Positions 1-64,000 of a DNA stretch of 64,000 nt are shown piece by piece; within the stretch, counting starts at the first letter, position 1; every line of letters begins with the position of its first letter. The stretch comes from Trueperella pyogenes. Its GTDB lineage: Bacteria > Actinomycetota > Actinomycetes > Actinomycetales > Actinomycetaceae. The stretch is taken from assembly GCF_001070855.1 (NCBI RefSeq), contig NZ_JVLH01000006.1, positions 186,001 to 250,000 on the forward strand. The letters are read 5' to 3'. A program made the position numbers and the translations under genes. Below the pieces are notes generated by a model that saw only the letters and a list, made by a program, of their open reading frames with translations, was not told where the DNA came from and searched no databases.

Positions 1-85
1 CGTAGAAATGGGTCTATGCGCACAACCTCGCGATCTTCTCTTCTACGACGAGGAGCAGGTCCCCAGGTGCGAAAGAGTCTAAGCC

Positions 86-871
86 ATGTCCGAAATTCAA
101 TCGCCTCACCCCGACGCTGGAGTGTTCGCACACCGGAGCGCGATACAGTCGCCGGCTCCAACACTACTTTCGCGCACCGAAACAACGATGGAAGCGATCG
201 AACAGTACATCGTCGCTAATCACTTACAACCCGGAGATCCTCTTCCCACAGAATCAGCTCTATGCGATTCGCTAGGTGTATCACGTTCATCAGTACGCGA
301 GGCACTGCGCCAGCTCAAGGCGCTTGAGATTGTGGATGTCCAGCAAGGTCGCGGTGCTTTCGTCGGAGATATGACACTTCGCCCCTTGATCAAAACCGTT
401 TTCCTTCGCTCCTCTACCGCTCCTGATTCTGCCGAGGCCTTGTCCCAGGTTTTGCGGGTCCGCCAAGTTTTGGATCTAGGTTTGGCAAGCGAGGCAATCC
501 AGGCACTTCAAGGCACGCACGATGATCATCTTCATGAACTAGTCGACCAGATGATCTCGAAGGCTCAGCGCAGCGAGTTCTTCATGGACGAAGACATTGA
601 ATTTCACACCGCGCTCTTGAAGAAGATCAATAACCCCCTTGCCGAGCAGCTGGTGAATGCCATGTGGATGATTCACATGATGGCGCTCCCACAGATCCAT
701 CGAGGTTTTGAAGGGCTTCCGGAAACTGCTCGCGCCCACGAGGCCATGCTGGTCAGTGCAGAAAACGGCGATCTTGAGGGATACCGTCGTGCTGTCTTCG
801 CACACTACGATCCACTGAACCAGGCCTTGGGTTCTTTGTCGCAAGAAGAAGCCTCATCCACTGATAAATGA
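86..871 (+). CDS. FadR-type GntR transcriptional regulator
   Basis: GntR-family DNA-binding repressor with a FadR/FCD-type effector domain. A winged helix-turn-helix covers roughly residues 33-95 (TESALCDSLGVSRSSVREAL is the recognition region). An all-helical FCD-like domain follows to about residue 245, and its conserved acidic and histidine positions (DIEFHTAL and later HYD) would bind a metal and a carboxylate ligand. The ligand cannot be read from the sequence. It is monocistronic and convergent with hpf, separated by a strong hairpin. About 30 residues precede the HTH, so an internal start at Met35 (position 188) is possible. No clear Shine-Dalgarno sequence precedes either start. Family assignment is secure; the regulon is unknown. 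Confidence 0.88.
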   Translation: MSEIQSPHPDAGVFAHRSAIQSPAPTLLSRTETTMEAIEQYIVANHLQPGDPLPTESALCDSLGVSRSSVREALRQLKALEIVDVQQGRGAFVGDMTLRPLIKTVFLRSSTAPDSAEALSQVLRVRQVLDLGLASEAIQALQGTHDDHLHELVDQMISKAQRSEFFMDEDIEFHTALLKKINNPLAEQLVNAMWMIHMMALPQIHRGFEGLPETARAHEAMLVSAENGDLEGYRRAVFAHYDPLNQALGSLSQEEASSTDK

Positions 872-874
872 AAA

Positions 875-924
875 CTTGAGGGGTGTGGGGAGCCTACCGA
901 AGCAGGCTCCCCACACCCCTCAAG
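875..924. terminator. Bidirectional intrinsic terminator
   Basis: A perfect 21-bp inverted repeat (875-895 and 904-924) with an 8-nt loop lies between the convergent gntR-type gene and hpf. It is followed by TTTTATT on the plus strand and flanked by AAAA on the other side, so it can end transcription from both directions. It is the longest perfect hairpin I noticed in the window. Confidence 0.9.
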
Positions 925-932
925 TGCGCGTT

Positions 933-1589
933 TTATTCGCCAGTTTGGATAACTGTTGCATTCAGACGCAGAACACCATAGGTCCAGCCGTGGCGATGGT
1001 AGACGACGCAGGGCTGCATTGTTTCTTCATCAACAAAGAGGAAGAAGGGGTGCCCCACCAGTTCCATCTGATTCAATGCCTCGTCAACGCTCATAGGAAC
1101 CGTCTCATGAACCTTCTGGCGGACAATAATCGGACTATCTCCCAGCTGCTCCTCGCGAGCTTCGCCGACTTTCAGATCCCCCGCGCTCTTCAAGGACGTT
1201 GGAGCCCGTTCAACAAGCTCCGCTTCTTCCCCAACGCTTGCGGGAAGAACATCTAAATCGGGAGCCAGAATTTCTTCCGTGCGGTGGTGATCTTTCGCCC
1301 GATCACGCATACGACGAAGGCGCTCAAATAGCTTTCCAGCAGCAATATCAACCGCGGCGTAGCGGTCTGCAGATTCTGCCTCTGCTCGAATAATTGGGCC
1401 TTTGCCAAAGACTGTTAGTTCAATCCGCTCTGCTGTATCAGCCTGTCGCGGATTCTTCTGGTGGGTTAACTCAACATCAACCCTTTGGGCACGAGGATAA
1501 AACTGCGTAACCTTCGCAAGTTTTTCCTCGATGTATGCGCGGAAGTTCGGATGAATCTCTGCATTACGTGCAGCTACTGTGATGTCCAT
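933..1589 (-). CDS. hpf: Ribosome hibernation promoting factor, long form
   Basis: Long-form HPF, which dimerises 70S ribosomes into inactive 100S particles in stationary phase or stress. The protein is 218 aa. The N-terminal S30AE domain is residues 1-100 (MDITVAARNAEIHPNFRAYI start; IELTVFGKGPIIRAEAES). A charged linker follows, then a C-terminal dimerisation domain around residues 155-215 (PMSVDEALNQMELVGHPFF, VVYHRHGWTYGVLRL). I chose the ATG at 1589 because GGAGAGAA lies just upstream; an in-frame ATG 10 codons earlier has no such site and extends beyond the family's usual N-terminus. It lies downstream of comF in the same direction but has its own promoter-like region. Confidence 0.95.
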   Translation of the reverse strand: MDITVAARNAEIHPNFRAYIEEKLAKVTQFYPRAQRVDVELTHQKNPRQADTAERIELTVFGKGPIIRAEAESADRYAAVDIAAGKLFERLRRMRDRAKDHHRTEEILAPDLDVLPASVGEEAELVERAPTSLKSAGDLKVGEAREEQLGDSPIIVRQKVHETVPMSVDEALNQMELVGHPFFLFVDEETMQPCVVYHRHGWTYGVLRLNATVIQTGE

Positions 1590-1687
1590 ATTTCTCTCCA
1601 CATCATGAAATGCGACCACAGTCGCGATCGAAAACCCGGCGACGTCATTGCCCCGGAGTGTCTTGAACTACCACCCCCGATCAGCAT

Positions 1688-1746
1688 GTGATGGAAAACC
1701 ATCACTGGAAGAGATGCATCGAGTATAGCAGATAACGGTGATCTGC
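1688..1746 (-). promoter_or_regulatory. hpf promoter region with two inverted repeats
   Basis: On the minus strand a TATACT -10 hexamer lies at 1727-1722. An inverted repeat GCAGAT-N7-ATCTGC (1728-1746) sits directly upstream of it, in the spacer, where a repressor or activator could bind. In the presumed 5' UTR a second element, GTGATGG-AAAA-CCATCAC (1688-1705), can form a 7-bp hairpin. No convincing -35 was found. Position and composition fit a regulated hpf promoter, but this is inference. Confidence 0.4.
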
Positions 1747-1760
1747 ATCATAGAGCGACA

Positions 1761-2447
1761 CTATCGTCGCGCCCGCGCAATACACGCCCCTGCCACCCAG
1801 TTTTTTCCGCAAACACGGAATAATTCGCTCATCGTTCCACCCGTTGCAACAACATCGTCGACTGCCACAAGTCCCACATCCTGAGGAATGGGCATTGATA
1901 CGTACATGTGACCGCGCCGAGCTTCTCTGCGCTTTTCTGAGTTCTTTCCCGCCTGTGAAGAGACCCAGGGATCCAACCTGCAGATATCACGAACCACTAC
2001 CGGAACCGGCGCAGATAAACGAATTCCCTGAGCCACACCATCGGCAATATGGGAGGTTATGGGATGACCAAAGAAACGTCGTTTCCAACTGGATGGTGCA
2101 GGCACAATCCACAAACATGTATGGGGTTCACCCACCGCAAGCATCCCGCTCTTTCCCAGCGCATCGCCAATGCTTTTTCCGCATTCGAAAAGAAAAGGCG
2201 ATAGATCGACGCGCCCGGAGTGTTTTGCGGCCAAAATAATGGACCGCATAGATCCGGAGTATTCACTCAGCGACCACAGCGGATATTCTGCCCACCCCGA
2301 ATCGATAACTTCCCATGTCGGCACGAAGGAGCGTGATAACCCAAAACATTGGTCACACAAGGTCTGATCCCACGCGCCACAGCCAGCGCAACTACTGGGG
2401 ATACATAAACTGGCCAACTCCCGCGCGGCCTCGTGAAAAACTCCCAT
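1761..2447 (-). CDS. comF: ComF family phosphoribosyltransferase-like protein
   Basis: ComFC-like protein of 228 aa, associated with natural-competence DNA uptake in other bacteria. The N-terminus carries a four-cysteine zinc-ribbon pattern (CAGC at about residues 20-23, then CDQC), and the C-terminus carries the PRPP-binding loop of type I phosphoribosyltransferases (VGLVAVDDVVATGGTM, about residues 192-207). It lies between lpqB and hpf, the usual actinobacterial order. comEC and comEA occur elsewhere in this window. No good ribosome-binding site was seen before the ATG at 2447, so the start is less certain than the family. Confidence 0.85.
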   Translation of the reverse strand: MGVFHEAARELASLCIPSSCAGCGAWDQTLCDQCFGLSRSFVPTWEVIDSGWAEYPLWSLSEYSGSMRSIILAAKHSGRVDLSPFLFECGKSIGDALGKSGMLAVGEPHTCLWIVPAPSSWKRRFFGHPITSHIADGVAQGIRLSAPVPVVVRDICRLDPWVSSQAGKNSEKRREARRGHMYVSMPIPQDVGLVAVDDVVATGGTMSELFRVCGKNWVAGACIARARR

Positions 2448-2512
2448 ACAGGAAGATCAGCACGAAAAGAAAGCACACGCAGACCGCATAGGCAATCTGT
2501 GGAGAAAACGAT

Positions 2513-4204
2513 TCAGCCAGGGAAGTTCACGTCGCGAAGGTTCCCTTCAAGAGACTGCCATAGCGCCCCGGAACGAACCTGATAATTGCCGTCTTTCCCG
2601 CGGATCACCATCGTCGTTGAAGAGGAGCCTGCACTCAGTCGCTGAGTCCCAGTGGGAAGAGCAAGAACCGAGGGAAAACCACCGACAGGCACGGTCACCA
2701 AAGAAACTTCGTCCACCTGATCATTACCTACGCGAAGCCCCCCTTGACGCACGGCAACAACCGTAGAACGCCCTGCCCACGACACATCATCGACACCGGT
2801 AGACAAACCAGCCAGGGGTTCGGGGTCAGTGAGCGCGATCGGCTCACCACTGCCTCGGCGCTCAATTCCGGCAATCCAGGCACTCGTGGAGCCACCCACC
2901 TGGCGGAGTAAAAGTGCACGCGCGCCATCGGGAGAGATCCTCACGGCACTCACACCGCTCAGGGATTGATTTTCCGAGGCAATCGGCAAGTTCTGCCCAT
3001 CAATTCGCGAGGCCCTCAGGTTGCCTCCCCGAGGAATGTCCCACACCCATCCGAAACGATCGATAGAAGGCGAATACTGCCCTTCTGACCCATCCACTAC
3101 CCGCGTTGCGTTGGTTGAGGAATCGACCAAAATAAGACGATCGTCCTCACGCCAAGCTAGCAAGGATGAAGAAACTGGAGACACCGCCGGAAGCGAGGCA
3201 GATGGCGAAGGGGCAATGGGAAGAACCCGGGTCGAAACACTACGCCCGTCAATTCGAACCAAACCATTCGAGTTGAAAGCAACCGCTGAATCAAGATCAA
3301 AGGACGGCTGAGAAGGAAGCCCCGAGGAAGGAAGAACCTCTCCCCCGACATTAATCTCGACAGAATTCACGCGACCCGAGCGCTGGAGGGTTTGGGAAAT
3401 CTCCCACGCCATCAACTGCTTCCCGCGGTCATCGCTGGGAAGCGTTCCGTTCAAAGACACCTTGGCAACGTGGTCGGAGAGCTCGATACCACCCGCTGAA
3501 ATCGAGGTGCCCGAAGGGATTGCATTCACTAGGGCATCGGAGAGATGTGACTGGGGGCCAGCGATGAGTCCCTCGAGCATATGGGTTTCGACCCGGCGCG
3601 TGGGATACCAGCGCGGATCAGCAATCAGAGAATCGCCGGTCGCTGAAAGAAACATCAGCGAAACAAGCTCGTGCGAGGCCGTAAATGATGCCTGAGAAAC
3701 AACGACCCCATCCGCAGGCGCATCAATACGCCACTGGCCATTCTCACGAACCAGGTGGAAGCGCGCTTCAAGTGAGGAAGTTTCTGCCGGGGAAAGGACA
3801 CCATTTTGGTCAACAGAGCCCACGCCGGTGGCCGTGATCGATGCATTCAGAGTGTCCGTTTTCGAAGGGTCAAAAGAGTAAGACACCTTCGGCGTTGAAT
3901 CCGTCGAATAAATCGTCACTAACTTATGCGGGTCCCAGGTCTGCGCGGAGGAGCTGGTTAAGAAAAGACGCGCGGTTGCGTAGTCGTCTGAAGCTCCCGC
4001 GGCACAGGCCAAGAGAAAACTGCTGAGCAAGCTTTCCGGATCCGCATCAGCCACAGGACCACCCGCTGCCAAATCAACCGGCTGAGCATTGGGGGCATCG
4101 ACATCAAAAGGCGAAGGTGAGGAGGAAGTTGGCAAAGAAGTGCAGGCAGCCAGAGAAAGGCTGCTGAGAATAGCCACTACAGCAAGATACAGTCGCTGAT
4201 TCAT
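2513..4204 (-). CDS. lpqB: LpqB lipoprotein, partner of MtrAB
   Basis: Secreted lipoprotein (563 aa) that modulates MtrB signalling in actinobacteria. The signal peptide ends in a lipobox (SLSLAAC, Cys21). A GerMN-type domain follows around residues 195-300 (THMLEGLIAGPQSHLSDAL, VAKVSLNGTL), then a C-terminal beta-propeller region of about 300 residues rich in short strands (FGWVWDIPRGGNL, VRISPDGARALLLRQ). The start at 4204 was chosen over an ATG six codons upstream because AAGGAG sits 5 nt before it and the gap to mtrB becomes 2 nt; the longer form would overlap mtrB. It is the third gene of mtrA-mtrB-lpqB and probably translationally coupled. Confidence 0.93.
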   Translation of the reverse strand: MNQRLYLAVVAILSSLSLAACTSLPTSSSPSPFDVDAPNAQPVDLAAGGPVADADPESLLSSFLLACAAGASDDYATARLFLTSSSAQTWDPHKLVTIYSTDSTPKVSYSFDPSKTDTLNASITATGVGSVDQNGVLSPAETSSLEARFHLVRENGQWRIDAPADGVVVSQASFTASHELVSLMFLSATGDSLIADPRWYPTRRVETHMLEGLIAGPQSHLSDALVNAIPSGTSISAGGIELSDHVAKVSLNGTLPSDDRGKQLMAWEISQTLQRSGRVNSVEINVGGEVLPSSGLPSQPSFDLDSAVAFNSNGLVRIDGRSVSTRVLPIAPSPSASLPAVSPVSSSLLAWREDDRLILVDSSTNATRVVDGSEGQYSPSIDRFGWVWDIPRGGNLRASRIDGQNLPIASENQSLSGVSAVRISPDGARALLLRQVGGSTSAWIAGIERRGSGEPIALTDPEPLAGLSTGVDDVSWAGRSTVVAVRQGGLRVGNDQVDEVSLVTVPVGGFPSVLALPTGTQRLSAGSSSTTMVIRGKDGNYQVRSGALWQSLEGNLRDVNFPG

Positions 4205-4206
4205 CT

Positions 4207-5907
4207 TCACTCCTTTTCCCACAGTTCTAAGGGATCGCTTGAAATCGCTGTCCCGACTTTCTTGGGAAGCGTCATCATGAAAGAGGATCCGACTCCGATC
4301 TCACCCCACGCAGTTAATGTTCCTCCGTGAAGAACAACATCTTCCAAGGAAATGGCCAACCCAAGACCTGTTCCTCCAGTGGTTCGTGTTCGCGCAGGAT
4401 CCGCACGATAAAAGCGGTCAAAAACTCGCTCAACCGTTGCCGGTTCCATGCCAACGCCATGGTCACGTACGCGTACCGCGACAGCGGTTTCATTCGAAGC
4501 AATGGTCACAACAACTGGTCGAGATTCTGCGTGTTCATAAGCGTTCACCAAGAGATTGCGAATGACACGCTCAATACGTCGATCATCAATTTCTGCTGTG
4601 CAATTATGCGTCGGCGCATTGACAATAACCTCGACTCCCAAGCGCTGCGCAAGCTCACTGTTTGCGTTAACAACGCGCGTGACCAAGCCTCGAAGATCAA
4701 TGCTTTCCGCAGCGAGGTCGACAGATTGCGCATCGTGACGCGAGATCTCTAGGAGATCAGCCAGCATGGAATCGAAGCGCTCAACCTGTTCATGAAGCAG
4801 TTCTGCACTCCGAGTGGTCACGGGATCAAAATTCTTACGTTGATCCCAGATCATTTCTTCCGCCATACGAATGGTCGTCAGCGGCGTACGGAGTTCATGA
4901 GAGACATCAGAGACGAAGCGCTGCTGGAGCCGAGAGAGCTCGTCATATTCATCAATTTTCTTCTCAAGCGATTCGGCCATGTTATTGAAGGCACGCCCAA
5001 GATTTGCCATCTCATCGCTACCGCGGGCATCACTGCTGTCAATTCGAACATCTAGATTTCCCTCAGCAAGCTTTCCTGCCGCTGTTGCAGTACGACGCAC
5101 CGGTCCCAAGATGTGATAGATCAAGATGAAGGTGATGATCGGAATCAACAGCAAGAACGGAATCCCGGCAAAGATCAAGATTCCCATGACGGTGTCAATG
5201 CGTTCTTGGTCTGCTTGAAGCGAATAAACGATATACAGCTGGTGGGTTCCTGCTCGCGGTACCTGAACGTTTCTCCCCACAAGGATTGCAGGTACTCGCT
5301 GGTTCGCATCACGCGCGGAAGGAATTGAGACTGATTGCCATTGGGGATCCGTTGATCCTGCTACGGCATTTTTCATCTCTTCACTAATGACACCTAAGAC
5401 CGTGGGGTCAACAATCTCATTGATCCGAAGTGATTGCGATTGCGATTGCGATTGCGAGCGCAAGAGCAGAACAGAAACCGCCCCAGTACCCGAGGCAGAA
5501 ACACGTAAGGAGGTTGCAAGCTGTCGGGTTGATTCTTGGATCTGATCGGGAGTGCTGGCTGTTGACTGGTCGAAAACCGATTGCGCAGTTGAAAAACGCA
5601 AAGCCGCATCTGAAAGTACTGCGGTTCGTCGAGATTCAAAAACGCTACTGCGCAGTTGAGTCGCAACAATTGTTCCCGCAATAAGGATGAGCACCATCGA
5701 CACCGCAGCGAGGTAGGAAGCCGCACGCAAAGAAGCGGAATTACGAATTGCTCTTAGAGCTTCCCACTGAGAAATACGTTCCCAACCACGCCACTGTCGA
5801 AGAGGCCGGAATAGCCGTTGAAGAAAAAGAAGTATGCGCTCCAGTGGCGCAACATGAGACTCAGGAACAGGGGGCGTCGAGAGCACTCCCCCATCTCCAC
5901 CTATCAT
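4207..5907 (-). CDS. mtrB: MtrB sensor histidine kinase
   Basis: Membrane sensor kinase (566 aa) of the MtrAB system, which controls cell-wall metabolism and division in actinobacteria. Order: cytoplasmic N-terminus, TM1 (about 62-83), extracytoplasmic sensor (about 85-238), TM2 (about 240-268), HAMP (about 268-320), HisKA with phospho-acceptor His337 in FVSDVSHELRTPL, and HATPase_c with N box (RVIRNLLVNAYEH), G1 (VRDHGVGM) and G2 (TGGTGLGLAI). All catalytic motifs are intact. Its start codon overlaps the mtrA stop as ATGA. The sensor domain contains a perfect Ser-Gln repeat (residues 151-159) encoded by a hexanucleotide repeat, unusual for this family and possibly length-variable. Confidence 0.95.
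   Translation of the reverse strand: MIGGDGGVLSTPPVPESHVAPLERILLFLQRLFRPLRQWRGWERISQWEALRAIRNSASLRAASYLAAVSMVLILIAGTIVATQLRSSVFESRRTAVLSDAALRFSTAQSVFDQSTASTPDQIQESTRQLATSLRVSASGTGAVSVLLLRSQSQSQSQSLRINEIVDPTVLGVISEEMKNAVAGSTDPQWQSVSIPSARDANQRVPAILVGRNVQVPRAGTHQLYIVYSLQADQERIDTVMGILIFAGIPFLLLIPIITFILIYHILGPVRRTATAAGKLAEGNLDVRIDSSDARGSDEMANLGRAFNNMAESLEKKIDEYDELSRLQQRFVSDVSHELRTPLTTIRMAEEMIWDQRKNFDPVTTRSAELLHEQVERFDSMLADLLEISRHDAQSVDLAAESIDLRGLVTRVVNANSELAQRLGVEVIVNAPTHNCTAEIDDRRIERVIRNLLVNAYEHAESRPVVVTIASNETAVAVRVRDHGVGMEPATVERVFDRFYRADPARTRTTGGTGLGLAISLEDVVLHGGTLTAWGEIGVGSSFMMTLPKKVGTAISSDPLELWEKE
5432..5455. repeat. Hexanucleotide tandem repeat (GATTGC)4 inside mtrB
   Basis: Four perfect GATTGC units encode Ser-Gln repeats (residues 151-158) in the extracytoplasmic sensor domain of MtrB. 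Because the unit is 6 nt, slippage would change protein length by two residues without breaking the frame. Confidence 0.9.
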
Positions 5908-6587
5908 GACGAGGCGTTGCCGGCGCGGTAGCCTACTCCGCGGACAGTCACAACGACCTCGGGATTATCCGGATCGCGCTCAACTTTTGAACGTAGACGC
6001 TGGACATGGACATTCACCAAGCGAGTGTCTGCAGCGTGGCGGTAACCCCATACAGATTCAAGCAACTCTTCGCGGGAGAATACCTTCCACGGGGAACGCG
6101 CAAGAGTCACGAGCAGATCGAATTCAAGTGGTGTCAAAGGCAATTCTTGGCCACCACGATGCACGCTATGACCTTGAACATCGATGACAAGATCCCCAAG
6201 ACGAACCAGCTCTTCACCACTGTCATCTCGCCCTCGCAGTCGCGCTCGAACACGCGCGACTAGTTCTTTGGGCTTGAAAGGTTTAGGAACGTAGTCGTCT
6301 GCCCCGGCTTCAAGACCGGCGACGACATCTGTTGTATCTGATCGAGCAGTCAGCATCACAATAGGCACGTCGGATTCTCGGCGAATCTGACGGCAGATTT
6401 CAATCCCATCGACGTTTGGAAGCATGAGGTCCAGAAGGACAAGATCCGGTGAAACTTCATGGAAAACATCAAGGGCTTGCGCTCCATCTGCACAATCAGC
6501 AACCTCGAAACCTTCAGCATGAAGCATGATTCCGATCATTTCGGAAAGCGCGACATCGTCGTCAACGACCAGGATCCGTGAACTCAT
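5904..6587 (-). CDS. mtrA: MtrA response regulator (OmpR family)
   Basis: DNA-binding response regulator of 227 aa paired with MtrB. The receiver domain (1-120) has the acidic pair D9-D11, phospho-acceptor Asp53 (LVLLDLMLPNVDG), Thr in VMLTARSD and Lys in VPKPFKPKEL. A winged-helix Trans_reg_C domain occupies about 130-225 (LTPLEFDLLVTLARSPWKVF, RLVNVHVQRLRSKVE, VRGVGYRAG). It is the first gene of the mtrA-mtrB-lpqB operon. The ATG lies 6 nt after a -10-like CACAAT with no Shine-Dalgarno sequence, so the transcript is probably leaderless. Confidence 0.96.
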   Translation of the reverse strand: MSSRILVVDDDVALSEMIGIMLHAEGFEVADCADGAQALDVFHEVSPDLVLLDLMLPNVDGIEICRQIRRESDVPIVMLTARSDTTDVVAGLEAGADDYVPKPFKPKELVARVRARLRGRDDSGEELVRLGDLVIDVQGHSVHRGGQELPLTPLEFDLLVTLARSPWKVFSREELLESVWGYRHAADTRLVNVHVQRLRSKVERDPDNPEVVVTVRGVGYRAGNASS

Positions 6588-6593
6588 GTAACG

Positions 6594-6623
6594 ATTGTGT
6601 CACGAAACTGACAGGTGTGTCGA
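6594..6623 (-). promoter_or_regulatory. Leaderless mtrA promoter
   Basis: On the minus strand: -35 TCGACA (6623-6618), an 18-nt spacer, -10 CACAAT (6599-6594), then 6 nt (CGTTAC) and the mtrA ATG. The 6 nt between -10 and ATG hold GTAACG on the plus strand; GTAAC-type motifs are known MtrA-binding elements in other actinobacteria, but a single copy is weak evidence for autoregulation. Confidence 0.5.
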
Positions 6624-6688
6624 AAAGACGCGGCGAATTTTATCAACATAAGAAACGCTGAAGACTCGCTGACTACTTCCTCAGTTCT

Positions 6689-6717
6689 TTCTGATTAGTT
6701 GAATGCATGGCACAATA
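6689..6717 (+). promoter_or_regulatory. Candidate promoter of the 6.7-12.1 kb operon
   Basis: TTTCTG (6689-6694), a 17-nt spacer and CACAAT (6712-6717) give a plausible promoter with a leader of about 30 nt. That leader contains the 10-bp palindrome GACACGTGTC (6726-6735) and the ribosome-binding site GGAG before the ATG at 6754. The same CACAAT -10 is proposed for mtrA. Inferred from sequence only. Confidence 0.35.
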
Positions 6718-6753
6718 TTCAGGAAGACACGTGTCACCTATATAGGAGTAATA

Positions 6754-8040
6754 ATGTCTGATCCTCAGGGCGTTCCCACGAATGATCCGTGGGCACCCCA
6801 GTCATCTTCTTCTCAGAATCCCTCCCAGGGCTCTGTTCCCTCAACACCCCAAGTTCCTCAGACTCCTCAGGCTCAGCAGCCTTGGGGAGCACCTGAGCAG
6901 CCCGCACAGCCCCAGCAGACTCAGCAGCCTTGGGGCGCACCTGAGCAGCCCGCACAGCCCCAGCAGGCTCAGCAGCCTTGGGGAGCACCCGAGCAGCCCG
7001 CACAGCCCCAGCAGCAGTGGGGCGCGGCGCCTCAGCCCGACGCCGCATGGCAGGGCACCCAGACTCAGGGCGGCACCGCATGGACCGTTGCGCAGCCCGG
7101 AATTATCCCGCTCCGTCCGCTAACCGTTGGCGAGCTCTTCAGTGGCGCCTTCCAGGCGGTTCGCGTCAACCCGCAAACCATGTTTGGTTTTGCCTTTGCG
7201 ATTATGGCGGTCGTCGGTCTCGTTCAGGCCTTCTTCGCTTCCTCTTCGACATCGTCACTGACGCGCGCACTGTCCTCCGGAGATGCCAACGATTTGGTCT
7301 ACTCGCTGGGCAGCAGCATGGGTTCCTTCGTAACAAGCGGACTTACCCTGCTCGCAACCGCGTTCCTCTCGGGCATGCTGGCACTGACAGTGTGGGATGC
7401 AGTCCTCGGACGCAAGTCTTCTCCCGCGGACGCATGGCACCGTTTCTCGCCGCGCTTCGTCCCGGTTCTTCTGGCAACCCTCCTCATCGGCATCATTGAA
7501 TTCGTGGCGATCGTGGTAGTCCTGCTGGTCTTCCTGATCCCCTTCATCCTTGTGGCTGTTAACGCAGCTTCGGCTCGCAGCTACGATTCTGCGAGTGCAA
7601 GCATTGGTGGAGCCTTATCGATCATCTTCCTCATGATCGTTGCCTTGATCGTGATCGCCTGCTTCTTGACTGTGAAGTTCGCATTCACTTCCAGTGCAGT
7701 CGTCCTTGAGGGACTCGGCCCGGTCGATGCCATGAAGCGTTCATGGTCACTGTCTAAGGGTTCCTTCTGGCGAATCCTGGGCCGCATCTGGCTCATCGGT
7801 ATCGTCACCGCTTTGATCACCTCAGTTCTGGGCGGCATCGTCGGTGCAATTCTGGGTGTTGGCGCCGCTGCAGCTGACTCGGTAGGTATGCTCGTCGCCT
7901 TCTCGGCCTTCTTGAGTGCACTACTGTCGGCAGTTGTAATCCCGGTTCAATCGTCCTTCTACACTCTGATGTACCTGGACGAGCGCATGCGCAAGGAGAA
8001 CCTTGCTCCCATGATTGCTCAGGAAGCTTCTCGCGCCTGA
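6754..8040 (+). CDS. Membrane protein with Pro/Gln repeat N-terminus
   Basis: Integral membrane protein of 428 aa. The first ~115 residues are cytoplasm-like and low complexity, with three copies of a 16-residue unit beginning QQPWGAPEQPAQPQQ. The rest has about six hydrophobic segments (TMFGFAFAIMAVVGLVQAFF, VPVLLATLLIGIIEFVAIVV and others). It also carries an amphipathic stretch VVLEGLGPVDAMKRSWSLSKGSFWRIL, typical of glycerophosphoryl-diester-phosphodiesterase-type membrane domain proteins. No catalytic domain is present. The start at 6754 follows GGAG at a 5-nt spacing; an in-frame ATG at 6703 lacks a site. It heads the operon with DUF4129, DUF4350, MoxR and DUF58, so a role in envelope stress or MoxR-assisted assembly is inferred, not shown. 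Confidence 0.82.
   Translation: MSDPQGVPTNDPWAPQSSSSQNPSQGSVPSTPQVPQTPQAQQPWGAPEQPAQPQQTQQPWGAPEQPAQPQQAQQPWGAPEQPAQPQQQWGAAPQPDAAWQGTQTQGGTAWTVAQPGIIPLRPLTVGELFSGAFQAVRVNPQTMFGFAFAIMAVVGLVQAFFASSSTSSLTRALSSGDANDLVYSLGSSMGSFVTSGLTLLATAFLSGMLALTVWDAVLGRKSSPADAWHRFSPRFVPVLLATLLIGIIEFVAIVVVLLVFLIPFILVAVNAASARSYDSASASIGGALSIIFLMIVALIVIACFLTVKFAFTSSAVVLEGLGPVDAMKRSWSLSKGSFWRILGRIWLIGIVTALITSVLGGIVGAILGVGAAAADSVGMLVAFSAFLSALLSAVVIPVQSSFYTLMYLDERMRKENLAPMIAQEASRA
6874..7017 (+). repeat. Three 48-bp tandem repeats, coding
   Basis: Three tandem copies of a 48-bp unit start at 6874, 6922 and 6970; the third diverges at its end. They encode QQPWGAPEQPAQPQQ plus one variable residue. Copies differ by only a few bases (for example GGGGAG/GGGGCG), which suggests recent expansion and likely copy-number variation between strains. 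Confidence 0.9.
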
Positions 8041-8672
8041 TGTTTTTCTGTGAAGCTCCGCTGACACCCGACGACGAGGAAGCTCGCGCATGGGTGTCAG
8101 CGGAGCTTTCGCGTCCCGACTACCTACCCACCCCGCCTTCCGCGTTATCACGCTTCTTCAACTGGCTTATTCAACACCTCGTGAGCGGTGCTAGTAAGGC
8201 TGCACCTGTCGGTTTCCCCATTGAGGGTTTCTTTATCTTCCTCTTATTCGTGATACTCGCGATCATCGCAATCATCGTCATCACCCACCCGATCCGCCTG
8301 CGCCGCCGCATGCGACGAACTGCTGTGTTTGACTCCGATTCCACGCTTTCGTTGCGCGATGTCATGAAGCGGATTGACGAGGCTCGCGCAAGCGGAGATC
8401 TCGATGCTACGTTGATCTGGTCCTACCGACTTTTTGTGCTCTATCTAGCGCGCGACGGCATTCTTCGAGATACTCCCGGCCTTACAGCGGATGAAGCCGG
8501 CCGAGCAGCTCAAAATGCTTTTCCCTTCCTCGCTGCCCCGATCACCTCCGCGACTTCCGTCTTCGCCTCGGTACGTTACGGTGAAGGCCACGCAAGCGCA
8601 GAGGACTGCGCGGGGATGGACCAGCTTATTGCCGCCTATTCACAGAACAAGAAGCAGGCAGTGCACGCATGA
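8040..8672 (+). CDS. DUF4129 membrane protein
   Basis: DUF4129-family protein of 210 aa. It has one transmembrane helix (about residues 60-83, GFFIFLLFVILAIIAIIVI) followed by a basic stretch and a cytoplasmic C-terminal DUF4129 domain (DLDATLIWSYRLFVLYLARDGILRDTPGLTADEAG). This domain resembles the C-terminus of transglutaminase-like proteins in MoxR/DUF58 operons. The start codon overlaps the previous stop (TGATG), implying translational coupling. Biochemical function is unknown; conserved order with DUF4350, MoxR and DUF58 suggests a shared complex. Confidence 0.85.
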   Translation: MFFCEAPLTPDDEEARAWVSAELSRPDYLPTPPSALSRFFNWLIQHLVSGASKAAPVGFPIEGFFIFLLFVILAIIAIIVITHPIRLRRRMRRTAVFDSDSTLSLRDVMKRIDEARASGDLDATLIWSYRLFVLYLARDGILRDTPGLTADEAGRAAQNAFPFLAAPITSATSVFASVRYGEGHASAEDCAGMDQLIAAYSQNKKQAVHA

Positions 8673-9823
8673 AAGCAACTCAAAGCACTGTCGTTTCGCC
8701 AACTGTTCGTCAGCGTTGGACGCGAATGCGCCCGCTTGTCATCATCATCTTTTTGGGGCTGTTGTTTGTCATCGCAACCACGTTGGTCCCTCGCTACGAA
8801 AAAGATAGCGAGACTCTATCGCCGAATAACCCCGGGAATTCTGGCGCTCAAGCTCTTGTCCAAACGCTGCGTCACCACGGTGTTAAGGTCGTGAAAGTCC
8901 GCTCCGCACGCGAACTCATTGCACGCTCAACACCTGATTCGACAGCTGTTATTACCTATCCAGGTTACTTGCCTGATGCCACCGCGAAAGCAATCGACGA
9001 GAAACTTCATCGAGTGGTCTATCTTCTGTCTCACTACGGCTCGGATCTTGATACTCCCTCCGTCGAAGTGACGACTTCAAAGACGACAAATGCGACGAGA
9101 ATCCTCTCTGCAGAATGCGCGTCTGAGCCTGCGCAAAAAGCTCAAACTCTGACCAATTACAGTGGGCAGCTTGTTACCACCACCGAAGATGGATGGACCA
9201 AGTGTTTCCCCGTAGATGACGCCTACGCCTACCTTGAAAAGAATGAAGGCAATCGTTTCCGCGGGATCATCGCCGATGGGGCTATCGCATCAAATCAATG
9301 GGTCGATAGTGATGGCAATGCAGCACTTGTCATCAATGCCATGGCGCAGAAACCAACCATCTACTGGTATGACGGCAGTAAAGACAACGTCCTAGCTAGC
9401 GACACGGTTGACACTCTTCAACCCGAGTGGCTGATCCCGATCCTTTCGCTGATCGGCATCGGAATTACCGTCATCGGTTTTTCTCGGGGCCAACGATTAG
9501 GACGTTTAGTTCCCGAAGATCTGCCCTCTTACGTCCCTTCATCAGAGACAACGAAGGGCCGCGGACGTCTAATGGCAACACAGAAGCAACATGCTCACGC
9601 GGCGCGCCTCTTGCGAATCGATGCCGTAACGACAATCGCCAAGCGCTTGGGAATCGACCCCAAAGCACCGCGAGCCACCCTAGAACACGCACTTGCGGCG
9701 CGAGGATTGCTGACTGAGCACGTGAGTGATTTACTGTGGGGTCCAGCCCCAACAAACAACTCTGAACTGGTCGAATTGGCCGAAGCACTATCCGCGCTCA
9801 CACAGGAGATTGAGTATCAATGA
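8669..9823 (+). CDS. DUF4350 domain membrane protein
   Basis: 384-aa protein with an N-terminal membrane anchor (about residues 24-42, PLVIIIFLGLLFVIATTLV). An extracytoplasmic DUF4350 domain (about 50-240; NPGNSGAQALVQTLRHHGVKV at its start) resembles class I glutamine amidotransferase-like folds. A second helix (about 254-270, LIPILSLIGIGITVIGF) and a cytoplasmic C-terminal region complete it. Two cysteines near residues 150 and 177 could form a disulphide outside the cell. The start overlaps the DUF4129 stop as ATGA. Function unknown; the gene is a standard member of actinobacterial MoxR-DUF58 clusters. Confidence 0.85.
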   Translation: MKATQSTVVSPTVRQRWTRMRPLVIIIFLGLLFVIATTLVPRYEKDSETLSPNNPGNSGAQALVQTLRHHGVKVVKVRSARELIARSTPDSTAVITYPGYLPDATAKAIDEKLHRVVYLLSHYGSDLDTPSVEVTTSKTTNATRILSAECASEPAQKAQTLTNYSGQLVTTTEDGWTKCFPVDDAYAYLEKNEGNRFRGIIADGAIASNQWVDSDGNAALVINAMAQKPTIYWYDGSKDNVLASDTVDTLQPEWLIPILSLIGIGITVIGFSRGQRLGRLVPEDLPSYVPSSETTKGRGRLMATQKQHAHAARLLRIDAVTTIAKRLGIDPKAPRATLEHALAARGLLTEHVSDLLWGPAPTNNSELVELAEALSALTQEIEYQ

Positions 9824-10797
9824 CAAGCCCCGAACTACCGCCCCAGGGGCGTGATTCCCGCGACGCTCTGGTTTCCCTGCATTCAGAAATTGGCAAGGCT
9901 GTCGTCGGCCAAGAAGGTGCACTCACCGGCCTGATCATCGCTCTGGTAGCCGATGGACACGTCTTACTTGAAGGCGTCCCTGGCGTTGCGAAGACACTCT
10001 TGGTTCGAACCCTTGCTCGATGCATCGATTTGACTATGACGCGTGTCCAATTCACCCCAGATCTTATGCCCGCCGATATCACTGGTTCTTTGGTGTGGGA
10101 CAACGGCAAGAGCGAGTTTGAGTTCCGCCCAGGACCGATCTTCACCAATCTTCTTCTGGCAGATGAAATTAACCGAACGCCCCCCAAGACTCAATCTGCG
10201 CTCTTGGAAGCTATGGAAGAGCACCAGGTCAGCGTCGATGGGCATACCCGCCCGCTGGCTTCGCCCTTCATGGTGATCGCCACCCAGAACCCTGTCGAAT
10301 ACGAGGGCACCTATCCTCTTCCCGAGGCCCAGCTCGACCGTTTCTTACTCAAGCTTGATCTGCCTCTGCCCTCTCGCGAGGACGAATTCAATATTCTGCT
10401 CCGCCACCAAAATGGTTTTAATCCTCTGGATTTGGCCAGCGCTGATCTACACCCGGTCGCAAATGCCTCAGATATCTTGACGGCTCGCGAGCAGGCAGAA
10501 CACATTGAGGTCTCCCCCGCGGTTTTGACCTACATGGTCGATCTGATCCGCGCGACCCGAACCTCTCCCGCTGTCCGCATCGGTGTCTCTCCCCGTGGTG
10601 CAACCGCATTACTTCGCGTGTGCCGCGTCTGGGCGTTCCTTCAGGGACGTTCTTTCGTCACTCCTGATGATGTCAAGGCAATGGCTGACTCGGTTCTTGC
10701 ACACCGCCTGAGCATGAAGGCTGAAGCAGAATTGGAAGGCTTAAACGCTCACTCTGTCATCGCCTCGATCCTCGAACAGGTCCCGGTTCCTCGCTGA
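9820..10797 (+). CDS. moxR: MoxR family AAA+ ATPase
   Basis: AAA+ ATPase of the MoxR family (325 aa), a chaperone-type ATPase that works with vWA/DUF58 proteins. Walker A is GVPGVAKT (residues 52-59) and Walker B is LLLADE (111-116) followed by the family signature INRTPPKTQSALLEAMEE. Sensor 1 (VIATQNPVEYEGTYPLPEAQLDRF) and sensor 2/lid (SPRGATALLRVCRVWAFLQGR) are present. The start overlaps the DUF4350 stop as ATGA. All nucleotide-binding motifs are intact. Confidence 0.94.
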   Translation: MTSPELPPQGRDSRDALVSLHSEIGKAVVGQEGALTGLIIALVADGHVLLEGVPGVAKTLLVRTLARCIDLTMTRVQFTPDLMPADITGSLVWDNGKSEFEFRPGPIFTNLLLADEINRTPPKTQSALLEAMEEHQVSVDGHTRPLASPFMVIATQNPVEYEGTYPLPEAQLDRFLLKLDLPLPSREDEFNILLRHQNGFNPLDLASADLHPVANASDILTAREQAEHIEVSPAVLTYMVDLIRATRTSPAVRIGVSPRGATALLRVCRVWAFLQGRSFVTPDDVKAMADSVLAHRLSMKAEAELEGLNAHSVIASILEQVPVPR

Positions 10798-12131
10798 TGG
10801 CACTGTCTTGGCGCGCGAGTATCCCCATTTTCTTGGGGGTCATTCCACTGTTTTTCTTCCCGACATGGGGTTTCATTGTCGGGTGGGTTGTTCTGTGCGC
10901 ATGCCTGTGGGCCTTTGACGCTTACCTTGCGCCTTCTCCCAGGCAGTTGGTCATTGAGCGCTCCATTGATACACCCATCGCAATGGACTCTCCCGGTCAT
11001 TCGCGCCTTTCTCTGCGCTCGGCGCTCCCCATGCGCGTCGATGTTAGGGACGCGTGGCCACCCTCGGCACATCCCACGCCCTATTCACATTCGTGTGAGC
11101 TCGAGGCAGATGTTCCGATGCCGCTTACGACGCTCTTGCAGCTGGAGCGTCGCGGAAGCGTTCGCGCCGACTACGTGACGATTCGCTCCTGGGGGCCTCT
11201 GGGAATGGCCGCTCGTCAGACCTCGATTGCGGCGCCACTGACGCTCACCGCGCTTCCTCCATTCCGCGCGAAGCGTCTTCTTCCTTCTCGGCTTGCGCGT
11301 CTCCATGAGCTTGAGGGAACAACCGCCACGATTCTTCGAGGCCCGGGAACGGAATTTGATTCTTTACGCGAGTACGTCCGCGGAGATGATCCACGCGATA
11401 TCGATTGGCGAGCCTCGGCGCGCTCAAAAGATTTGGTTGTACGCACGTGGCGTCCCGAACGGGACCGTCACGTCATGATCGTTGTCGACACCGGGCGTTC
11501 TGGGGCAATGCTCTTGGGCGAGGCTCAGGAAAAGGATTTGGGAGACAAGGACCTGGTCGAGTTGGGGGTTGCACCCCGCTTGGATGCTGAGATCGAGGCG
11601 GCACTCTTGCTGGGGGTTCTGGCTGACCGTGCCGGAGATCAAGTTCATCTGCTTGCTCTGGACCGCAGTATTCACGAAGATCTTGCCCAGGCACGTGGTG
11701 GGAATTTGATTAGCGAGGCCGCGCAGGCTTTCTCGCGCGTCCAGCCTTCCCTTCTCCCACTGGATTGGCAGATGGTCGTCTCCTCGGTTGAGAAGCGTAT
11801 GCATCACCCGGGGCTTGTCGTCCTTCTGACAGAGATCCCGCCCGCAGCTACAGACGCCGATTTTTCCGAAGCCATTGCAGCGCTCAGCAAGCGTCACCGA
11901 GTAGTTGTCGCGGGCGCACGCGACCCCGAGCTTGGCCGAATGGAACGCGATTGGAGCGACGCAGCTTCTGCCTTCACTGCTGCCGCGGCAAGTGCAACAA
12001 TCCGCGACCTTGATGCTGGTGCCAATGATGCTCGCGCACTTGGCGCTTATGTCGTTGATTGTGATGCGGGCTTTTTGCCTGCACGTCTGGCAGACACGTA
12101 CATTGCATTGAAGAAGGCTGGAAAGCTCTAA
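10797..12131 (+). CDS. DUF58 domain protein
   Basis: 444-aa protein with two N-terminal transmembrane segments (residues 5-40) and a DUF58 motif near residues 180-225 (EFDSLREYVRGDDPRDIDWRAS and KDLVVRTW). This is followed by a vWA-like fold (MIVVDTGRSG resembles a MIDAS start). DUF58 proteins are the usual partner of MoxR ATPases. It begins in the stop of moxR (TGATG) and ends the operon, 7 nt before the convergent SpoIIM-like gene. Confidence 0.9.
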   Translation: MALSWRASIPIFLGVIPLFFFPTWGFIVGWVVLCACLWAFDAYLAPSPRQLVIERSIDTPIAMDSPGHSRLSLRSALPMRVDVRDAWPPSAHPTPYSHSCELEADVPMPLTTLLQLERRGSVRADYVTIRSWGPLGMAARQTSIAAPLTLTALPPFRAKRLLPSRLARLHELEGTTATILRGPGTEFDSLREYVRGDDPRDIDWRASARSKDLVVRTWRPERDRHVMIVVDTGRSGAMLLGEAQEKDLGDKDLVELGVAPRLDAEIEAALLLGVLADRAGDQVHLLALDRSIHEDLAQARGGNLISEAAQAFSRVQPSLLPLDWQMVVSSVEKRMHHPGLVVLLTEIPPAATDADFSEAIAALSKRHRVVVAGARDPELGRMERDWSDAASAFTAAAASATIRDLDAGANDARALGAYVVDCDAGFLPARLADTYIALKKAGKL

Positions 12132-12138
12132 GCCTTTC

Positions 12139-13128
12139 TTAGATCACAGGTGTCGCGTAACCGGCGTCTTCGTCAAGGTCGCCGCTCACTCCCGCGCGAT
12201 AGGCACGTCCACCGGCCACGAAGGTGTAGATCCACACGCCCGCGGTTAAGTTCACACCGCAGGTGATCTTCAGCCACAGTGGAAGATTAGACGGGGTGAC
12301 GAAACCTTCGATGGCTCCGCACAAGAAAAGCAAGATCACCATTCCCAAACCAACAGTGATCATCGAGCGCCCTGCCTCGCCGAGCGCTTGGCCTCGAGTC
12401 TTTCGCCCAGGAACAAGCCACGCCCAGAAGAGGCGTAAGCCCGCTGCGGTTGAGATCCAAATTGCTGTAAGTTCCGGGATGCCGTGGGGAAGAATAAAAC
12501 TGAAGAAGTGCGCGGGGCCGGCATAGTGAATGACAACCGCAGCGGAAATTCCTAGGTTTTGGGCATTCCCCCACAAAGCCATAATTGGATAGAACCCTGT
12601 GATTCCACCTGCAACGACACGCAAGGCAATAAAGGCATTATTAGTCCACACATAGGACATGAAAGAGGCATTGGTGTCTTGACTGTAGTAGCTGGAAAAT
12701 TGTGTTGTCGCGTAGTTCTTCAGCTGTTCCGGACTTCCCAGCATGGAGAGAGCAGCGGGGTCACGCAAGATCCACCACGTCTGCAACGCTGTCATCGCGA
12801 TGAAAATGAGCATGACCGCAATCGTGACATAGCGGATCCGATACAGGGCTGCGGGAAGATCATAACGGAACCAACGCGAAATCGCCCACAGGCTCGCTCC
12901 AGCCGTTCCCGTCAATCGAGCTCTTGCATGCAAGAGCTCACCAGAGAGATAGGAAATGACATCTTGATCCGGGTTTTGTGAGCGTACTTTCGCAAGATCA
13001 GCGGTGACCTGCCGATAAAGCACTGAAAGCTCATCAATTTCCGGTCCCGTCAATCGGCGCGAATGCGCCAATTGATGAAACCGATTCCAATGGCGCATAT
13101 GTGAAGCTTTTAGTGCGTCGATATCCAT
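12139..13128 (-). CDS. Stage II sporulation protein M-like membrane protein
   Basis: SpoIIM/DUF95-family integral membrane protein, 329 aa. An N-terminal helical cytoplasmic region (MDIDALKASHMRHWNRFHQLAHSRRLTGPEIDEL) precedes about six hydrophobic segments. Among them is the signature region NNAFIALRVVAGGITGFYPIMALWGNAQNLG and a later LPHGIPELTAIWISTAAGLRL. The frame stays open 66 codons upstream, but that extension would overlap the divergent RDD gene, so the ATG at 13128 is preferred. SpoIIM-like genes regularly sit beside RDD, MoxR and DUF58 genes in non-sporulating actinobacteria; function there is unknown. Confidence 0.88.
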   Translation of the reverse strand: MDIDALKASHMRHWNRFHQLAHSRRLTGPEIDELSVLYRQVTADLAKVRSQNPDQDVISYLSGELLHARARLTGTAGASLWAISRWFRYDLPAALYRIRYVTIAVMLIFIAMTALQTWWILRDPAALSMLGSPEQLKNYATTQFSSYYSQDTNASFMSYVWTNNAFIALRVVAGGITGFYPIMALWGNAQNLGISAAVVIHYAGPAHFFSFILPHGIPELTAIWISTAAGLRLFWAWLVPGRKTRGQALGEAGRSMITVGLGMVILLFLCGAIEGFVTPSNLPLWLKITCGVNLTAGVWIYTFVAGGRAYRAGVSGDLDEDAGYATPVI

Positions 13129-13134
13129 ACAAGA

Positions 13135-13140
13135 TATAGT
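13135..13140 (+). promoter_or_regulatory. -10 element of leaderless RDD gene
   Basis: TATAGT lies 7 nt before the ATG at 13148 with no Shine-Dalgarno sequence, as expected for a leaderless transcript. The 19-nt gap between the divergent SpoIIM-like (13128) and RDD (13148) starts must hold promoter elements for both directions. Confidence 0.5.
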
Positions 13141-13147
13141 GTCATAC

Positions 13148-13987
13148 ATGAGCGAGCTTCCTGTAAACGTCCAACGAATTTCTGATGAATCTTTCATCAG
13201 CGGCGAGGGCGTCAAACTCGATCTCAAACCCGCTTCTCCTTTTGTCAGGGCCGCTGCTTTCCTCATAGACCTGACCCTGTATGTTGGAGCTTTTTTCGTT
13301 CTCTTCTGCATTCTTGTTGCTGTCACCTTTGATCAAGGCCTTCCACAAACCTTGGTGAAGGCAATCTTCGTTATCATTATTTTCTTGTCTTTAGGAGTCC
13401 TCCCCTTTGTTATTGAGGTCTTCACCCATGGTTATTCCCTCGGCAAGTGGGCCTTTAACCTAAAAGTTGTGCGTCGGGATGGCGGGATTATCACCGCGCG
13501 TCACGCCTTCGTCCGCGCAATGACTGCAATAGTGGAAACTTACATGTTCTTCGGCCTGTTGTCTTTCATGGCAACGGTCTTCTCTCCGCGAGCGACACGC
13601 CTAGGAGACATCGCAGCAGGGACCATGGTTATTCAGGTTCCCGAAGCTGTCTTCTATCCACCGCTGGTTATGCCCCCCGACTGTGCTGAGTGGGCATCTC
13701 ATGCACAGGTCCTTCCGATCCCGGATGAGCTGCACTTTGAGTGTATGAATTTCCTGCACAATAATCGCCAGATTCTTGACCAGCTCCGTCTGTCGATCGC
13801 AATGTCCTTAGCGGGACGAGTTTCGGCTTTTGTTTCACCCAAGCCGCCAACAAGTATTCACCCCGAGCGTTTCCTTGCAGCGGTTCTTGTTGTTCTGCGC
13901 GACCGGGAGTACGCGAAGGAACTCAAGCGACAAGACATCCTTGAAACCCGCCGGCAACAGGTGGAAGCCGTACCCTTCGAGGTCTAG
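13148..13987 (+). CDS. RDD family membrane protein
   Basis: 279-aa RDD-domain protein. The RDD signature (SPFVRAAAFLIDLTLYVGAFFVL, about residues 29-52) gives TM1, a second helix follows (LVKAIFVIIIFLSLGVLPFVIEV), and a third lies near 130 (AIVETYMFFGLLSFMATVF). The motif GYSLGKWAFNLKVVRRDGG and the closing TRLGDIAAGTMVI are typical. The C-terminal ~110 residues are soluble and less conserved. The start at 13148 follows a -10 at leaderless distance; a GTG three codons earlier lies inside that -10. Role unknown; some family members are transporters. Confidence 0.87.
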   Translation: MSELPVNVQRISDESFISGEGVKLDLKPASPFVRAAAFLIDLTLYVGAFFVLFCILVAVTFDQGLPQTLVKAIFVIIIFLSLGVLPFVIEVFTHGYSLGKWAFNLKVVRRDGGIITARHAFVRAMTAIVETYMFFGLLSFMATVFSPRATRLGDIAAGTMVIQVPEAVFYPPLVMPPDCAEWASHAQVLPIPDELHFECMNFLHNNRQILDQLRLSIAMSLAGRVSAFVSPKPPTSIHPERFLAAVLVVLRDREYAKELKRQDILETRRQQVEAVPFEV

Positions 13988-14005
13988 TGCACGCGCGCAG
14001 CCCTC

Positions 14006-14035
14006 TTATTCCTGATCGGATTATTCTTGATCGGA
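14006..14035. repeat. 15-bp tandem duplication at the DUF3499 stop
   Basis: Two adjacent 15-bp copies (14006-14020 and 14021-14035) differ at one base. Read on the minus strand each ends in TAA, so the end of the DUF3499 gene, including its stop codon, is duplicated in tandem. Confidence 0.8.
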
Positions 14036-14530
14036 AGAAGGCTCCTCGGTGATCAATTTAAACTGAGCCCGGCGACGAGCCCACGGCGAATGTGGATCGA
14101 GGGGGCTGGAGGATTCGGCCTCGTGAGAGCTAGTCGGTTGAGCGAAGGGACCAAGCTCAGCGTGTGCCGAGGCCGTAGCGCCCGTTTTCGCGGCAATTGC
14201 AGGCTGAGCAGGAGTCTGGGTTTCCACGTCGTCAGCGTGCTGTGAGCGGTTTCGGGTGTGTGCTGCGGCTTGGCGAACCGCGTCAACAAGAGCCATAAGG
14301 TCATCCCCCGATGGAGGTGCCGGTTCGAAGGTCGTCTGAAGGCGCACGATCTGCCACCCACGCGGGACCGTCAAACTGTTTGCATGGTGCTCACACAGGT
14401 CGTAGGCGTTGGGGTCTGCAGCAGCTGAAAGCGAACCGACAACAGCAGTCGAATCCGAATAATCGTAGGTGAGTGTAGCTACAGCAGGCCTTGAGCAGCC
14501 GGGCTTAGAACAGTGTCGAACCGAGATCAC
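14021..14530 (-). CDS. DUF3499 family protein
   Basis: 169-aa actinobacterial DUF3499 protein. The conserved N-terminal half reads VISVRHCSKPGCSRPAVATL, then a segment ending YDLCEHHANSLTVPRGWQIV, with a Cys/His pattern (HC, GC, LC, HH) that suggests a zinc site. The C-terminal half is low complexity (Ala/Ser/Gln-rich). I prefer the GTG at 14530, because TATTGT lies 6 nt upstream (leaderless) and family members begin just before the first cysteine. An ATG six codons upstream (14548) with AGGA before it is the alternative. It is divergent from the zincin-like gene, a conserved actinobacterial pairing. Confidence 0.85.
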   Translation of the reverse strand: MISVRHCSKPGCSRPAVATLTYDYSDSTAVVGSLSAAADPNAYDLCEHHANSLTVPRGWQIVRLQTTFEPAPPSGDDLMALVDAVRQAAAHTRNRSQHADDVETQTPAQPAIAAKTGATASAHAELGPFAQPTSSHEAESSSPLDPHSPWARRRAQFKLITEEPSSDQE

Positions 14531-14536
14531 CGCTCT

Positions 14537-14542
14537 ACAATA
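14537..14542 (-). promoter_or_regulatory. -10 element of leaderless DUF3499 gene
   Basis: Minus-strand TATTGT ends 6 nt before the GTG at 14530; no ribosome-binding site is present at that start. Competes with an SD-led ATG start at 14548. Confidence 0.4.
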
Positions 14543-14610
14543 CGGCATTTTCTATTCCTATTGCGTGCCCTTCGTCGGCAGGTCCTCAGCTTGAGCGCAG
14601 AGGTGAGCGA

Positions 14611-14616
14611 TACCCT
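14611..14616 (+). promoter_or_regulatory. -10 element of leaderless zincin-like gene
   Basis: TACCCT lies 7 nt before the ATG at 14624; the same hexamer is used at 20145. No Shine-Dalgarno sequence is visible. Confidence 0.5.
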
Positions 14617-14623
14617 TATGTGT

Positions 14624-15043
14624 ATGGCTCTCCCATCAGCTTTTCCACGCACCCGTGACCGCCATGGCCGCACCCCGCGCTATGTTCGTCTTTTCCCTGG
14701 GCTTCCCGCGTGGAAAACGCGTCGGGAAACATTTGATTCGACCGTTGCCCTTGTGATTAGCGAACTCACCGAGCGCTGGCCTGAGGTTGCGACAATCGAG
14801 TTTGCAACCGAGGACGTTCCTCCCTCAGATCCAGCTCCCTGGGAAGACCACGGGGTAGTTTTAGCTCGCGTTTTTCCCGCGGACCGACGTAAGGGACTGG
14901 GAGACCGCATCGTCCTCTACCGGCTCCCCATCACCATGCGGATTCCTCCTACAGACCTCTATCCGGCATTGCGCGCACTCATTGCCGAGCGCGTCTCACA
15001 TATCCTCTACATCTCACCAGAGGAACTTGATTCCCTCTCCTAG
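14624..15043 (+). CDS. Zincin-like metallopeptidase-family protein lacking HExxH
   Basis: 139-aa protein of the actinobacterial family annotated as metallopeptidase family protein (PF06262-like). The fold signature is present (WPEVATIEFATEDVPPSD; GDRIVLYRLPITMRIPPTDLYPALRALIAERVSHILYISPEELD), but the position where an HExxH zinc motif would sit reads AERVSHILYI. Catalysis as a metalloprotease is therefore unlikely. The frame is open 37 codons upstream, but the ATG at 14624 has a leaderless -10 and gives the usual family length. Divergent from DUF3499. Confidence 0.82.
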   Translation: MALPSAFPRTRDRHGRTPRYVRLFPGLPAWKTRRETFDSTVALVISELTERWPEVATIEFATEDVPPSDPAPWEDHGVVLARVFPADRRKGLGDRIVLYRLPITMRIPPTDLYPALRALIAERVSHILYISPEELDSLS

Positions 15044-15110
15044 GCGTTCTGGCGACCTCGCATTGCCGCTGTAGAAGGTGGCAAAAGGGGCCACGCAGGC
15101 TTTGCGCAGG

Positions 15111-15143
15111 CACGCTTGTGCATCAAAGCATGCTTTGAGCGTG
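15111..15143. other. Interrupted hairpin with 14-bp palindrome
   Basis: Between the convergent zincin-like and DUF5719 genes, CACGCT (15111-15116) and AGCGTG (15138-15143) enclose a perfect 14-bp palindrome CAAAGCATGCTTTG (15124-15137). It could act as a terminator hairpin or a protein site, but no T-run follows it on either strand. Confidence 0.4.
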
Positions 15144-15160
15144 TGGACGCTCTTTGCAAG

Positions 15161-16558
15161 CTAGTGAACGGTGATCGAGGTCGATGCCTGCTCGACATCG
15201 TCTGCACTCAGCGGCCATACGGCACGAAGCACTCCACTGGGAGTTTTCGCTTCCACCTCAATCGCAATCGCAACATCGCTTGGAGATTCTAGGCCCCTGC
15301 CCTGCGAGGGAAGATCCAGCATTGCCATCTTCCCGGCTTCGAGGGTGACCTGTTCATCTCCCAGTTGAAGCTGGATGCCACTTTGAGAGTGCACAGAGGT
15401 GAGCAACAGATGGGAAGAAATCTCATTGACTCCACTACCGCTCTCTTGCGCAGTCCCGCGTAGAATCGTCGAGCTCAAGCGCGAACGAACCAGCGCTTCC
15501 ACTGTTGATGCAGAAGGTAGTTGAGCGTGAACTAACCCCTGAGCAGAGCTCATACCCGCGCGCATCCCCCAGTGTTGTCCTCCGGGATATTCTTCCTGCT
15601 CGGCATTCGTCACAACCTGAGCCACAAGCGGACGTTCGGCATGAACACGCAGGGCATAGCGTTCATCGGTGATTCCGTTCAGCGGAACATCAACGACCGT
15701 TCCCGCGCTCACGTCCAATTCCCCGCCCGGCACATTAAAGGTGCCAGCGTCACTGGTGTAGCTCAAGGCGACGTGAGTATCGGCCTCGTCATCTGCTGCC
15801 GAAGGAGGAACAAGAAGACGCAGGCTACTGCTCCCCTGCTTTGAAAGCCCAAGGAAAAGCTGGTCCTCCCTTGGCTTTGTCCCACTCACGCTTGTCACGC
15901 CTTTAGGCACTTCTCCCTGCATTGCAGAGCTTTGCACCCAGGTTGCCACTCCTTGACCATCGGCGTGGATATGTACGGCCAGTGCGCTCTCTTCTGGGAA
16001 GAGTCCCCCTGCCAGGACAGATTGAGTGGAACGGGCCGGAATCGTCATCTGGTGCGGTTTGACATCAATGGGGCCGTTTGCTCCGTACCCCTCAAGGGTC
16101 ACCACAGAAGGCGAAGAATTGGGGTTTGCAAAGGTCACGACCAAGTCTTCGCCGCTGGTACTTGATCCCAGAACGCTCCACTGGTCATTCGCCGGCAATT
16201 GGCATGACGTCATACTCAGACCGCGAAGCTCTCCCCCGCCTTGGCCCATCACTCCAAGCGTTGTGGGAAGGGTGTGCGCAGAGGCATCCGCGCGAAGGAT
16301 TGTCCATTCTCCGCTGGTGTCATGTTCCCCGGCGGAATTCCACACTGAGGCAGCAGATACACCTCCATCAAGGTGGAATGGATCGACAATCCCTGCCGGA
16401 CAGGCATAGTTAAGGGCTTCTGGACGCGCGTGGACAACCTGGGGCGCAGGAAGTGAGGGTTCAGGCACGACTCTGCCTATTCCCCACGAGGCAGCGCCTA
16501 GGAGTAGGAGCGAGGCGGGGATGGCGCCAATAGTGAGAATGCGTTTTCTATTCACCAT
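15161..16558 (-). CDS. DUF5719 family secreted/anchored protein
   Basis: 465-aa protein with an N-terminal signal anchor (RILTIGAIPASLLLLGAASWGIG) and a long extracytoplasmic region of beta-rich sequence, matching the actinobacterial DUF5719 family. Two cysteine-containing segments (LNYACPAGIVDPFHL and LSMTSCQLPANDQWS) lie in the first 120 residues. It overlaps the 3' end of the upstream glycosyltransferase gene by 11 nt, so the two are co-translated. The partnership with the long GT2 protein is conserved in actinobacteria and suggests a common role in envelope glycan assembly; the exact function is unknown. Confidence 0.83.
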   Translation of the reverse strand: MVNRKRILTIGAIPASLLLLGAASWGIGRVVPEPSLPAPQVVHARPEALNYACPAGIVDPFHLDGGVSAASVWNSAGEHDTSGEWTILRADASAHTLPTTLGVMGQGGGELRGLSMTSCQLPANDQWSVLGSSTSGEDLVVTFANPNSSPSVVTLEGYGANGPIDVKPHQMTIPARSTQSVLAGGLFPEESALAVHIHADGQGVATWVQSSAMQGEVPKGVTSVSGTKPREDQLFLGLSKQGSSSLRLLVPPSAADDEADTHVALSYTSDAGTFNVPGGELDVSAGTVVDVPLNGITDERYALRVHAERPLVAQVVTNAEQEEYPGGQHWGMRAGMSSAQGLVHAQLPSASTVEALVRSRLSSTILRGTAQESGSGVNEISSHLLLTSVHSQSGIQLQLGDEQVTLEAGKMAMLDLPSQGRGLESPSDVAIAIEVEAKTPSGVLRAVWPLSADDVEQASTSITVH

Positions 16559-19500
16559 CGTCTACTACGTCCTTCCTCCCTCGAAGAAGCCCACAAAGCA
16601 TCACCGCGGCAGCAAGTGCGCACGCAGCTTTCCACGCCAGAACCCAGTTCGAGCGGAAGTTCAGCACGAGCTCACCTTCGGATGGAACCGAAAATGCCGT
16701 TCCCCACTGATTCGTTGCTTCAGCTTGCTCCAAGTGCTGCCCATTGAGAGTTGCAACCCAATGCGAGTTCTGCCGTTCAGCAAGGCTAAGGACCCCCGGG
16801 CCCGACACGTGTGTTCGCGCACCGATAACACCGCTTGCGAGCTCTTCACACTGGGAGTCTGCAGATTCCGAAGCAAGGCACAAGCGCGCGGGCTTACGCC
16901 CATCTGGACGCACTCTCCATGCGCTCCCGGCCTCGGTTTCACCGATCTTCTCAATACCGGGTGCACGATCCAGTGTTTGTGTAATAGAAGACGCTGCAGG
17001 TCCCTGGGAGTGCACAATGATCGTATCGACGCCGTGAAGCGCTAGACGCTTGGAAGCAGAATCGTCAGGGAAAGACACTAAGGTCGCGATCGTCTCCCCC
17101 AATTCGACCCGCGCTGGATCGCTGGTGTTGTTCATCCTGTCATGAAGTGCCACCCACGAGGCCACAGTGGAATGTTCAGTCCATTGCGAACCTGCGCCGC
17201 GCCAGATTCGAGCATCGAGGTCACCATCGGCGCCGACGTTGAGCACAAGAACCCGAGCATCCCGCGAAGAATTCTGTGCGTAGCGAGAAACAAGAGGGAT
17301 CTGTTCGCTGGTCGAGCGCGCGCTCCACTGCGCTGAAGGGAGTACCTCAAGCCAGGGGTTAGCCGCCATAAAAAGAAGTGGGATCAGTCCAACACAGGCA
17401 ACGAGTTTCCATCCTGCGCGGACAATTTTTCCTTCATTTTCTGTACCTTTGACGCAAAGCAATGAAGCACAGATCAGGGCTAAAGCCTGAACGCTGAGCA
17501 GCGCTCCACCCCAAGCAAACAGCGGGCTATTGGCAGAATCAACTGGAACATAAGACAGGGCTAATGCTCCGATACCGCTCACAAGCGCAATGCCCACGAG
17601 CGCCGGAAGAGAAGCCGGGAAGGAAGAAGAGCCTCGGGAAGGAAGAAGAAAACGCCCGAGGCTCAGCAGAGTGACCAGCCAGAGGCAAAGGAGAAGGAGC
17701 ACGCAGATACCAAGCCACGCGGCAGAAGAAGCTGCGGGAATACCCCAAGCGCCCAAACCGAAGGGGGCACGCTCATAGGAAGCTACGGCCTCGGCGGGAG
17801 CAAGAAGTGCGGGCCAGGCACGCCAGGCAATTGCATCGACAAAGAAGGGCAGACACAGGAGCAGGGCGGGAAGAGTTGCTGTGGCGCGGTTGAGATCACG
17901 TGAAAAAAGCACAAGCGCGCATACCCCAAGCAGCGGGTAAGCGGCGGTAATAATCAGCCCAACGATTGCCGCGCAAGTCCAGCGGCGACCCACAATGACA
18001 TGTCGGTCACGTGGAAGAGAAAGAAGCAAAGCTACCCACAGGGGCATAAATACATGCACAGCAAGGGAAGCCAGTCTTCCGCTGGTCATTGCGAAAAGAG
18101 CACTGGGAAGAGAGGCCCACAGACACATCAGTGCCACTCGCAGTGAGCGCGATGATGTCAGGCGCATGCTGAGGACGTCCATATTCCACGCTGCCCACGC
18201 AGGGCTCAGGACCAGGAAGACGTAGAGCAGTACCGTTGGCGCGATGCCTAGAAGCGCAAGTGGAGCGCTTACAACGCTCAGCAGCTGGACAAGAGGGTCC
18301 ACCGCATGCGCGGAGCCATCGCCAGAAGGCAACCAGCCGGACCAAGCGTAGGTCCACAGATCAGCGAAGCGGTCGGGAAGGTTGAGCCAGGCTCCCCCAT
18401 TAATCGATCCCAGATCTAAGCGGTAGATCCACACAGAGAGCAAGAAGAGCGCAAGGGTCGTGACAACGCGAGGCGTCAGGTCGTTGCTGCGACGTTCAAG
18501 AAGCGAATCTTTCCACGAGGCCTGTTCCTCAATAACGTGAGCGCTGCGGTGCGTGCGGCGAATGCGAGAAGCATCAAAGCGCCCAGTGAGTAGCGGGCGT
18601 AGTGAGGAACGCGGCTGGCTGGCACAGCGGGCATGACGCGCCCGTGCAGCCACAATATGCGGGATATGAGCAAAGAGGCCAAGCCACGCAAAGAAACGAG
18701 CATAGGCTGCGCGAGGGCGAGCGCTGAGCAGCAAGGCAAGGCAGCTCAGGGGAATCCAGAGCAGGGAAGCCAGAGCCTGAACAATGAGTAGCAGTGGGTT
18801 TGCGATGAGCGTGGCGAAATAGAACTCGCTGGAACGCCGAGCTCGAAGCGCCGAGGCACGCCGCAGGTTTTGCGGTGAGGAGACCTGCAGGTGAGTGAGA
18901 TGGGCCTTTGGGGCCGCAACAACGCGGTGGCCTGCTCGGTGAAGCCTCCAGCAAAGCTCAAGTCCTTCGTTGTACGGACCGAGCGCTCGATCTAAACCAC
19001 CGACCTGATTGAAAGCGGAGGAAGCCACCAGAAGACCCGCACTACCACCGGCAAGAACGTCGGTGACACCGTCATACTGTCCCTGGTCGATTTCTCCATC
19101 CAGAACAAGCGGAACGCGCCTTCCTGAGGCTGTGGCGTGGATTCCCACTTCGGCAAGAGTCCCATCAGCGCGGAAAACCTTTGGAGTTACAGCTCCAATA
19201 GATGCCCCTGCCTCGCTAGCTGCAAGCTGCTCCTCCAGACAGGTATCTGCCGGAAGACAATCATCATGGAGGATCCACAGCCAATCGCTTGCGGTGATGA
19301 GCTGCGAGGCGGCGTGATCTTTGGAAGCTTTAGCAAGTGCGTCGCTGATGTTGCGCGCACGCCCAACGGAGATCAGCAGCGCATTATCGGGGAGGTCCTC
19401 AGCGACGACAACCTGTCCCGAGGTCAAGGGAGAAGTTCGGGGGGCACGCACATCGCAGACGATCAAGTGATCAACCACGCGGCTCTGCGCAGCTAGGGCA

Positions 19501-19589
19501 TCAAGAAGTGAACGCAGCTCGGGGCTCATTCCCCGAGCGACGACGATGGCTGCGACTGTCCCCCGCGAGAAGGGGATGCCCCGAGCCAT
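16548..19589 (-). CDS. Very long GT2 glycosyltransferase with polytopic C-terminus
   Basis: 1013-aa membrane protein. The N-terminal ~280 residues are a GT-A (family 2) domain with an acidic triad-like HDD at residues 108-110 (WILHDDCLPAD) and the acceptor-side motif NEGLELCWRLHRAGHRVVAAP. Around 12-14 hydrophobic segments follow between about 255 and 780, then an extracytoplasmic C-terminal domain with a closing helix (WVLAWKAACALAAAVMLCGLL). The architecture suggests a polyprenyl-linked sugar transferase that also has an outer-face domain. The start at 19589 overlaps the whiB stop (TAATG); a longer frame would overlap whiB by 54 nt. Donor and acceptor are not predictable from sequence. Confidence 0.85.
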   Translation of the reverse strand: MARGIPFSRGTVAAIVVARGMSPELRSLLDALAAQSRVVDHLIVCDVRAPRTSPLTSGQVVVAEDLPDNALLISVGRARNISDALAKASKDHAASQLITASDWLWILHDDCLPADTCLEEQLAASEAGASIGAVTPKVFRADGTLAEVGIHATASGRRVPLVLDGEIDQGQYDGVTDVLAGGSAGLLVASSAFNQVGGLDRALGPYNEGLELCWRLHRAGHRVVAAPKAHLTHLQVSSPQNLRRASALRARRSSEFYFATLIANPLLLIVQALASLLWIPLSCLALLLSARPRAAYARFFAWLGLFAHIPHIVAARARHARCASQPRSSLRPLLTGRFDASRIRRTHRSAHVIEEQASWKDSLLERRSNDLTPRVVTTLALFLLSVWIYRLDLGSINGGAWLNLPDRFADLWTYAWSGWLPSGDGSAHAVDPLVQLLSVVSAPLALLGIAPTVLLYVFLVLSPAWAAWNMDVLSMRLTSSRSLRVALMCLWASLPSALFAMTSGRLASLAVHVFMPLWVALLLSLPRDRHVIVGRRWTCAAIVGLIITAAYPLLGVCALVLFSRDLNRATATLPALLLCLPFFVDAIAWRAWPALLAPAEAVASYERAPFGLGAWGIPAASSAAWLGICVLLLLCLWLVTLLSLGRFLLPSRGSSSFPASLPALVGIALVSGIGALALSYVPVDSANSPLFAWGGALLSVQALALICASLLCVKGTENEGKIVRAGWKLVACVGLIPLLFMAANPWLEVLPSAQWSARSTSEQIPLVSRYAQNSSRDARVLVLNVGADGDLDARIWRGAGSQWTEHSTVASWVALHDRMNNTSDPARVELGETIATLVSFPDDSASKRLALHGVDTIIVHSQGPAASSITQTLDRAPGIEKIGETEAGSAWRVRPDGRKPARLCLASESADSQCEELASGVIGARTHVSGPGVLSLAERQNSHWVATLNGQHLEQAEATNQWGTAFSVPSEGELVLNFRSNWVLAWKAACALAAAVMLCGLLRGRKDVVDDGE

Positions 19590-19882
19590 TAGATGGCCGA
19601 GCGGCGCAGTCGACGACGTTCGCGCTCTGACAGGCCACCCCAAATTCCGAAGCGTTCATCATTCGCCAATGCGTATTCAAGGCATTGCTGGCGAACCTCG
19701 CAAGACTGGCACACGGCCTTTGCTTCGCGAGTCGAGCCTCCCTTTTCAGGGAAGAAGGCTTCGGGGTCGGTCTGAGCGCACAGTGCGTGCTGCTGCCAGG
19801 CTAGGGGACCGTCAGAGAAGGGAAGAGCTTCAACATCGGCGTCAGACCACTCAATAGGGCCGTCACCCAGAATGTTCCACAC
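19589..19882 (-). CDS. whiB: WhiB family iron-sulfur transcription factor
   Basis: 97-aa Wbl protein. Four cysteines that ligate a [4Fe-4S] cluster are at C35, C58, C61 and C67 (C-x22-C-x2-C-x5-C). The GIWGG turn and basic tail (RFGIWGGLSERERRRLRR) form the DNA/sigma-interacting end. The pattern and the neighbourhood (DUF3499, DUF5719, GT2) fit the WhiB2/WhmD branch, which is tied to septation, but subgroup assignment needs a tree. It starts with GTG preceded by AGAGGGG (8-nt spacing) and is co-transcribed with the GT2 gene. Confidence 0.93.
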   Translation of the reverse strand: MWNILGDGPIEWSDADVEALPFSDGPLAWQQHALCAQTDPEAFFPEKGGSTREAKAVCQSCEVRQQCLEYALANDERFGIWGGLSERERRRLRRSAI

Positions 19883-19932
19883 GATAGTATCCCCTCTGTG
19901 TGATGAGATGTAACAAAAAGGTCAATACGAGA

Positions 19933-19961
19933 ATTACACGCGTGTCGTTTCCACCTGTCAA
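19933..19961 (-). promoter_or_regulatory. Consensus promoter of whiB
   Basis: Minus strand: TTGACA (19961-19956), exact 17-nt spacer, TGTAAT (19938-19933). This is the best vegetative sigma-factor match noticed in the window. It predicts a leader of roughly 45 nt before the whiB GTG. Confidence 0.7.
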
Positions 19962-20144
19962 GCGGATTAAGGATAAAGGGAATGCGTGCTGAAGGCCTTC
20001 AAAACAGTGCACGAATTGACGCTTTATGCAAGTCCAAAAGCGCAGAAATCCGGGCTTTCCGCGGAATTTCAAGGAAACCTGAACATAAAGCTGGACACTT
20101 GCTGTGAATATTGGGCAAAAACAGCACATTTACACCCTTTCCGC

Positions 20145-20150
20145 TACCCT
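20145..20150 (+). promoter_or_regulatory. -10 element of leaderless TIGR03089-like gene
   Basis: TACCCT lies 6 nt before the ATG at 20157 and no ribosome-binding site is present. The gap between whiB and this gene (19883-20156) otherwise holds only the whiB promoter. Confidence 0.5.
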
Positions 20151-20156
20151 TTTTCT

Positions 20157-20891
20157 ATGCAAGCCATCTCACATTTTCTCTCGACAACCTCGCGGGCAAA
20201 TCATCCAATTTTGACCCACTATCACAGTTTTCGAGATGAGATTTCAGGCCCCGTCGCCTCTCGATGGGTTTCAAAAATGGCAAATTTACTTGCTTCTGAC
20301 CTCAGTAATGACCTGTTCGGAAATGCTGACACCCCCTCTAGCATTCTGATTGAGCTACCAGCGGGCTGGCAGGGGACATTTTGGCAGGTCAGCGCGGATT
20401 TGATGGGTTGGGAAACCCGAAATACGATTTTCTCCCAGTATTCATCCAGTAACACTTTCAGCTTCGATGTGCTCGTCAGTAACGAGCTTGCGACCCTCGA
20501 AGCAAGCACTGCAGCATGGCGCCTAGCCCATTCCACCGCTCCCCTGGCTATGCGTTGGAGAGGCTCTTTACCCTCTGGGATCCTTGACGCACTGTCCGAG
20601 CTCATGGCTCAAAGCGATCAATTCGAGTACGAGGCACTGGACAGCGCCCCTTCCATGAAGGATTACCTCGCGCAGATAAAGGTGGGCGAAGAGGACCTTC
20701 TGAAGGAGGCCTCGGCACAGGGACCACCCACGCGCTTGGGGCTCTACAGCGAAAGCTTCCCGACTGCTCCCCTACTCACGCGACTATGGATGGATGGACA
20801 CAGCGTTGTTGTTGTCGAGAAATCCCACTACACCCTCGAAAAGGCTCAGGAGATTTTCGTCAGCGAAAAGGTTCGTCTTGTCGTCGATTAG
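20157..20891 (+). CDS. TIGR03089 family protein
   Basis: 244-aa protein of the actinobacterial TIGR03089 family, whose members resemble the N-terminal part of AMP-binding (acyl-CoA synthetase-like) enzymes but are too short to contain a full adenylation domain. Seen here: HFLSTTSRANHPILTHYHSF at the start and SSILIELPAGWQGTFWQVSADLMGWETR in the middle. No phosphate-binding P-loop of the adenylate-forming superfamily is visible, so activity is doubtful. The start at 20157 is chosen from the leaderless -10; the open frame extends 57 codons upstream without support. Confidence 0.7.
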   Translation: MQAISHFLSTTSRANHPILTHYHSFRDEISGPVASRWVSKMANLLASDLSNDLFGNADTPSSILIELPAGWQGTFWQVSADLMGWETRNTIFSQYSSSNTFSFDVLVSNELATLEASTAAWRLAHSTAPLAMRWRGSLPSGILDALSELMAQSDQFEYEALDSAPSMKDYLAQIKVGEEDLLKEASAQGPPTRLGLYSESFPTAPLLTRLWMDGHSVVVVEKSHYTLEKAQEIFVSEKVRLVVD

Positions 20892-20913
20892 GAGCTGAAA
20901 GCGCCACACTCAA

Positions 20914-20930
20914 GGGCTGCTCAACAGCCC
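20914..20930. terminator. Short hairpin between convergent genes
   Basis: GGGCTG-CTCAA-CAGCCC between the TIGR03089-like gene and the convergent lipoprotein gene. The stem is only 6 bp and no T-run follows, so it is a weak terminator candidate. Confidence 0.35.
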
Positions 20931-20954
20931 GTTAGTGGTGCGGGTGAGATCTCA

Positions 20955-21635
20955 TCACTTCTTCAGGTGGAAGATCTCTGTTCCTGTTCGATTGATCTTT
21001 GCTCCATCGCCGGTTTCGATGTCCCAGCAAACCATTGCCTCGCTTGTGCTGGCACACACGTCATTGCCAGCATAAACGATTTCTCCATAGGCAAGGGTGC
21101 GCAAACGCTCGCCCTGGTTCGTGGGGAGCGGACCATCGCGACGAGCGGAAATATAGGGAATTTCTTGGTCTTTGGAGAGCCCTGCAAAAAGAATATTGTC
21201 TTTGGCAAGCGGTTGCGTTCCCGGGAAAAATTCCTGCTCACCGTAGGGCTTATCCTCACGATAGGAATCGACCATACATAGCTGCAAAAGATCGTTAGCA
21301 AACCAGCAGTGGATGTTTCCAGAGGGCGAATTCACCCAGATTCCTTTGGAATCTCCGGCATCCTCCAAGCGGCTTGCCCCCTGGGGAATTGAGCCGAGTG
21401 TTGGGGTCACTCCCCTATCTTCAGCATTCGCGGTGGCACTTTGCGTCGAGGTCGTGGGAGAAGAACTTTGGGAAGCCTCGCTTTGCGCACTCCCCTGCGT
21501 TCCATTCCCGCTTGCCGAGGCCGCCGGAGAGCTCTGTGCACCTGAATTCCCCGAGCCCGTCCTGCAGGAAGTCAGAGAAAAGCTGAGCAGACCGATGAGG
21601 GCGATGGTAGAAACTTTGATGGTGGGATTACGCAT
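20955..21635 (-). CDS. Putative secreted lipoprotein
   Basis: 226-aa lipoprotein: signal peptide MRNPTIKVSTIALIGLLSFS ends in a lipobox LTSC (Cys24), followed by a Ser/Ala/Gly/Thr-rich linker to about residue 80. A globular domain with four cysteines follows (SGNIHCWFAND, LQLCMVDSY, YAGNDVCASTSEAMVCWDI), which could form two disulphides. A ribosome-binding site TTGGAGG precedes the ATG. It is the last gene of the GT2-gtrA-lipoprotein series. The domain resembles small actinobacterial secreted proteins of unknown function; I do not recognise a specific family. Confidence 0.8.
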   Translation of the reverse strand: MRNPTIKVSTIALIGLLSFSLTSCRTGSGNSGAQSSPAASASGNGTQGSAQSEASQSSSPTTSTQSATANAEDRGVTPTLGSIPQGASRLEDAGDSKGIWVNSPSGNIHCWFANDLLQLCMVDSYREDKPYGEQEFFPGTQPLAKDNILFAGLSKDQEIPYISARRDGPLPTNQGERLRTLAYGEIVYAGNDVCASTSEAMVCWDIETGDGAKINRTGTEIFHLKK

Positions 21636-21683
21636 AATGGGACCTCCAACAGCGTTGTGTGGATGTGTTGGAAGGAAGTATAT

Positions 21684-22124
21684 CTACTTCTTGCGGGTAA
21701 AAATGAACCTATACCCCAAGTAGTTACACACCGCTCCGGTACCCATTGCAACGATCTTTGCGGCAGGTTTCAGCAAGGATAGCGAGACCCCGACACCGAG
21801 TGCGGGAAGACCATGGACAATCACCCAGATGATGGCAGATTGAAGGACCATACCCGTAAAAAGAGTCAGCCCCGCAAAAGAAAAGAACGAGGCCCAGGAA
21901 AAACCTTTTGCTTGGAAGACAAAGTGTTGGTTAATCCAATAGCTCACGCACACGGTGATAATCGTCGAGGTGATATTCGACGGGATCACCGGCAGATCAA
22001 AGCCCACCGAGAGCAGCGAGAAGAGCGTAAAGTCCAGAAGCGAGGTTCCAACACCCACCAAGAGGTAACGGTAGAAGGAACCCGCTTCAAGAAGACGCTT
22101 CCACGCCTTTTGAAAGACGTTCAT
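21684..22124 (-). CDS. GtrA-like membrane protein
   Basis: 146-aa GtrA-family protein with four transmembrane helices (RYLLVGVGTSLLDFTLFSLL as TM1; AGLTLFTGMVLQSAIIWVIV as TM3) and the closing signature AVCNYLGYRFIFTRKK. GtrA proteins are thought to translocate polyprenyl-phosphate-linked sugars across the membrane. It lies 18 nt downstream of a dolichol-phosphate-mannose-synthase-like GT2 gene, the usual pairing, which supports a lipid-linked sugar flippase role. Confidence 0.88.
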   Translation of the reverse strand: MNVFQKAWKRLLEAGSFYRYLLVGVGTSLLDFTLFSLLSVGFDLPVIPSNITSTIITVCVSYWINQHFVFQAKGFSWASFFSFAGLTLFTGMVLQSAIIWVIVHGLPALGVGVSLSLLKPAAKIVAMGTGAVCNYLGYRFIFTRKK

Positions 22125-22142
22125 AGATTGCGTTGTCGCTTA

Positions 22143-23066
22143 TCAGTTCGGGAGCACTGAAGAATAGCGCAGGTAGGCCAAGCGCATGGCTTCGCGACGA
22201 GTCTTCAAATTACCGGATTGGAGAAGCCCGACCACGAAGGACAAGACACCAACTATTACCAGAGAGGATGCCAGTACAGCGCTGGGGAGCTTCGGAACAT
22301 TGCCGGCCTGGATGAAATGCCAGATGACAGGAGCTCCGAAGCACAGGGCCAGAAGCATGAAGATTGCCGAGAAGATCCCGTAGAAAGCCATGGGACGCTC
22401 GTGCGCAACCAGACGGCCAATCAGTCCAAGGATTCGGAAACCATCGTGGAAGGTACGCAGCTTGGATTCTGAGCCTGCGGGGCGATCCTTGAAGCCGACG
22501 CCGTACTCGGCCTGAGGAACACGCAACGCCATGGAGTGGACTGTGAGTTCGGTTTCGATCTCGAACTCACGAGAAAGCGCCGGGAAGGACTTGACGAAAC
22601 GGCGAGAGAAAACACGGTAGCCGGAGAGCATATCAGTAACAGTGTCGCCAAAGAGGAAGCCAACCAAAGAGTTGAACATCTTATTGCCCTGGGCGTGACC
22701 CGGGCGGTAGGCGGAGTTATCCTTGTCGTCAACGCGGCAGCCCAGAACATGATCAAGGTTTTCACGCACTAACAGGTCGATCATTTCGGGTGCAGCAGCA
22801 GCATCGTAGGTGTCATCACCGTCGATCATCACGTAAACATCGGCATCGATGTCCGCGAAGGCACGACGTACAACATTACCTTTGCCCTTACGAGTCTCTT
22901 TGCGGACGATTGCGCCGGCTGCGGCTGCAACTTCAGCGGTGCGATCCGAAGAGTTGTTGTCGTACACGTAGACTTCAATTCCTGGAACTGCATTCTTCAG
23001 GTCCGTGACAACTGTGCCAACTGCGGCTTCTTCGTTATAACACGGGACGATTGCTGCGATACGCAC
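22143..23066 (-). CDS. GT2 polyprenyl-phosphate glycosyltransferase
   Basis: 307-aa DPM1/GtrB-like glycosyltransferase that probably makes a polyprenyl-phosphate sugar for GtrA. The GT-A domain opens with VRIAAIVPCYNEEAAVG, has NNSSDRT and the metal-binding MIDGDDTYD (DxDD). Two C-terminal transmembrane helices (AFYGIFSAIFMLLALCFGAPVIW and LASSLVIVGVLSFVVGLLQ) anchor it. The GTG at 23066 is preferred: AAGGA lies 7 nt upstream and the protein then begins at the family's normal N-terminus. A GTG 16 codons earlier (23114) is in frame. Upstream lies the 63-bp repeat, which appears to be its promoter region. Confidence 0.87.
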   Translation of the reverse strand: MRIAAIVPCYNEEAAVGTVVTDLKNAVPGIEVYVYDNNSSDRTAEVAAAAGAIVRKETRKGKGNVVRRAFADIDADVYVMIDGDDTYDAAAAPEMIDLLVRENLDHVLGCRVDDKDNSAYRPGHAQGNKMFNSLVGFLFGDTVTDMLSGYRVFSRRFVKSFPALSREFEIETELTVHSMALRVPQAEYGVGFKDRPAGSESKLRTFHDGFRILGLIGRLVAHERPMAFYGIFSAIFMLLALCFGAPVIWHFIQAGNVPKLPSAVLASSLVIVGVLSFVVGLLQSGNLKTRREAMRLAYLRYSSVLPN

Positions 23067-23118
23067 CTTGAATTCCTTTACTCCGACATCGAGGGCCACA
23101 GGCAGAGCCTGCACTCAT
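23035..23118 (-). other. Possible 27-codon leaderless leader ORF
   Basis: An ATG at 23118 stands 6 nt after TAGGCT, the same -10 and spacing as at 35105. It opens a 27-codon frame ending in TAA at 23035 that overlaps the GTG start of the GT2 gene out of frame. It may be a regulatory leader peptide or simply chance. It begins at the edge of repeat copy 1; repeat copy 2 lacks this ATG. Confidence 0.25.
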
Positions 23119-23180
23119 GCGTATAGCCTAGCGAAGATCACTGCAATTTAGCGAGATAGCGCCCCCGGCAAGTCTGTTTT
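23118..23180. repeat. 63-bp direct repeat, copy 1
   Basis: Matches 24928-24990 at 61 of 63 positions in the same orientation; the two differences lie in the segment gcccc/actcc. Read on the minus strand it contains TAGGCT close to its end and leads into the GT2 gene, so it looks like that gene's promoter region. Together the copies flank the amidase-regulator-holin module. Confidence 0.93.
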
Positions 23181-23315
23181 ACATGAAAGCACACACAATG
23201 AGTTGCATCTCTTGACATGGCGAATAAAAGTCGGATGTTTCTTGGTTCTCTCTTTCCTAATCTTTCTGATGTCGGCCGATAAAGAAAAACCCGATACATC
23301 TGAAAGGAGGAATAC

Positions 23316-23951
23316 ATGCCTTCAATTTCAAAGTTGATTGAACGAATGCGCTACTGGTGTGAAGAAGTGAGTCTTGGATACAGTCAGGGGCCGAAACGGT
23401 GGAATATCTACCCCGGCGGAGAAACTGACTGTTCAGCATTGGTCATCCATTGCTTACAAGAAGCTGGTTTCGACACCGGGAGCGCAGAGAGCACAAAAAA
23501 TCTCAGCGACCAGTTAGTTCCCCGAGGCTGGCGACGAATGCCTGCAAATGGCCATCCAGAAGCAGGTGATCTCTTGCTCAATGACGGACTTCATGTCGCT
23601 GTCTACCTTGGCGGCGGAAAGCTCGCCGAGGCTTCACTCAACGAATTCGGAAAAACCACCGGTGGTAACCCCGGTGATCAGACTGGACATGAAACCCATG
23701 TCACTACCTACTACAACCGACCGTGGAAATGCTATCTGCGCTACACCGACTATTTGGAAGGATTTGACAACATGACTGCAGATGAAGTGAGGGCCATTAT
23801 GTGTGGTGGCGGAATCTTGGTCCGAGACCGCTCTGGACAGGACACCGGTATTCACACTGATTTGAGCAATGAAGCAGCTTGGAATCGAACGAATTTCGAG
23901 CGTATTTACGAACGCTTGGATCAAATTGAGGAACTTCTCAGTAAGAAGTAA
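23316..23951 (+). CDS. Phage-type peptidoglycan amidase (endolysin, Amidase_5-like)
   Basis: 211-aa NlpC/P60-like amidase resembling the bacteriophage peptidoglycan hydrolase family (Amidase_5, Dp-1 Pal type). Catalytic Cys39 sits in TDCSALVIHCLQ and His93 in NDGLHVAVYLGGGKL. The typical phage-lysin stretch GGNPGDQTGHETHVTTYYN plus PWKCYLRY closes the domain near residue 150. A C-terminal ~60 residues with a short coiled coil (IYERLDQIEELLSKK) may target or oligomerise it. There is no signal peptide, so export would need the holin encoded two genes downstream. A strong ribosome-binding site AAAGGAGG precedes the ATG. Base composition is lower in GC than the flanking glycosyltransferase genes. 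Confidence 0.85.
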   Translation: MPSISKLIERMRYWCEEVSLGYSQGPKRWNIYPGGETDCSALVIHCLQEAGFDTGSAESTKNLSDQLVPRGWRRMPANGHPEAGDLLLNDGLHVAVYLGGGKLAEASLNEFGKTTGGNPGDQTGHETHVTTYYNRPWKCYLRYTDYLEGFDNMTADEVRAIMCGGGILVRDRSGQDTGIHTDLSNEAAWNRTNFERIYERLDQIEELLSKK

Positions 23952-24074
23952 CGCCTGAAACACTCAGGCTTCAGCTTGTGGCATTCCATTTCCCAGAATG
24001 CGAATGCCACAAGCTGTCTCCCTCAGATGATTTCCTCGGTAATATCCCATCACTCAAAGGAGCACATTGCCGCT

Positions 24075-24458
24075 ATGGAAGCGACAATCAAAGATGTTCT
24101 CGAGCAATACGAATTCGCAAAGAAGGTGCTTGCCGCACCAACGTGCGATCTTGACGAGATCCGTTCTTTTCTCAGTCACATCAACAATGCCGAAATTCTC
24201 AATACCAGAAGACACCAACTAAAGATTGCAAGCTTTTACAACGAATGGGTAACACCTGCCTGGCAGAGCCTAAGCCCCTCAGATCGTGCGGTTCTCACCA
24301 TTCTCTACGTGAAACAACACGTATCACGTAGCGCTGCAATGGAAGACGTCTGTGACTATCTCTGTGTTGAGAGAAGCAGTGCTTACCGCTACCGAGAACA
24401 AGCCTGTCACCGTTTTCTTTCATATCTCAAGGTGAATTACCATGAACAAGCTGGTTGA
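24075..24458 (+). CDS. Small HTH (sigma-70 region 4-like) phage-type regulator
   Basis: 127-aa protein, helical throughout. The C-terminal half (SPSDRAVLTILYVKQHVSRS, then VCDYLCVERSSAYRYREQACHRFLSYL) has the organisation of a sigma-70 region 4 HTH, as in ArpU/DUF1492-type phage late-gene regulators. The N-terminal half has no recognised domain. The start is uncertain: the ATG at 24075 is 12 nt from AAAGGAG, and the open frame reaches back to 23976. Its 3' end overlaps the holin start by 17 nt. A hand count of 24181-24240 gives 22 G or C in 60, very low for this window. Confidence 0.65.
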   Translation: MEATIKDVLEQYEFAKKVLAAPTCDLDEIRSFLSHINNAEILNTRRHQLKIASFYNEWVTPAWQSLSPSDRAVLTILYVKQHVSRSAAMEDVCDYLCVERSSAYRYREQACHRFLSYLKVNYHEQAG

Positions 24459-24813
24459 AGCCCTTGAATTCACAGTCGATCAAGGGACAAGCCTCACGAT
24501 TGTATTTATCGCACTTATGGTCACTGACTACATTACTGGAACTATGGCGGCCTGGAGCCAACATTCCTTGAGCTCAAAAAGCGGCCGTATTGGCATCTTC
24601 AAAAAGATCACCATCTGCCTGATCATCGCGCTCATGAAACTGATTGATTGGTTGATCGCAGGAAACAGTGGCTTACTGTTTACCAGCGTGGTTCTGTTCT
24701 ACTGCACCAATGAGGCAATCAGTATCCTAGAAAACTGCCAGTGCCTAAAAGTTGCTCTTCCCGATCATTGGCTCGAGACTCTTCGCTCGTTGTTTTCCTC
24801 TCATCAGAGCTAG
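24442..24813 (+). CDS. Phage holin family protein
   Basis: 123-aa holin of the phage_holin_4 (toxin-secretion/lysis) type. Hydrophobic segments lie at about residues 18-35 (LTIVFIALMVTDYITGTMAA), 55-70 and 78-92. The family hallmarks are DYITG, SSKSGRIGIFKK and NEAISILEN. Holins make membrane lesions that release a cytoplasmic endolysin. It overlaps the regulator gene and is followed by a strong terminator. No capsid, tail, portal or integrase gene is nearby, so the module stands alone. Confidence 0.88.
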   Translation: MNKLVEALEFTVDQGTSLTIVFIALMVTDYITGTMAAWSQHSLSSKSGRIGIFKKITICLIIALMKLIDWLIAGNSGLLFTSVVLFYCTNEAISILENCQCLKVALPDHWLETLRSLFSSHQS

Positions 24814-24827
24814 ACAAAATAGATAGG

Positions 24828-24860
24828 CTGTCGGGGATGCGACTCACGCATCCCCGACAG
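24828..24860. terminator. Intrinsic terminator after the lysis module
   Basis: A perfect 13-bp stem (24828-24840 with 24848-24860) with a 7-nt loop, followed by TTCGTTT on the plus strand. It would stop transcripts from the holin gene and also those entering from the right through the glfT2 relic. Confidence 0.85.
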
Positions 24861-24881
24861 TTCGTTTAACGCGATTCTAGA

Positions 24882-24929
24882 TCACGCGATACCGAAGGTC
24901 TTCTCCCAAGATTGGACAGAAACCAATTG
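24882..24929 (-). pseudogene. Relic of a glfT2 3' end
   Basis: On the minus strand this reads QLVSVQSWEKTFGIA-stop. The intact glfT2 gene ends LVSVQAWEKTFGL-stop, so 11 of 12 residues match; over 36 nt the DNA matches at 30 positions. Upstream of these codons the sequence changes abruptly into the 63-bp repeat. This is therefore the truncated tail of a diverged glfT2 allele and marks a recombination junction. Confidence 0.8.
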
Positions 24930-24990
24930 CGTATAGCCTAGCGAAGATCACTGCAATTTAGCGAGATAGCACTCCCGGCAAGTCTGTTTT
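24928..24990. repeat. 63-bp direct repeat, copy 2
   Basis: 61 of 63 positions identical to 23118-23180, same orientation; the copies are 1810 bp apart. Here the repeat runs directly into the glfT2 relic rather than into a GT2 start. Recombination between the copies would excise the amidase-regulator-holin module. Confidence 0.93.
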
Positions 24991-25096
24991 CTAACAGAGT
25001 TTGGAGAAGACAGTTACCTCATTTGACTCCCCGGGATTGTTCGGATGCTTGTACTCAGGTAGTCGTCAAGGAAGAAGCCGCCGGCAACCCCAAAGA
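24991..25096 (-). other. Possible 3' remnant of another gene
   Basis: The stretch between repeat copy 2 and the acyltransferase stop has no complete gene. On the minus strand a short frame reads PEYKHPNNPGESNEV then TVFSKLC and a TAG at 24991, which has the look of a protein C-terminus but is cut off by an in-frame TGA a few codons upstream. It may be a decayed gene end; the match to any family is unknown. Confidence 0.25.
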
Positions 25097-26233
25097 TTAG
25101 GGCCGGGAAAGCACTTTCAGGAAAGCCTTTTCGCACGGCTGGACAACGAGCCGGAAAATTACAAAACAAACAGCAAAAAGCACCAGATAAATAAGCACGA
25201 TACTCAAAGAGGCATATGCAAGTCGCCATACACCGCCAGGGCTGGGAACCGAGAAAACAAATCCCCACAGGTGGGGCTTAAAAATGAAATTCTCGTGAAG
25301 AAGGTAGACGCCAAAAGTTGCCGGAGAAAGCGTCAGGACAAGGGAAGAGAGTTTCTCATGCGTCGAAGCATGCGTACGGCCTGAAATGTACTGAAGCGTC
25401 AAGATGAAAATAAGCACGCCACAAATCACGGAAAGGATCGGAGACGCCCCCGTACCGGCTGTGAAGAGATTTCCCGGGTAGTACAACTGTTCCCTGAGGA
25501 AAGAAGAAACAGCAATTGTATGCGTACCAACCATGCAAATGAGCGCACAGAGTATCATGATCGCCATCGCGAAATACCAACGTACGCGAGGCAAGCGATC
25601 TTCGTGTCGACGAATCAAAGCCCCGATGAGATAGAGAGTGCACAGATAGGATGCATCGGTAAAAGCCCATGTGTTTGCCGGGTTCAGAATATGCCAGATA
25701 AAGGTAATCCACAGCGATAGGCACAGCAGTGCCCCGTGCTGCCGAGCTGAGGTCGCGTCAAGAAGAATATTGATATAGGGCGCGACAATCACCATCACAA
25801 CGTATGCACTGATGAACCAGTACGCTCCGAATGTCACTGGGAATACGGACATCAGGATAGAACGAGGATTGACAAAATACTGGCTGGATCCTACAAGGAG
25901 CGAGAGAACAAAGTAAGCACCCCATAATCCACACGAATATATGAAGGTCTGAATCCAGATTTTTGCTACTCGTGTGAACGGGCTGCGTGTACTACGTGAT
26001 AAAAAGTAGGCTGAGATGAGAACGAAAACCGTCACGCCTACTTGTCCCGGCATGATCGTGACCGCGTGGAGTGCTGATTTCCATGACTGGGCGAGTGCTG
26101 GATCTATCCGTGAGGGAGAATCATCGGAAGCAAAATAGTGCGTCGCGACAATGAGGAACATCGAGAATATACGCAGAAGTTCGAGTTCCCAATGACGTTT
26201 CGCGGCTGGCTTCCCAATTTGTGCAGCACTCAT
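25097..26233 (-). CDS. Acyltransferase 3 family membrane protein
   Basis: 378-aa polytopic membrane protein of the acyltransferase_3 (OafA/WecH-like) family. The N-terminal signature is WELELLRIFSMFLIVATHYF, with the conserved His in the first helix. About ten hydrophobic segments follow, including VGVTVFVLISAYFLSRSTRSPF and FGVYLLHENFIFKPHLW. Members acetylate or succinylate surface glycans. The ATG at 26233 follows AGGTGG; a GTG five codons earlier is in frame. A hand count of 25921-25980 gives 25 G or C in 60, against 39 in 60 within glfT2 (27001-27060), so it is part of a low-GC island. It may decorate the neighbouring polysaccharide. Confidence 0.86.
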   Translation of the reverse strand: MSAAQIGKPAAKRHWELELLRIFSMFLIVATHYFASDDSPSRIDPALAQSWKSALHAVTIMPGQVGVTVFVLISAYFLSRSTRSPFTRVAKIWIQTFIYSCGLWGAYFVLSLLVGSSQYFVNPRSILMSVFPVTFGAYWFISAYVVMVIVAPYINILLDATSARQHGALLCLSLWITFIWHILNPANTWAFTDASYLCTLYLIGALIRRHEDRLPRVRWYFAMAIMILCALICMVGTHTIAVSSFLREQLYYPGNLFTAGTGASPILSVICGVLIFILTLQYISGRTHASTHEKLSSLVLTLSPATFGVYLLHENFIFKPHLWGFVFSVPSPGGVWRLAYASLSIVLIYLVLFAVCFVIFRLVVQPCEKAFLKVLSRP

Positions 26234-26285
26234 TTTTGTTCTTTCCACCTATGATCGACAGATCAAGAACTTATTTTCGCGTAAA

Positions 26286-26329
26286 TAAGGGAAGGTGTGA
26301 GCAGTTTGAGCCGCTCGCACCTTCCCTTA
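26286..26329. terminator. Intrinsic terminator downstream of glfT2
   Basis: A 17-bp stem with one mismatch (26286-26302 with 26313-26329; TAAGGGAAGG at its base) and a 10-nt loop. It lies 2 nt after the glfT2 stop on the minus strand and is followed by TTTAC. It separates the galactan operon from the acyltransferase gene. Confidence 0.85.
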
Positions 26330-26331
26330 TC

Positions 26332-28290
26332 TCACAGACCGAAAGTCTTTTCCCAAGCTTGGACGGAGACCAGTTCTGGAAGAGCTTCCCGATACTCACG
26401 ACTGAGCGAGGCCCAACGACGAATGAGCTCCGCGTGTAGCGCAATGCTCTCTGTCAGAGCACGACGGTAGTGCTTGGCATCGCGCTGGTAGCGCCATGCT
26501 CCGGAGCCTTCTGCGTTCGATACCAGCGCAGAGTTGAGGTTTGCGAGCCTCCACCAACGCGCGTCCGTGCTGGAGAGGACGTCCTCAACACGATCTTCAC
26601 GGTGTTCACCTTCAGGCAGGAACTGCTTGGTGATACCAGCGATTGCCTTTGACATAAACTGGGCGCGTGAATCAGGCTTGGTGCCGACCGGAGCAGGCTT
26701 CTTACGGTGTACTGCTGGGAAGTCTGCAGCCTCGGTCATCAGACGTGCGTCTGTGTATTCCTTTGCCTTTGCGCGCGCCTCTGCAGCACGAGTGTGCATT
26801 GACGGGTGCAGGTGGCCGGGGCCAAGCAAAACGTCCTTGAGCCCCTGACGGCGCAGATCTGCACTGTAATACTGCAGTGAGAGCAGGGCACGAACGTCCG
26901 AGGCCAGAGAGGTCTTCGGGAAGGATGCACCACGCGGGTAGGGAGAGTGCAGCAGCGCAGCAACCCAACGGTTGCGCTGGTGGAAGTATGCCTGCCAGTC
27001 CAGACCGTCGTCTTTCTCGGTCCACGGCACGTGCCACACGGCAGCGCCAGGAAGAGAGACCGTCGGGAACCCGTGTTCTGCTGCGCGCAGACCATATTCG
27101 GAGTCGTCCCACTTGATAAAGAAGGGCAGAGAAAGACCGATCTCAGCAACAACAGGCTTGGGGATCAAGCACATCCACCAACCGTTGTAGGCAACATCAA
27201 TGCGGCGGTTCAAGCGAGGATCATTGCGGATCGTGCGCTGAGCCAAGTCAACTGTTGCAAGTTCAGGGTTGACAGCTCCCCACCAGAATTTGTGAGCATC
27301 AATCGTTTCACCCATTGAGTGCAAAATGGTACGTTCATTCGCATTGAACATATGGCCACCAACAATGGTTGGCGTCAAAGTGTGCTCTGCGAAAGCAAGC
27401 GCGCGAAGCAAACCTTCGGGCTCGATCACAGCATCATCATCAAGCAGCAGGACATAGTCCGAATCGGGGTTCTTGAGCATCTCGTACATACCGCGAGAGA
27501 AGCCACCGGAACCACCCAGGTTCGCCTGCTCAATGACACGGAGTTTACTTCCCAGTTCTTCTTGAAGACGCGGGTAACGCTCGCAGTCCTTCACGTTCTT
27601 ATTGCCCTGATCGACAATGAGAATCTCAGCAATATGATCAAGAACCTCGGGTTCTGCTTGGAAGCGCTCCGCTTGCGTCAAGCAGTCTTCGGGAAGGTTG
27701 TAGGTGGTGATACCCACGGTCACATTGGCATGACGGTCACCTTCGCGCGTAGGTACCGACCAGGTTCCCCATTCAAGCTCAACATCTTCCTTGAGAGCAG
27801 TGATTTCGGGCCAGATCCAGCCGCCATCACCAAAACGGTTCAGCGGGATATCGAAACTCAGTTCACCAGATCCTGCGCGCGTTGCAACAGGGGTGAAGGT
27901 ACCACGTGCCGAGGAACGCATAACCTCAACAACCGCCCTCTTCGAGAGCTTCAGAGTCAGACGGATGTTACGAACATCTGTCCAACGCTGCCAATAAGAA
28001 GCAGGGAAAGCGTTGAAGTAAGTCGCAAGTGAAAGACGCTCGCGTGCCGGGATCATAAGCGAGGTACGAGTCGCATCCACTCCACGCGGCATTTCAAACT
28101 GACGCAGCGTCAGAGAGGTTTGGTCGCCTTGTGCGGCACTCAGCGCGGCACTAGAAGGTGCAACTCCCCAGTCCACATAGAGCGGCCATAACGACGTGTC
28201 GCTTTCTCCTGGGAACACAACGCGTTGGACGGGAGTCCATTGCTGTTCGATTGCAGTTCCTTCAGCAACCGCTTCGGTTTTCGCTTTCAC
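26332..28290 (-). CDS. glfT2: GlfT2-like galactofuranosyltransferase
   Basis: 652-aa bifunctional galactofuranosyltransferase, the polymerase of the galactan chain in actinobacteria. It has an N-terminal beta-rich domain (residues 10-180) and a GT-A domain with NLGGSGGFSRGMYEM and the metal-binding DDD at 284-286 (LLLDDDAVIEPEG). The acceptor-site region follows (YNGWWMCLIPKP; FFIKWDDSEYGLRAAEHGF; WHVPWTEKDDGLDWQAYFHQRNR), then a helical C-terminal domain. The length fits GlfT2. The GTG at 28290 is preferred because AAGGAG lies 6 nt upstream; an ATG five codons earlier is part of that site. It is the last gene of the galactan operon and ends at a strong terminator. Confidence 0.9.
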   Translation of the reverse strand: MKAKTEAVAEGTAIEQQWTPVQRVVFPGESDTSLWPLYVDWGVAPSSAALSAAQGDQTSLTLRQFEMPRGVDATRTSLMIPARERLSLATYFNAFPASYWQRWTDVRNIRLTLKLSKRAVVEVMRSSARGTFTPVATRAGSGELSFDIPLNRFGDGGWIWPEITALKEDVELEWGTWSVPTREGDRHANVTVGITTYNLPEDCLTQAERFQAEPEVLDHIAEILIVDQGNKNVKDCERYPRLQEELGSKLRVIEQANLGGSGGFSRGMYEMLKNPDSDYVLLLDDDAVIEPEGLLRALAFAEHTLTPTIVGGHMFNANERTILHSMGETIDAHKFWWGAVNPELATVDLAQRTIRNDPRLNRRIDVAYNGWWMCLIPKPVVAEIGLSLPFFIKWDDSEYGLRAAEHGFPTVSLPGAAVWHVPWTEKDDGLDWQAYFHQRNRWVAALLHSPYPRGASFPKTSLASDVRALLSLQYYSADLRRQGLKDVLLGPGHLHPSMHTRAAEARAKAKEYTDARLMTEAADFPAVHRKKPAPVGTKPDSRAQFMSKAIAGITKQFLPEGEHREDRVEDVLSSTDARWWRLANLNSALVSNAEGSGAWRYQRDAKHYRRALTESIALHAELIRRWASLSREYREALPELVSVQAWEKTFGL

Positions 28291-28382
28291 GCGGCACTCC
28301 TTCATTGTGTGCATTTACGGGCAAAGTCTATGACAGAAAAGCTAATAAAATCTATGTCAAACCGCGGGTGCCTTGTTGACGT

Positions 28383-30383
28383 TTAGCCAAGTCCACAAGC
28401 CGTAATCTTGTAAAGGCTGTATGGTCCGCGTTCCAGAACACGCTCAAAACCGGGTGTTTCCGGAGTAATGTTCCGAATGCCGGTCCACGGCGAGTGCTCA
28501 TCAAAAATCTGGTGATGACGCTCAAGAACAATCGCGTAGCGGATATCCTCCTGTTGGATCACCGGGCAAATTTCTTGCGGGTCTTCGGAAACCTTGTACA
28601 AGTCATCCATGATGACAAGAGCATCCGGCTTCATCTGACCAATCCAGTTCCCCGGCATGGAAGTGAAGACAACTGGCAATCCGCTGGTTGCGTATCCAAA
28701 CATCGATCCATCGAAAGGATCATTAGCGACCTTCCCTTGAGTTCCGGTGATCTGGCTTGCCTCATCCATGAAGGCAATCTCATCAGAATAGGTGTAGTGA
28801 TCCTGACGGTCCTGGGCATGGTCATTCATCGTTTCAATGCGCCACTTCATGTTTCCCCCAGTCAGCGTGACCGCAGCGATCAGAGCATAGACGAGCGCAG
28901 AGGAGATGAAACGAAGAGCGGCGCCCTTGGGATGTGATGTCTTGCCAAGATTTTCGCTCAACCACGCAAGAGAAAGCGCCAGCATCGGAACCGCAACGAT
29001 TGACATAGCACCGGCGGGGCGATAGGAGTCGTGATACCAGAATCCCGTCGCGATGTCTCGGAATTTCCCCTCAAAGGCCGCACACAAAACATAGAGCGCG
29101 GCGATGAATGCGTAGGAAATGACAAGCCAGGCCCGACGGTATTTGATGACGGCAAGAAGACCACCGATGGCAACGCCAATGGCAAGGAGCCACTGTGCAG
29201 CCAAACGCACCGATGCTGCATTCGTCGACAGAAGAAGGACCGCCGCAATCGCGCGTTTTGGACTTTGGAAGGAATCCCAACGCCACGTAACGGTGCGTTG
29301 CATGAACGGAGCTCTATACAGCGCATACCACAGGCAAGCTGCCAGAGCGACCAGCACAATTGCGACCAAGGCTGCCTTAATAGTGCTCCCACTCGAACGA
29401 CGCACCTGGTTGAAAGCAAGAGCAACCACGTAGGGGAAGAGAATAACCGCAAGGGTGAAGACCGAGTTGGGCTGAGCCAAGGCAATGGCTGCAAAACCAC
29501 CAATGGCAATCAGAATCAGACCGCAGAGCTCAGCACCCTTGAATTGCTTGACAAGAACGCCTCGAAGCAAAAGAACAAATGCCGCAAGGTAAGCAGGCGC
29601 GAGCGCGTAGGAGAAGAAGTTTGAGTACAAGACTCCGAAGGCAAGCAATCCCCAGGGATATGCCGCAAAAAGCGAAGAAACCAGAACGGCAAAAACTGGC
29701 GATAGGCGCACCTTCTTACCAAAAAGCACGTCCGTCAGAACGGCAGAAGAAAGAGGCCAAATGGTCAGCAAAACCACCAAGCACGAGGCGTTAATCGCAA
29801 CCGTCATGGGGGTTCCCAAGCCGGAAATCACCATAGATACCCAGCCGTGCCACAGAGCGGGATAGAAGTGGGAGCCAACGGTCCCGTCAACAGCTGCACT
29901 ATGAAGTGAGGATCCGTCACCACTTTCAATCAGCCAGCGGATCACCGACATATGGAAGGGGGTGTCGTAGGTCGAGAAGAAAGCCTGAGGAGAGGGAACG
30001 GAGCGGATGAAAACTCCGATTGCGATCACGGCATTAACAATCAGTGCACCGACCAGAGCAATGGCACGCGACCCCGCCCAGCCCGAGAAAAGCCTCTTAT
30101 AGTTCTCAAGCCAATGCCTTGGCCTCGAACCACACAACCACATGATCCCCGCAACTACGATGAACACACCGATGTCGCAGCACAGGACAAACTTGAGGCT
30201 CCAGTGTCCTGGAATAACGCCGCTCGCAAGTGACGCGAAGCCCAAGATCGCTGCTCCCGTCACGGGTGCAAAACCGACCGTATAGAGGCGTCTACTCAGG
30301 AAAAGAGCGTTAACCGCAATACCGGGAACGTACAGGATCGCAGCCAGCACAAGCGCCGGAACGATCACCGAGAGCCATGCCAT
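28383..30383 (-). CDS. Large polytopic membrane protein (DUF6541-like)
   Basis: 666-aa protein with about 14 hydrophobic segments in the first 500 residues and an extracytoplasmic C-terminal domain (TGTQGKVANDPFDGSMFGYATSGLPVVF). It matches the DUF6541 type of actinobacterial envelope protein, topologically like GT-C glycosyltransferases. An acidic motif in the first outer loop is expected for a GT-C enzyme; FFSTYDTPFHMSVIRWLIESGDGS is a candidate region. AGGAGA precedes the ATG. It lies between wzt and glfT2, so action on the galactan or its lipid carrier outside the membrane is a reasonable inference. Confidence 0.83.
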   Translation of the reverse strand: MAWLSVIVPALVLAAILYVPGIAVNALFLSRRLYTVGFAPVTGAAILGFASLASGVIPGHWSLKFVLCCDIGVFIVVAGIMWLCGSRPRHWLENYKRLFSGWAGSRAIALVGALIVNAVIAIGVFIRSVPSPQAFFSTYDTPFHMSVIRWLIESGDGSSLHSAAVDGTVGSHFYPALWHGWVSMVISGLGTPMTVAINASCLVVLLTIWPLSSAVLTDVLFGKKVRLSPVFAVLVSSLFAAYPWGLLAFGVLYSNFFSYALAPAYLAAFVLLLRGVLVKQFKGAELCGLILIAIGGFAAIALAQPNSVFTLAVILFPYVVALAFNQVRRSSGSTIKAALVAIVLVALAACLWYALYRAPFMQRTVTWRWDSFQSPKRAIAAVLLLSTNAASVRLAAQWLLAIGVAIGGLLAVIKYRRAWLVISYAFIAALYVLCAAFEGKFRDIATGFWYHDSYRPAGAMSIVAVPMLALSLAWLSENLGKTSHPKGAALRFISSALVYALIAAVTLTGGNMKWRIETMNDHAQDRQDHYTYSDEIAFMDEASQITGTQGKVANDPFDGSMFGYATSGLPVVFTSMPGNWIGQMKPDALVIMDDLYKVSEDPQEICPVIQQEDIRYAIVLERHHQIFDEHSPWTGIRNITPETPGFERVLERGPYSLYKITACGLG

Positions 30384-30412
30384 TTTCTCTCCTGATCTAC
30401 GTGAAAAGCGTG

Positions 30413-31140
30413 TTACAAAGAACGCAGTCGATCGACTGCTTCTTGCGCTGTACCGTCTACAAGAAGCTCACCGTGGTGCAGCAACACTCCCCTATTGCAC
30501 AGGCGCGCAATCAGGTCCAGGTCGTGGCTGACAATCACCAAAGAGGTTCCCTGTTCTTGCATCTCATGGATACGGTCAAGGCACTTGCGCTGGAAGGGCT
30601 CGTCACCCACAGCCAGAATCTCATCAACAAGGAAGATATCCGGGCTGGTGTGCACTGCGACAGCGAAAGCCAAACGCAAGAACATACCCGAGGAGTAGAA
30701 CTTCACCTCGGTGTCGATAAACTTCTCAATCTCCGAAAAGGCGACAATATCGTCAAAAGCAGCTTCGATTTGCTCTTTACTCATGCCAAGAATTGCGCCG
30801 TTGAGAAAAACATTTTCACGGCCCGTCAGGTCCGGGTGGAAGCCCGCACCGACTTCAATGAGGCCTGCCATGCGTCCGCGGTATCCCACCGAGCCCTCGT
30901 CGGGCGTAATGACACCTGAAATGAGCTTAAGCATTGTGGACTTACCGGAACCGTTGAACCCGATCAGACCGATCGAATCCCCCTGCTCAACCGAGAAACT
31001 CACATGGTTGAGTGCGCGGAAATGATTCACCAGCTGACTGCGACGCCCCGTCAAGCTCCAGACCAATCGGTCCTTCAGAGTGTGCGTATTGCGCAGTGCG
31101 AATTCTTTGACAACATCATCAACGCGAATAACTTCAGTCA

Positions 31141-31141
<1 letters not shown>
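30413..31141 (-). CDS. wzt: Polysaccharide ABC exporter ATPase (Wzt/Rv3781-like)
   Basis: 242-aa ABC-2 type ATPase for a lipid-linked polysaccharide. Walker A GFNGSGKS (residues 61-68), a degenerate signature FYSSGMFLRLAFAVA, Walker B DIFLVDEILAVGD and the switch His in VIVSHDLDLI are present. No C-terminal carbohydrate-binding extension follows, as in the mycobacterial galactan exporter and unlike E. coli O9a Wzt. The start overlaps the wzm stop as ATGA; a 32-codon upstream extension of the frame is rejected because it lies inside wzm. Confidence 0.92.
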
Positions 31142-34097
<2,956 letters not shown>

Positions 34098-34101
<4 letters not shown>

Positions 34102-35105
34102 CGAGGCTCCCCCTCTGAGCAGCCACGTGCCTCAGAGACGGATGAGGAGCAGCCACAGCCGCAGGAACGATGTCCATGTTCAAGAGCAGCGACTTCATCG
34201 GCAACCTCAGTGAGATGCAGAATTTCACTGGAGCGCAACGGCGGCCGCCACGCATCACGAAGTCCCTCACGCAGGTATCCGAGCGCGGCTTCGCGGTCGG
34301 CCGAGGCAGCAATCATCTTTGCCCAGCGAAGCGCAGTGGCAGCCCCAAAAGCACAGCGATCAAAAAGACCAAAGCCCGAAGAAGTTCCAAGCGCCCAAAC
34401 TTTGTTACGAACTTCGTTGTAGAAACGCGGGCCGGGATCAGCAGTGGAGTTTCCGAAGGTCTTCGTTCGGTGCTCGACGCGTGCACCATCCACGTAAAGC
34501 CCCACTCGCCCTTTGAGAAGGCGCGCGGTGTACTCAAAGTCGTCATTCCACAAGAAGTAGGCCGCTTCGGGTAGCCCTTCTTCTTCAATCGCACGCGCAT
34601 CGATCATGATTGCAACGAATGATGCCGTGCGAATCTGACGCGCTCCAACGGCAGCCGCGTGTTCACGAAGCTCGCGGGAGATCAAGAAGCGTTCGCGAGG
34701 TGCATTCATCGGATGTTCGCGCCCGTCAATCCAATCGGCTCGGCACGCCAAAACGGCGGGCACGCCAGGGTATTCCTCACGAGTGCGTAGCAAGACCTCA
34801 AGGGCAGTAGGAGTTGGGATCGTGTCATCATCCATGATCCACACGAGGTCTGCACCTAAAGTCATCGCTCGGGCAATTCCCGCGGCGAAGCCACCGGCAC
34901 CACCGTAATTTTGTGGAAGCGTCACAACATTGGTGACGGCAGGATGTGAGGCAATGAGCTGCGGGGTTTCATCGCTGGAAGCATTGTCAACGACGACAAC
35001 TCCATCCAATGGCCGGGTCTGCGAGGCAAGGCCGTCCAAGGTTTCACGCAAGAGCTGTGCTCGGTTCCATGCAACGACGACGGCGATGACGGTTGGATTG
35101 CTCAT
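34098..35105 (-). CDS. GlfT1-like galactofuranosyltransferase
   Basis: 335-aa GT2 enzyme similar to GlfT1, which adds the first galactofuranose residues to the lipid-linked primer. Motifs: VVAWNRAQLLRETLDGL, VVDNASSDET, NYGGAGGFAAGIARAM, metal-binding WIMDDDTIPTP and LWNDDFEYTARLL. The C-terminal 25 residues are rich in Cys, Ser and Gly (SCGCGCSSSVSEARGCSEGE), an odd tail not expected in the family. It is the first gene of the operon and appears leaderless, with TAGGCT 6 nt before the ATG. Confidence 0.87.
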
Positions 35106-35111
35106 GGGATA

Positions 35112-35117
35112 AGCCTA
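35112..35117 (-). promoter_or_regulatory. -10 element of the leaderless galactan operon
   Basis: TAGGCT on the minus strand ends 6 nt before the ATG of the GlfT1-like gene. TTGGCA 19 nt upstream is a possible -35. The identical TAGGCT-N6-ATG arrangement occurs at 23118 before the GT2-gtrA genes, which could mean shared control. Confidence 0.45.
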
Positions 35118-35223
35118 CGGGCAAATGTGAGGTATATGCCAAGTAATGCACATAAATTCTGAATAATATTTGGATAGGGTGTTTGAAGAGTTAGTCTCTG
35201 TTTGCCCCCCAGGAGATTCACCA

Positions 35224-37173
35224 ATGCGTTCTTCGCTTTTTGCTTCATCGTGTGCAACTGCGGCGCTGCTTGCCCTCAGCATTGCACCGATTTCCCTTGC
35301 CACTCCCACTTCCGAGGCCGAAGCTCCCACCCCATCAACACTGGCGTCTTCCCCCACTCAGCCTGAAACTCCCGCACCCGAAGCATCCCCATCTACAAGT
35401 GCGTCCTCTTCGGTCGATTCCACTACATCCTCGGGAGACACTCCGACCGGAGACAATATTCCAAGTAGCGAAGACCGCTCCGCTACTGACGACTTTGCGT
35501 CCCTCTCCCCCGAGGAGCAGATCCGCCAGCGCTGGCAGGACATGGGCGCAGAAAACGGAGTGCTTGGTGCCGCAACTTCTGGACTAGTCCCCCTGCGCGA
35601 CGGGGCTTTCATCCAGTTCTACCGGGGCGGCCAAATCTATTGGACCGCTCAATACGGTGCGCATGCCTCGCGAGCAGGAATCCACAGTGCCTATGGCGCA
35701 CAGAAGTGGGAAAACGGCCCTCTGGGTTTCCCGACCTCTGATGAAGAAGTTCAGACAATCGGAGGAATTCGCGGCGCGGTCCAAACCTATGAGAACGGCC
35801 AAATTCGATGGAGCACCCGGGGCGGGGCCCACCCCATCTGGGGCAAAATCCTCGAACGCTACAAAACCGCCGAAGCCGAAGGTCGTTCATTGGGCTGGCC
35901 CACCGCGAACGAAATGAAGGACGCAGCGGACGGCGGCGCATACCAGCACTTCACTGGTGGCTCGATCTACTTCCACCCATCTACCGGCGCGCATAGGGTG
36001 AGTGGTGGTATCCGCAATCTCTGGGAAGGTCAGGGCTGGGAACGCGGCCAGATGGGCTACCCGACGGGCGAAGAGACCGCTACGGCGGATGGTGGCGTGT
36101 ATCAGACCTTCCAAGGCGGCACCGCTTACTGGCACCCTCGTACTGGCAGCTATTACGTGCATGGCGCAGTGCTGGGAGCATACGGCCGCGCCGGATATGC
36201 GCGTGGACGCTACGGCTACCCTTTGACCAATGAAACCCCTTCGACAAACGGTGGTGTTTTCCAGCGTTTCCAGGGTGGAACAGCGTACTGGCACCCAGGT
36301 TCGGATTCGTATTTCGTCCACGACGCGATTTTTGACACTTATGGTTCCTACAACTGGGAGCGAGGGGAACTCGGTTATCCCCTAACCGACGAAACGGCTT
36401 CCGCAAACGGTGGTGTCTTCCAACGTTTCCAAGGCGGAACAGTCTACTGGTCCGCTCGCACAGGATCTCACGCAGTCCCACTCTCGATGCTAGAACTTTA
36501 CGGCCAGCATGGTTACGTGCGCGGGCACCTGGGATATCCAACATCAGAGCCCTACTGGGATGGCAACCGTCAGAAGCAAAACTTCGAGCACGGAGTCTTG
36601 GAAAAGACCAACGATTTCAACATGACCTGGGCCGGGCAGCCTAATAATTACTTCTGCGGGCCGACCAGTGGATGGATGATCCTCAACGCAATTGGTGCAC
36701 ACCAGTCCGCACAGGGAACACCGCTCAGCATTGATGCGGTTGCAAGCCGTGATTACATGAACACCGTAGATTATGGCTACACAAGCTTCCACGATCGACG
36801 TTTTGAGTACGGGATGAACCGTTGGCTGGGCCGCGATGCCTACACCACGATTCACACTCCTTCGGTTGATCAGGTTCGTGATTCGGTAAAGAACTCCTTC
36901 CGTAAGGGACTCCCCACCGCTGTCGATGCCCAAGAACGTCGCGGTGGCCCGCACTATAACGGTCACCCAAACTCAACCTTCTCCCACATCATGGTTGTGA
37001 CTTCCTATGATCCGAACACCGATTCCATGCGGATGGCCGACCCGGGAGTTCACTACCTGTGGAACGGTGAGGAACAATTCTGGTATCACCTGCCCTCATT
37101 CACCCAGAACTTCCTCCAAACCGAGGTCGAACGCGATGGACGCGAGCACATTGGCATCTACACCGCACGCTGA
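35224..37173 (+). CDS. Secreted LGFP-repeat protein with C39-like cysteine peptidase
   Basis: 649-aa exported protein. Signal peptide (residues 1-30, ending near PISLATPT), a Pro/Ser/Thr-rich linker to about 95, then seven LGFP-type repeats (cores VLGAAT, PLGFPT, SLGWPT, QMGYPT, RYGYPL, ELGYPL, HLGYPT) spaced about 52-55 residues, to about residue 450. A C-terminal papain-fold peptidase_C39-like domain has Cys478 (NYFCGPTSGWMIL) and His588 (FSHIMVVTSYD) with a later Asp in RMADPG. LGFP repeats are thought to bind the cell-wall glycan, so the peptidase would be held in the wall. AGGAG lies 8 nt before the ATG at 35224; the frame's upstream ATG at 35170 lacks a signal-peptide start. Divergent from the galactan operon. 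Confidence 0.9.
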   Translation: MRSSLFASSCATAALLALSIAPISLATPTSEAEAPTPSTLASSPTQPETPAPEASPSTSASSSVDSTTSSGDTPTGDNIPSSEDRSATDDFASLSPEEQIRQRWQDMGAENGVLGAATSGLVPLRDGAFIQFYRGGQIYWTAQYGAHASRAGIHSAYGAQKWENGPLGFPTSDEEVQTIGGIRGAVQTYENGQIRWSTRGGAHPIWGKILERYKTAEAEGRSLGWPTANEMKDAADGGAYQHFTGGSIYFHPSTGAHRVSGGIRNLWEGQGWERGQMGYPTGEETATADGGVYQTFQGGTAYWHPRTGSYYVHGAVLGAYGRAGYARGRYGYPLTNETPSTNGGVFQRFQGGTAYWHPGSDSYFVHDAIFDTYGSYNWERGELGYPLTDETASANGGVFQRFQGGTVYWSARTGSHAVPLSMLELYGQHGYVRGHLGYPTSEPYWDGNRQKQNFEHGVLEKTNDFNMTWAGQPNNYFCGPTSGWMILNAIGAHQSAQGTPLSIDAVASRDYMNTVDYGYTSFHDRRFEYGMNRWLGRDAYTTIHTPSVDQVRDSVKNSFRKGLPTAVDAQERRGGPHYNGHPNSTFSHIMVVTSYDPNTDSMRMADPGVHYLWNGEEQFWYHLPSFTQNFLQTEVERDGREHIGIYTAR

Positions 37174-38569
37174 GAGTTGGGGCGTTCCGGGAGCGCCGGC
37201 TAACCCGCCACATCCCGGCTTTCATTCTCATTCTCGAGGCCGCGCGTCCCTGCGCCGCTTTGCATTCCTCAGCGTTTGCGCCCTTGTCACCCTCGGTGGA
37301 TGCACAAGCGGAGGGAGCGGGGATTCCTCGGCCTCGGCGAGCGCACAGGTATCACCTCGTCAGATGAATGGCGTTTTCGAGCCGATCGTTGCGAAGTCCG
37401 CGCTGGAGGATCCACACGAAAGCGTCTGCACAGACCTCGCTCTTCCTTTTGAGATCATCGCGATGCATGCGAGCGATCAGCCTTGCGCTTTGTCCCCATC
37501 AGGGCAGCCCCAGCCGGCTTCCGTGGATGAGAAATGGTCACTGGGCGGGGATTTCCGGCAGATCCCTTCTCTTCCCATCGATACCTCTGAGGTTTTCGGC
37601 TCATCAACACATGACCCGAAGGACCTGTACTCCTACAAGCCCGCAATTCTCACCCCCCAGGGGGCACACGATCTGTCTGCCAATCTACTTCGAGAAGACG
37701 GCAACTACGTTGAGCCCCTCGATGGAACACAAAACGGTCCTTGGATTACTTTCCTTGGCCGGCAGATTTCTTCTTCATCAACTGGAGATCACCAAGAAGA
37801 CAATGTCTTTGCCCCGTGGACAATTTACTCCTGGAATACGAACGAGCAACGTTTGCGTACCGTGATGACTTGGAGTGATCTTCCCGCTCATAGTCCACGA
37901 AGCTCAGGTGAACTTCCCCCTGTTAGCGATGGGACGCATGCGTTTTACGGCGCAAAAGCCTCAACTGATCACGGAGATTTTTCACTAATCATCGCCCAAG
38001 GCCTTGATGGTCCAACGCGTTCCAACAAACCGCAGATTCTTCTCTTTGGTGCCTACCCCGCGGTCTCTGAGCAGGGGCTCAGCGTGGTTGCAACTACGAT
38101 GAACTCGCCTCTGCCCTCTCGCGTCGCCACGCTCAGCGGAACTGATTTCTCAAAGGTCACCACACACTTCGACCTCAAATCACAGGACTATCGAATCACT
38201 GGGCTCTACGCAGCCGGAGATCACCACGCAGTCCTCGTCAGCCCCTCAAGTACTTCTTCCGCGGCCTCGTCCTACCTTGGACTCTGGGACAGCTCTTCCA
38301 CCGACTATCCCACGCAGTGGATCATGGTCGACTCTCGAACTCCTTGGGTGTCCATTGGTGAAGAGGCAATCACGTGGGGTGCAGGATCTCAGGCGAACAA
38401 TGCACAGATGTACCTGCGTCCATGGAAAACCGGCCAGATCACGCGGTTGGGAGAAACCCCCGGATATTCGCGTCCCATTGTCGCTGCAAGTGGACACACA
38501 GTGATGATTCCGCGTGTGAACAGCCAGGGTGGCATTCAATGGGCTATCGGAGAATTTACTGCGGAATAA
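37136..38569 (+). CDS. Putative lipoprotein, beta-rich
   Basis: 477-aa predicted lipoprotein. Lipobox LGGC (Cys56 from the chosen start) follows the hydrophobic stretch RRFAFLSVCALVTLGG; the ~40 residues before it make an unusually long n-region. The mature part is rich in Trp/Gly/Ser strand motifs (YLGLWDSSSTDYPTQWIMVD, WAIGEFTAE) like an irregular beta-propeller. No known domain was recognised. The ATG at 37136 overlaps the preceding gene by 38 nt; no ATG, GTG or TTG lies in frame between there and the signal sequence except a TTG at codon 6. It lies directly upstream of two LCP genes. Confidence 0.72.
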   Translation: MDASTLASTPHAESWGVPGAPANPPHPGFHSHSRGRASLRRFAFLSVCALVTLGGCTSGGSGDSSASASAQVSPRQMNGVFEPIVAKSALEDPHESVCTDLALPFEIIAMHASDQPCALSPSGQPQPASVDEKWSLGGDFRQIPSLPIDTSEVFGSSTHDPKDLYSYKPAILTPQGAHDLSANLLREDGNYVEPLDGTQNGPWITFLGRQISSSSTGDHQEDNVFAPWTIYSWNTNEQRLRTVMTWSDLPAHSPRSSGELPPVSDGTHAFYGAKASTDHGDFSLIIAQGLDGPTRSNKPQILLFGAYPAVSEQGLSVVATTMNSPLPSRVATLSGTDFSKVTTHFDLKSQDYRITGLYAAGDHHAVLVSPSSTSSAASSYLGLWDSSSTDYPTQWIMVDSRTPWVSIGEEAITWGAGSQANNAQMYLRPWKTGQITRLGETPGYSRPIVAASGHTVMIPRVNSQGGIQWAIGEFTAE

Positions 38570-38592
38570 CACGCGGAGAACTCAAGTAACGA

Positions 38593-38598
38593 TATGAT
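38593..38598 (+). promoter_or_regulatory. -10 element of leaderless LCP gene
   Basis: TATGAT lies 7 nt before the ATG at 38606, with no ribosome-binding site; gives the LCP pair a promoter of its own inside the cluster. Confidence 0.5.
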
Positions 38599-38605
38599 AA
38601 ACGTG

Positions 38606-39871
38606 ATGAGTACTCCACAACCGCGCGATGCGCGACCGATCCTGCACTCTGCGACGCTCCCTTTTAAGAGCGGTGCGGCACGAGTGGTTTCACTGGTTGC
38701 TTTTAGCTGCGTTCTACTGTTGGTGTGGACAATATTTTTTGTCTATCACAGCTTTGGCAGCCAGCTTTCGGCAAACAGCATCAACACAAATGGTCTTGGA
38801 AATGCGAATTCAACCGAATCCGCAGCACCTTCGGACTCTTTTGAAGGGCGTGCCGTCAATATCTTGATTTCAGGTATTGATTCACGACAGAACCAAGGCG
38901 ATGACGCCAATGGCGATCCCGATGAACTTTCGTCTATCCACTCTGATACGACCATGTTCATGCATATTTCTGCGGACCGCTCACGAATCCAGGTCGTCTC
39001 TATCCCACGAGATCTCATCACCGATATTCCCTCGTGCCGCCGCTCCGATGGCACGACATCCTCTGCCTACACAGGAATGTTTAATTCCGCATTCTCAACG
39101 GGTTCGAATGACACCGATATCGCGGGTGGCATTGCCTGTACCGAGGCCACAGTCGAGCAACTGACCGGAACGAAGGTTGATGGATTTGTTGTCGTCGACT
39201 TCCACGGTTTCCGCGGTTTGATTGATGCTCTTGGAGGGGTCTGGTTCGATATCCCCGAAGATATCGATGATTCCAAGTCAGACCTTCACGTTCAAGCAGG
39301 GTGCCAGAAGCTCGACGGCAAGACCGCCCTTGCCTACGCGCGCACTCGCTACGCCGTTGGCGACGGTTCCGACCTCGGCCGTATCTCCAACCAGCAGAAA
39401 CTTGTCGCGGCAATTATGCGCGAGTTGATGGCGAAGAACTTTGTCTCTGATCTTCCCTCACTTCTCTCCTTCACGAAGCAGGGGCTTTCAGCTCTGCAGC
39501 CTTCGCAGAACCTGTCAAACATCAACACCGACGTGGGCCTGATGCTTTCGCTCACTTCGGTCAATCGTTCGAATATCCAGTTCATCACCTCACCGAACCA
39601 GTATTCGCCGGTTGACCCGAACCGAGTCATCAACCTGGAGCCTCAGTTCAGCCAGGTGTGGGAAGCAATCCGCAAGGACCAGCCCTTCCCCGCGACAATT
39701 GAGTTCACGAACGGCAGCGGTGAAGACGGACAGACGAATGCTCCCGCTCAGGATCCTTCGGCCTCGCCTTCCTCATCACAAAGCGCATCTGCTTCCGCAA
39801 CGCCCAGTGCAAGCGCGTCGCAATCTCCAAGCGCCACGCCAACTCAAAAGCCCTGTCCCCCGGAGAAGTGA
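38606..39871 (+). CDS. LytR-CpsA-Psr (LCP) family glycopolymer ligase
   Basis: 421-aa membrane-anchored LCP protein that transfers lipid-linked glycopolymers to peptidoglycan. Cytoplasmic N-terminus, one transmembrane helix (about residues 28-50, VSLVAFSCVLLLVWTIFFVYH), and the LCP domain with ISGIDSR, HSDTTMFMHIS, VVSIPRDLITDIPSC (catalytic Arg/Asp) and GKTALAYARTRYAVGDGSDLGRISNQQKL. A VanW-unlike C-terminal tail rich in Ser/Ala/Gln/Pro follows from about residue 385. Starts at 38606 by the leaderless -10; an ATG four codons earlier lies inside that element. Confidence 0.92.
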   Translation: MSTPQPRDARPILHSATLPFKSGAARVVSLVAFSCVLLLVWTIFFVYHSFGSQLSANSINTNGLGNANSTESAAPSDSFEGRAVNILISGIDSRQNQGDDANGDPDELSSIHSDTTMFMHISADRSRIQVVSIPRDLITDIPSCRRSDGTTSSAYTGMFNSAFSTGSNDTDIAGGIACTEATVEQLTGTKVDGFVVVDFHGFRGLIDALGGVWFDIPEDIDDSKSDLHVQAGCQKLDGKTALAYARTRYAVGDGSDLGRISNQQKLVAAIMRELMAKNFVSDLPSLLSFTKQGLSALQPSQNLSNINTDVGLMLSLTSVNRSNIQFITSPNQYSPVDPNRVINLEPQFSQVWEAIRKDQPFPATIEFTNGSGEDGQTNAPAQDPSASPSSSQSASASATPSASASQSPSATPTQKPCPPEK

Positions 39872-41187
39872 TGACTCAGCCGCCTTCATTCCAACCTGAT
39901 CCTTCACGTCGGCGGCCTCGTCTTTCAGAGGTCGCTAATGCTGGTGCCCAGAATGAAGAGGCGGCTGCTCACCACCGTAGGATCCCCGCTGAGTCCACGC
40001 GGCACTCTGCCGCTCAACACAGCACACCGGCAGAGCCTTCCAGCGTTCAAGAAGAGGCGATGCCTCCCTCCTTTGCGCCCCGCGCGCGGAGAACCCAGCC
40101 CCCGGCCTACGCTCCCTCAGCTCCAGCACGCGAATCCGTAGGTGCGACTTCCAGACCTCCTGTGCAGGCATCAACGCAACGCCCGCACTTCCAACCCGTT
40201 CAGCCCCAGCCCAGCACAAGCCAAGCCCGGGGCGTAAGCCCAGCGAAGCCTCGTCAGAGGAAGAAGAGGCGCTGGCCTCTTGTCGTCGTCGTGTGCGTTC
40301 TGCTCATGCTGGCATGGCCGGTTTTCCTGATGGTTGATGCCAACTCTCATTTGAAGAAGATCGACGCGCTGTCAGGAGCTGCCAATACTTCCGGAACAAC
40401 GTATCTATTAGCAGGCTCAGATTCGCGCGCAGACGGCTCAGTTCCCGACGACACCGAGGGGCAACGCGCAGATTCGATCATGCTTGTTCACGTTGCCCCC
40501 AATGGACAGACCAGCAATATCTCACTCCCCCGCGATACCTACGTCGAAATCCCCGGTTATGGCTGGGACAAGCTCAATGCCTCATACGCATATGGCGGCC
40601 CCGCACTCCTAGTCAAGACGGTCGAAAAGCTCACCGGACTTACCGTTGATCACTATGCAGAGATCGGAATGGGCGGAGTGTCCAATATTGTCGACGCGGT
40701 CGACGGGGTGAGTCTGTGTTTCGATCTCAGCGTTGAGGATGAACGCTCCGAGCTCAATTGGGAAGCTGGATGCCACGATGCCAACGGTAAGACTGCTCTG
40801 GCATTTGCGCGCATGCGCTATTCGGATCCACGAGGTGACATTGGACGTGCTGAACGCCAGCGCCAGGTAGTGTCGAAGACCGTTTCAAAGGCAATGAAAC
40901 CGGCAACGCTACTGAACCCAATGAGCGCCCTGCGCGTTGAACGAGCTGGTGCCTCTGCATTCACGGTCGATCAGGACTCGTCTGTTATTGACGTTGCACG
41001 CTTGGTACTGGCATTCCGCGAGGCACAAAACTCTGGGATGACTGGTGTTCCCCCGATTGAATCGCTGGGCTATGCGACATCGGCTGGAAGCGCAGTGTTG
41101 CTTGAAGATACGACCGCACCGGATTTCTTCGCCAAGCTTCGTGCTGGGACGCTCACAAAAGACGACCTAGCATCGCAGTCCTCATAA
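39868..41187 (+). CDS. LCP family glycopolymer ligase with long cytoplasmic N-terminus
   Basis: 439-aa LCP protein. The first ~130 residues are disordered (Pro/Ser/Gln/Arg-rich) and end in a basic cluster (KPRQRKKRR) before the transmembrane helix (WPLVVVVCVLLMLAWPVFLMV). The LCP domain shows LLAGSDSRADG, ADSIMLVHVAPNGQTSNISLPRDTYVEIPG, YAEIGMGGVSNIVDAVDGVSLCFD and GKTALAFARMRYSDPRGDIGRAERQRQVV, all key Arg/Asp present. The start overlaps the previous LCP stop (ATGA). The paired LCP genes next to the galactan operon suggest one ligates the galactan. Confidence 0.92.
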   Translation: MMTQPPSFQPDPSRRRPRLSEVANAGAQNEEAAAHHRRIPAESTRHSAAQHSTPAEPSSVQEEAMPPSFAPRARRTQPPAYAPSAPARESVGATSRPPVQASTQRPHFQPVQPQPSTSQARGVSPAKPRQRKKRRWPLVVVVCVLLMLAWPVFLMVDANSHLKKIDALSGAANTSGTTYLLAGSDSRADGSVPDDTEGQRADSIMLVHVAPNGQTSNISLPRDTYVEIPGYGWDKLNASYAYGGPALLVKTVEKLTGLTVDHYAEIGMGGVSNIVDAVDGVSLCFDLSVEDERSELNWEAGCHDANGKTALAFARMRYSDPRGDIGRAERQRQVVSKTVSKAMKPATLLNPMSALRVERAGASAFTVDQDSSVIDVARLVLAFREAQNSGMTGVPPIESLGYATSAGSAVLLEDTTAPDFFAKLRAGTLTKDDLASQSS

Positions 41188-41218
41188 TCGGGAAGTCCTT
41201 GAGGCACAGTGCTGATCT

Positions 41219-41232
41219 CAACTTGCAAGTTG
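41219..41232. other. 14-bp palindrome between convergent genes
   Basis: CAACTTGCAAGTTG is a perfect palindrome between the LCP gene and the convergent NUDIX gene. Too short and T-poor for a confident terminator; it may be a protein-binding site. Confidence 0.3.
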
Positions 41233-41272
41233 CGTCTTGTACTCGAAAGTCGTGCCCACCGTTAAACAGCAG

Positions 41273-41785
41273 TCAGGAATTGTTGCGAAGGCTCCAGATG
41301 GAAAAAGCCGCAAGAGAAATGGCGTCTTGAAGCTGGCCACCCGCAATCATCTCTTTGAGTACAGCAAGGCTGACCCACTGAAGAGCATCAACTTCTCCAT
41401 CGATAGCTTGCCGCTCCTGTGGTGGGACCGTGCAGGAGACAACTTCGACGTGCCCGGCGAGGATGCCAGAATCGGGGTAAATCTGCCCCAAGGACTCTCC
41501 GTTTTCCCCATAAAATCCTGTCTCTTCGAGGAGCTCACGCAAGCCGGTCGCTACCCCATCCGCGTCTGTTTCCTCGCTCATTCCGCGTGGGAATTCCCAG
41601 AGGTCACGCTCAATGGCAAGACGTTGCTGACGGACCAGGGCAAACTCACCGTTCTGGTTTCGAGCAATCGCAACCGCCCCGGCGCGATTTCCCCCGATAA
41701 CAACGCGGTGCATACGCGGAGTCCCATCGTTACCTTCAACCCACAGAGGAAAGTTTTCCGCGTGCCAAACCTGGGTCCATTTCAT
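41273..41785 (-). CDS. NUDIX hydrolase
   Basis: 170-aa NUDIX-fold protein, closest in layout to ADP-ribose pyrophosphatase-like enzymes. The second half of the Nudix box is intact (RELLEETGF), but the first half reads GMSEETDADGVATGL, so the glutamate expected eight residues before the Arg is an Ala. The three glutamates that bind metal in the REUxEExGU part remain. The substrate is not predictable. It stands alone and convergent to the LCP pair. Confidence 0.86.
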   Translation of the reverse strand: MKWTQVWHAENFPLWVEGNDGTPRMHRVVIGGNRAGAVAIARNQNGEFALVRQQRLAIERDLWEFPRGMSEETDADGVATGLRELLEETGFYGENGESLGQIYPDSGILAGHVEVVSCTVPPQERQAIDGEVDALQWVSLAVLKEMIAGGQLQDAISLAAFSIWSLRNNS

Positions 41786-41840
41786 GGTGTCTCCTTGTGC
41801 CTGATGGGGTGAATTTTGAGTGGTTGTCGAGTCGTCAAAT

Positions 41841-43511
41841 TTATGCCTGAGCCAATCGGATTTCAGACATCATCCTTGAGGGACGGAGTTTAAAGAGTTC
41901 CCGAACATCCGAATACGGGAAGGATGCAAGGAACGCAATCGCCGTCCACAGGACATTCATCCAAAGAGTATCTTCACCAAACCATCCTGAATCGTGTGCG
42001 GTCAGGAAGAAGGCCAAAATGGTAACAGCGATGCAGCGAAGCACTCCGCTGACGACGCGTTTACGCCACTCCACCGGATCGATTTCAAACTCGCGAATGA
42101 AGAGTGCAAGAGAGCGCCACGCATTACGCGAAGCCCGCTTTACCCTGATTTCCTCAGCGGGGTGCGCATCTGTGAGAGCACTGAGTTCAAGCTGAGCAGC
42201 ACGGGCCTTGGCGGTCATCGGGTGGGTCAGCACGCGCTGGTACTGTTCGGGAGAAAGCGTTCCCATAGCCTCGGTAATTTCCCCGTTGACGTTAAGTCCA
42301 CGCGCGCTTCCCCCAACTCCCTCACGGCCAGAGCCAGTTTTTGACGCAACTCGCAGCCCTATGCGGGCAAGTGTCAGTCGGGTATTTTCTTGCAATCGGG
42401 CACGCCAATATTGCTTTCTGCTCTGCGGTGGGACGCACATCCCCCACTGACGCTGCGCCCGGACTTCCGCATCATCGGTGCCATCATCGTCGGCGATCAT
42501 CGTAAAACTCATGCGTGAAGTTGCGGTATCGAGGAGCGCAAGACGCTGATGCATGGCTGCGTCCTCGTAAAGAAGTGAAAACCAGCGCAATGCACAGCGT
42601 GCCTGAGGCGCCGTGAGCACAGAACGATAAAGCTCTCCTTCTGAGGCATCAAGATCTGCCGGCGGGGCTTCTTCCATCCAATGGGACAGGAGTGAGACAA
42701 CATCACCGCGCCGAGCTGGTCGCGTCACTTCCCCACCGTCATTGGCAATCCACTTCGGCAGCCAGATCCGCAGGGTGCGGGCGATTGCGATCGCTTCGGT
42801 ATTCTTAAGATCCTCGAGGCGACCGTGGCTCTCCCAGAAATCAGCATCCTCAACGCTAGGGGTTCGAGGCCAGGTCATGAGATGAACACGCATGCCTTCC
42901 ATCGCGCGCACCCATTGATCGCGCCCTGTCTCAATAAGCCGTGCCGGATCTTGTCGAGAACGCGGTACCGAGCAGTAGGCCGGGAATGGCTGGCCCTCTT
43001 CGGTTTCCGTCTCGCTCAGCCCTTTAAGCAGCAAGGCAAGCCGAGCATGTCCTTCAGTCACCGAATGAGCTGTAGGCATATCACATTCAAAGACCGCGCG
43101 TGCGGCAGAAACAAAGCCTTCCCGCTCAACCTGACGGCGTTGAAGATCCGCCCATTCAGCACGTTCTTCGGCGCTCGCAGGGCGGGCAAAGCCCGCGGGA
43201 GTGCCCGCGGGAGGCTGACACCCCACGAGTAAAGGAAGATCCTGGTACGAGGGCAAGCCCAAGGCCTCGGCAAGCCCATCGGGGCCAAGAGCGAGGAAAC
43301 AGACCCCATCGAGAAGCTGATTGCGGTCGATATAGACATAATCCGCACTCAGCAGGGCCATACGCAGCATCATGACGAAACTGTGCAGTGCTGCCTGCGG
43401 GCCAAGACGACGCCACGCCATCGCCTGCTCAAGAGAATCTAAATCACTGATAGATACAGTCGAAGAATTCCACGGTCGAGCAGGCAAGGCGTTCGCTTCG
43501 GCGTCTGTCAT
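41841..43511 (-). CDS. Uncharacterised protein with C-terminal membrane anchor
   Basis: 556-aa protein that I do not recognise. It is mostly soluble and helical (many Trp, Arg and Glu residues; SLEQAMAWRRLGPQAALHSF near the start). Two transmembrane segments lie near the end (about 497-512, VLRCIAVTILAFFLTAH, and 520-535, LWMNVLWTAIAFLASF), so the bulk faces the cytoplasm. It begins 3 nt after the galE stop and must be in the same operon. The tight coupling suggests a role linked to sugar-nucleotide or envelope metabolism, but this is inference only. Confidence 0.75.
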   Translation of the reverse strand: MTDAEANALPARPWNSSTVSISDLDSLEQAMAWRRLGPQAALHSFVMMLRMALLSADYVYIDRNQLLDGVCFLALGPDGLAEALGLPSYQDLPLLVGCQPPAGTPAGFARPASAEERAEWADLQRRQVEREGFVSAARAVFECDMPTAHSVTEGHARLALLLKGLSETETEEGQPFPAYCSVPRSRQDPARLIETGRDQWVRAMEGMRVHLMTWPRTPSVEDADFWESHGRLEDLKNTEAIAIARTLRIWLPKWIANDGGEVTRPARRGDVVSLLSHWMEEAPPADLDASEGELYRSVLTAPQARCALRWFSLLYEDAAMHQRLALLDTATSRMSFTMIADDDGTDDAEVRAQRQWGMCVPPQSRKQYWRARLQENTRLTLARIGLRVASKTGSGREGVGGSARGLNVNGEITEAMGTLSPEQYQRVLTHPMTAKARAAQLELSALTDAHPAEEIRVKRASRNAWRSLALFIREFEIDPVEWRKRVVSGVLRCIAVTILAFFLTAHDSGWFGEDTLWMNVLWTAIAFLASFPYSDVRELFKLRPSRMMSEIRLAQA

Positions 43512-43514
43512 AGG

Positions 43515-44510
43515 TCAGGACTGAGAGGGGACCTCAATTGCGCGAGGCCCAGCCTGCCAGGCATCCCATGCAGACTGCAGAATCTCGGTGACACCGTAGT
43601 TAGCCTTCCAGCCCAAATCCACAGCAATTGACTGAGGATCACCAATGAGCATGGGCGGGTCACCTGCGCGACGATCAAGTTCGTCAACCGGGAAATCCCA
43701 GCCGGAAACTGCGCGAAGACCGTCGATGATCTCGCGGACCGAGGTGCCCAGACCGGTACCCACATTGAATTGACGATGCGCAGGAACCCCGCGAGTCAGT
43801 GCATCCAGAGCAAAGATGTGGGCATCGGCTAGGTCTTTGACGTGAATGTAGTCGCGGATGCAGGTTCCGTCATCGGTCGGGTAATCCGTTCCGAAGATCT
43901 TCGGGTGCTCACCGCGAGCCAAACGGTCAAGGACCATAGGAACCAAGTTGAGGCATGCGGGATCGGCGAGATCATTCCATCCAGCGCCGGCAACGTTGAA
44001 GTAGCGCAGTCCGATCCAGTTGAGGCCCCATGCGCGTTCAGCATCGGCCATCATCCATTCGCCGATCAGCTTGGTCTCGCCGTAGGGATTGATGGGCTTC
44101 TTCTCAATATCCTCGGGGATCACGGGAACCGGAGGCATCCCATAAACGGCAGCTGAGGAAGAGAAAATCATGTTCTTCACACCGGCTTCTTCCATTGCCA
44201 GCAGGACATTCGCCAAACCACCGATATTTTGACGGTAGTACCACGCAGGACGTTCAACAGATTCGCCAACCTGCTTCTGAGCAGCAAAATGAATAACGCC
44301 AGTGACGTCTTCATCAATCATTGCCTGGGTCAAGATGGGCAGAGCCTCATCGCGTGCAACATCCACTTCGATGAGTGTCGCATCACCGATTCGATTGGCT
44401 GCGCCGGTGGTCAGATTGTCAACAACAACAACCTTTTCGCCACGTTCCAGCAGAAGACGGACAACGTGCGCGCCGATGTAGCCGGCGCCTCCCGTAACAA
44501 GAATGCTCAT
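43515..44510 (-). CDS. galE: UDP-glucose 4-epimerase
   Basis: 331-aa extended short-chain dehydrogenase that interconverts UDP-glucose and UDP-galactose. NAD-binding GGAGYIGAH (residues 7-15), catalytic Ser in IFSSSAAVYG, YxxxK in NPYGETKLIGEW, and the substrate-binding NVAGAG and RDYIHVKDLADAH are present. The length is standard. It can feed UDP-Galp to Glf. The ATG lies 7 nt after TACACT with no Shine-Dalgarno sequence. It follows the two-component genes by 19 nt but probably has this promoter of its own. Confidence 0.94.
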   Translation of the reverse strand: MSILVTGGAGYIGAHVVRLLLERGEKVVVVDNLTTGAANRIGDATLIEVDVARDEALPILTQAMIDEDVTGVIHFAAQKQVGESVERPAWYYRQNIGGLANVLLAMEEAGVKNMIFSSSAAVYGMPPVPVIPEDIEKKPINPYGETKLIGEWMMADAERAWGLNWIGLRYFNVAGAGWNDLADPACLNLVPMVLDRLARGEHPKIFGTDYPTDDGTCIRDYIHVKDLADAHIFALDALTRGVPAHRQFNVGTGLGTSVREIIDGLRAVSGWDFPVDELDRRAGDPPMLIGDPQSIAVDLGWKANYGVTEILQSAWDAWQAGPRAIEVPSQS

Positions 44511-44517
44511 AGAATTC

Positions 44518-44523
44518 AGTGTA
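44518..44523 (-). promoter_or_regulatory. -10 element of leaderless galE
   Basis: TACACT on the minus strand, 7 nt before the galE ATG; it overlaps the gap after the histidine kinase stop. Confidence 0.45.
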
Positions 44524-44529
44524 CGGCAA

Positions 44530-45855
44530 TTAAAAGCGTCGTGAGCGCCGCCCCATAGAGACCAGCGCGCCCTCGGGCATCACGCGGCCCGGGTCATAGC
44601 TAGCGGGAATCGCCGCCAAAGAGAGAGTGAAAACTGGCGGCACCGCTTGAGAAAGCTCGATGCGGCCACCCATCGTTTCAATGAGGTCCTTCGCCAATGC
44701 CAGGCCAATTCCACTGGAGCCGTGACCCGACACCCCATTTTCGAAAATATAGGGGGCCAATTCAGCATCAACGCCTTCGCCTTCATCAGAGACCTCGATG
44801 ATAACGCCTCGACTATTAGCACTATTGCGCGCGTGTACCCAGGTCGTACCAGCACCATAGCGCAAGGAATTCTCAATCAAAGTCGCAAGCACCTGTGCAA
44901 TCTTGGCCTCATCCGCAAGAATCGGCATATCTGCCTCATCTGTGAAGCGTAAGACGCGATCAGCCTTTTCGAAGGCTTCTTCCCATTCTTCACGCTGGGT
45001 GTTGAAGACTTCCAGAACATCAATGGCCTCAGTTGCAGAGGCATGTCGTTTATTTGTATCCAGCAGCTCAGTGACTACCGTTGTCAACCGTTCAACCTGT
45101 TCTAGGCATGAACGTGCTTCTTCCTGTACTTCTTCTTCGGTCGAAATCATTTCAATTTCTTCCAGGCGCATAGATAGCGCTGTCAAAGGAGTGCGAAGCT
45201 GATGCGAGGCATCGGCGGCCAGCTGCCGTTCGGCGGCCAAACGGCGTGCCATCTTCTCGCCCGTACGCTGAAGTTCTTCTTGAACAAGATCGATTTCTTC
45301 GATCCCTGAAGGCTTGACACGCGCTCGGACCTGTCCGGAACCAATTTGTTCCGCTTGAGCCGAAAGATAGATCAGAGGTGCCGAAAGACGCCGCGAAAAA
45401 CGCGCTGCAAGGGCCCAACCAACAACCAAAGAGACAAGGATCCCTAAAAGGAAAATCCCTGAAACACGAACGATGCTTCGAATCGCGTTACGCGCTGAAA
45501 TCATGACCGTCACTTTGACGCCATCGGGTGATGAGGCACTTCGAGTGATAGTGATTCCACGAAGCGGCTCCCCCAGAGTAATGGGCTGTGGGTTCTGGGG
45601 AATCATAATTTCGACGTAGGCAGGTTCCCCGTTGGCCACAAGGGTCTGCGCCCACATCCGCGCGTAGCCTTCAGAGAGGGTTGAGGTGCGTAGACGTCGA
45701 TCAAGATTGGTTTGAACTGTCTGCGCGCGGGTTTCCAACGAAGCCGTTTGCGTATTCCAAACAATCAACGAAGATGCCACAGCCGCTGGGATACCGAAAA
45801 TCAGTGCGACAACCGCAACCGCGGTCAAAATCATTCGCGCAGCACGTCTACGCAT
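44530..45855 (-). CDS. Sensor histidine kinase
   Basis: 441-aa membrane kinase. TM1 (about 10-32), a short extracytoplasmic sensor (about 35-128), TM2 (about 131-152), HAMP (to about 205), HisKA with His218 (LAADASHQLRTPLTALSMRLEEIE; Gln replaces the usual Glu after His) and HATPase_c with N box (LATLIENSLRYGAG), G1 (VSDEGEGVD) and G2 (GHGSSGIGLALAKDL). It follows its response regulator by 17 nt. The signal sensed is unknown; architecture resembles CseC/MprB-like envelope sensors. Confidence 0.92.
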   Translation of the reverse strand: MRRRAARMILTAVAVVALIFGIPAAVASSLIVWNTQTASLETRAQTVQTNLDRRLRTSTLSEGYARMWAQTLVANGEPAYVEIMIPQNPQPITLGEPLRGITITRSASSPDGVKVTVMISARNAIRSIVRVSGIFLLGILVSLVVGWALAARFSRRLSAPLIYLSAQAEQIGSGQVRARVKPSGIEEIDLVQEELQRTGEKMARRLAAERQLAADASHQLRTPLTALSMRLEEIEMISTEEEVQEEARSCLEQVERLTTVVTELLDTNKRHASATEAIDVLEVFNTQREEWEEAFEKADRVLRFTDEADMPILADEAKIAQVLATLIENSLRYGAGTTWVHARNSANSRGVIIEVSDEGEGVDAELAPYIFENGVSGHGSSGIGLALAKDLIETMGGRIELSQAVPPVFTLSLAAIPASYDPGRVMPEGALVSMGRRSRRF

Positions 45856-45872
45856 GACAGACCTTCAGAGAT

Positions 45873-46553
45873 TTAGGCAGTTGGCTTTTCGAAGCGGAAA
45901 CCCATTCCGCGAACAGTGGTGATATAGCGCGGAGATGTTGCATCATCACCAAGCTTGCGGCGAAGCCAGGACACATGCATGTCCAGTGTCTTTGTCGAAC
46001 CGCTCAGGCCATTTCCCCAAACTTCACGCATCAGGGTGTCGCGCGGAACGACGTTTCCAGCCTCGCGAACCAGAACGCGCAGGAGTTCAAACTCCTTTGC
46101 TGTCAGCGAGAGCTCTTTTCCTGCAACATAAGCACGGTGTGCGGCTACATCGATACGGACGTCCTGAACAACAAGATCGCCGTCTGCAACCTCGCCACCA
46201 CCACGGCGCAGCAGTGCGCGGACGCGGGCAAGGAGCTCTGCCAAGCGGAAAGGCTTGGTGACGTAATCATCTGCACCAGCATCAAGACCGACAACCATGT
46301 CAACTTCGTCGGCACGTGCAGTAAGGATGAGAACCGGCACGGAGGAGCCAGAGGAACGAATTTCCCTTGCAACATCCAGACCGTCCATATCGGGAAGACC
46401 TAGGTCAAGAACAACCAGGTCAACACCCTCAAGATCTTCGAGTGCGCTCCGGCCGTGGTCATGCGCGCGCACATCATAGGTTTCGCGTGCAAGGGCGCGG
46501 GTAAGCGGGCCAGCGATAGCCGGATCATCTTCAACGAGAAGCACTGTAGTCAC
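45873..46553 (-). CDS. OmpR-family response regulator
   Basis: 226-aa regulator paired with the adjacent kinase. Receiver with D9-D10, phospho-acceptor Asp50 (LVVLDLGLPDMDG), T in LILTARAD and K in YVTKPFRLAELL. Winged-helix effector at about 125-222 (LSLTAKEFELLRVLVREAGN; MHVSWLRRKLGDDATSPRYITTVRGMGFRF). The GTG start stands 6 nt after TATGCT, so a leaderless mRNA is likely. Confidence 0.94.
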   Translation of the reverse strand: MTTVLLVEDDPAIAGPLTRALARETYDVRAHDHGRSALEDLEGVDLVVLDLGLPDMDGLDVAREIRSSGSSVPVLILTARADEVDMVVGLDAGADDYVTKPFRLAELLARVRALLRRGGGEVADGDLVVQDVRIDVAAHRAYVAGKELSLTAKEFELLRVLVREAGNVVPRDTLMREVWGNGLSGSTKTLDMHVSWLRRKLGDDATSPRYITTVRGMGFRFEKPTA

Positions 46554-46559
46554 GGAAAC

Positions 46560-46565
46560 AGCATA
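46560..46565 (-). promoter_or_regulatory. -10 element of the leaderless response regulator
   Basis: TATGCT on the minus strand, 6 nt before the GTG at 46553. No clear -35 at 17 nt. Confidence 0.5.
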
Positions 46566-46646
46566 CCGGATTTCAGGGATCTCTTGTACATTTCTTGACC
46601 TAAATGGGATGAAATCACAAGATCAGGTAAAAAAGCAGGCAGTCTT

Positions 46647-47681
46647 CTAGAGACGATAGGTCAAAAGATAGGGCGAAATCGTTCCAAAACCGCGCAAAGT
46701 TGCACTTGGGAACTCTTCTACGTCGTACTCCATCCCCGCTTTACCCGCGGCAATCGCAGCAGCTGTGGTGGGATCCATCAAAATTTTGCCCACTGGAGCG
46801 ATATCTACCAGGCGCGAGGCCAAATTAACCGTCGGGCCAAACACATCACCTGAACGCGAAAAGACATCACCGCGCACGAAGGACGCACGAACAGGAAGCA
46901 TCTGATCATCAGCGCCCAGTTGTTCAATAAGTGAAACCGCTACTCGAAGGCCCGTTTCAAGATCATCGGCAATATACATGACCGCATCACCGATCATCTT
47001 CACCACTCGGCCACCTGCGTCAGTCACAGCATCGCGAGAAAGTTGCTCAAAACGACCAATGAGATCAACCAGACGCCCACCCAGAATCGTCGACGATGAG
47101 GTATACGAAACCATATCAACGAAGCCCAGGGATCGATTCAGCGGGAATCGCGGCTGCAATCCCTCATGTCCACGCGTGGCGATCTCATGATCCATCCGTT
47201 TGAGCAGCGCATCCAATTGACGTCGCCACGAATGTCGAAGGAGCTCATCGAACATGTCAACACGCTCACGAATATGGTCGAGGACATACATTCGTGCCGC
47301 GGTGTCATCTAAGCCGTAGCGTCGCATCGTGTCTTCAACCAAGGCTTCAACCTGCCACAAGCCCAAACGGTCAGCTAAGTGAGAATTCGCGCGGAGAAGC
47401 GAACGCGCGGTCGCCTGATCAATAGCCCCCGAAGCAATAAATTTTGACCACTCGATGAAAAGCCGAGCATCGTTTTCCGTAAAGACCTTTTCTTCGGCGC
47501 GCGGGGAGGGGAACCCCATTGCGACCCAGAATTCGCGAACATCCTCGCTGCTGGTCTGCGCCATCTGAGCAAGATCATCAACAGTGAGGGTAGCCGGACC
47601 ACCAAGGAGGGAAGAGCTATTGGTGTGTGCAGTCGAAAAATCGTGACTCAATCCTGCTTCTTCCTTTACAGCTTCCTCCAC
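46647..47681 (-). CDS. Class III adenylate/guanylate cyclase with N-terminal regulatory domain
   Basis: 344-aa soluble nucleotidyl cyclase. Residues 30-165 are a helical regulatory module like that of Rv1264/Rv2212-type cyclases (LTVDDLAQMAQTSSEDVREFW begins it). The catalytic domain (about 183-344) keeps the metal ligands Asp189 (GFVDMVSYT) and Asp232 (MIGDAVMY), the substrate-selecting Lys228 and Asp279, and transition-state Asn286 and Arg290 (PTVNLASRL), so it should be active as a homodimer; Lys/Asp favour ATP. Starts with GTG at 47681; upstream TACACT may be its -10. Divergent from maf. Confidence 0.88.
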   Translation of the reverse strand: MEEAVKEEAGLSHDFSTAHTNSSSLLGGPATLTVDDLAQMAQTSSEDVREFWVAMGFPSPRAEEKVFTENDARLFIEWSKFIASGAIDQATARSLLRANSHLADRLGLWQVEALVEDTMRRYGLDDTAARMYVLDHIRERVDMFDELLRHSWRRQLDALLKRMDHEIATRGHEGLQPRFPLNRSLGFVDMVSYTSSSTILGGRLVDLIGRFEQLSRDAVTDAGGRVVKMIGDAVMYIADDLETGLRVAVSLIEQLGADDQMLPVRASFVRGDVFSRSGDVFGPTVNLASRLVDIAPVGKILMDPTTAAAIAAGKAGMEYDVEEFPSATLRGFGTISPYLLTYRL

Positions 47682-47746
47682 GCATGTGGCCTAACACACA
47701 TTAGTGTAGTGAAGAAAAGCTGAGCCTGCACGGGAAAATTCATAGT

Positions 47747-48427
47747 ATGCACCTTGTATTAGCCTCACAATCTCCTGCCCGCCGACGCATCCTCCAGGAA
47801 GCCGGCATCACTCCTATCGTCAAAGTTTCCCAAGTGGACGAGGATTCAATCTTGGATCAGATCCCAAGTGCCTCCCCCGCTGAGAAAGTGTGTGCCCTTG
47901 CGAGCGCTAAAGGTAAGGCCGTGGCCTCGGCAATATGCGCGGGAACATTATCGCTGCACGAGGAGGACCTCCCCGAAGGTGAGTGCGTAATAGTTGCCTG
48001 CGATTCCATGCTCGAGGCCGGTGGGGAGTTACTGGGCAAGCCTCACGATCCCCAAGTTGCCCTTGCCCGAGTTAAAGCACTTTCCAAGGCACACACAACC
48101 TTGTGGAGCGGCCACTACCTGGCGCATCTACACTGCGATAAGGGCGGATGGAAGGTTGCGCGCGAAGACACACGTCCTTCCTCAACCGATATTCACTTTG
48201 GCTCGATCAATGACGAAGAAGCCCACGCCTACGTAGCAAGCGGCGAACCCTTAGAAGTCGCGGGTTCTTTCACCATCGACGGATTGGGTGGAGCCTTCAT
48301 TGAAGCCATTGAAGGCGACCACCACAACGTCATTGGAATCTCACTTCCCTTAATCCGCACCATGATGGCCGATATGGGATTGCAGTGGGTCAGCCTTTGG
48401 GATCGAAAAGGCCCTGACGCCCACTAA
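47747..48427 (+). CDS. maf: Maf-like nucleoside triphosphate pyrophosphatase
   Basis: 226-aa Maf/Ham1-superfamily house-cleaning enzyme that hydrolyses modified or canonical NTPs (dTTP/UTP-type). N-terminal LASQSPARRRILQEAGI (phosphate-binding Ser/Arg), KxKA-like ASAKGKAVA, general-base region VACDSMLEAGGELLGKP and C-terminal GGAFIEAIEGDHHNVIGISLPLI are present. A 10-15 residue insertion before VACDSM makes it slightly longer than average. No ribosome-binding site was found before the ATG at 47747. Convergent with dapC, 12 nt apart. Confidence 0.92.
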   Translation: MHLVLASQSPARRRILQEAGITPIVKVSQVDEDSILDQIPSASPAEKVCALASAKGKAVASAICAGTLSLHEEDLPEGECVIVACDSMLEAGGELLGKPHDPQVALARVKALSKAHTTLWSGHYLAHLHCDKGGWKVAREDTRPSSTDIHFGSINDEEAHAYVASGEPLEVAGSFTIDGLGGAFIEAIEGDHHNVIGISLPLIRTMMADMGLQWVSLWDRKGPDAH

Positions 48428-48439
48428 GCCCCTGAAGCG

Positions 48440-49582
48440 TCACGCTCGAATTGGCTGGGCGTTCAAACGGCTCGCAGCCTCGGCGACGCGTTCGTCGGTT
48501 GCGGTCAAGGCTACGCGCACAAAACCCGCCCCGGCCTCGCCATAAAAATCCCCGGGAGCAACGACAATCCCCCGCTGAGCGAAAGCATCAACGAGCTGCC
48601 AGGAATCAAAGTCACCACGAGGATCCCTCACCCACAGGTAAAGACCTGCAGCCGAATCCTTGTCTCGTTCAAGACCAGTACGAGCAATGGCATCGATCAA
48701 GATTTCACGTCGACGTGCATAGACCTGACGCTGCACCTCAACGTGTTCGGTGTCCTCCAGCGCGACCCGCATTGCAGCTTGCACTGGAGCAGGAACCATC
48801 ATCCCCGAGTGTTTGCGCACTTCAATAACAGGAGCAAGAAGCTCAGGATCTCCATACATCAAAGCCGCACGGTAACCAGCTAAATTCGACTGCTTAGACA
48901 GCGAATACAGCACGATCAGCGAACGAGGATCTCCATCACAGACACGTTCATCGAGCAGCGAGGGAACGCCCTCATGAAGGAAAGGCTCCTCCCATGCCAA
49001 AGCCGAGTAGCACTCATCAGAAATCACGACTGCGTCATGACTGCGAGCCCACTGGACGACCGTACGCAGCTCATCAAGCGTGAGGACATGGCCATCGGGG
49101 TTGCCCGGCGAGTTCAGCCATACAAGTTGAGCATCGGGCCACGACGAAGGATCTGTCGGGTCAACCGGAAGTGGAGTCGCTCCCGCTAAACGCGCGCTAA
49201 TGTCATAGGTCGGATACGAGGCCTGCGGGAATAAAACCGTATCTCCGGGACGCACTCCCAGAAGGAAGGGAAGCCATGCGACAGCTTCCTTGGAGCCGAT
49301 AGACGGCACAACGCCCTGCAATCCGACGTCCACCATGTTCCGCCGCTTTCCCCACGCAAGAATCGCATTGCGAAGCTCAGGGCTGCCAATCACGGTCGGA
49401 TATCCCGGCGCATCCGCGTGCTCTTGAAGCGCATCCTGAATAAGTGCGGGAGTGGGATCAACCGGAGTTCCAATCGACAGATCGCACACACCACGGGGAT
49501 GCTCAGCTGCCCGTTTACGGTAGGGGGCGAGCTGATCCCAAGGGAAAGAAGGCAGATCAAGTGGGCGCGGAAGGACGCTCAT
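48440..49582 (-). CDS. dapC: Succinyldiaminopimelate transaminase
   Basis: 380-aa class I/II PLP aminotransferase of the actinobacterial DapC type, acting in lysine and meso-diaminopimelate synthesis for peptidoglycan. PLP lysine Lys230 (LYSLSKQSNLAGYRAAL), Asp/Tyr pair ISDECYSALAWEE, LNSPGNPDGH and phosphate-binding IGSKEAVAWLP are in place. It follows fdxA by only 8 nt; fdxA-dapC is a conserved actinobacterial operon, which supports the assignment. Confidence 0.92.
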   Translation of the reverse strand: MSVLPRPLDLPSFPWDQLAPYRKRAAEHPRGVCDLSIGTPVDPTPALIQDALQEHADAPGYPTVIGSPELRNAILAWGKRRNMVDVGLQGVVPSIGSKEAVAWLPFLLGVRPGDTVLFPQASYPTYDISARLAGATPLPVDPTDPSSWPDAQLVWLNSPGNPDGHVLTLDELRTVVQWARSHDAVVISDECYSALAWEEPFLHEGVPSLLDERVCDGDPRSLIVLYSLSKQSNLAGYRAALMYGDPELLAPVIEVRKHSGMMVPAPVQAAMRVALEDTEHVEVQRQVYARRREILIDAIARTGLERDKDSAAGLYLWVRDPRGDFDSWQLVDAFAQRGIVVAPGDFYGEAGAGFVRVALTATDERVAEAASRLNAQPIRA

Positions 49583-49590
49583 GTGTTTCC

Positions 49591-49923
49591 TTACTTATCC
49601 CAATCTTCGTTCTGCGGAGGAAGGTCGCTGATCCACTGAACATCGAAGGACTGAGGACCGGTCTTCTGAGCACCACCCGGGCTGCCCAGATCAACGAAGA
49701 AATCCGCGTTGGCCTGCAGGTAATCGGACCATTCACTGGGGAGGTCATCCTCGTAGAAGATTGCTTCGGTCGGGCAGACCGGTTCGCACGCACCGCAGTC
49801 CACACACTCATCGGGGTGGATGTACAGGGTACGCTCGCCCTCGTAAATGCAGTCGACGGGGCACTCATCAACGCAGGCCCGGTCCTTAACATCAACACAG
49901 GGCTGGGCAATGACGTAAGTCAT
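49591..49923 (-). CDS. fdxA: Seven-iron ferredoxin
   Basis: 110-aa ferredoxin with cysteines C9, C17, C21, C25, C40, C43, C46 and C50; the arrangement (PCVDVKDRACVDECPVDCIY; HPDECVDCGACEPVCPTEAI) is that of [3Fe-4S][4Fe-4S] FdxA proteins. Small soluble electron carrier. AGGAGG lies before the ATG. First gene of the fdxA-dapC operon. Confidence 0.95.
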   Translation of the reverse strand: MTYVIAQPCVDVKDRACVDECPVDCIYEGERTLYIHPDECVDCGACEPVCPTEAIFYEDDLPSEWSDYLQANADFFVDLGSPGGAQKTGPQSFDVQWISDLPPQNEDWDK

Positions 49924-49962
49924 TAATTCCTCCTTGGACTGGGTTAGACAACCACTTCATTC

Positions 49963-49968
49963 TATTAT
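49963..49968 (+). promoter_or_regulatory. -10 element of leaderless SH3-domain gene
   Basis: TATTAT lies 7 nt before the ATG at 49976. No Shine-Dalgarno sequence; the 52-nt gap to fdxA also holds the fdxA ribosome-binding site on the other strand. Confidence 0.55.
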
Positions 49969-49975
49969 CGCCAAC

Positions 49976-50290
49976 ATGAAGACCCACGCGAACGAGCAGC
50001 CTTCTTCCCCCGAAAATAGCGAGAAGATAGGTCCTGCAGAGCATGCCCAAGCAGAAGCTTTTACGCGACAAGAAACGCACGCAATTCCCAATCTTCCGTG
50101 GATGCAATTGGGAGTGGGCTCCCGCGTGGTCGTCCGCTATCGTCTAGACGATGGTCTACACGATGCGCTGGGAACGCTCATCGAAGCTGCCCCAACCCAC
50201 GTGATCATCGAGACCCGACGCGGCCAGGTTCGCGTCGATGCGCGAACCATGGTCACCGGGAAGCGCGTCCCTCCCCCACCGCAGATCTAA
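49976..50290 (+). CDS. Small SH3-like (Rv0428c-type) domain protein
   Basis: 104-aa protein. The first ~45 residues are polar and probably disordered. The rest (GSRVVVRYRLDDGLHDALGT; THVIIETRRGQVRVDARTMV; GKRVPPPP) matches the small beta-barrel domain that precedes a GNAT acetyltransferase domain in Rv0428c-like proteins. Here no acetyltransferase follows: the frame stops at 50290 and the next gene is typA on the other strand. So it is either a stand-alone member or a truncated descendant. Confidence 0.7.
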   Translation: MKTHANEQPSSPENSEKIGPAEHAQAEAFTRQETHAIPNLPWMQLGVGSRVVVRYRLDDGLHDALGTLIEAAPTHVIIETRRGQVRVDARTMVTGKRVPPPPQI

Positions 50291-50335
50291 TCTGAACTTC
50301 AGTTGGCGTAGAAGGTCTATCAGGGCCGAAGGGAC

Positions 50336-52258
50336 TTAGTCCTTGTTCTGACGACGCTCGCGAGCGGCAATCTTGAAACGCTCTTGGGCGTCCAAGACGA
50401 CCTTACGCACGCGAACGGCCTCGGGAGTCACTTCAACGCACTCATCGTTAGCCGCAAACTCCAGGGACTCTTCCAAGGTGAGTTTGCGAGAAGGCGTCAA
50501 GGACTCGTAAACATCAGCGGTCGCACTACGCGTGTTGGTTTGTTTCTTTTCACGGCAGATATTGACATCCATATCCTCGCCGCGAGGATTCTCGCCAACA
50601 ACCTGGCCTTCATAGACCTCCGAACCCGGCTCAACAATGAAGGAGCCACGTTCTTGAAGATTCGTCATCGCGTAGGGAGTCGCCTGGCCTGCTCGGTCGG
50701 CAACAAGAGAGCCAGTCAAGCGCTGCTCAATTGCGCCCTGCCACGGAGCATAGCCTTCGGCGATCGACGAGGCGATACCGGTACCGCGGGTCTCAGTGAG
50801 GAAACGCGTACGGAAGCCAATCAAGCCTCGGGCGGGAACGACAAATTCCAAGCGAATCCAACCCGAACCGTGGTTTGCCATGGTCTCCATGCGGCCCTTG
50901 CGCTGAGCCATCAGCTGGGTGACCGAGCCGAGGTATTCCTCGGGGATATCAATGGTCATACGTTCCATGGGCTCGCTGCGCACGCCGTCGATGGTCTTGG
51001 TGACGACCTGCGGCTTACCAACGGTGAGTTCGAAGCCTTCACGGCGCATCTGCTCAACAAGAATTGCCAGAGCGAGTTCACCACGTCCCTGAACTTCCCA
51101 CGCATCGGGACGTTCTGTGGGCAAAACTCGAATGGACACGTTACCGATAAGTTCACGATCCAAGCGATCCTTCACCTGACGCGCGGTCACCTTTGCGCCC
51201 TTGACTCGTCCAGCCATGGGAGAGGTGTTAATACCGATCGTCATCGAGATCGCGGGATCATCAACGGTGATCAAGGGCAAGGGGCGAGGATCGTCGAGGT
51301 CAACCAGTGACTCACCGATAGTGATGTCTTCGATGCCAGCTACTGCAACGATATCGCCGGGCTCAGCGGTTTCAGCAGGAAGGCGCTCCAGGCCTTCGGT
51401 GCGAAGAAGCTCGGTGATTCGAACAGGCTTGATCGTCCCGTCGTGGCGGGCCAGACCAACGGTTTCACCCTTGCGCAGAGTGCCGTTGTGGATACGCAGC
51501 AGGGCGAGGCGGCCAAGGAAGGGCGAGGCATCGAGGTTCGTCACGTGCGCCTGCAGGGGTGCACCTTCCTCATATTCGGGGCCGGGGATACGCTGAAGGA
51601 TCGTCTCAAAGAGAGGCTCGAGATCCTCGGTGGGGATGTTGCCGTCGCCGGGGTTGGTCAGCGAGGATTTCCCTGCCTTTGCCGAGGCGTAGACAACGGG
51701 GACATCCAGCAGCGAGTCAACATCGGCATCCACGCCTTCGCTCATGAGGTCCTCAGCCAATGCAAGAAGCAGGTCCTGGGTTTCCGAGACGACCTCGTCG
51801 ATACGCGCATCGGGACGGTCAACCTTATTGACAACGATCACGACGGGAAGCTGGGCTTGAAGGGCCTTGCGAAGAACGAAACGGGTCTGCGGGAGGGGCC
51901 CTTCAGAGGAATCGACAAGGAGAACGACGCCATCGACCATGGACAGGCCTCGTTCAACTTCACCACCAAAGTCAGCGTGTCCGGGGGTGTCGATGACGTT
52001 AATGACCACGCCACCTTCGAGCCCAAGCTTTTGAGCAGCGGGACCGCGATAGTGGACCGCAGTGTTCTTGGCGAGAATCGTAATGCCCTTTTCGCGTTCA
52101 AGATCGCCTGAATCCATCACGCGTTCGCCGGTCTTCTCAACCGTATCGCGCTCATTGAAAGCACCCGACTGCCACAACATCGCATCAACCAAGGTGGTCT
52201 TGCCGTGGTCAACGTGTGCAACAATCGCGACATTTCGTAGATCTTCGCGGATGGTCAT
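50336..52258 (-). CDS. typA: Translational GTPase TypA/BipA
   Basis: 640-aa ribosome-associated GTPase needed for 50S assembly at low temperature or stress. G1 AHVDHGKTT (residues 14-22), switch I/G2 region EKGITI, G3 [12 protein letters not shown]4 NKVDRPDAR and G5 ASAK are intact. Domains II, III and V and the TypA-specific C-terminal domain follow ([41 protein letters not shown]). AGGGAG precedes the ATG. Confidence 0.96.
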
Positions 52259-52358
52259 AAAGCTCCCTATACATTCTCGACGCGTATCACAGCTAGCTTA
52301 TCGCCGTTTTTGAGGAAGTCCCTTGTTCGGAGGGCTATGTGTGAGGCGTTACTCGCGC

Positions 52359-52364
52359 TATCCT
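52359..52364 (+). promoter_or_regulatory. -10 element of leaderless mutarotase gene
   Basis: TATCCT lies 6 nt before the ATG at 52371; no ribosome-binding site. Confidence 0.5.
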
Positions 52365-52370
52365 TGTCCA

Positions 52371-53210
52371 ATGACAAACCGACGCGTCTATCGCGCCAGC
52401 AATGACTGCTGTGATGCGAGCTTTTCAGATTCAGGTGCGCAGATCCTTACATGGCAGCCTTCCGGCACCGAGCCTGTCCTGTGGCTCTCCGAACGTTCCC
52501 TGCCTTGGGCATCGACGCCCGCACGGGGAGGAATTCCGATCTGCGCACCATGGTTTGGTGTTGCGACAGCTTCCTTGGCTGCACCCGGATCCGAAGCACA
52601 AAACCACGGATTCCTAAGAAATGCAACGTGGGAACTGATGGAACGTAGCGATTCCCGTGCAGTTCTTGAATTCGTTTACAAACCATCCACAAACGCTGAG
52701 ATGGCGAAATTCCCCCATCGTTTCACCTCGAAACTTGAGGTCACTTTCGGGGAGGAACTTCACCTAGTGCTTTCGATGAAGAACACCGATGACGAAGCCT
52801 TCTACGTTGATGAAGCCTTGCATTCCTATTTCAATGTTTCCGATGTGCGTGAAATTTGCATTCACGGCCTCGAAGGAGCAAACGAACTGGATACTGTCCA
52901 CGACACTCAAGGCACTCACGAAGGTCCGCTGACTTTCACTAAGGGTCGCGTCGATTCGATCTTCGATACAAGCAATGGAGCAATCATTGAAGATCCTGGT
53001 TTCAAACGACGGATTATTATTGAAAAAGACCACTCTGCATCGACAATCGTTTGGAATCCTGCCGAATCCAAAGCAGCGGACATGCACCACGAGGACTGGA
53101 AACACTTCGTCTGCGTCGAAGTAGGCAATATTCGTCGCAATGCGCTACTCCTTCGCCCGGGGCAATCTCACTGGATGTCCTTGACTATCAAGGTTGAAGA
53201 ACTCGCATAG
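52371..53210 (+). CDS. D-hexose-6-phosphate mutarotase (aldose 1-epimerase family)
   Basis: 279-aa galactose-mutarotase-like enzyme, similar to YeaD, that interconverts hexose-6-phosphate anomers. Seen: ILTWQPSGTEPVLWLSERS, RGGIPICAPWFG (substrate loop), NHGFLRNATWELM (conserved His), LHSYFNVSDV (catalytic His) and MHHEDWKHFVCVEVGN with the general base Glu. The start is set by the leaderless -10; the frame is open 16 codons upstream. Confidence 0.88.
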   Translation: MTNRRVYRASNDCCDASFSDSGAQILTWQPSGTEPVLWLSERSLPWASTPARGGIPICAPWFGVATASLAAPGSEAQNHGFLRNATWELMERSDSRAVLEFVYKPSTNAEMAKFPHRFTSKLEVTFGEELHLVLSMKNTDDEAFYVDEALHSYFNVSDVREICIHGLEGANELDTVHDTQGTHEGPLTFTKGRVDSIFDTSNGAIIEDPGFKRRIIIEKDHSASTIVWNPAESKAADMHHEDWKHFVCVEVGNIRRNALLLRPGQSHWMSLTIKVEELA

Positions 53211-53270
53211 GCGAGATCTTCACTGACGCGCCCCGCTGATCCCCCGAGCTAGTCGAAGAATCTCTTTCTG

Positions 53271-53317
53271 ATTGCCGTGGTTCCTACAGCCCGAAACGCT
53301 GTGCGAGCCACGGCAAT
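53271..53317. terminator. Long-loop inverted repeat at convergent gene ends
   Basis: ATTGCCGTGG (53271-53280) pairs with CCACGGCAAT (53308-53317) across a 27-nt loop that contains the esterase stop codon. It might reduce read-through from the mutarotase gene, but the loop is long and no T-run follows. Confidence 0.3.
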
Positions 53318-54546
53318 CCGTCTTCGAAGGCCGCACTCCAGACCTTCCAGGAGTGCCCACCCGAATAGGTCCGCGTCTCAATGCTCATCCCCGATTTCTC
53401 CGCAGCGTGATCAACCTCGATGAGCCCTTCTTTAAAGGCGGTATCAGAGTCACCCCACGAGATGATACCCGCGCTTTCCTCATAGCGATTATGACTCATC
53501 AGATGCACGGGATCATTCGCTTCGTAAAGCGCTCGGGAGCCGTCAAATCCATCCGAAATCGTTCGCTCTTCATTACCAAGTTGCGGATGCGCTTCGCCTG
53601 ACATATCAAGGAAGCTGCGGTACAACTCGGGAGCACGGGTCACCACTTGGAGCGCGCAGGTGCCTCCCGAAGAAAGACCCGCAACGGCCCACTGTCCCGG
53701 ATCAGAAGAGACGGTGAAATTAGTGTGCAACCAGGTTGGGACGTCCTTTTGTACATAGGTCGCAACTTTCCCGTGCGAGGTATCGGAGCACAGAGGATTC
53801 GCTGTTTGACTGCCGTAAACATCCACGACAGCAACGATGGGGGCACGACCATCATGCCGCGATGCAAATTGATCCATCGTCTGGGGAAGTTTGCCCAAAA
53901 CAAGCCAATCTTGAGGCGTACCTGGCTGGCCAGACATCAGCACAATGACCGGGAGCTGCGCACTTGGATCTTTGAAATATGAAGGTGGAAGATAAACAAT
54001 GGCTTGCCGAGGAGTGAAAGACGAATCCGAGGCGGGGATATTGACACGGACAAACGCTCCCTCTGTACTGCGCGCCAGAGCGGCAGCATCATCAGGGCTT
54101 TTTAGTTCATTCCAAGAAATTGTCTGTACTCCCCCACCAACGACTTCCGCCATGGTGGGATAGGCCTCGAAATGATAGTTAATCCCCAGAGCAGCTCCGA
54201 TCGCCATAAGCATCCACGCGCACACCCCGGCCAGAAAACGACGAATCCAGTGACGGCGGCGGAAGAGCGCGACGATAATCATCAGTGCAGCAATAAGGGC
54301 TGGAGCCGCCCACAACCATGTCACGCGCCCCAATCCCTCAGCAACCGGATGCCAGACCCTTTCGACAAGGTGATGGACAGTAACAAGAACGATGGCACCG
54401 CCAAAAGCGCTCACAAAGCGCGCCTTCAGGGAAAACGGCTTCATGACAAAAAACCACACCCAGGCAGCGGATGCAAGGATCAAGGCTGCAGCGATCGGCA
54501 GAATCCATACGCGCAGAAGCGGAAATAACTTGAGAAAACTAATCAC
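53284..54546 (-). CDS. Membrane-anchored alpha/beta-hydrolase (esterase family)
   Basis: 420-aa protein: four N-terminal transmembrane helices, then an exported esterase domain (PF00756-like, related to mycolyltransferase folds). The nucleophile is Ser292 in AVAGLSSGGTCALQVV; SGQPGTPQDW forms the oxyanion region and GGHSWKVW holds the catalytic His. The GTG at 54546 overlaps the stop of the MprF-like gene, so the two are coupled; a GTG 14 codons further upstream is the alternative. In other bacteria such neighbours hydrolyse aminoacyl-phosphatidylglycerol made by MprF-type synthases, so a lipid aminoacylation/deacylation pair is plausible. Confidence 0.85.
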   Translation of the reverse strand: MISFLKLFPLLRVWILPIAAALILASAAWVWFFVMKPFSLKARFVSAFGGAIVLVTVHHLVERVWHPVAEGLGRVTWLWAAPALIAALMIIVALFRRRHWIRRFLAGVCAWMLMAIGAALGINYHFEAYPTMAEVVGGGVQTISWNELKSPDDAAALARSTEGAFVRVNIPASDSSFTPRQAIVYLPPSYFKDPSAQLPVIVLMSGQPGTPQDWLVLGKLPQTMDQFASRHDGRAPIVAVVDVYGSQTANPLCSDTSHGKVATYVQKDVPTWLHTNFTVSSDPGQWAVAGLSSGGTCALQVVTRAPELYRSFLDMSGEAHPQLGNEERTISDGFDGSRALYEANDPVHLMSHNRYEESAGIISWGDSDTAFKEGLIEVDHAAEKSGMSIETRTYSGGHSWKVWSAAFEDGLPWLAQRFGL

Positions 54547-57103
54547 GTGACACCAACTTTGCTGCGACCCCCACGGCACTGGCTGCACTCATGCTTGGCA
54601 AATAAGCATGAGCAATTGCCAGACCAACTGCAGGCGCATTCGCGATGTCGGGAATTGCAAGATAGAGGGGAACGAAACGAACCTGGAATTTCTTCTTATA
54701 GGCCAGCAATGAGCGGAAACCATAAACGGGTTCCATGACGCTCCCCATCACATCAAGAACGGGGGCAAAAGCAAAGTGTGAATCCGCCAGTTCTGCACTT
54801 TCCTCGCATTGGCCCGATTCTGCTAGAGGCGCACCGGACAAGGAAATGAACTGAAGTCCCTCATCTTGCGCCAGAAGAGCAGCTTGGCCAATAAGAAAGT
54901 CAATCGCCAGACGGAAACCTGAGTCATCTCGACGCATCACATCTAGGGTCAGGCCGATCACTTTGCCACCTGAGTGGACTGGCATCCACGAGGTCACCGC
55001 ATGGATGCGCTCTTCTTCATCAAGAGCCAGTAGAAGGCGCGTATCCGAGTCATTAATTTCGCGCAGACCGCCCAGGGTAAAGCCCATTTCAGGAAGGGCC
55101 TTCTCATCGGCCCATGCCTGACAGATCGCATCAACCTGTTGCTTCAGTTGAGAGGACAGACTTGGATATGACGCCCACTCGGCTCGGATTCCCTCGCGCT
55201 TTGCATGATTGAAAGCGGTGCGCACATCTTGGAATTTCTTACCCTTAAAGGCAAGATCGCCCAGATCAATAATTGCTTCCTCAGCAACCTTGACGGTAGA
55301 CCAGCCCAAACGATGCGCTTCTCGCGCCCACTCTTCGTGGACCGAATAGAGTGCCGGGGTCAGTGCTGCATCGCTTGCAAAGCGAGCAAACTGTGAAATT
55401 ACTGCTGGAATATTCTCATCCGCTGCGGCACATTGCGTCAGTGTCAGCGCCACGCCAGATACTTGGCGGTAGGACACTGCCGCGCGTTGGTCGGGACTAA
55501 TCCACGTCGAGTTTCCTGGCCATGCGAGCATCCACCCCAATGAGCCTGCGCCGTGCTGGCGCAGAAGACCGATTAACTCGTCATCTGCATCATGTTGAAG
55601 TTCAACCGGTGCAAGGAAAACCCTAAGAAGGCAAACAGCAATGACAATCCACACCAGCGTGGGAATCCACACTGTCGAAATTGAGGCAAGGAAGGTTGTT
55701 GCATAGATCGGAGTATCGATGAGCCACTGTGCACCTGCAGGAGCGTATGAGACAACGTAGGCTTCAAAAAGGCTCAGCAAATCCGCTTCGGGAACAAACT
55801 GGTCAGGAATTAAAACCCCTATGACAAGGGCTGCCAGCGTGCCAATCGCAGCAGAAACAGCAATGACAAATGCACTGCGTACCCAGTAGCGTCGGGCAAT
55901 TCGTACCTGGAACGCAGAGGAATTCCATGCGGTCAGCAGAAGCATCGCCAGGGGGAAAGCAACGCTGATCAGAAGCTTACTCATAGGAATAGGAGCGATA
56001 AAAAAGTCATCGCTGTCGAGTCCCTGTGCCTCATTGACCGTGAGCGCGAAAACCATGATCTGCGCAACGCCAATAATCGCGAGCACGCTCTGAAGAAGCA
56101 GGGTGCCCACCCAAGCACCACGACGGCCTCGGAAAAGACCAAAAGCCAAAACCAACTGAACCACGAAAGGAATCGAGGCCAAGATTAACGGCGCATAAAG
56201 CATCAAAGAATTGCCGTAAATCTCTTTGACACAGCTCATGGGATCGCTGCTTTGCTGGCACAGCGCCCACATATACTGCTGGATGGCAAGCTCGGGAGAA
56301 AAAGCAGCGCGATCAAAAGCTAGGAAACCGTGACTGCTGAAGTTCCAGATCGAGCTCACCGCTCCCAAGGTAGCGGCAGTGATCACCAAGGGGATCACTC
56401 GACGGACCGGATCTCCAATTCCCAGCATCGAACGCCCTCGGTTCGACCAGCCAATTGTGAAACCACCGATGATCCACCCGCATAGGAAGGCGATTAGGCG
56501 CGCCAGCGCACCCGCAGTCGAAGAGAATGCCAAGAGGGCTCCCAAGACGACAAGTGCACCAATTCGAGTGCGCCACGCCCACAGGCGATCCATCTTTGCG
56601 CTTGCAGTTCCAAGCAACGCAGTGAGGATCAGGCTTGCTCCTGTCAACGGACCACTGACCAGCGGGTATAGACCACTTTGAGAGATTCCCTTTACTAGAG
56701 CAACGAAGGCCCACATCCCCGCTAAAGACATAGGAAGGGCGATGACCGCAGAAAGAAGCCAAATTCGCGACCCGAGGAAACGTTCAAGAAGGCCACCGAT
56801 GATCGCCATCATGAGGGCGGCATTGATCATCATGCCAATCGAAGGACTCCACACAACCGTCGTCACAATGGTGAGAGGCCGAATTGCACCGCCCTGCGCC
56901 GCAAGAGATTGATTCCAGTGACCGTGGCTAAAGTGGGCAGCAATCCCGACAAGCATAATGATCAACGTCAGGATGATCGAGCATGGCGCTGTCCAAAACC
57001 AGTTGAGGAGAACCGGGAAGCTTCGCCTCCAGACACGCGAAAAAGCAGATGCCAAATGCGCCTGAGGAGCCTCGTCAGCCTTGGGTTCGGTTTCGGCGCT
57101 CAT
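54539..57103 (-). CDS. mprF: MprF-like phosphatidylglycerol aminoacyltransferase
   Basis: 854-aa membrane protein. The N-terminal ~520 residues contain 12-14 hydrophobic segments (flippase-like part; MMINAALMMAIIGGLLERFLG). The C-terminal ~310 residues are a DUF2156/GNAT-like aminoacyl-tRNA transferase domain (LLRQHGAGSLGWMLAWPGNSTW, VAEEAIIDLGDLAFKGKKFQDVRTAFNHA, GFTLGGLREIND, MEPVYGFRSLLAYKKKFQV). It would transfer an amino acid from tRNA to an anionic lipid and reduce surface negative charge. No lysyl-tRNA synthetase domain is fused, unlike LysX, so the amino acid cannot be told. AAGGAG precedes the ATG at 57103. Cotranscribed with the esterase. Confidence 0.88.
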   Translation of the reverse strand: MSAETEPKADEAPQAHLASAFSRVWRRSFPVLLNWFWTAPCSIILTLIIMLVGIAAHFSHGHWNQSLAAQGGAIRPLTIVTTVVWSPSIGMMINAALMMAIIGGLLERFLGSRIWLLSAVIALPMSLAGMWAFVALVKGISQSGLYPLVSGPLTGASLILTALLGTASAKMDRLWAWRTRIGALVVLGALLAFSSTAGALARLIAFLCGWIIGGFTIGWSNRGRSMLGIGDPVRRVIPLVITAATLGAVSSIWNFSSHGFLAFDRAAFSPELAIQQYMWALCQQSSDPMSCVKEIYGNSLMLYAPLILASIPFVVQLVLAFGLFRGRRGAWVGTLLLQSVLAIIGVAQIMVFALTVNEAQGLDSDDFFIAPIPMSKLLISVAFPLAMLLLTAWNSSAFQVRIARRYWVRSAFVIAVSAAIGTLAALVIGVLIPDQFVPEADLLSLFEAYVVSYAPAGAQWLIDTPIYATTFLASISTVWIPTLVWIVIAVCLLRVFLAPVELQHDADDELIGLLRQHGAGSLGWMLAWPGNSTWISPDQRAAVSYRQVSGVALTLTQCAAADENIPAVISQFARFASDAALTPALYSVHEEWAREAHRLGWSTVKVAEEAIIDLGDLAFKGKKFQDVRTAFNHAKREGIRAEWASYPSLSSQLKQQVDAICQAWADEKALPEMGFTLGGLREINDSDTRLLLALDEEERIHAVTSWMPVHSGGKVIGLTLDVMRRDDSGFRLAIDFLIGQAALLAQDEGLQFISLSGAPLAESGQCEESAELADSHFAFAPVLDVMGSVMEPVYGFRSLLAYKKKFQVRFVPLYLAIPDIANAPAVGLAIAHAYLPSMSAASAVGVAAKLVSRD

Positions 57104-57293
57104 GAAACTCCTTCTGGCAGACAAACTTCAACTCTCTTTTTTGATCTTAGATCGTGCTGCCCTCAACTCAACTCGAAGAAGGCAATTATCAGGGTGCAAT
57201 CAGGGACAATTTCAGGGGGATCACTCACATGGAAAGGCCCAACTCCGTCAATCCCACGTACACTGACTGCGGCAGAACAAGGAAAGGACGCAC

Positions 57294-57875
57294 ATGGGAT
57301 TGCGTAAAGTACTGGCTCACACAGTCATGCATCTATCAAGATGGACTTTCGCACCTGAGTTTCCTCTTCCCGATCGCTGTTTGGTCATCGGTGCACCTCA
57401 CACGTCAAATTGGGATGGCTTCTACATGGTGATGGCGATGTGGGCCGTCGAGCGTCCAGTGTCTTTCCTGGTCAAGAAGAATCTCACCGATGTCCCTGTT
57501 ATTGGAAGTTTCGTGAAGGCGATTGGCGGGATTCCCGTTGACCGCGAACATCCGGGGCACCTTGTTGAGCACATCATTTCCCTTGCTGAATCCAAAGAGC
57601 ATTTCGTTCTGGTCATTACCCCGAAGGGAACCCGTTCCGTTCGTCCCTATTGGAAGTCTGGTTTCTACCGAATTGCGATGGAAGCTGATCTTCCTATTGT
57701 TCCCGGTTTCATCGATGGCGCGAAGCGTCGCTACGGGTGGGGTGAACCAATGCGACTCACCGGCAACCGCCGTAATGACATGGACAAAATCCGCGATTTC
57801 TATAGTGGGCTTGTAGGGATTCGCCCAGAAAACACGAGCGTCCCCAGGCTGCGCCATGAAGACCCTGAAGACTAA
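57294..57875 (+). CDS. PlsC-like 1-acylglycerol-3-phosphate acyltransferase
   Basis: 193-aa acyltransferase. Catalytic block I is APHTSNWDGFYM (His-x4-Asp), block III TPKGTRSVRPYWKSGFYRIA, and block IV IVPGFIDGAKRRYGW. The TPKGTR variant replaces the usual PEGTRS and is typical of a small subfamily with HTSNWD. No transmembrane helix is obvious. GGAAAGGA precedes the ATG at 57294. The 169 nt between mprF and this gene hold no other coding sequence that I can support. Confidence 0.88.
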   Translation: MGLRKVLAHTVMHLSRWTFAPEFPLPDRCLVIGAPHTSNWDGFYMVMAMWAVERPVSFLVKKNLTDVPVIGSFVKAIGGIPVDREHPGHLVEHIISLAESKEHFVLVITPKGTRSVRPYWKSGFYRIAMEADLPIVPGFIDGAKRRYGWGEPMRLTGNRRNDMDKIRDFYSGLVGIRPENTSVPRLRHEDPED

Positions 57876-57891
57876 ATTTCCCGAAATTTTT

Positions 57892-57907
57892 GCACTTAAG
57901 TCAGTGC
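57892..57907. terminator. Short bidirectional hairpin
   Basis: GCACT-TAAGTC-AGTGC between the acyltransferase and holA stops, flanked by AAATTTTT on the left and CTTTAG on the right. The stem is only 5 bp, so it is a weak candidate. Confidence 0.35.
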
Positions 57908-57908
57908 T

Positions 57909-58880
57909 TTAGCCGCGGTGGAGCCGACACAGAGTCATGACCAGTTTCTCAACTGCACCCTGTGGGTCCTTCGATGCGCCTTTTGTGTCTTCGTCAGCTT
58001 GTGCAATTGCAGTGATTGCCGAGGCCAAAGCGGGGTCGGGCCATGCGCGAAGTTCACGTCGAGCTCGTTCTGCTTGCCAGGGCGACATCCCTAGGTTCTT
58101 TCTTCCCAAAGAAGCAGAAACTTTAGCCATTGCACGAAATTTCATTGCAATTGCGGCAACGAGCTGTGCCGGCGCGCTTCCGGTCGCATAGGCATGGCGA
58201 ACCAAAGTCAGAGCCCGTGCCGCGCGTCCATCGATAATCGCATCCGCGACTTCAAAACTTGTTGCTTCAACACGCCCGGAGTAGTACTTCCGCACGGCAT
58301 CAAGCGTAATTTTCCCTTCAACATCGCTGAGGAGCTGTGCCACCGCGGCCGCGAGCGCGCTCAGATCATTACCTAGGGCATCCACTAAAGCCTGAGCCGC
58401 CTCAGTTTCTATGCTGCGATGGGCTTGTCGCACGTCGGAGCGGAGAAAGTCGAGCTTGTCACGATCATTCTTTAAAGGCTCTGCAGGAATCACGGGAAAG
58501 CCAGCTTTAGCAATCGCATCGAGCAGCTTCTTCCCGCGGGCATTGCCGCCTGGATGGCGCATGAAAATCCAGACATCGGCCGCAGGGGCGGATACATATG
58601 CCTGAAGGTCAGCCGCTAAGGCATCCGTCATATTCTCCAGGTCGGGAATGATGATCATTCGGCTTTCACCAAAAAGCGAAGGTGAAGTCAAAACATCGAG
58701 TTGCCCTGCTTGATAGGTGCCAGCTGATAGATCTGTTCGTTCAAGGGCAGGATCAACCTCATGTGCCTGACGACGTAACTCGCTTAATGCCCGATCTGCC
58801 AGTAAGCTTTCGCTTCCTTTGATGAGGACGAGGGGGGCAAGTGTTGGAGATACCGGTGCCGCCTGTGTTTTGGCTGCCAT
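57909..58880 (-). CDS. holA: DNA polymerase III delta subunit
   Basis: 323-aa clamp-loader delta subunit. N-terminal PLVLIKGSESLLADRALSEL, domain linker MIIIPDLENMTDALAADLQAYV, VWIFMRHPGGNARGKKLLDAI and C-terminal helical bundle ending KLVMTLCRLHR fit HolA. It follows comEC-comEA on the same strand, the conserved comEA-comEC-holA order. AAAGGAG precedes the ATG. Confidence 0.92.
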   Translation of the reverse strand: MAAKTQAAPVSPTLAPLVLIKGSESLLADRALSELRRQAHEVDPALERTDLSAGTYQAGQLDVLTSPSLFGESRMIIIPDLENMTDALAADLQAYVSAPAADVWIFMRHPGGNARGKKLLDAIAKAGFPVIPAEPLKNDRDKLDFLRSDVRQAHRSIETEAAQALVDALGNDLSALAAAVAQLLSDVEGKITLDAVRKYYSGRVEATSFEVADAIIDGRAARALTLVRHAYATGSAPAQLVAAIAMKFRAMAKVSASLGRKNLGMSPWQAERARRELRAWPDPALASAITAIAQADEDTKGASKDPQGAVEKLVMTLCRLHRG

Positions 58881-58952
58881 AGCTCTCCTTTGTTAATCGT
58901 CACCATCTTTTCTGAAGCAATGCCCTCTAAGTGTGGCATGTTCTGTTTGCCT

Positions 58953-60449
58953 CTACGAGGAGAAGCGCCGAATTTTTACCCTCACCACCCAGATCAGCAG
59001 GAGAAGGATCAGCGCAGTGATAAGACCAGACCACTCTCCCACCGAGATTCGCGCACCTGGAAGTGCAGACAATCTGGAGGCAACCGCTGATATCCAGGCG
59101 GTTCCCCAAGACGTTAACCATGCGCATGCATAGCCAAGAGCGGGCCATATTTGAGCTGCAAGTGCTGAGATAAAACACCCTACGGTCACAGGAGTTACCA
59201 ATGGTGCGATCAGTAGCTGAGCAGGTATTGCCCATGGACTGACCCATGAGTTCATCGACAGCATGATCGGAAGCGTAGCTAGTTGGGCTCCCAATGGGAC
59301 ACTGATGAGTTTGGCACTCCATTCAATTCCTGACCGGATGCATTGCGGAATCGGTCCGACTTGGGATACCCCAGTCTCAATCCAACGTGCAGGAACGCTT
59401 ACTCCCCAGGTTGCAAGCACTGAGAGTGTAAAGCCCAAGGCACAGGCATCGTAGGGTGATATCAGGCAGGCAAGGATAATGACAGTGCTCAACGATGAGT
59501 AAATTCCGCCTTCTCTATTACTCCACATTCCAATAAAACCGATCACGCTGACCGCAAAGGAACGCAACACCGAAGAAGCGGGGCCAACAAGTCCAGCGAA
59601 AAGCAACAGAACTGAGATTTGGGTAATGATCGCTATGCGGCGTTTCTTTGTTGCAAGAAGACCAACTGTCATCATCAAAATCGACATATGAGTACCTGAC
59701 ACTGCTGTGAGGTGCGCAAATGACACGGTCTTCATATCATCACGCATTTGAGCACCGGCTTGGTGGTCATCTCCCAGTGACATTCCTGGTATCAGCGCAC
59801 GTGCATGCTCCGGCAGTGTCACAACGATCTTCTCGAGGTTCCTCCTAACACCTTGAGAAATACGCGTCCAGCGATCGTTTGGAGGACTACGATCCCACGA
59901 TTTGACTCGAAGTGCGCCCACATTCGGAATGGCGTGAGCCCAATTAAGATCGCAGGTCCCACTAGCAAGAACTCGATCTCCGCGTCGAAGTGTTCTCAGA
60001 GATTCGCTGGTGGATACAAGGAGAAAACCCAGATGTTCTTTATCTCCAAGAAAACGAGCACGAACGTAGTAGCTCGCTTGTTTTCTCTTATCCGTTGCGT
60101 TCTTTCCTTCACGTACTTCGCCAAGCAGAACAAAGGAAGCATCGCGAAGTTCCTTTCCTTGCGCGCATAACTGCCTTGCTTCGTCTTCCCAGCTCGTTGC
60201 GCGACTTGAAGAGATCACAATGCACGTGCAGCACAGGCATATCGTGACAATGAATAGAGGAGCATATTCACTGACCCGTTCTCTTCCTAACCCCTGGAAT
60301 CCTCGTGGGGCTAGAAGCAAAGGGAAGAGAAAAGCAATGCATATTCCGGCGCATAGAAGAAACGGAGCCCTGTTCAGTGCACCCCAGGTGCATAGCCAGG
60401 ATGAAATCGCTAAGGGTACCAAGCGGATATCAATAGATGAAGCCCTCAC
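58953..60449 (-). CDS. comEC: ComEC/Rec2 competence channel protein, without metallo-beta-lactamase domain
   Basis: 498-aa polytopic protein of the DNA-uptake channel. N-terminal helices, an extracytoplasmic OB-like domain (about 95-200), and the Competence domain with ALIPGMSLGDD and FAHLTAVSGTHMSILMM, then about eight hydrophobic segments. The C-terminal metallo-beta-lactamase-like nuclease domain found in Bacillus ComEC is absent; the protein ends in RVKIRRFSS. The start overlaps the comEA stop (ATGA). A hand count of 60001-60060 gives 26 G or C in 60, low for this window. Confidence 0.9.
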   Translation of the reverse strand: MRASSIDIRLVPLAISSWLCTWGALNRAPFLLCAGICIAFLFPLLLAPRGFQGLGRERVSEYAPLFIVTICLCCTCIVISSSRATSWEDEARQLCAQGKELRDASFVLLGEVREGKNATDKRKQASYYVRARFLGDKEHLGFLLVSTSESLRTLRRGDRVLASGTCDLNWAHAIPNVGALRVKSWDRSPPNDRWTRISQGVRRNLEKIVVTLPEHARALIPGMSLGDDHQAGAQMRDDMKTVSFAHLTAVSGTHMSILMMTVGLLATKKRRIAIITQISVLLLFAGLVGPASSVLRSFAVSVIGFIGMWSNREGGIYSSLSTVIILACLISPYDACALGFTLSVLATWGVSVPARWIETGVSQVGPIPQCIRSGIEWSAKLISVPLGAQLATLPIMLSMNSWVSPWAIPAQLLIAPLVTPVTVGCFISALAAQIWPALGYACAWLTSWGTAWISAVASRLSALPGARISVGEWSGLITALILLLLIWVVRVKIRRFSS

Positions 60450-61285
60450 GAGCAGGCACCAATTCGAATTTTCTCCAGTATCGAAGGTCCAATTCCTGGA
60501 ACTGCAACTAAATCGTCCACACGTGTGATCGGATGAGACTTTCTATAGGTGACGATACGCGCGGCCAACGCCGGTCCAACCCCATCAAGTCCCTGTAGTG
60601 TTTGAGCATCTGCTTGAGTGACGTCGATGCAGGTGGCAGCTTGACCGGATGAAACTTCATCCTGTGCCTTTGAGGAGTTCAAAGAGGGAACCTTGATCTG
60701 TTCCCCATCAACGACCAACCTGGCAAGGTTAACGCTGTCACGATCTGCGTCTTCGGTAAAACCTCCAGCTTGATCGACAGCCTCCGAAACGCGAGAACCA
60801 TGTTTGACACGGACAACTCCAGGAGTGCGCACTTGTCCTGTCATATGAACCATCACCTGGCCGCTAAAACCACTTTCCTCCGCACCAGACTGGTGAATTC
60901 CTGAGCTCGAGGAGGAGATAGATCCGGTGCGATCGGCATGTGTACTCGGAGATTCGGCATCAGAAGCCAACAGATTGTCTTCTTCTACGCGACTATTCCA
61001 GGTATGGACAGCCCCTGCAATTAGGGCAACAAACAGGCAGATCGCAATAAATACTCGAGCGGTACGCCATCGCCAGCTCCAGCGCAGGCCTCGCCCCTGA
61101 TTTTCATCATCGCCTTGAGGATCTTCTTGCTCGACGCTCCTATCCTCATCCTGATCGGCCATGGCAGACTGAGAGGCAAAGACTATGCGTTCCAAGTGTC
61201 TTCTACGGCTCAGATGAGATTGCAAGTGTGAATCCATGCCTTCAGTGTGTACGTCTCCCCACTCCAGTTCAGGGTCCGTGAGCAC
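60446..61285 (-). CDS. comEA: ComEA-like DNA-binding competence protein
   Basis: 279-aa membrane-anchored DNA receptor. A polar N-terminal ~75 residues, one transmembrane helix (about 78-97, VFIAICLFVALIAGAVHTW), an SLBB-type domain (MVHMTGQVRTPGVVRVKHGS, VSEAVDQAGGFT) and a C-terminal double helix-hairpin-helix (TLQGLDGVGPALAARIVTYR, DDLVAVPGIGPSILEKIRIGAC). The start is uncertain: GTG at 61285, or ATG at 61237, which has CACACT 6 nt upstream as a leaderless -10. First gene of comEA-comEC. Confidence 0.9.
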   Translation of the reverse strand: MLTDPELEWGDVHTEGMDSHLQSHLSRRRHLERIVFASQSAMADQDEDRSVEQEDPQGDDENQGRGLRWSWRWRTARVFIAICLFVALIAGAVHTWNSRVEEDNLLASDAESPSTHADRTGSISSSSSGIHQSGAEESGFSGQVMVHMTGQVRTPGVVRVKHGSRVSEAVDQAGGFTEDADRDSVNLARLVVDGEQIKVPSLNSSKAQDEVSSGQAATCIDVTQADAQTLQGLDGVGPALAARIVTYRKSHPITRVDDLVAVPGIGPSILEKIRIGACS

Positions 61286-61420
61286 TTCTGTGAATGAATC
61301 CTTGATTCACATATTTTGTGGATAATTTTGCGTTACCAAGAATGAGACTTTGTTGCCATCAACGCGTAAAGTGTGTTTAAAATAACGCCAAGATCTACAC
61401 CTTCTCGCTCAAGGACTGTC

Positions 61421-62227
61421 ATGCGTATCGGCTTCATCGGAACAGGTGCAATGGCCTCAGCTATTGCACGCGGTGCCGTGGCCGCTGGCTTCAGCGGCTC
61501 GGATCTGATGCTCGCTGATCGACACCGCCAAGCCGCAGAAGACTTGGCTGATGAGCTGGGAGGCGTTGCACTCGCATCGAACCGTCAGGTCGCCGAGCAG
61601 AGCGACCTCTTGGTTCTTGCAGTGAAACCAAACGTCCAGTCTGAAGTCATTCGCGAGATCCGCGAGACTGCTCTACTTGCCAAGGAACTCTGCGTCGTTT
61701 CTATCGCTGCGGGCCGTACGTCAGATCAGATCATTTCGGATTTTGGTGCGGCAATTCCCTTAGTCCGCGTCATGCCCAATGTCAATGCGCAAATCGGCCA
61801 GTCAATGAGCGCGCTTTGCCCGGTAGGGACAACGGACGAACAGCTCGCCGCAGCTCGTAAGCTTCTGGATTCGGTCGGCCAAACGATCGTGTTGGATGAG
61901 AAGTACTTCCCTGTTTTTACAGCGATCGCTTCCTCCTCCCCGGCATGGATCTTCCGCATGATCGATGCGATGGCCGAGGCCGGCGTCAACCACGGCCTCA
62001 CCAAGGCTGATTCGACGCGCATCGTCGCCCAAGCCTTTGCAGGAAGCGCACAATTGCTGCTTGGCGGCCTCGATAATGGGCAAGTACCCGCAAACTTTAT
62101 TGATCGAGTTTCTTCTCCGGGTGGAACCACTATCGCGGGGCTCCTTGCCGCTCAAGAGGCAGGTCTTTCCTCCGCGATCGTCGCTGCGGTCGATGCCGCT
62201 GTCGAGCGCGACCATCATCTTGGCTGA
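61421..62227 (+). CDS. proC: Pyrroline-5-carboxylate reductase
   Basis: 268-aa NAD(P)H-dependent enzyme for the last step of proline synthesis. N-terminal Rossmann motif MRIGFIGTGAMASAI, AVKPNVQSEV, VVSIAAGR, VRVMPNVNAQIGQSMSAL, and the C-terminal signature VSSPGGTTIAGLLAAQEAGLSSAIVAAV. AAGGA lies 7 nt before the ATG at 61421; the frame opens 16 codons earlier without a site. Monocistronic, divergent from comEA. Confidence 0.95.
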   Translation: MRIGFIGTGAMASAIARGAVAAGFSGSDLMLADRHRQAAEDLADELGGVALASNRQVAEQSDLLVLAVKPNVQSEVIREIRETALLAKELCVVSIAAGRTSDQIISDFGAAIPLVRVMPNVNAQIGQSMSALCPVGTTDEQLAAARKLLDSVGQTIVLDEKYFPVFTAIASSSPAWIFRMIDAMAEAGVNHGLTKADSTRIVAQAFAGSAQLLLGGLDNGQVPANFIDRVSSPGGTTIAGLLAAQEAGLSSAIVAAVDAAVERDHHLG

Positions 62228-62385
62228 CGTCGTCACGAGACGCCGTCAGGATAATCTCCCACACCCGCGAAGATTTGTCGCAGCCTTCACTTAAGCTCGC
62301 GCATCCCGTTTATAACTTCGCACCCGACTGAAGCTTTTGCTCCTTATCCACATCAGTTTTTTACACACAATTTCTTGGAATAGTC

Positions 62386-63747
62386 ATGCTTTTGTTGAAT
62401 GCAGTCGTCCTCTCGGTGATCGTCATGCTGGCTCTGAGCCTTGCCCGAGTGCACGTCGTCATCTCTCTCTTTGTCGCCTCTATCGTCGCCGGACTTGTCG
62501 CTGGAATGGGTATCTCGGGAACGATGGTCGCTTTCCAAACCGGCCTCGCAGGAGGCGCGAAAATTGCCCTTTCCTACGCCCTGCTCGGCGCTTTTGCTAT
62601 GGCAGTCGCTCACTCAGGTCTGCCAGCCCTGCTCGCACGCACAATTGTGAACCGCATGCGCAACGCGGATGCGGCGAGCTCCGCGCGAGTTGCTCGCGGC
62701 GCGAAATGGGGAATCGTCGGAGGCGTTCTCGTCATGGGCGTGATGAGCCAGAACATAATCCCCATTCACATCGCCTTCATTCCGCTCCTTGTTCCACCGC
62801 TCATTGGTGTGATGAACGAACTCAAGATGGACCGCCGCATGATTGCCTGTGCAATTACCTTCGGTATCGTCACCGCCTACATGTTCTTCCCCATCGGCTT
62901 CGGGCGAATCTTCTTGCACGACATTCTCTACAAGAACATCAACGACGCCGGCATGGACGTGTCTTCTGTCAACCCCATGGCAGCAATGGCAATTCCCGCG
63001 GCTTCAATGGCAATCGGTTGTGCGATCGCACTTCTCTTCACCTACCGCAAGCCGCGTACCTACGAACAGCGTGACTCCTCCTTCGCCTCTTCTGAAGACA
63101 AGCCGATTGACATGAAGAAGGTCTGGGCCGCGGTGGCTGCCCTAGTGGTGTGCTTTGTCATTCAGACCGTTCTCACGCGAATGGATTCTGAGGCCGATCC
63201 ACTTCTCGTTGGTTCCTTGGTGGGTCTTTGCATGATGCTCTTCATGCGAGTCGTCCCCTGGCAGCAGGCCGATGATGTCTTCAGCGGCGGCATGAAGATG
63301 ATGAGCCTCATCGGCTTGATCATGATCACGGCACAGGGATACGCCTCAGTCCTCAACGAATCGGGCCAGATTAAGCCTTTGGTTGATGGAACCGCAGCGC
63401 TCTTCAACGGTTCAAAGGTCCTCGCGGCGATCATCATGCTCTTGGTCGGCCTCGTCATCACCATGGGTATCGGCTCGTCCTTCTCGACCCTGCCGATCAT
63501 CTCAGCAATCTACGTCCCATTGTGTCTCGCCCTGGGCTTCTCCCCCATGGCGACGGTGGCAATCATCGGCACCGCTGGAGCGCTGGGTGACGCCGGTTCA
63601 CCGGCCTCGGACTCGACGCTCGGCCCGACAGCTGGACTCAACGTCGACGGTCAGCACGACCACATGCGAGACACGGTGATCCCCACCTTCTTGCACTACA
63701 ACGTTCCACTCTTGATTGGCGGATGGATTGCGGCGATGGTCCTCTAA
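62386..63747 (+). CDS. YuiF/NhaC-type permease (predicted amino-acid or Na+/H+ transporter)
   Basis: 453-aa polytopic transporter with about 11-12 helices, matching the COG2056 (YuiF) branch of the ion transporter superfamily; some members are predicted to carry histidine. Signature regions: ALSLARVHVVISLFVASIVAGL, VMSQNIIPIHIAFIPLLVPPLI, ITMGIGSSFSTLPIISAIYVPL and GTAGALGDAGSPASDSTLGPTAGLN. The last motif (GDAGSPASDSTLGPT) is diagnostic for the family. The 158-nt gap after proC holds TATAAC as a possible -10. Substrate is not certain. Confidence 0.85.
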   Translation: MLLLNAVVLSVIVMLALSLARVHVVISLFVASIVAGLVAGMGISGTMVAFQTGLAGGAKIALSYALLGAFAMAVAHSGLPALLARTIVNRMRNADAASSARVARGAKWGIVGGVLVMGVMSQNIIPIHIAFIPLLVPPLIGVMNELKMDRRMIACAITFGIVTAYMFFPIGFGRIFLHDILYKNINDAGMDVSSVNPMAAMAIPAASMAIGCAIALLFTYRKPRTYEQRDSSFASSEDKPIDMKKVWAAVAALVVCFVIQTVLTRMDSEADPLLVGSLVGLCMMLFMRVVPWQQADDVFSGGMKMMSLIGLIMITAQGYASVLNESGQIKPLVDGTAALFNGSKVLAAIIMLLVGLVITMGIGSSFSTLPIISAIYVPLCLALGFSPMATVAIIGTAGALGDAGSPASDSTLGPTAGLNVDGQHDHMRDTVIPTFLHYNVPLLIGGWIAAMVL

Positions 63748-63769
63748 ATAAGATCACGATCCCTATTCT

Positions 63770-63807
63770 CGAGGCCGGGGCGAGCGTACGCGCTTTCCCC
63801 GGCCTCG
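63770..63807 (+). terminator. Intrinsic terminator after the permease gene
   Basis: A perfect 11-bp GC-rich stem, CGAGGCCGGGG (63770-63780) with CCCCGGCCTCG (63797-63807), about 20 nt after the permease stop; the loop can pair further. The T-run is weak. Confidence 0.75.
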
Positions 63808-63945
63808 TGCCGTCTCTAGTCCGGTATGTTTCATATCCATCACGCTTATCGAAGATCTGTCTTCCACAGGCATGGTTATTCATTCAATATCAATGAACGT
63901 TTGCACATTTTGCTGAAAACTTGCATGCGCACCCGATCCAAGTTG

Positions 63946-63951
63946 CACAAT
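63946..63951 (+). promoter_or_regulatory. -10 element and TTGCA-repeat region before the last gene
   Basis: CACAAT lies 7 nt before the ATG at 63959. TTGCAC/T occurs at 63901, 63921 and 63943, spaced 20-22 nt (two helical turns), the last overlapping the -10. This looks like an operator array or repeated binding site. Confidence 0.4.
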
Positions 63952-63958
63952 AGACCCC

Positions 63959-64000
63959 ATGACTTCTACTTCGTCCGCTACACGGCCAAACCAAAAGGAT
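63959..64000 (+). CDS. N-terminus of a further gene, cut by the window end
   Basis: ATG with 14 open codons (MTSTSSATRPNQKD) to the end of the window. The start is supported by a leaderless -10 and the preceding TTGCA repeats. The sequence is too short to identify. Confidence 0.5.
   Translation, partial: MTSTSSATRPNQKD

What the first reader, a model, noticed from the sequence alone, without database searches (positions are those of the whole stretch)
23118..24990. Stand-alone phage-type lysis module between 63-bp direct repeats
Seen: amidase (Cys39/His93), HTH regulator and holin, in that order, end at a strong terminator and sit between two 63-bp direct repeats (61/63 identical, 1810 bp apart). 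No capsid, tail, terminase or integrase is present. Known: holin plus endolysin can release cytoplasmic proteins (toxin export and holin/endolysin-type secretion) as well as kill cells. Inference: a domesticated lysis or protein-release device, with its own region 4-like regulator, located inside an envelope-glycan locus. The amidase lacks a signal peptide, so it depends on the holin. I have not seen this arrangement described, but cannot search.
Basis: partly seen in the sequence, partly recalled or inferred. Interest (0 to 1): 0.8.

Follow-up and report, generated by a model that had tools for sequence, protein, structure and literature searches.

The report
Phage lysis cassette in glycan locus
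Three intact phage-type cell-lysis genes sit without a phage in a bacterial cell-wall sugar locus, and the repeats around them look like a by-product of gene swapping between strains rather than the ends of a mobile element.

Summary
In detail: an NlpC/P60 endolysin, a phage late-regulator-like HTH protein and a PF05105 holin lie between two 63-bp repeats (61/63), followed by a strong hairpin. Three tested phage structural families (PF04860, PF03354, PF05065) are absent from the genome. In the three relatives with a clear match to the repeat (G010, G018, G021) it is single and the cassette is absent.

The reading of the repeats changes. The repeat is a conserved segment just upstream of the neighbouring glycosyltransferase gene (GT1). 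The cassette's right end is a 46-base stub of the 3' end of another gene of the locus, glfT2, fused to the second repeat. Flank identities are mosaic: G018-like on the left, partly G010-like on the right, with the switch somewhere between about 21 and 24.9 kb. The repeats are best read as two alleles' copies of one segment, left by recombination, with the cassette as alternative cargo of the repeat-glfT2 interval, like the acyltransferase.

The genes descend from phages (endolysin about 65% to bifidobacterial phage PMBT6). In none of 293 fetched loci outside this genome did the regulator occur with endolysin or holin. A phage-derived passenger cassette is most likely; a domesticated release device is possible but has no direct support.

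The parts
23118..23180 (.). Repeat copy 1 (R1), segment directly upstream of GT1; identical to the single copy in G018
23181..23315 (+). Leader of the cassette: TTGACA with only a weak -10 match, then AAAGGAGG ribosome-binding sequence
23316..23951 (+). Endolysin, NlpC/P60 plus ELLD, C39/H93/E105, short C-terminal tail
23972..24016 (+). Perfect 15-bp inverted repeat between endolysin and regulator; stable RNA hairpin without a following T run
24075..24458 (+). HTH regulator of a phage late-regulator family (PHROG 8834, weakly 248); ATG start is my choice, mechanical ORF from TTG 23976
24442..24813 (+). Holin, PF05105 / TIGR01593
24828..24860. Strong terminator-like hairpin; the T-tail criterion was met on the - strand only, a looser TTCGTTT follows on +
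24882..24927 (-). 3'-end stub of a glfT2 allele (LVSVQSWEKTFGIA-stop), joined to R2
24928..24990 (.). Repeat copy 2 (R2), linked to the acyltransferase allele
22143..23114 (-). GT1, family 2 glycosyltransferase (left neighbour)
25097..26248 (-). Acyltransferase PF01757; present in G010 and G021, absent at this place in G018
26332..28314 (-). GT2, GlfT2-type galactofuranosyltransferase, intact resident copy

Best explanation
A phage-derived two-component lysis cassette with a late-type regulator gene, carried as alternative cargo in the interval between a conserved 63-bp segment upstream of GT1 and the 3' end of glfT2. Shown: the single-copy, cassette-free state in three relatives, the glfT2 stub at the right border, mosaic flank identities. 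Inferred: an allele R-cassette-glfT2 met an allele R-acyltransferase-glfT2; homologous recombination served one side and an end-joining event fused the stub to the second R (homology-facilitated illegitimate recombination), leaving R-cassette-stub-R-acyltransferase-glfT2. If expressed, the HTH protein would activate the cassette, the holin would accumulate and open the membrane, and the endolysin, which has no signal peptide, would reach and cut peptidoglycan. Whether the host uses this or merely carries a silent passenger is open; I think passenger is more likely.
For: Single R and no cassette in G010, G018 and G021. The stub matches the last residues of GlfT2 at 11 of 14 positions in frame; 301 base shuffles of the element reached at most 7. 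It is also an 89% match over 38 bases to G021 glfT2. Outside about 21-33 kb G018 is 86.9-98.5% and G010/G021 are 65.9-82.9% identical to the window over the aligned bases of each 1-kb step; in 24.9-30.9 kb G010 is 88.2-97.2%, and at 28.9-29.9 kb 97.2% against 65.5% for G018. Three different cargoes follow R: spacer (G018), acyltransferase (G010, G021), cassette. Phage relatives of all three proteins.
Against: No donor genome with R-cassette-glfT2 was found (213 family genomes). The mosaic does not pin the joint: GT1 is about 92% to both G018 and G010, so the switch lies anywhere between about 21 and 24.9 kb, and in the glfT2 body (26.9-27.9 kb) G018 is closer (93.9%) than G010 (91.8%). All alleles diverge at exactly the same base after R (TCTGTTTT|), which recombination alone does not require and a site-specific process would explain. 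The stub differs from G021 at 5, the resident copy at 7, G010 at 8 and G018 at 10 of 39 bases, so the cassette allele probably came from a further lineage and more than one event is needed. Intact ORFs and the regulator-holin overlap are more than a mere relic needs.
Confidence: 0.55

Rival explanations
1. Decayed prophage: a phage integrated at R (63-bp att core) and internal deletion left only the lysis genes.
For: All three genes have phage relatives; single-R sites look like attB; an endolysin relative also stands among what read as chromosomal genes in L068 (my reading, not analysed further).
Against: The right border is a glfT2 stub, not phage DNA. No integrase ORF in the interval. In none of 293 fetched loci did a regulator match occur together with an endolysin or holin match; in the prophages of G012 and G028 regulator and holin lie 23-26 kb apart.
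Confidence: 0.2
2. Small mobile unit that integrates at R, by a trans-acting recombinase or as a circle by homologous recombination through R.
For: Exact 63-bp duplication against the cassette-free site; R border identical in all alleles seen; R-cassette-stub-R is what a one-R circle would give.
Against: Clear R matches occur in only 4 of 200 family genomes: the two copies here and one upstream of GT1 in each of G010, G018, G021; 7 further genomes match at E 0.04-0.1, chance level. No exact match to a 30-base core of R in viral contigs. No recombinase in the interval.
Confidence: 0.12
3. Domesticated lysis device that lets a subpopulation burst and release cytoplasmic protein or DNA (T10SS-like), under its own regulator.
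For: Intact genes, own regulator overlapping the holin gene, no signal-peptide-like segment on the endolysin, three phage structural families absent. The holin matches TIGR01593, named toxin secretion/phage lysis holin.
Against: Only this genome of 213 in the family holds it at DNA level, so no conservation. No cargo gene linked. No expression data.
Confidence: 0.1

Closest known systems
Lysis cassette of Badaztecvirus (BadAztec1, NC_048858)
   Same: Holin and endolysin related to these, adjacent; endolysin 57%, holin about 32%
   Different: Order holin-endolysin, no HTH gene between, part of a complete 18.6-kb phage
Endolysin of Bifidobacterium phage PMBT6 (AXF39342.1)
   Same: Catalytic N-terminus, 65% over residues 1-143
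   Different: Longer C-terminal part; phage context
Type 10 secretion system (Serratia, Yersinia entomophaga; PMC10847048, passages seen)
   Same: Holin plus peptidoglycan hydrolase outside a prophage
   Different: No spanin gene among the three, no linked cargo, no evidence of release
tcdE-tcdR type holin plus regulator loci (search listing and abstract starts; family membership of TcdE recalled)
   Same: A holin beside a regulator gene
   Different: Here an endolysin is present and no toxin gene was seen
Homology-facilitated illegitimate recombination leaving displaced 3' genes (V. cholerae T6SS arrays, PMC5361080, passages seen)
   Same: Conserved segment as anchor, foreign end joined illegitimately, old downstream piece kept
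   Different: Here the cargo is a lysis cassette in a glycan locus; also only a proposed mechanism there

Membership tests
PF05105 / TIGR01593 holin | Profile score above curated cut-off | tested here: met
   96.7 against 22.2 and 78.6 against 40.2 bits
PF05105 / TIGR01593 holin | Forms membrane lesions that release endolysin | not testable with these tools
   Only hydrophobic segments seen
NlpC/P60 endolysin | Cys-His-polar triad | tested here: met
   C39, H93, E105. Of 58 viral loci given, 56 aligned: C-H-Q 51, C-H-E 4, C-H-S 1; 3 of the 56 (all C-H-Q in the alignment) are second copies of the same contig. That position 105 is the third residue rests on recalled Spr spacing
Phage late regulator (PHROG 8834 / 248-like) | Sequence family | tested here: met
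   E 8.9e-10 and 3.3e-4; 139 of 190 pattern-matched viral stretches encode a relative
Sigma region 4 fold | Structure match | tested here: inconclusive
   No PDB sequence match with profile A1; structure machine busy at all nine tries
Prophage remnant | Phage structural or integration genes, att borders | tested here: not met
   None in the interval; right border is a glfT2 stub; no PF04860, PF03354, PF05065 in the genome. Other families not searched
Type 10 secretion system | Holin and peptidoglycan hydrolase outside a prophage | tested here: met
   (three structural families only)
Type 10 secretion system | Co-regulated secreted cargo | tested here: inconclusive
   Neighbours with Pfam matches are mainly glycan genes; regulon unknown
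Type 10 secretion system | Cassette-dependent protein release | not testable with these tools
   Needs experiment

The most novel reading that the evidence does not exclude
A self-regulated lysis cassette that the host keeps as a swappable allele of a cell-wall galactan locus, exchanged for an acyltransferase or an empty spacer at one fixed base after R, and used for programmed bursting of a subpopulation (release of protein or DNA, or premature lysis of phage-infected cells when phage late regulators act on it).
Probability: 0.08. Interest if true: 0.75.

Novelty: new variant of a known kind. Interest (0 to 1): 0.4.

Why it matters
It shows how a phage lysis cassette can live outside any phage as cargo of a recombining envelope-glycan locus, and gives a worked case in which conspicuous direct repeats are probably not mobile-element ends. 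If the cassette proves active, it would be a T10SS-like system with its own phage-type activator in an actinobacterium.

Tried and rejected
R as a tRNA or known RNA: no tRNA in the window; four sub-threshold microRNA matches, all within 26280-26336. The hairpin 23972-24016 as a recurrent element: the G057 match lies inside an MFS-like gene (my reading) and does not fold beyond shuffles, chance. A conserved operator: only short two-copy repeats, mostly inside the endolysin gene. Defence role by profile: only JukB at E 0.017 for the HTH protein, discounted. PDB sequence relatives: none. Structure prediction of the HTH alignment A4: machine busy, so no model. Parent phage by DNA: only the PMBT6 endolysin (two records), 64.6% over 24% of the query. 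Plasmids: holin relatives in 36 of 72,556 records, all below 60% identity, contexts not examined. Holin protein in the class: 2 of 394 genomes, this one included.

Limits: one search covered 293 of 301 held loci (8 from this genome dropped) at E 0.01; flanks were mostly 1.5 to 10 kb and shorter at contig ends, some loci overlap, and most had been chosen by similarity to one of the three proteins. A4 used 25 of the 80 regulator loci kept, which itself kept 80 of 139; one search likewise kept 80 of at least 552 holin loci. Identities count aligned bases only. Only one genome per species was searchable.

Full report
OBSERVATION. The two 63-bp repeats, the three genes and the hairpin are present at the stated coordinates. 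The repeats match at 61/63; the next best placement in the window has 31 mismatches. The endolysin has NlpC/P60 and ELLD matches above cut-off, the holin PF05105 and TIGR01593. The HTH protein matches PHROG 8834 (E 8.9e-10, unknown function) and weakly 248, a transcriptional activator family. The interval is lower in G+C (0.479) than the window (0.549), but so is the acyltransferase gene (0.492).

WHAT THE GENES ARE. The endolysin is nearest to bifidobacterial phages: PMBT6 65%, BadAztec1 57%, among 13 of 50,697 phage records with a match. A single-protein scan of named genomes gave 7 loci, 6 in Bifidobacterium and 1 in an Atopobiaceae MAG. Cys39 and His93 are kept; residue 105 is Glu where 51 of 56 aligned viral loci have Gln, 4 Glu and 1 Ser (3 of the 56 are duplicates). 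The holin has relatives in 246 phage records, all under 60%. In the genus 3 of 35 genomes hold PF05105: this one, G012 and G028. In G012 and G028, TerL_ATPase, portal and capsid genes lie between the regulator and the holin, which are 23-26 kb apart, and the G028 holin is followed by what reads as an unrelated amidase (my reading). This genome has none of those three structural families. Regulator relatives occur in 41 of 200 family genomes, this one included; in an annotated phage one lies between a helicase and an HNH endonuclease gene. Holin and endolysin matches occurred together in 8 of 293 loci, and a regulator match occurred with neither. The combination was thus not seen in what I fetched.

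THE BORDERS. G010, G018 and G021 hold one R and no cassette. In G010 and G021 the left and right flank matches overlap by exactly the 63 bases, and in G018 R is identical to R1. R lies directly 5' of GT1 in all of them. The right end of the cassette, 24882-24927 on the - strand, reads LVSVQSWEKTFGIA-stop, the C-terminus of GlfT2 (LVSVQAWEKTFGL-stop in the resident copy): 11 of 14 positions, against at most 7 in 301 shuffles. So to the right of the cassette probably once stood a glfT2 gene, as it stands to the right of the spacer in G018 and of the acyltransferase in G010 and G021. On this reading the cassette is one of three cargoes of the R-glfT2 interval.

THE MOSAIC. In 1-kb steps outside about 21-33 kb, G018 is 86.9-98.5% and G010 and G021 are 65.9-82.9% identical over aligned bases. 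From about 22 to 33 kb G010 and G021 are 84.3-97.2%. The acyltransferase, absent from G018 here, is G010-like, and the step 28.9-29.9 kb (DUF6541 gene) is 97.2% to G010 against 65.5% to G018. The switch is not sharp: GT1 is about 92% to both relatives, so it lies somewhere between about 21 and 24.9 kb, and the glfT2 body is slightly closer to G018 (93.9%) than to G010 (91.8%). This fits recombination between an R-cassette-glfT2 allele and an R-acyltransferase-glfT2 allele, with the fused stub as an illegitimate end, but does not prove it. A similar mechanism was proposed for V. cholerae T6SS arrays (PMC5361080, passages read). A gene with the PF03772 Competence domain in the window is compatible with DNA uptake but proves nothing.

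WHAT DOES NOT FIT. All alleles diverge after R at the same base, which suggests a preferred exchange point. The stub is nearer G021 (5 of 39 differences) than the resident copy (7), G010 (8) or G018 (10), so the cassette allele probably came from a further lineage. No donor was found among 213 family genomes.

HOW IT WOULD WORK. Shown: intact frames, ribosome-binding sequences, regulator-holin overlap, no signal-peptide-like segment on the endolysin, a perfect 15-bp inverted repeat between endolysin and regulator, and a strong hairpin at the end. Inferred: the regulator activates a weak promoter (TTGACA with a poor -10); the holin opens the membrane; the endolysin lyses. Not shown: expression, activity or benefit.

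KNOWN OR NEW. The works-like answer is a phage holin-endolysin cassette. Membership in T10SS is not claimed: one defining feature is met, the others are untested or unclear. Searches on secretion by lysis cassettes and on stand-alone or domesticated lysis genes in print (listings and abstract starts only, plus passages of PMC10847048) listed nothing that I recognised as such an arrangement in an actinobacterial glycan locus. That covers only the held library, those terms and the rows listed.

Noticed in passing
window 21000-33000: Apparent hot spot of recombination between species in a galactan-type locus (glfT2, glf, ABC transporter): G010/G021 identity rises from 66-83% outside to 84-97% inside.
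   Followed up: partly
window 23180/24990; L053 2744: Three different cargo alleles diverge at exactly the same base after R (TCTGTTTT|); cause unknown.
   Followed up: partly
window 28383-30383: DUF6541 protein is 97% identical to G010 but only 52% to the otherwise closest relative G018.
   Followed up: partly
window 23972-24016: Perfect 15-bp inverted repeat with a stable RNA fold and no T run between endolysin and regulator.
   Followed up: partly
L068 6001-6735: An endolysin relative (62%) in Bifidobacterium psychraerophilum with what read as chromosomal genes around it; possibly another prophage remnant.
   Followed up: no
window 35170-37173: Protein with six LGFP repeats and a C39-like peptidase domain near two LytR-CpsA-Psr genes.
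   Followed up: no
window 58953-60449: Competence-domain gene (PF03772, ComEC type by recall) beside a DNA polymerase III delta subunit gene.
   Followed up: no
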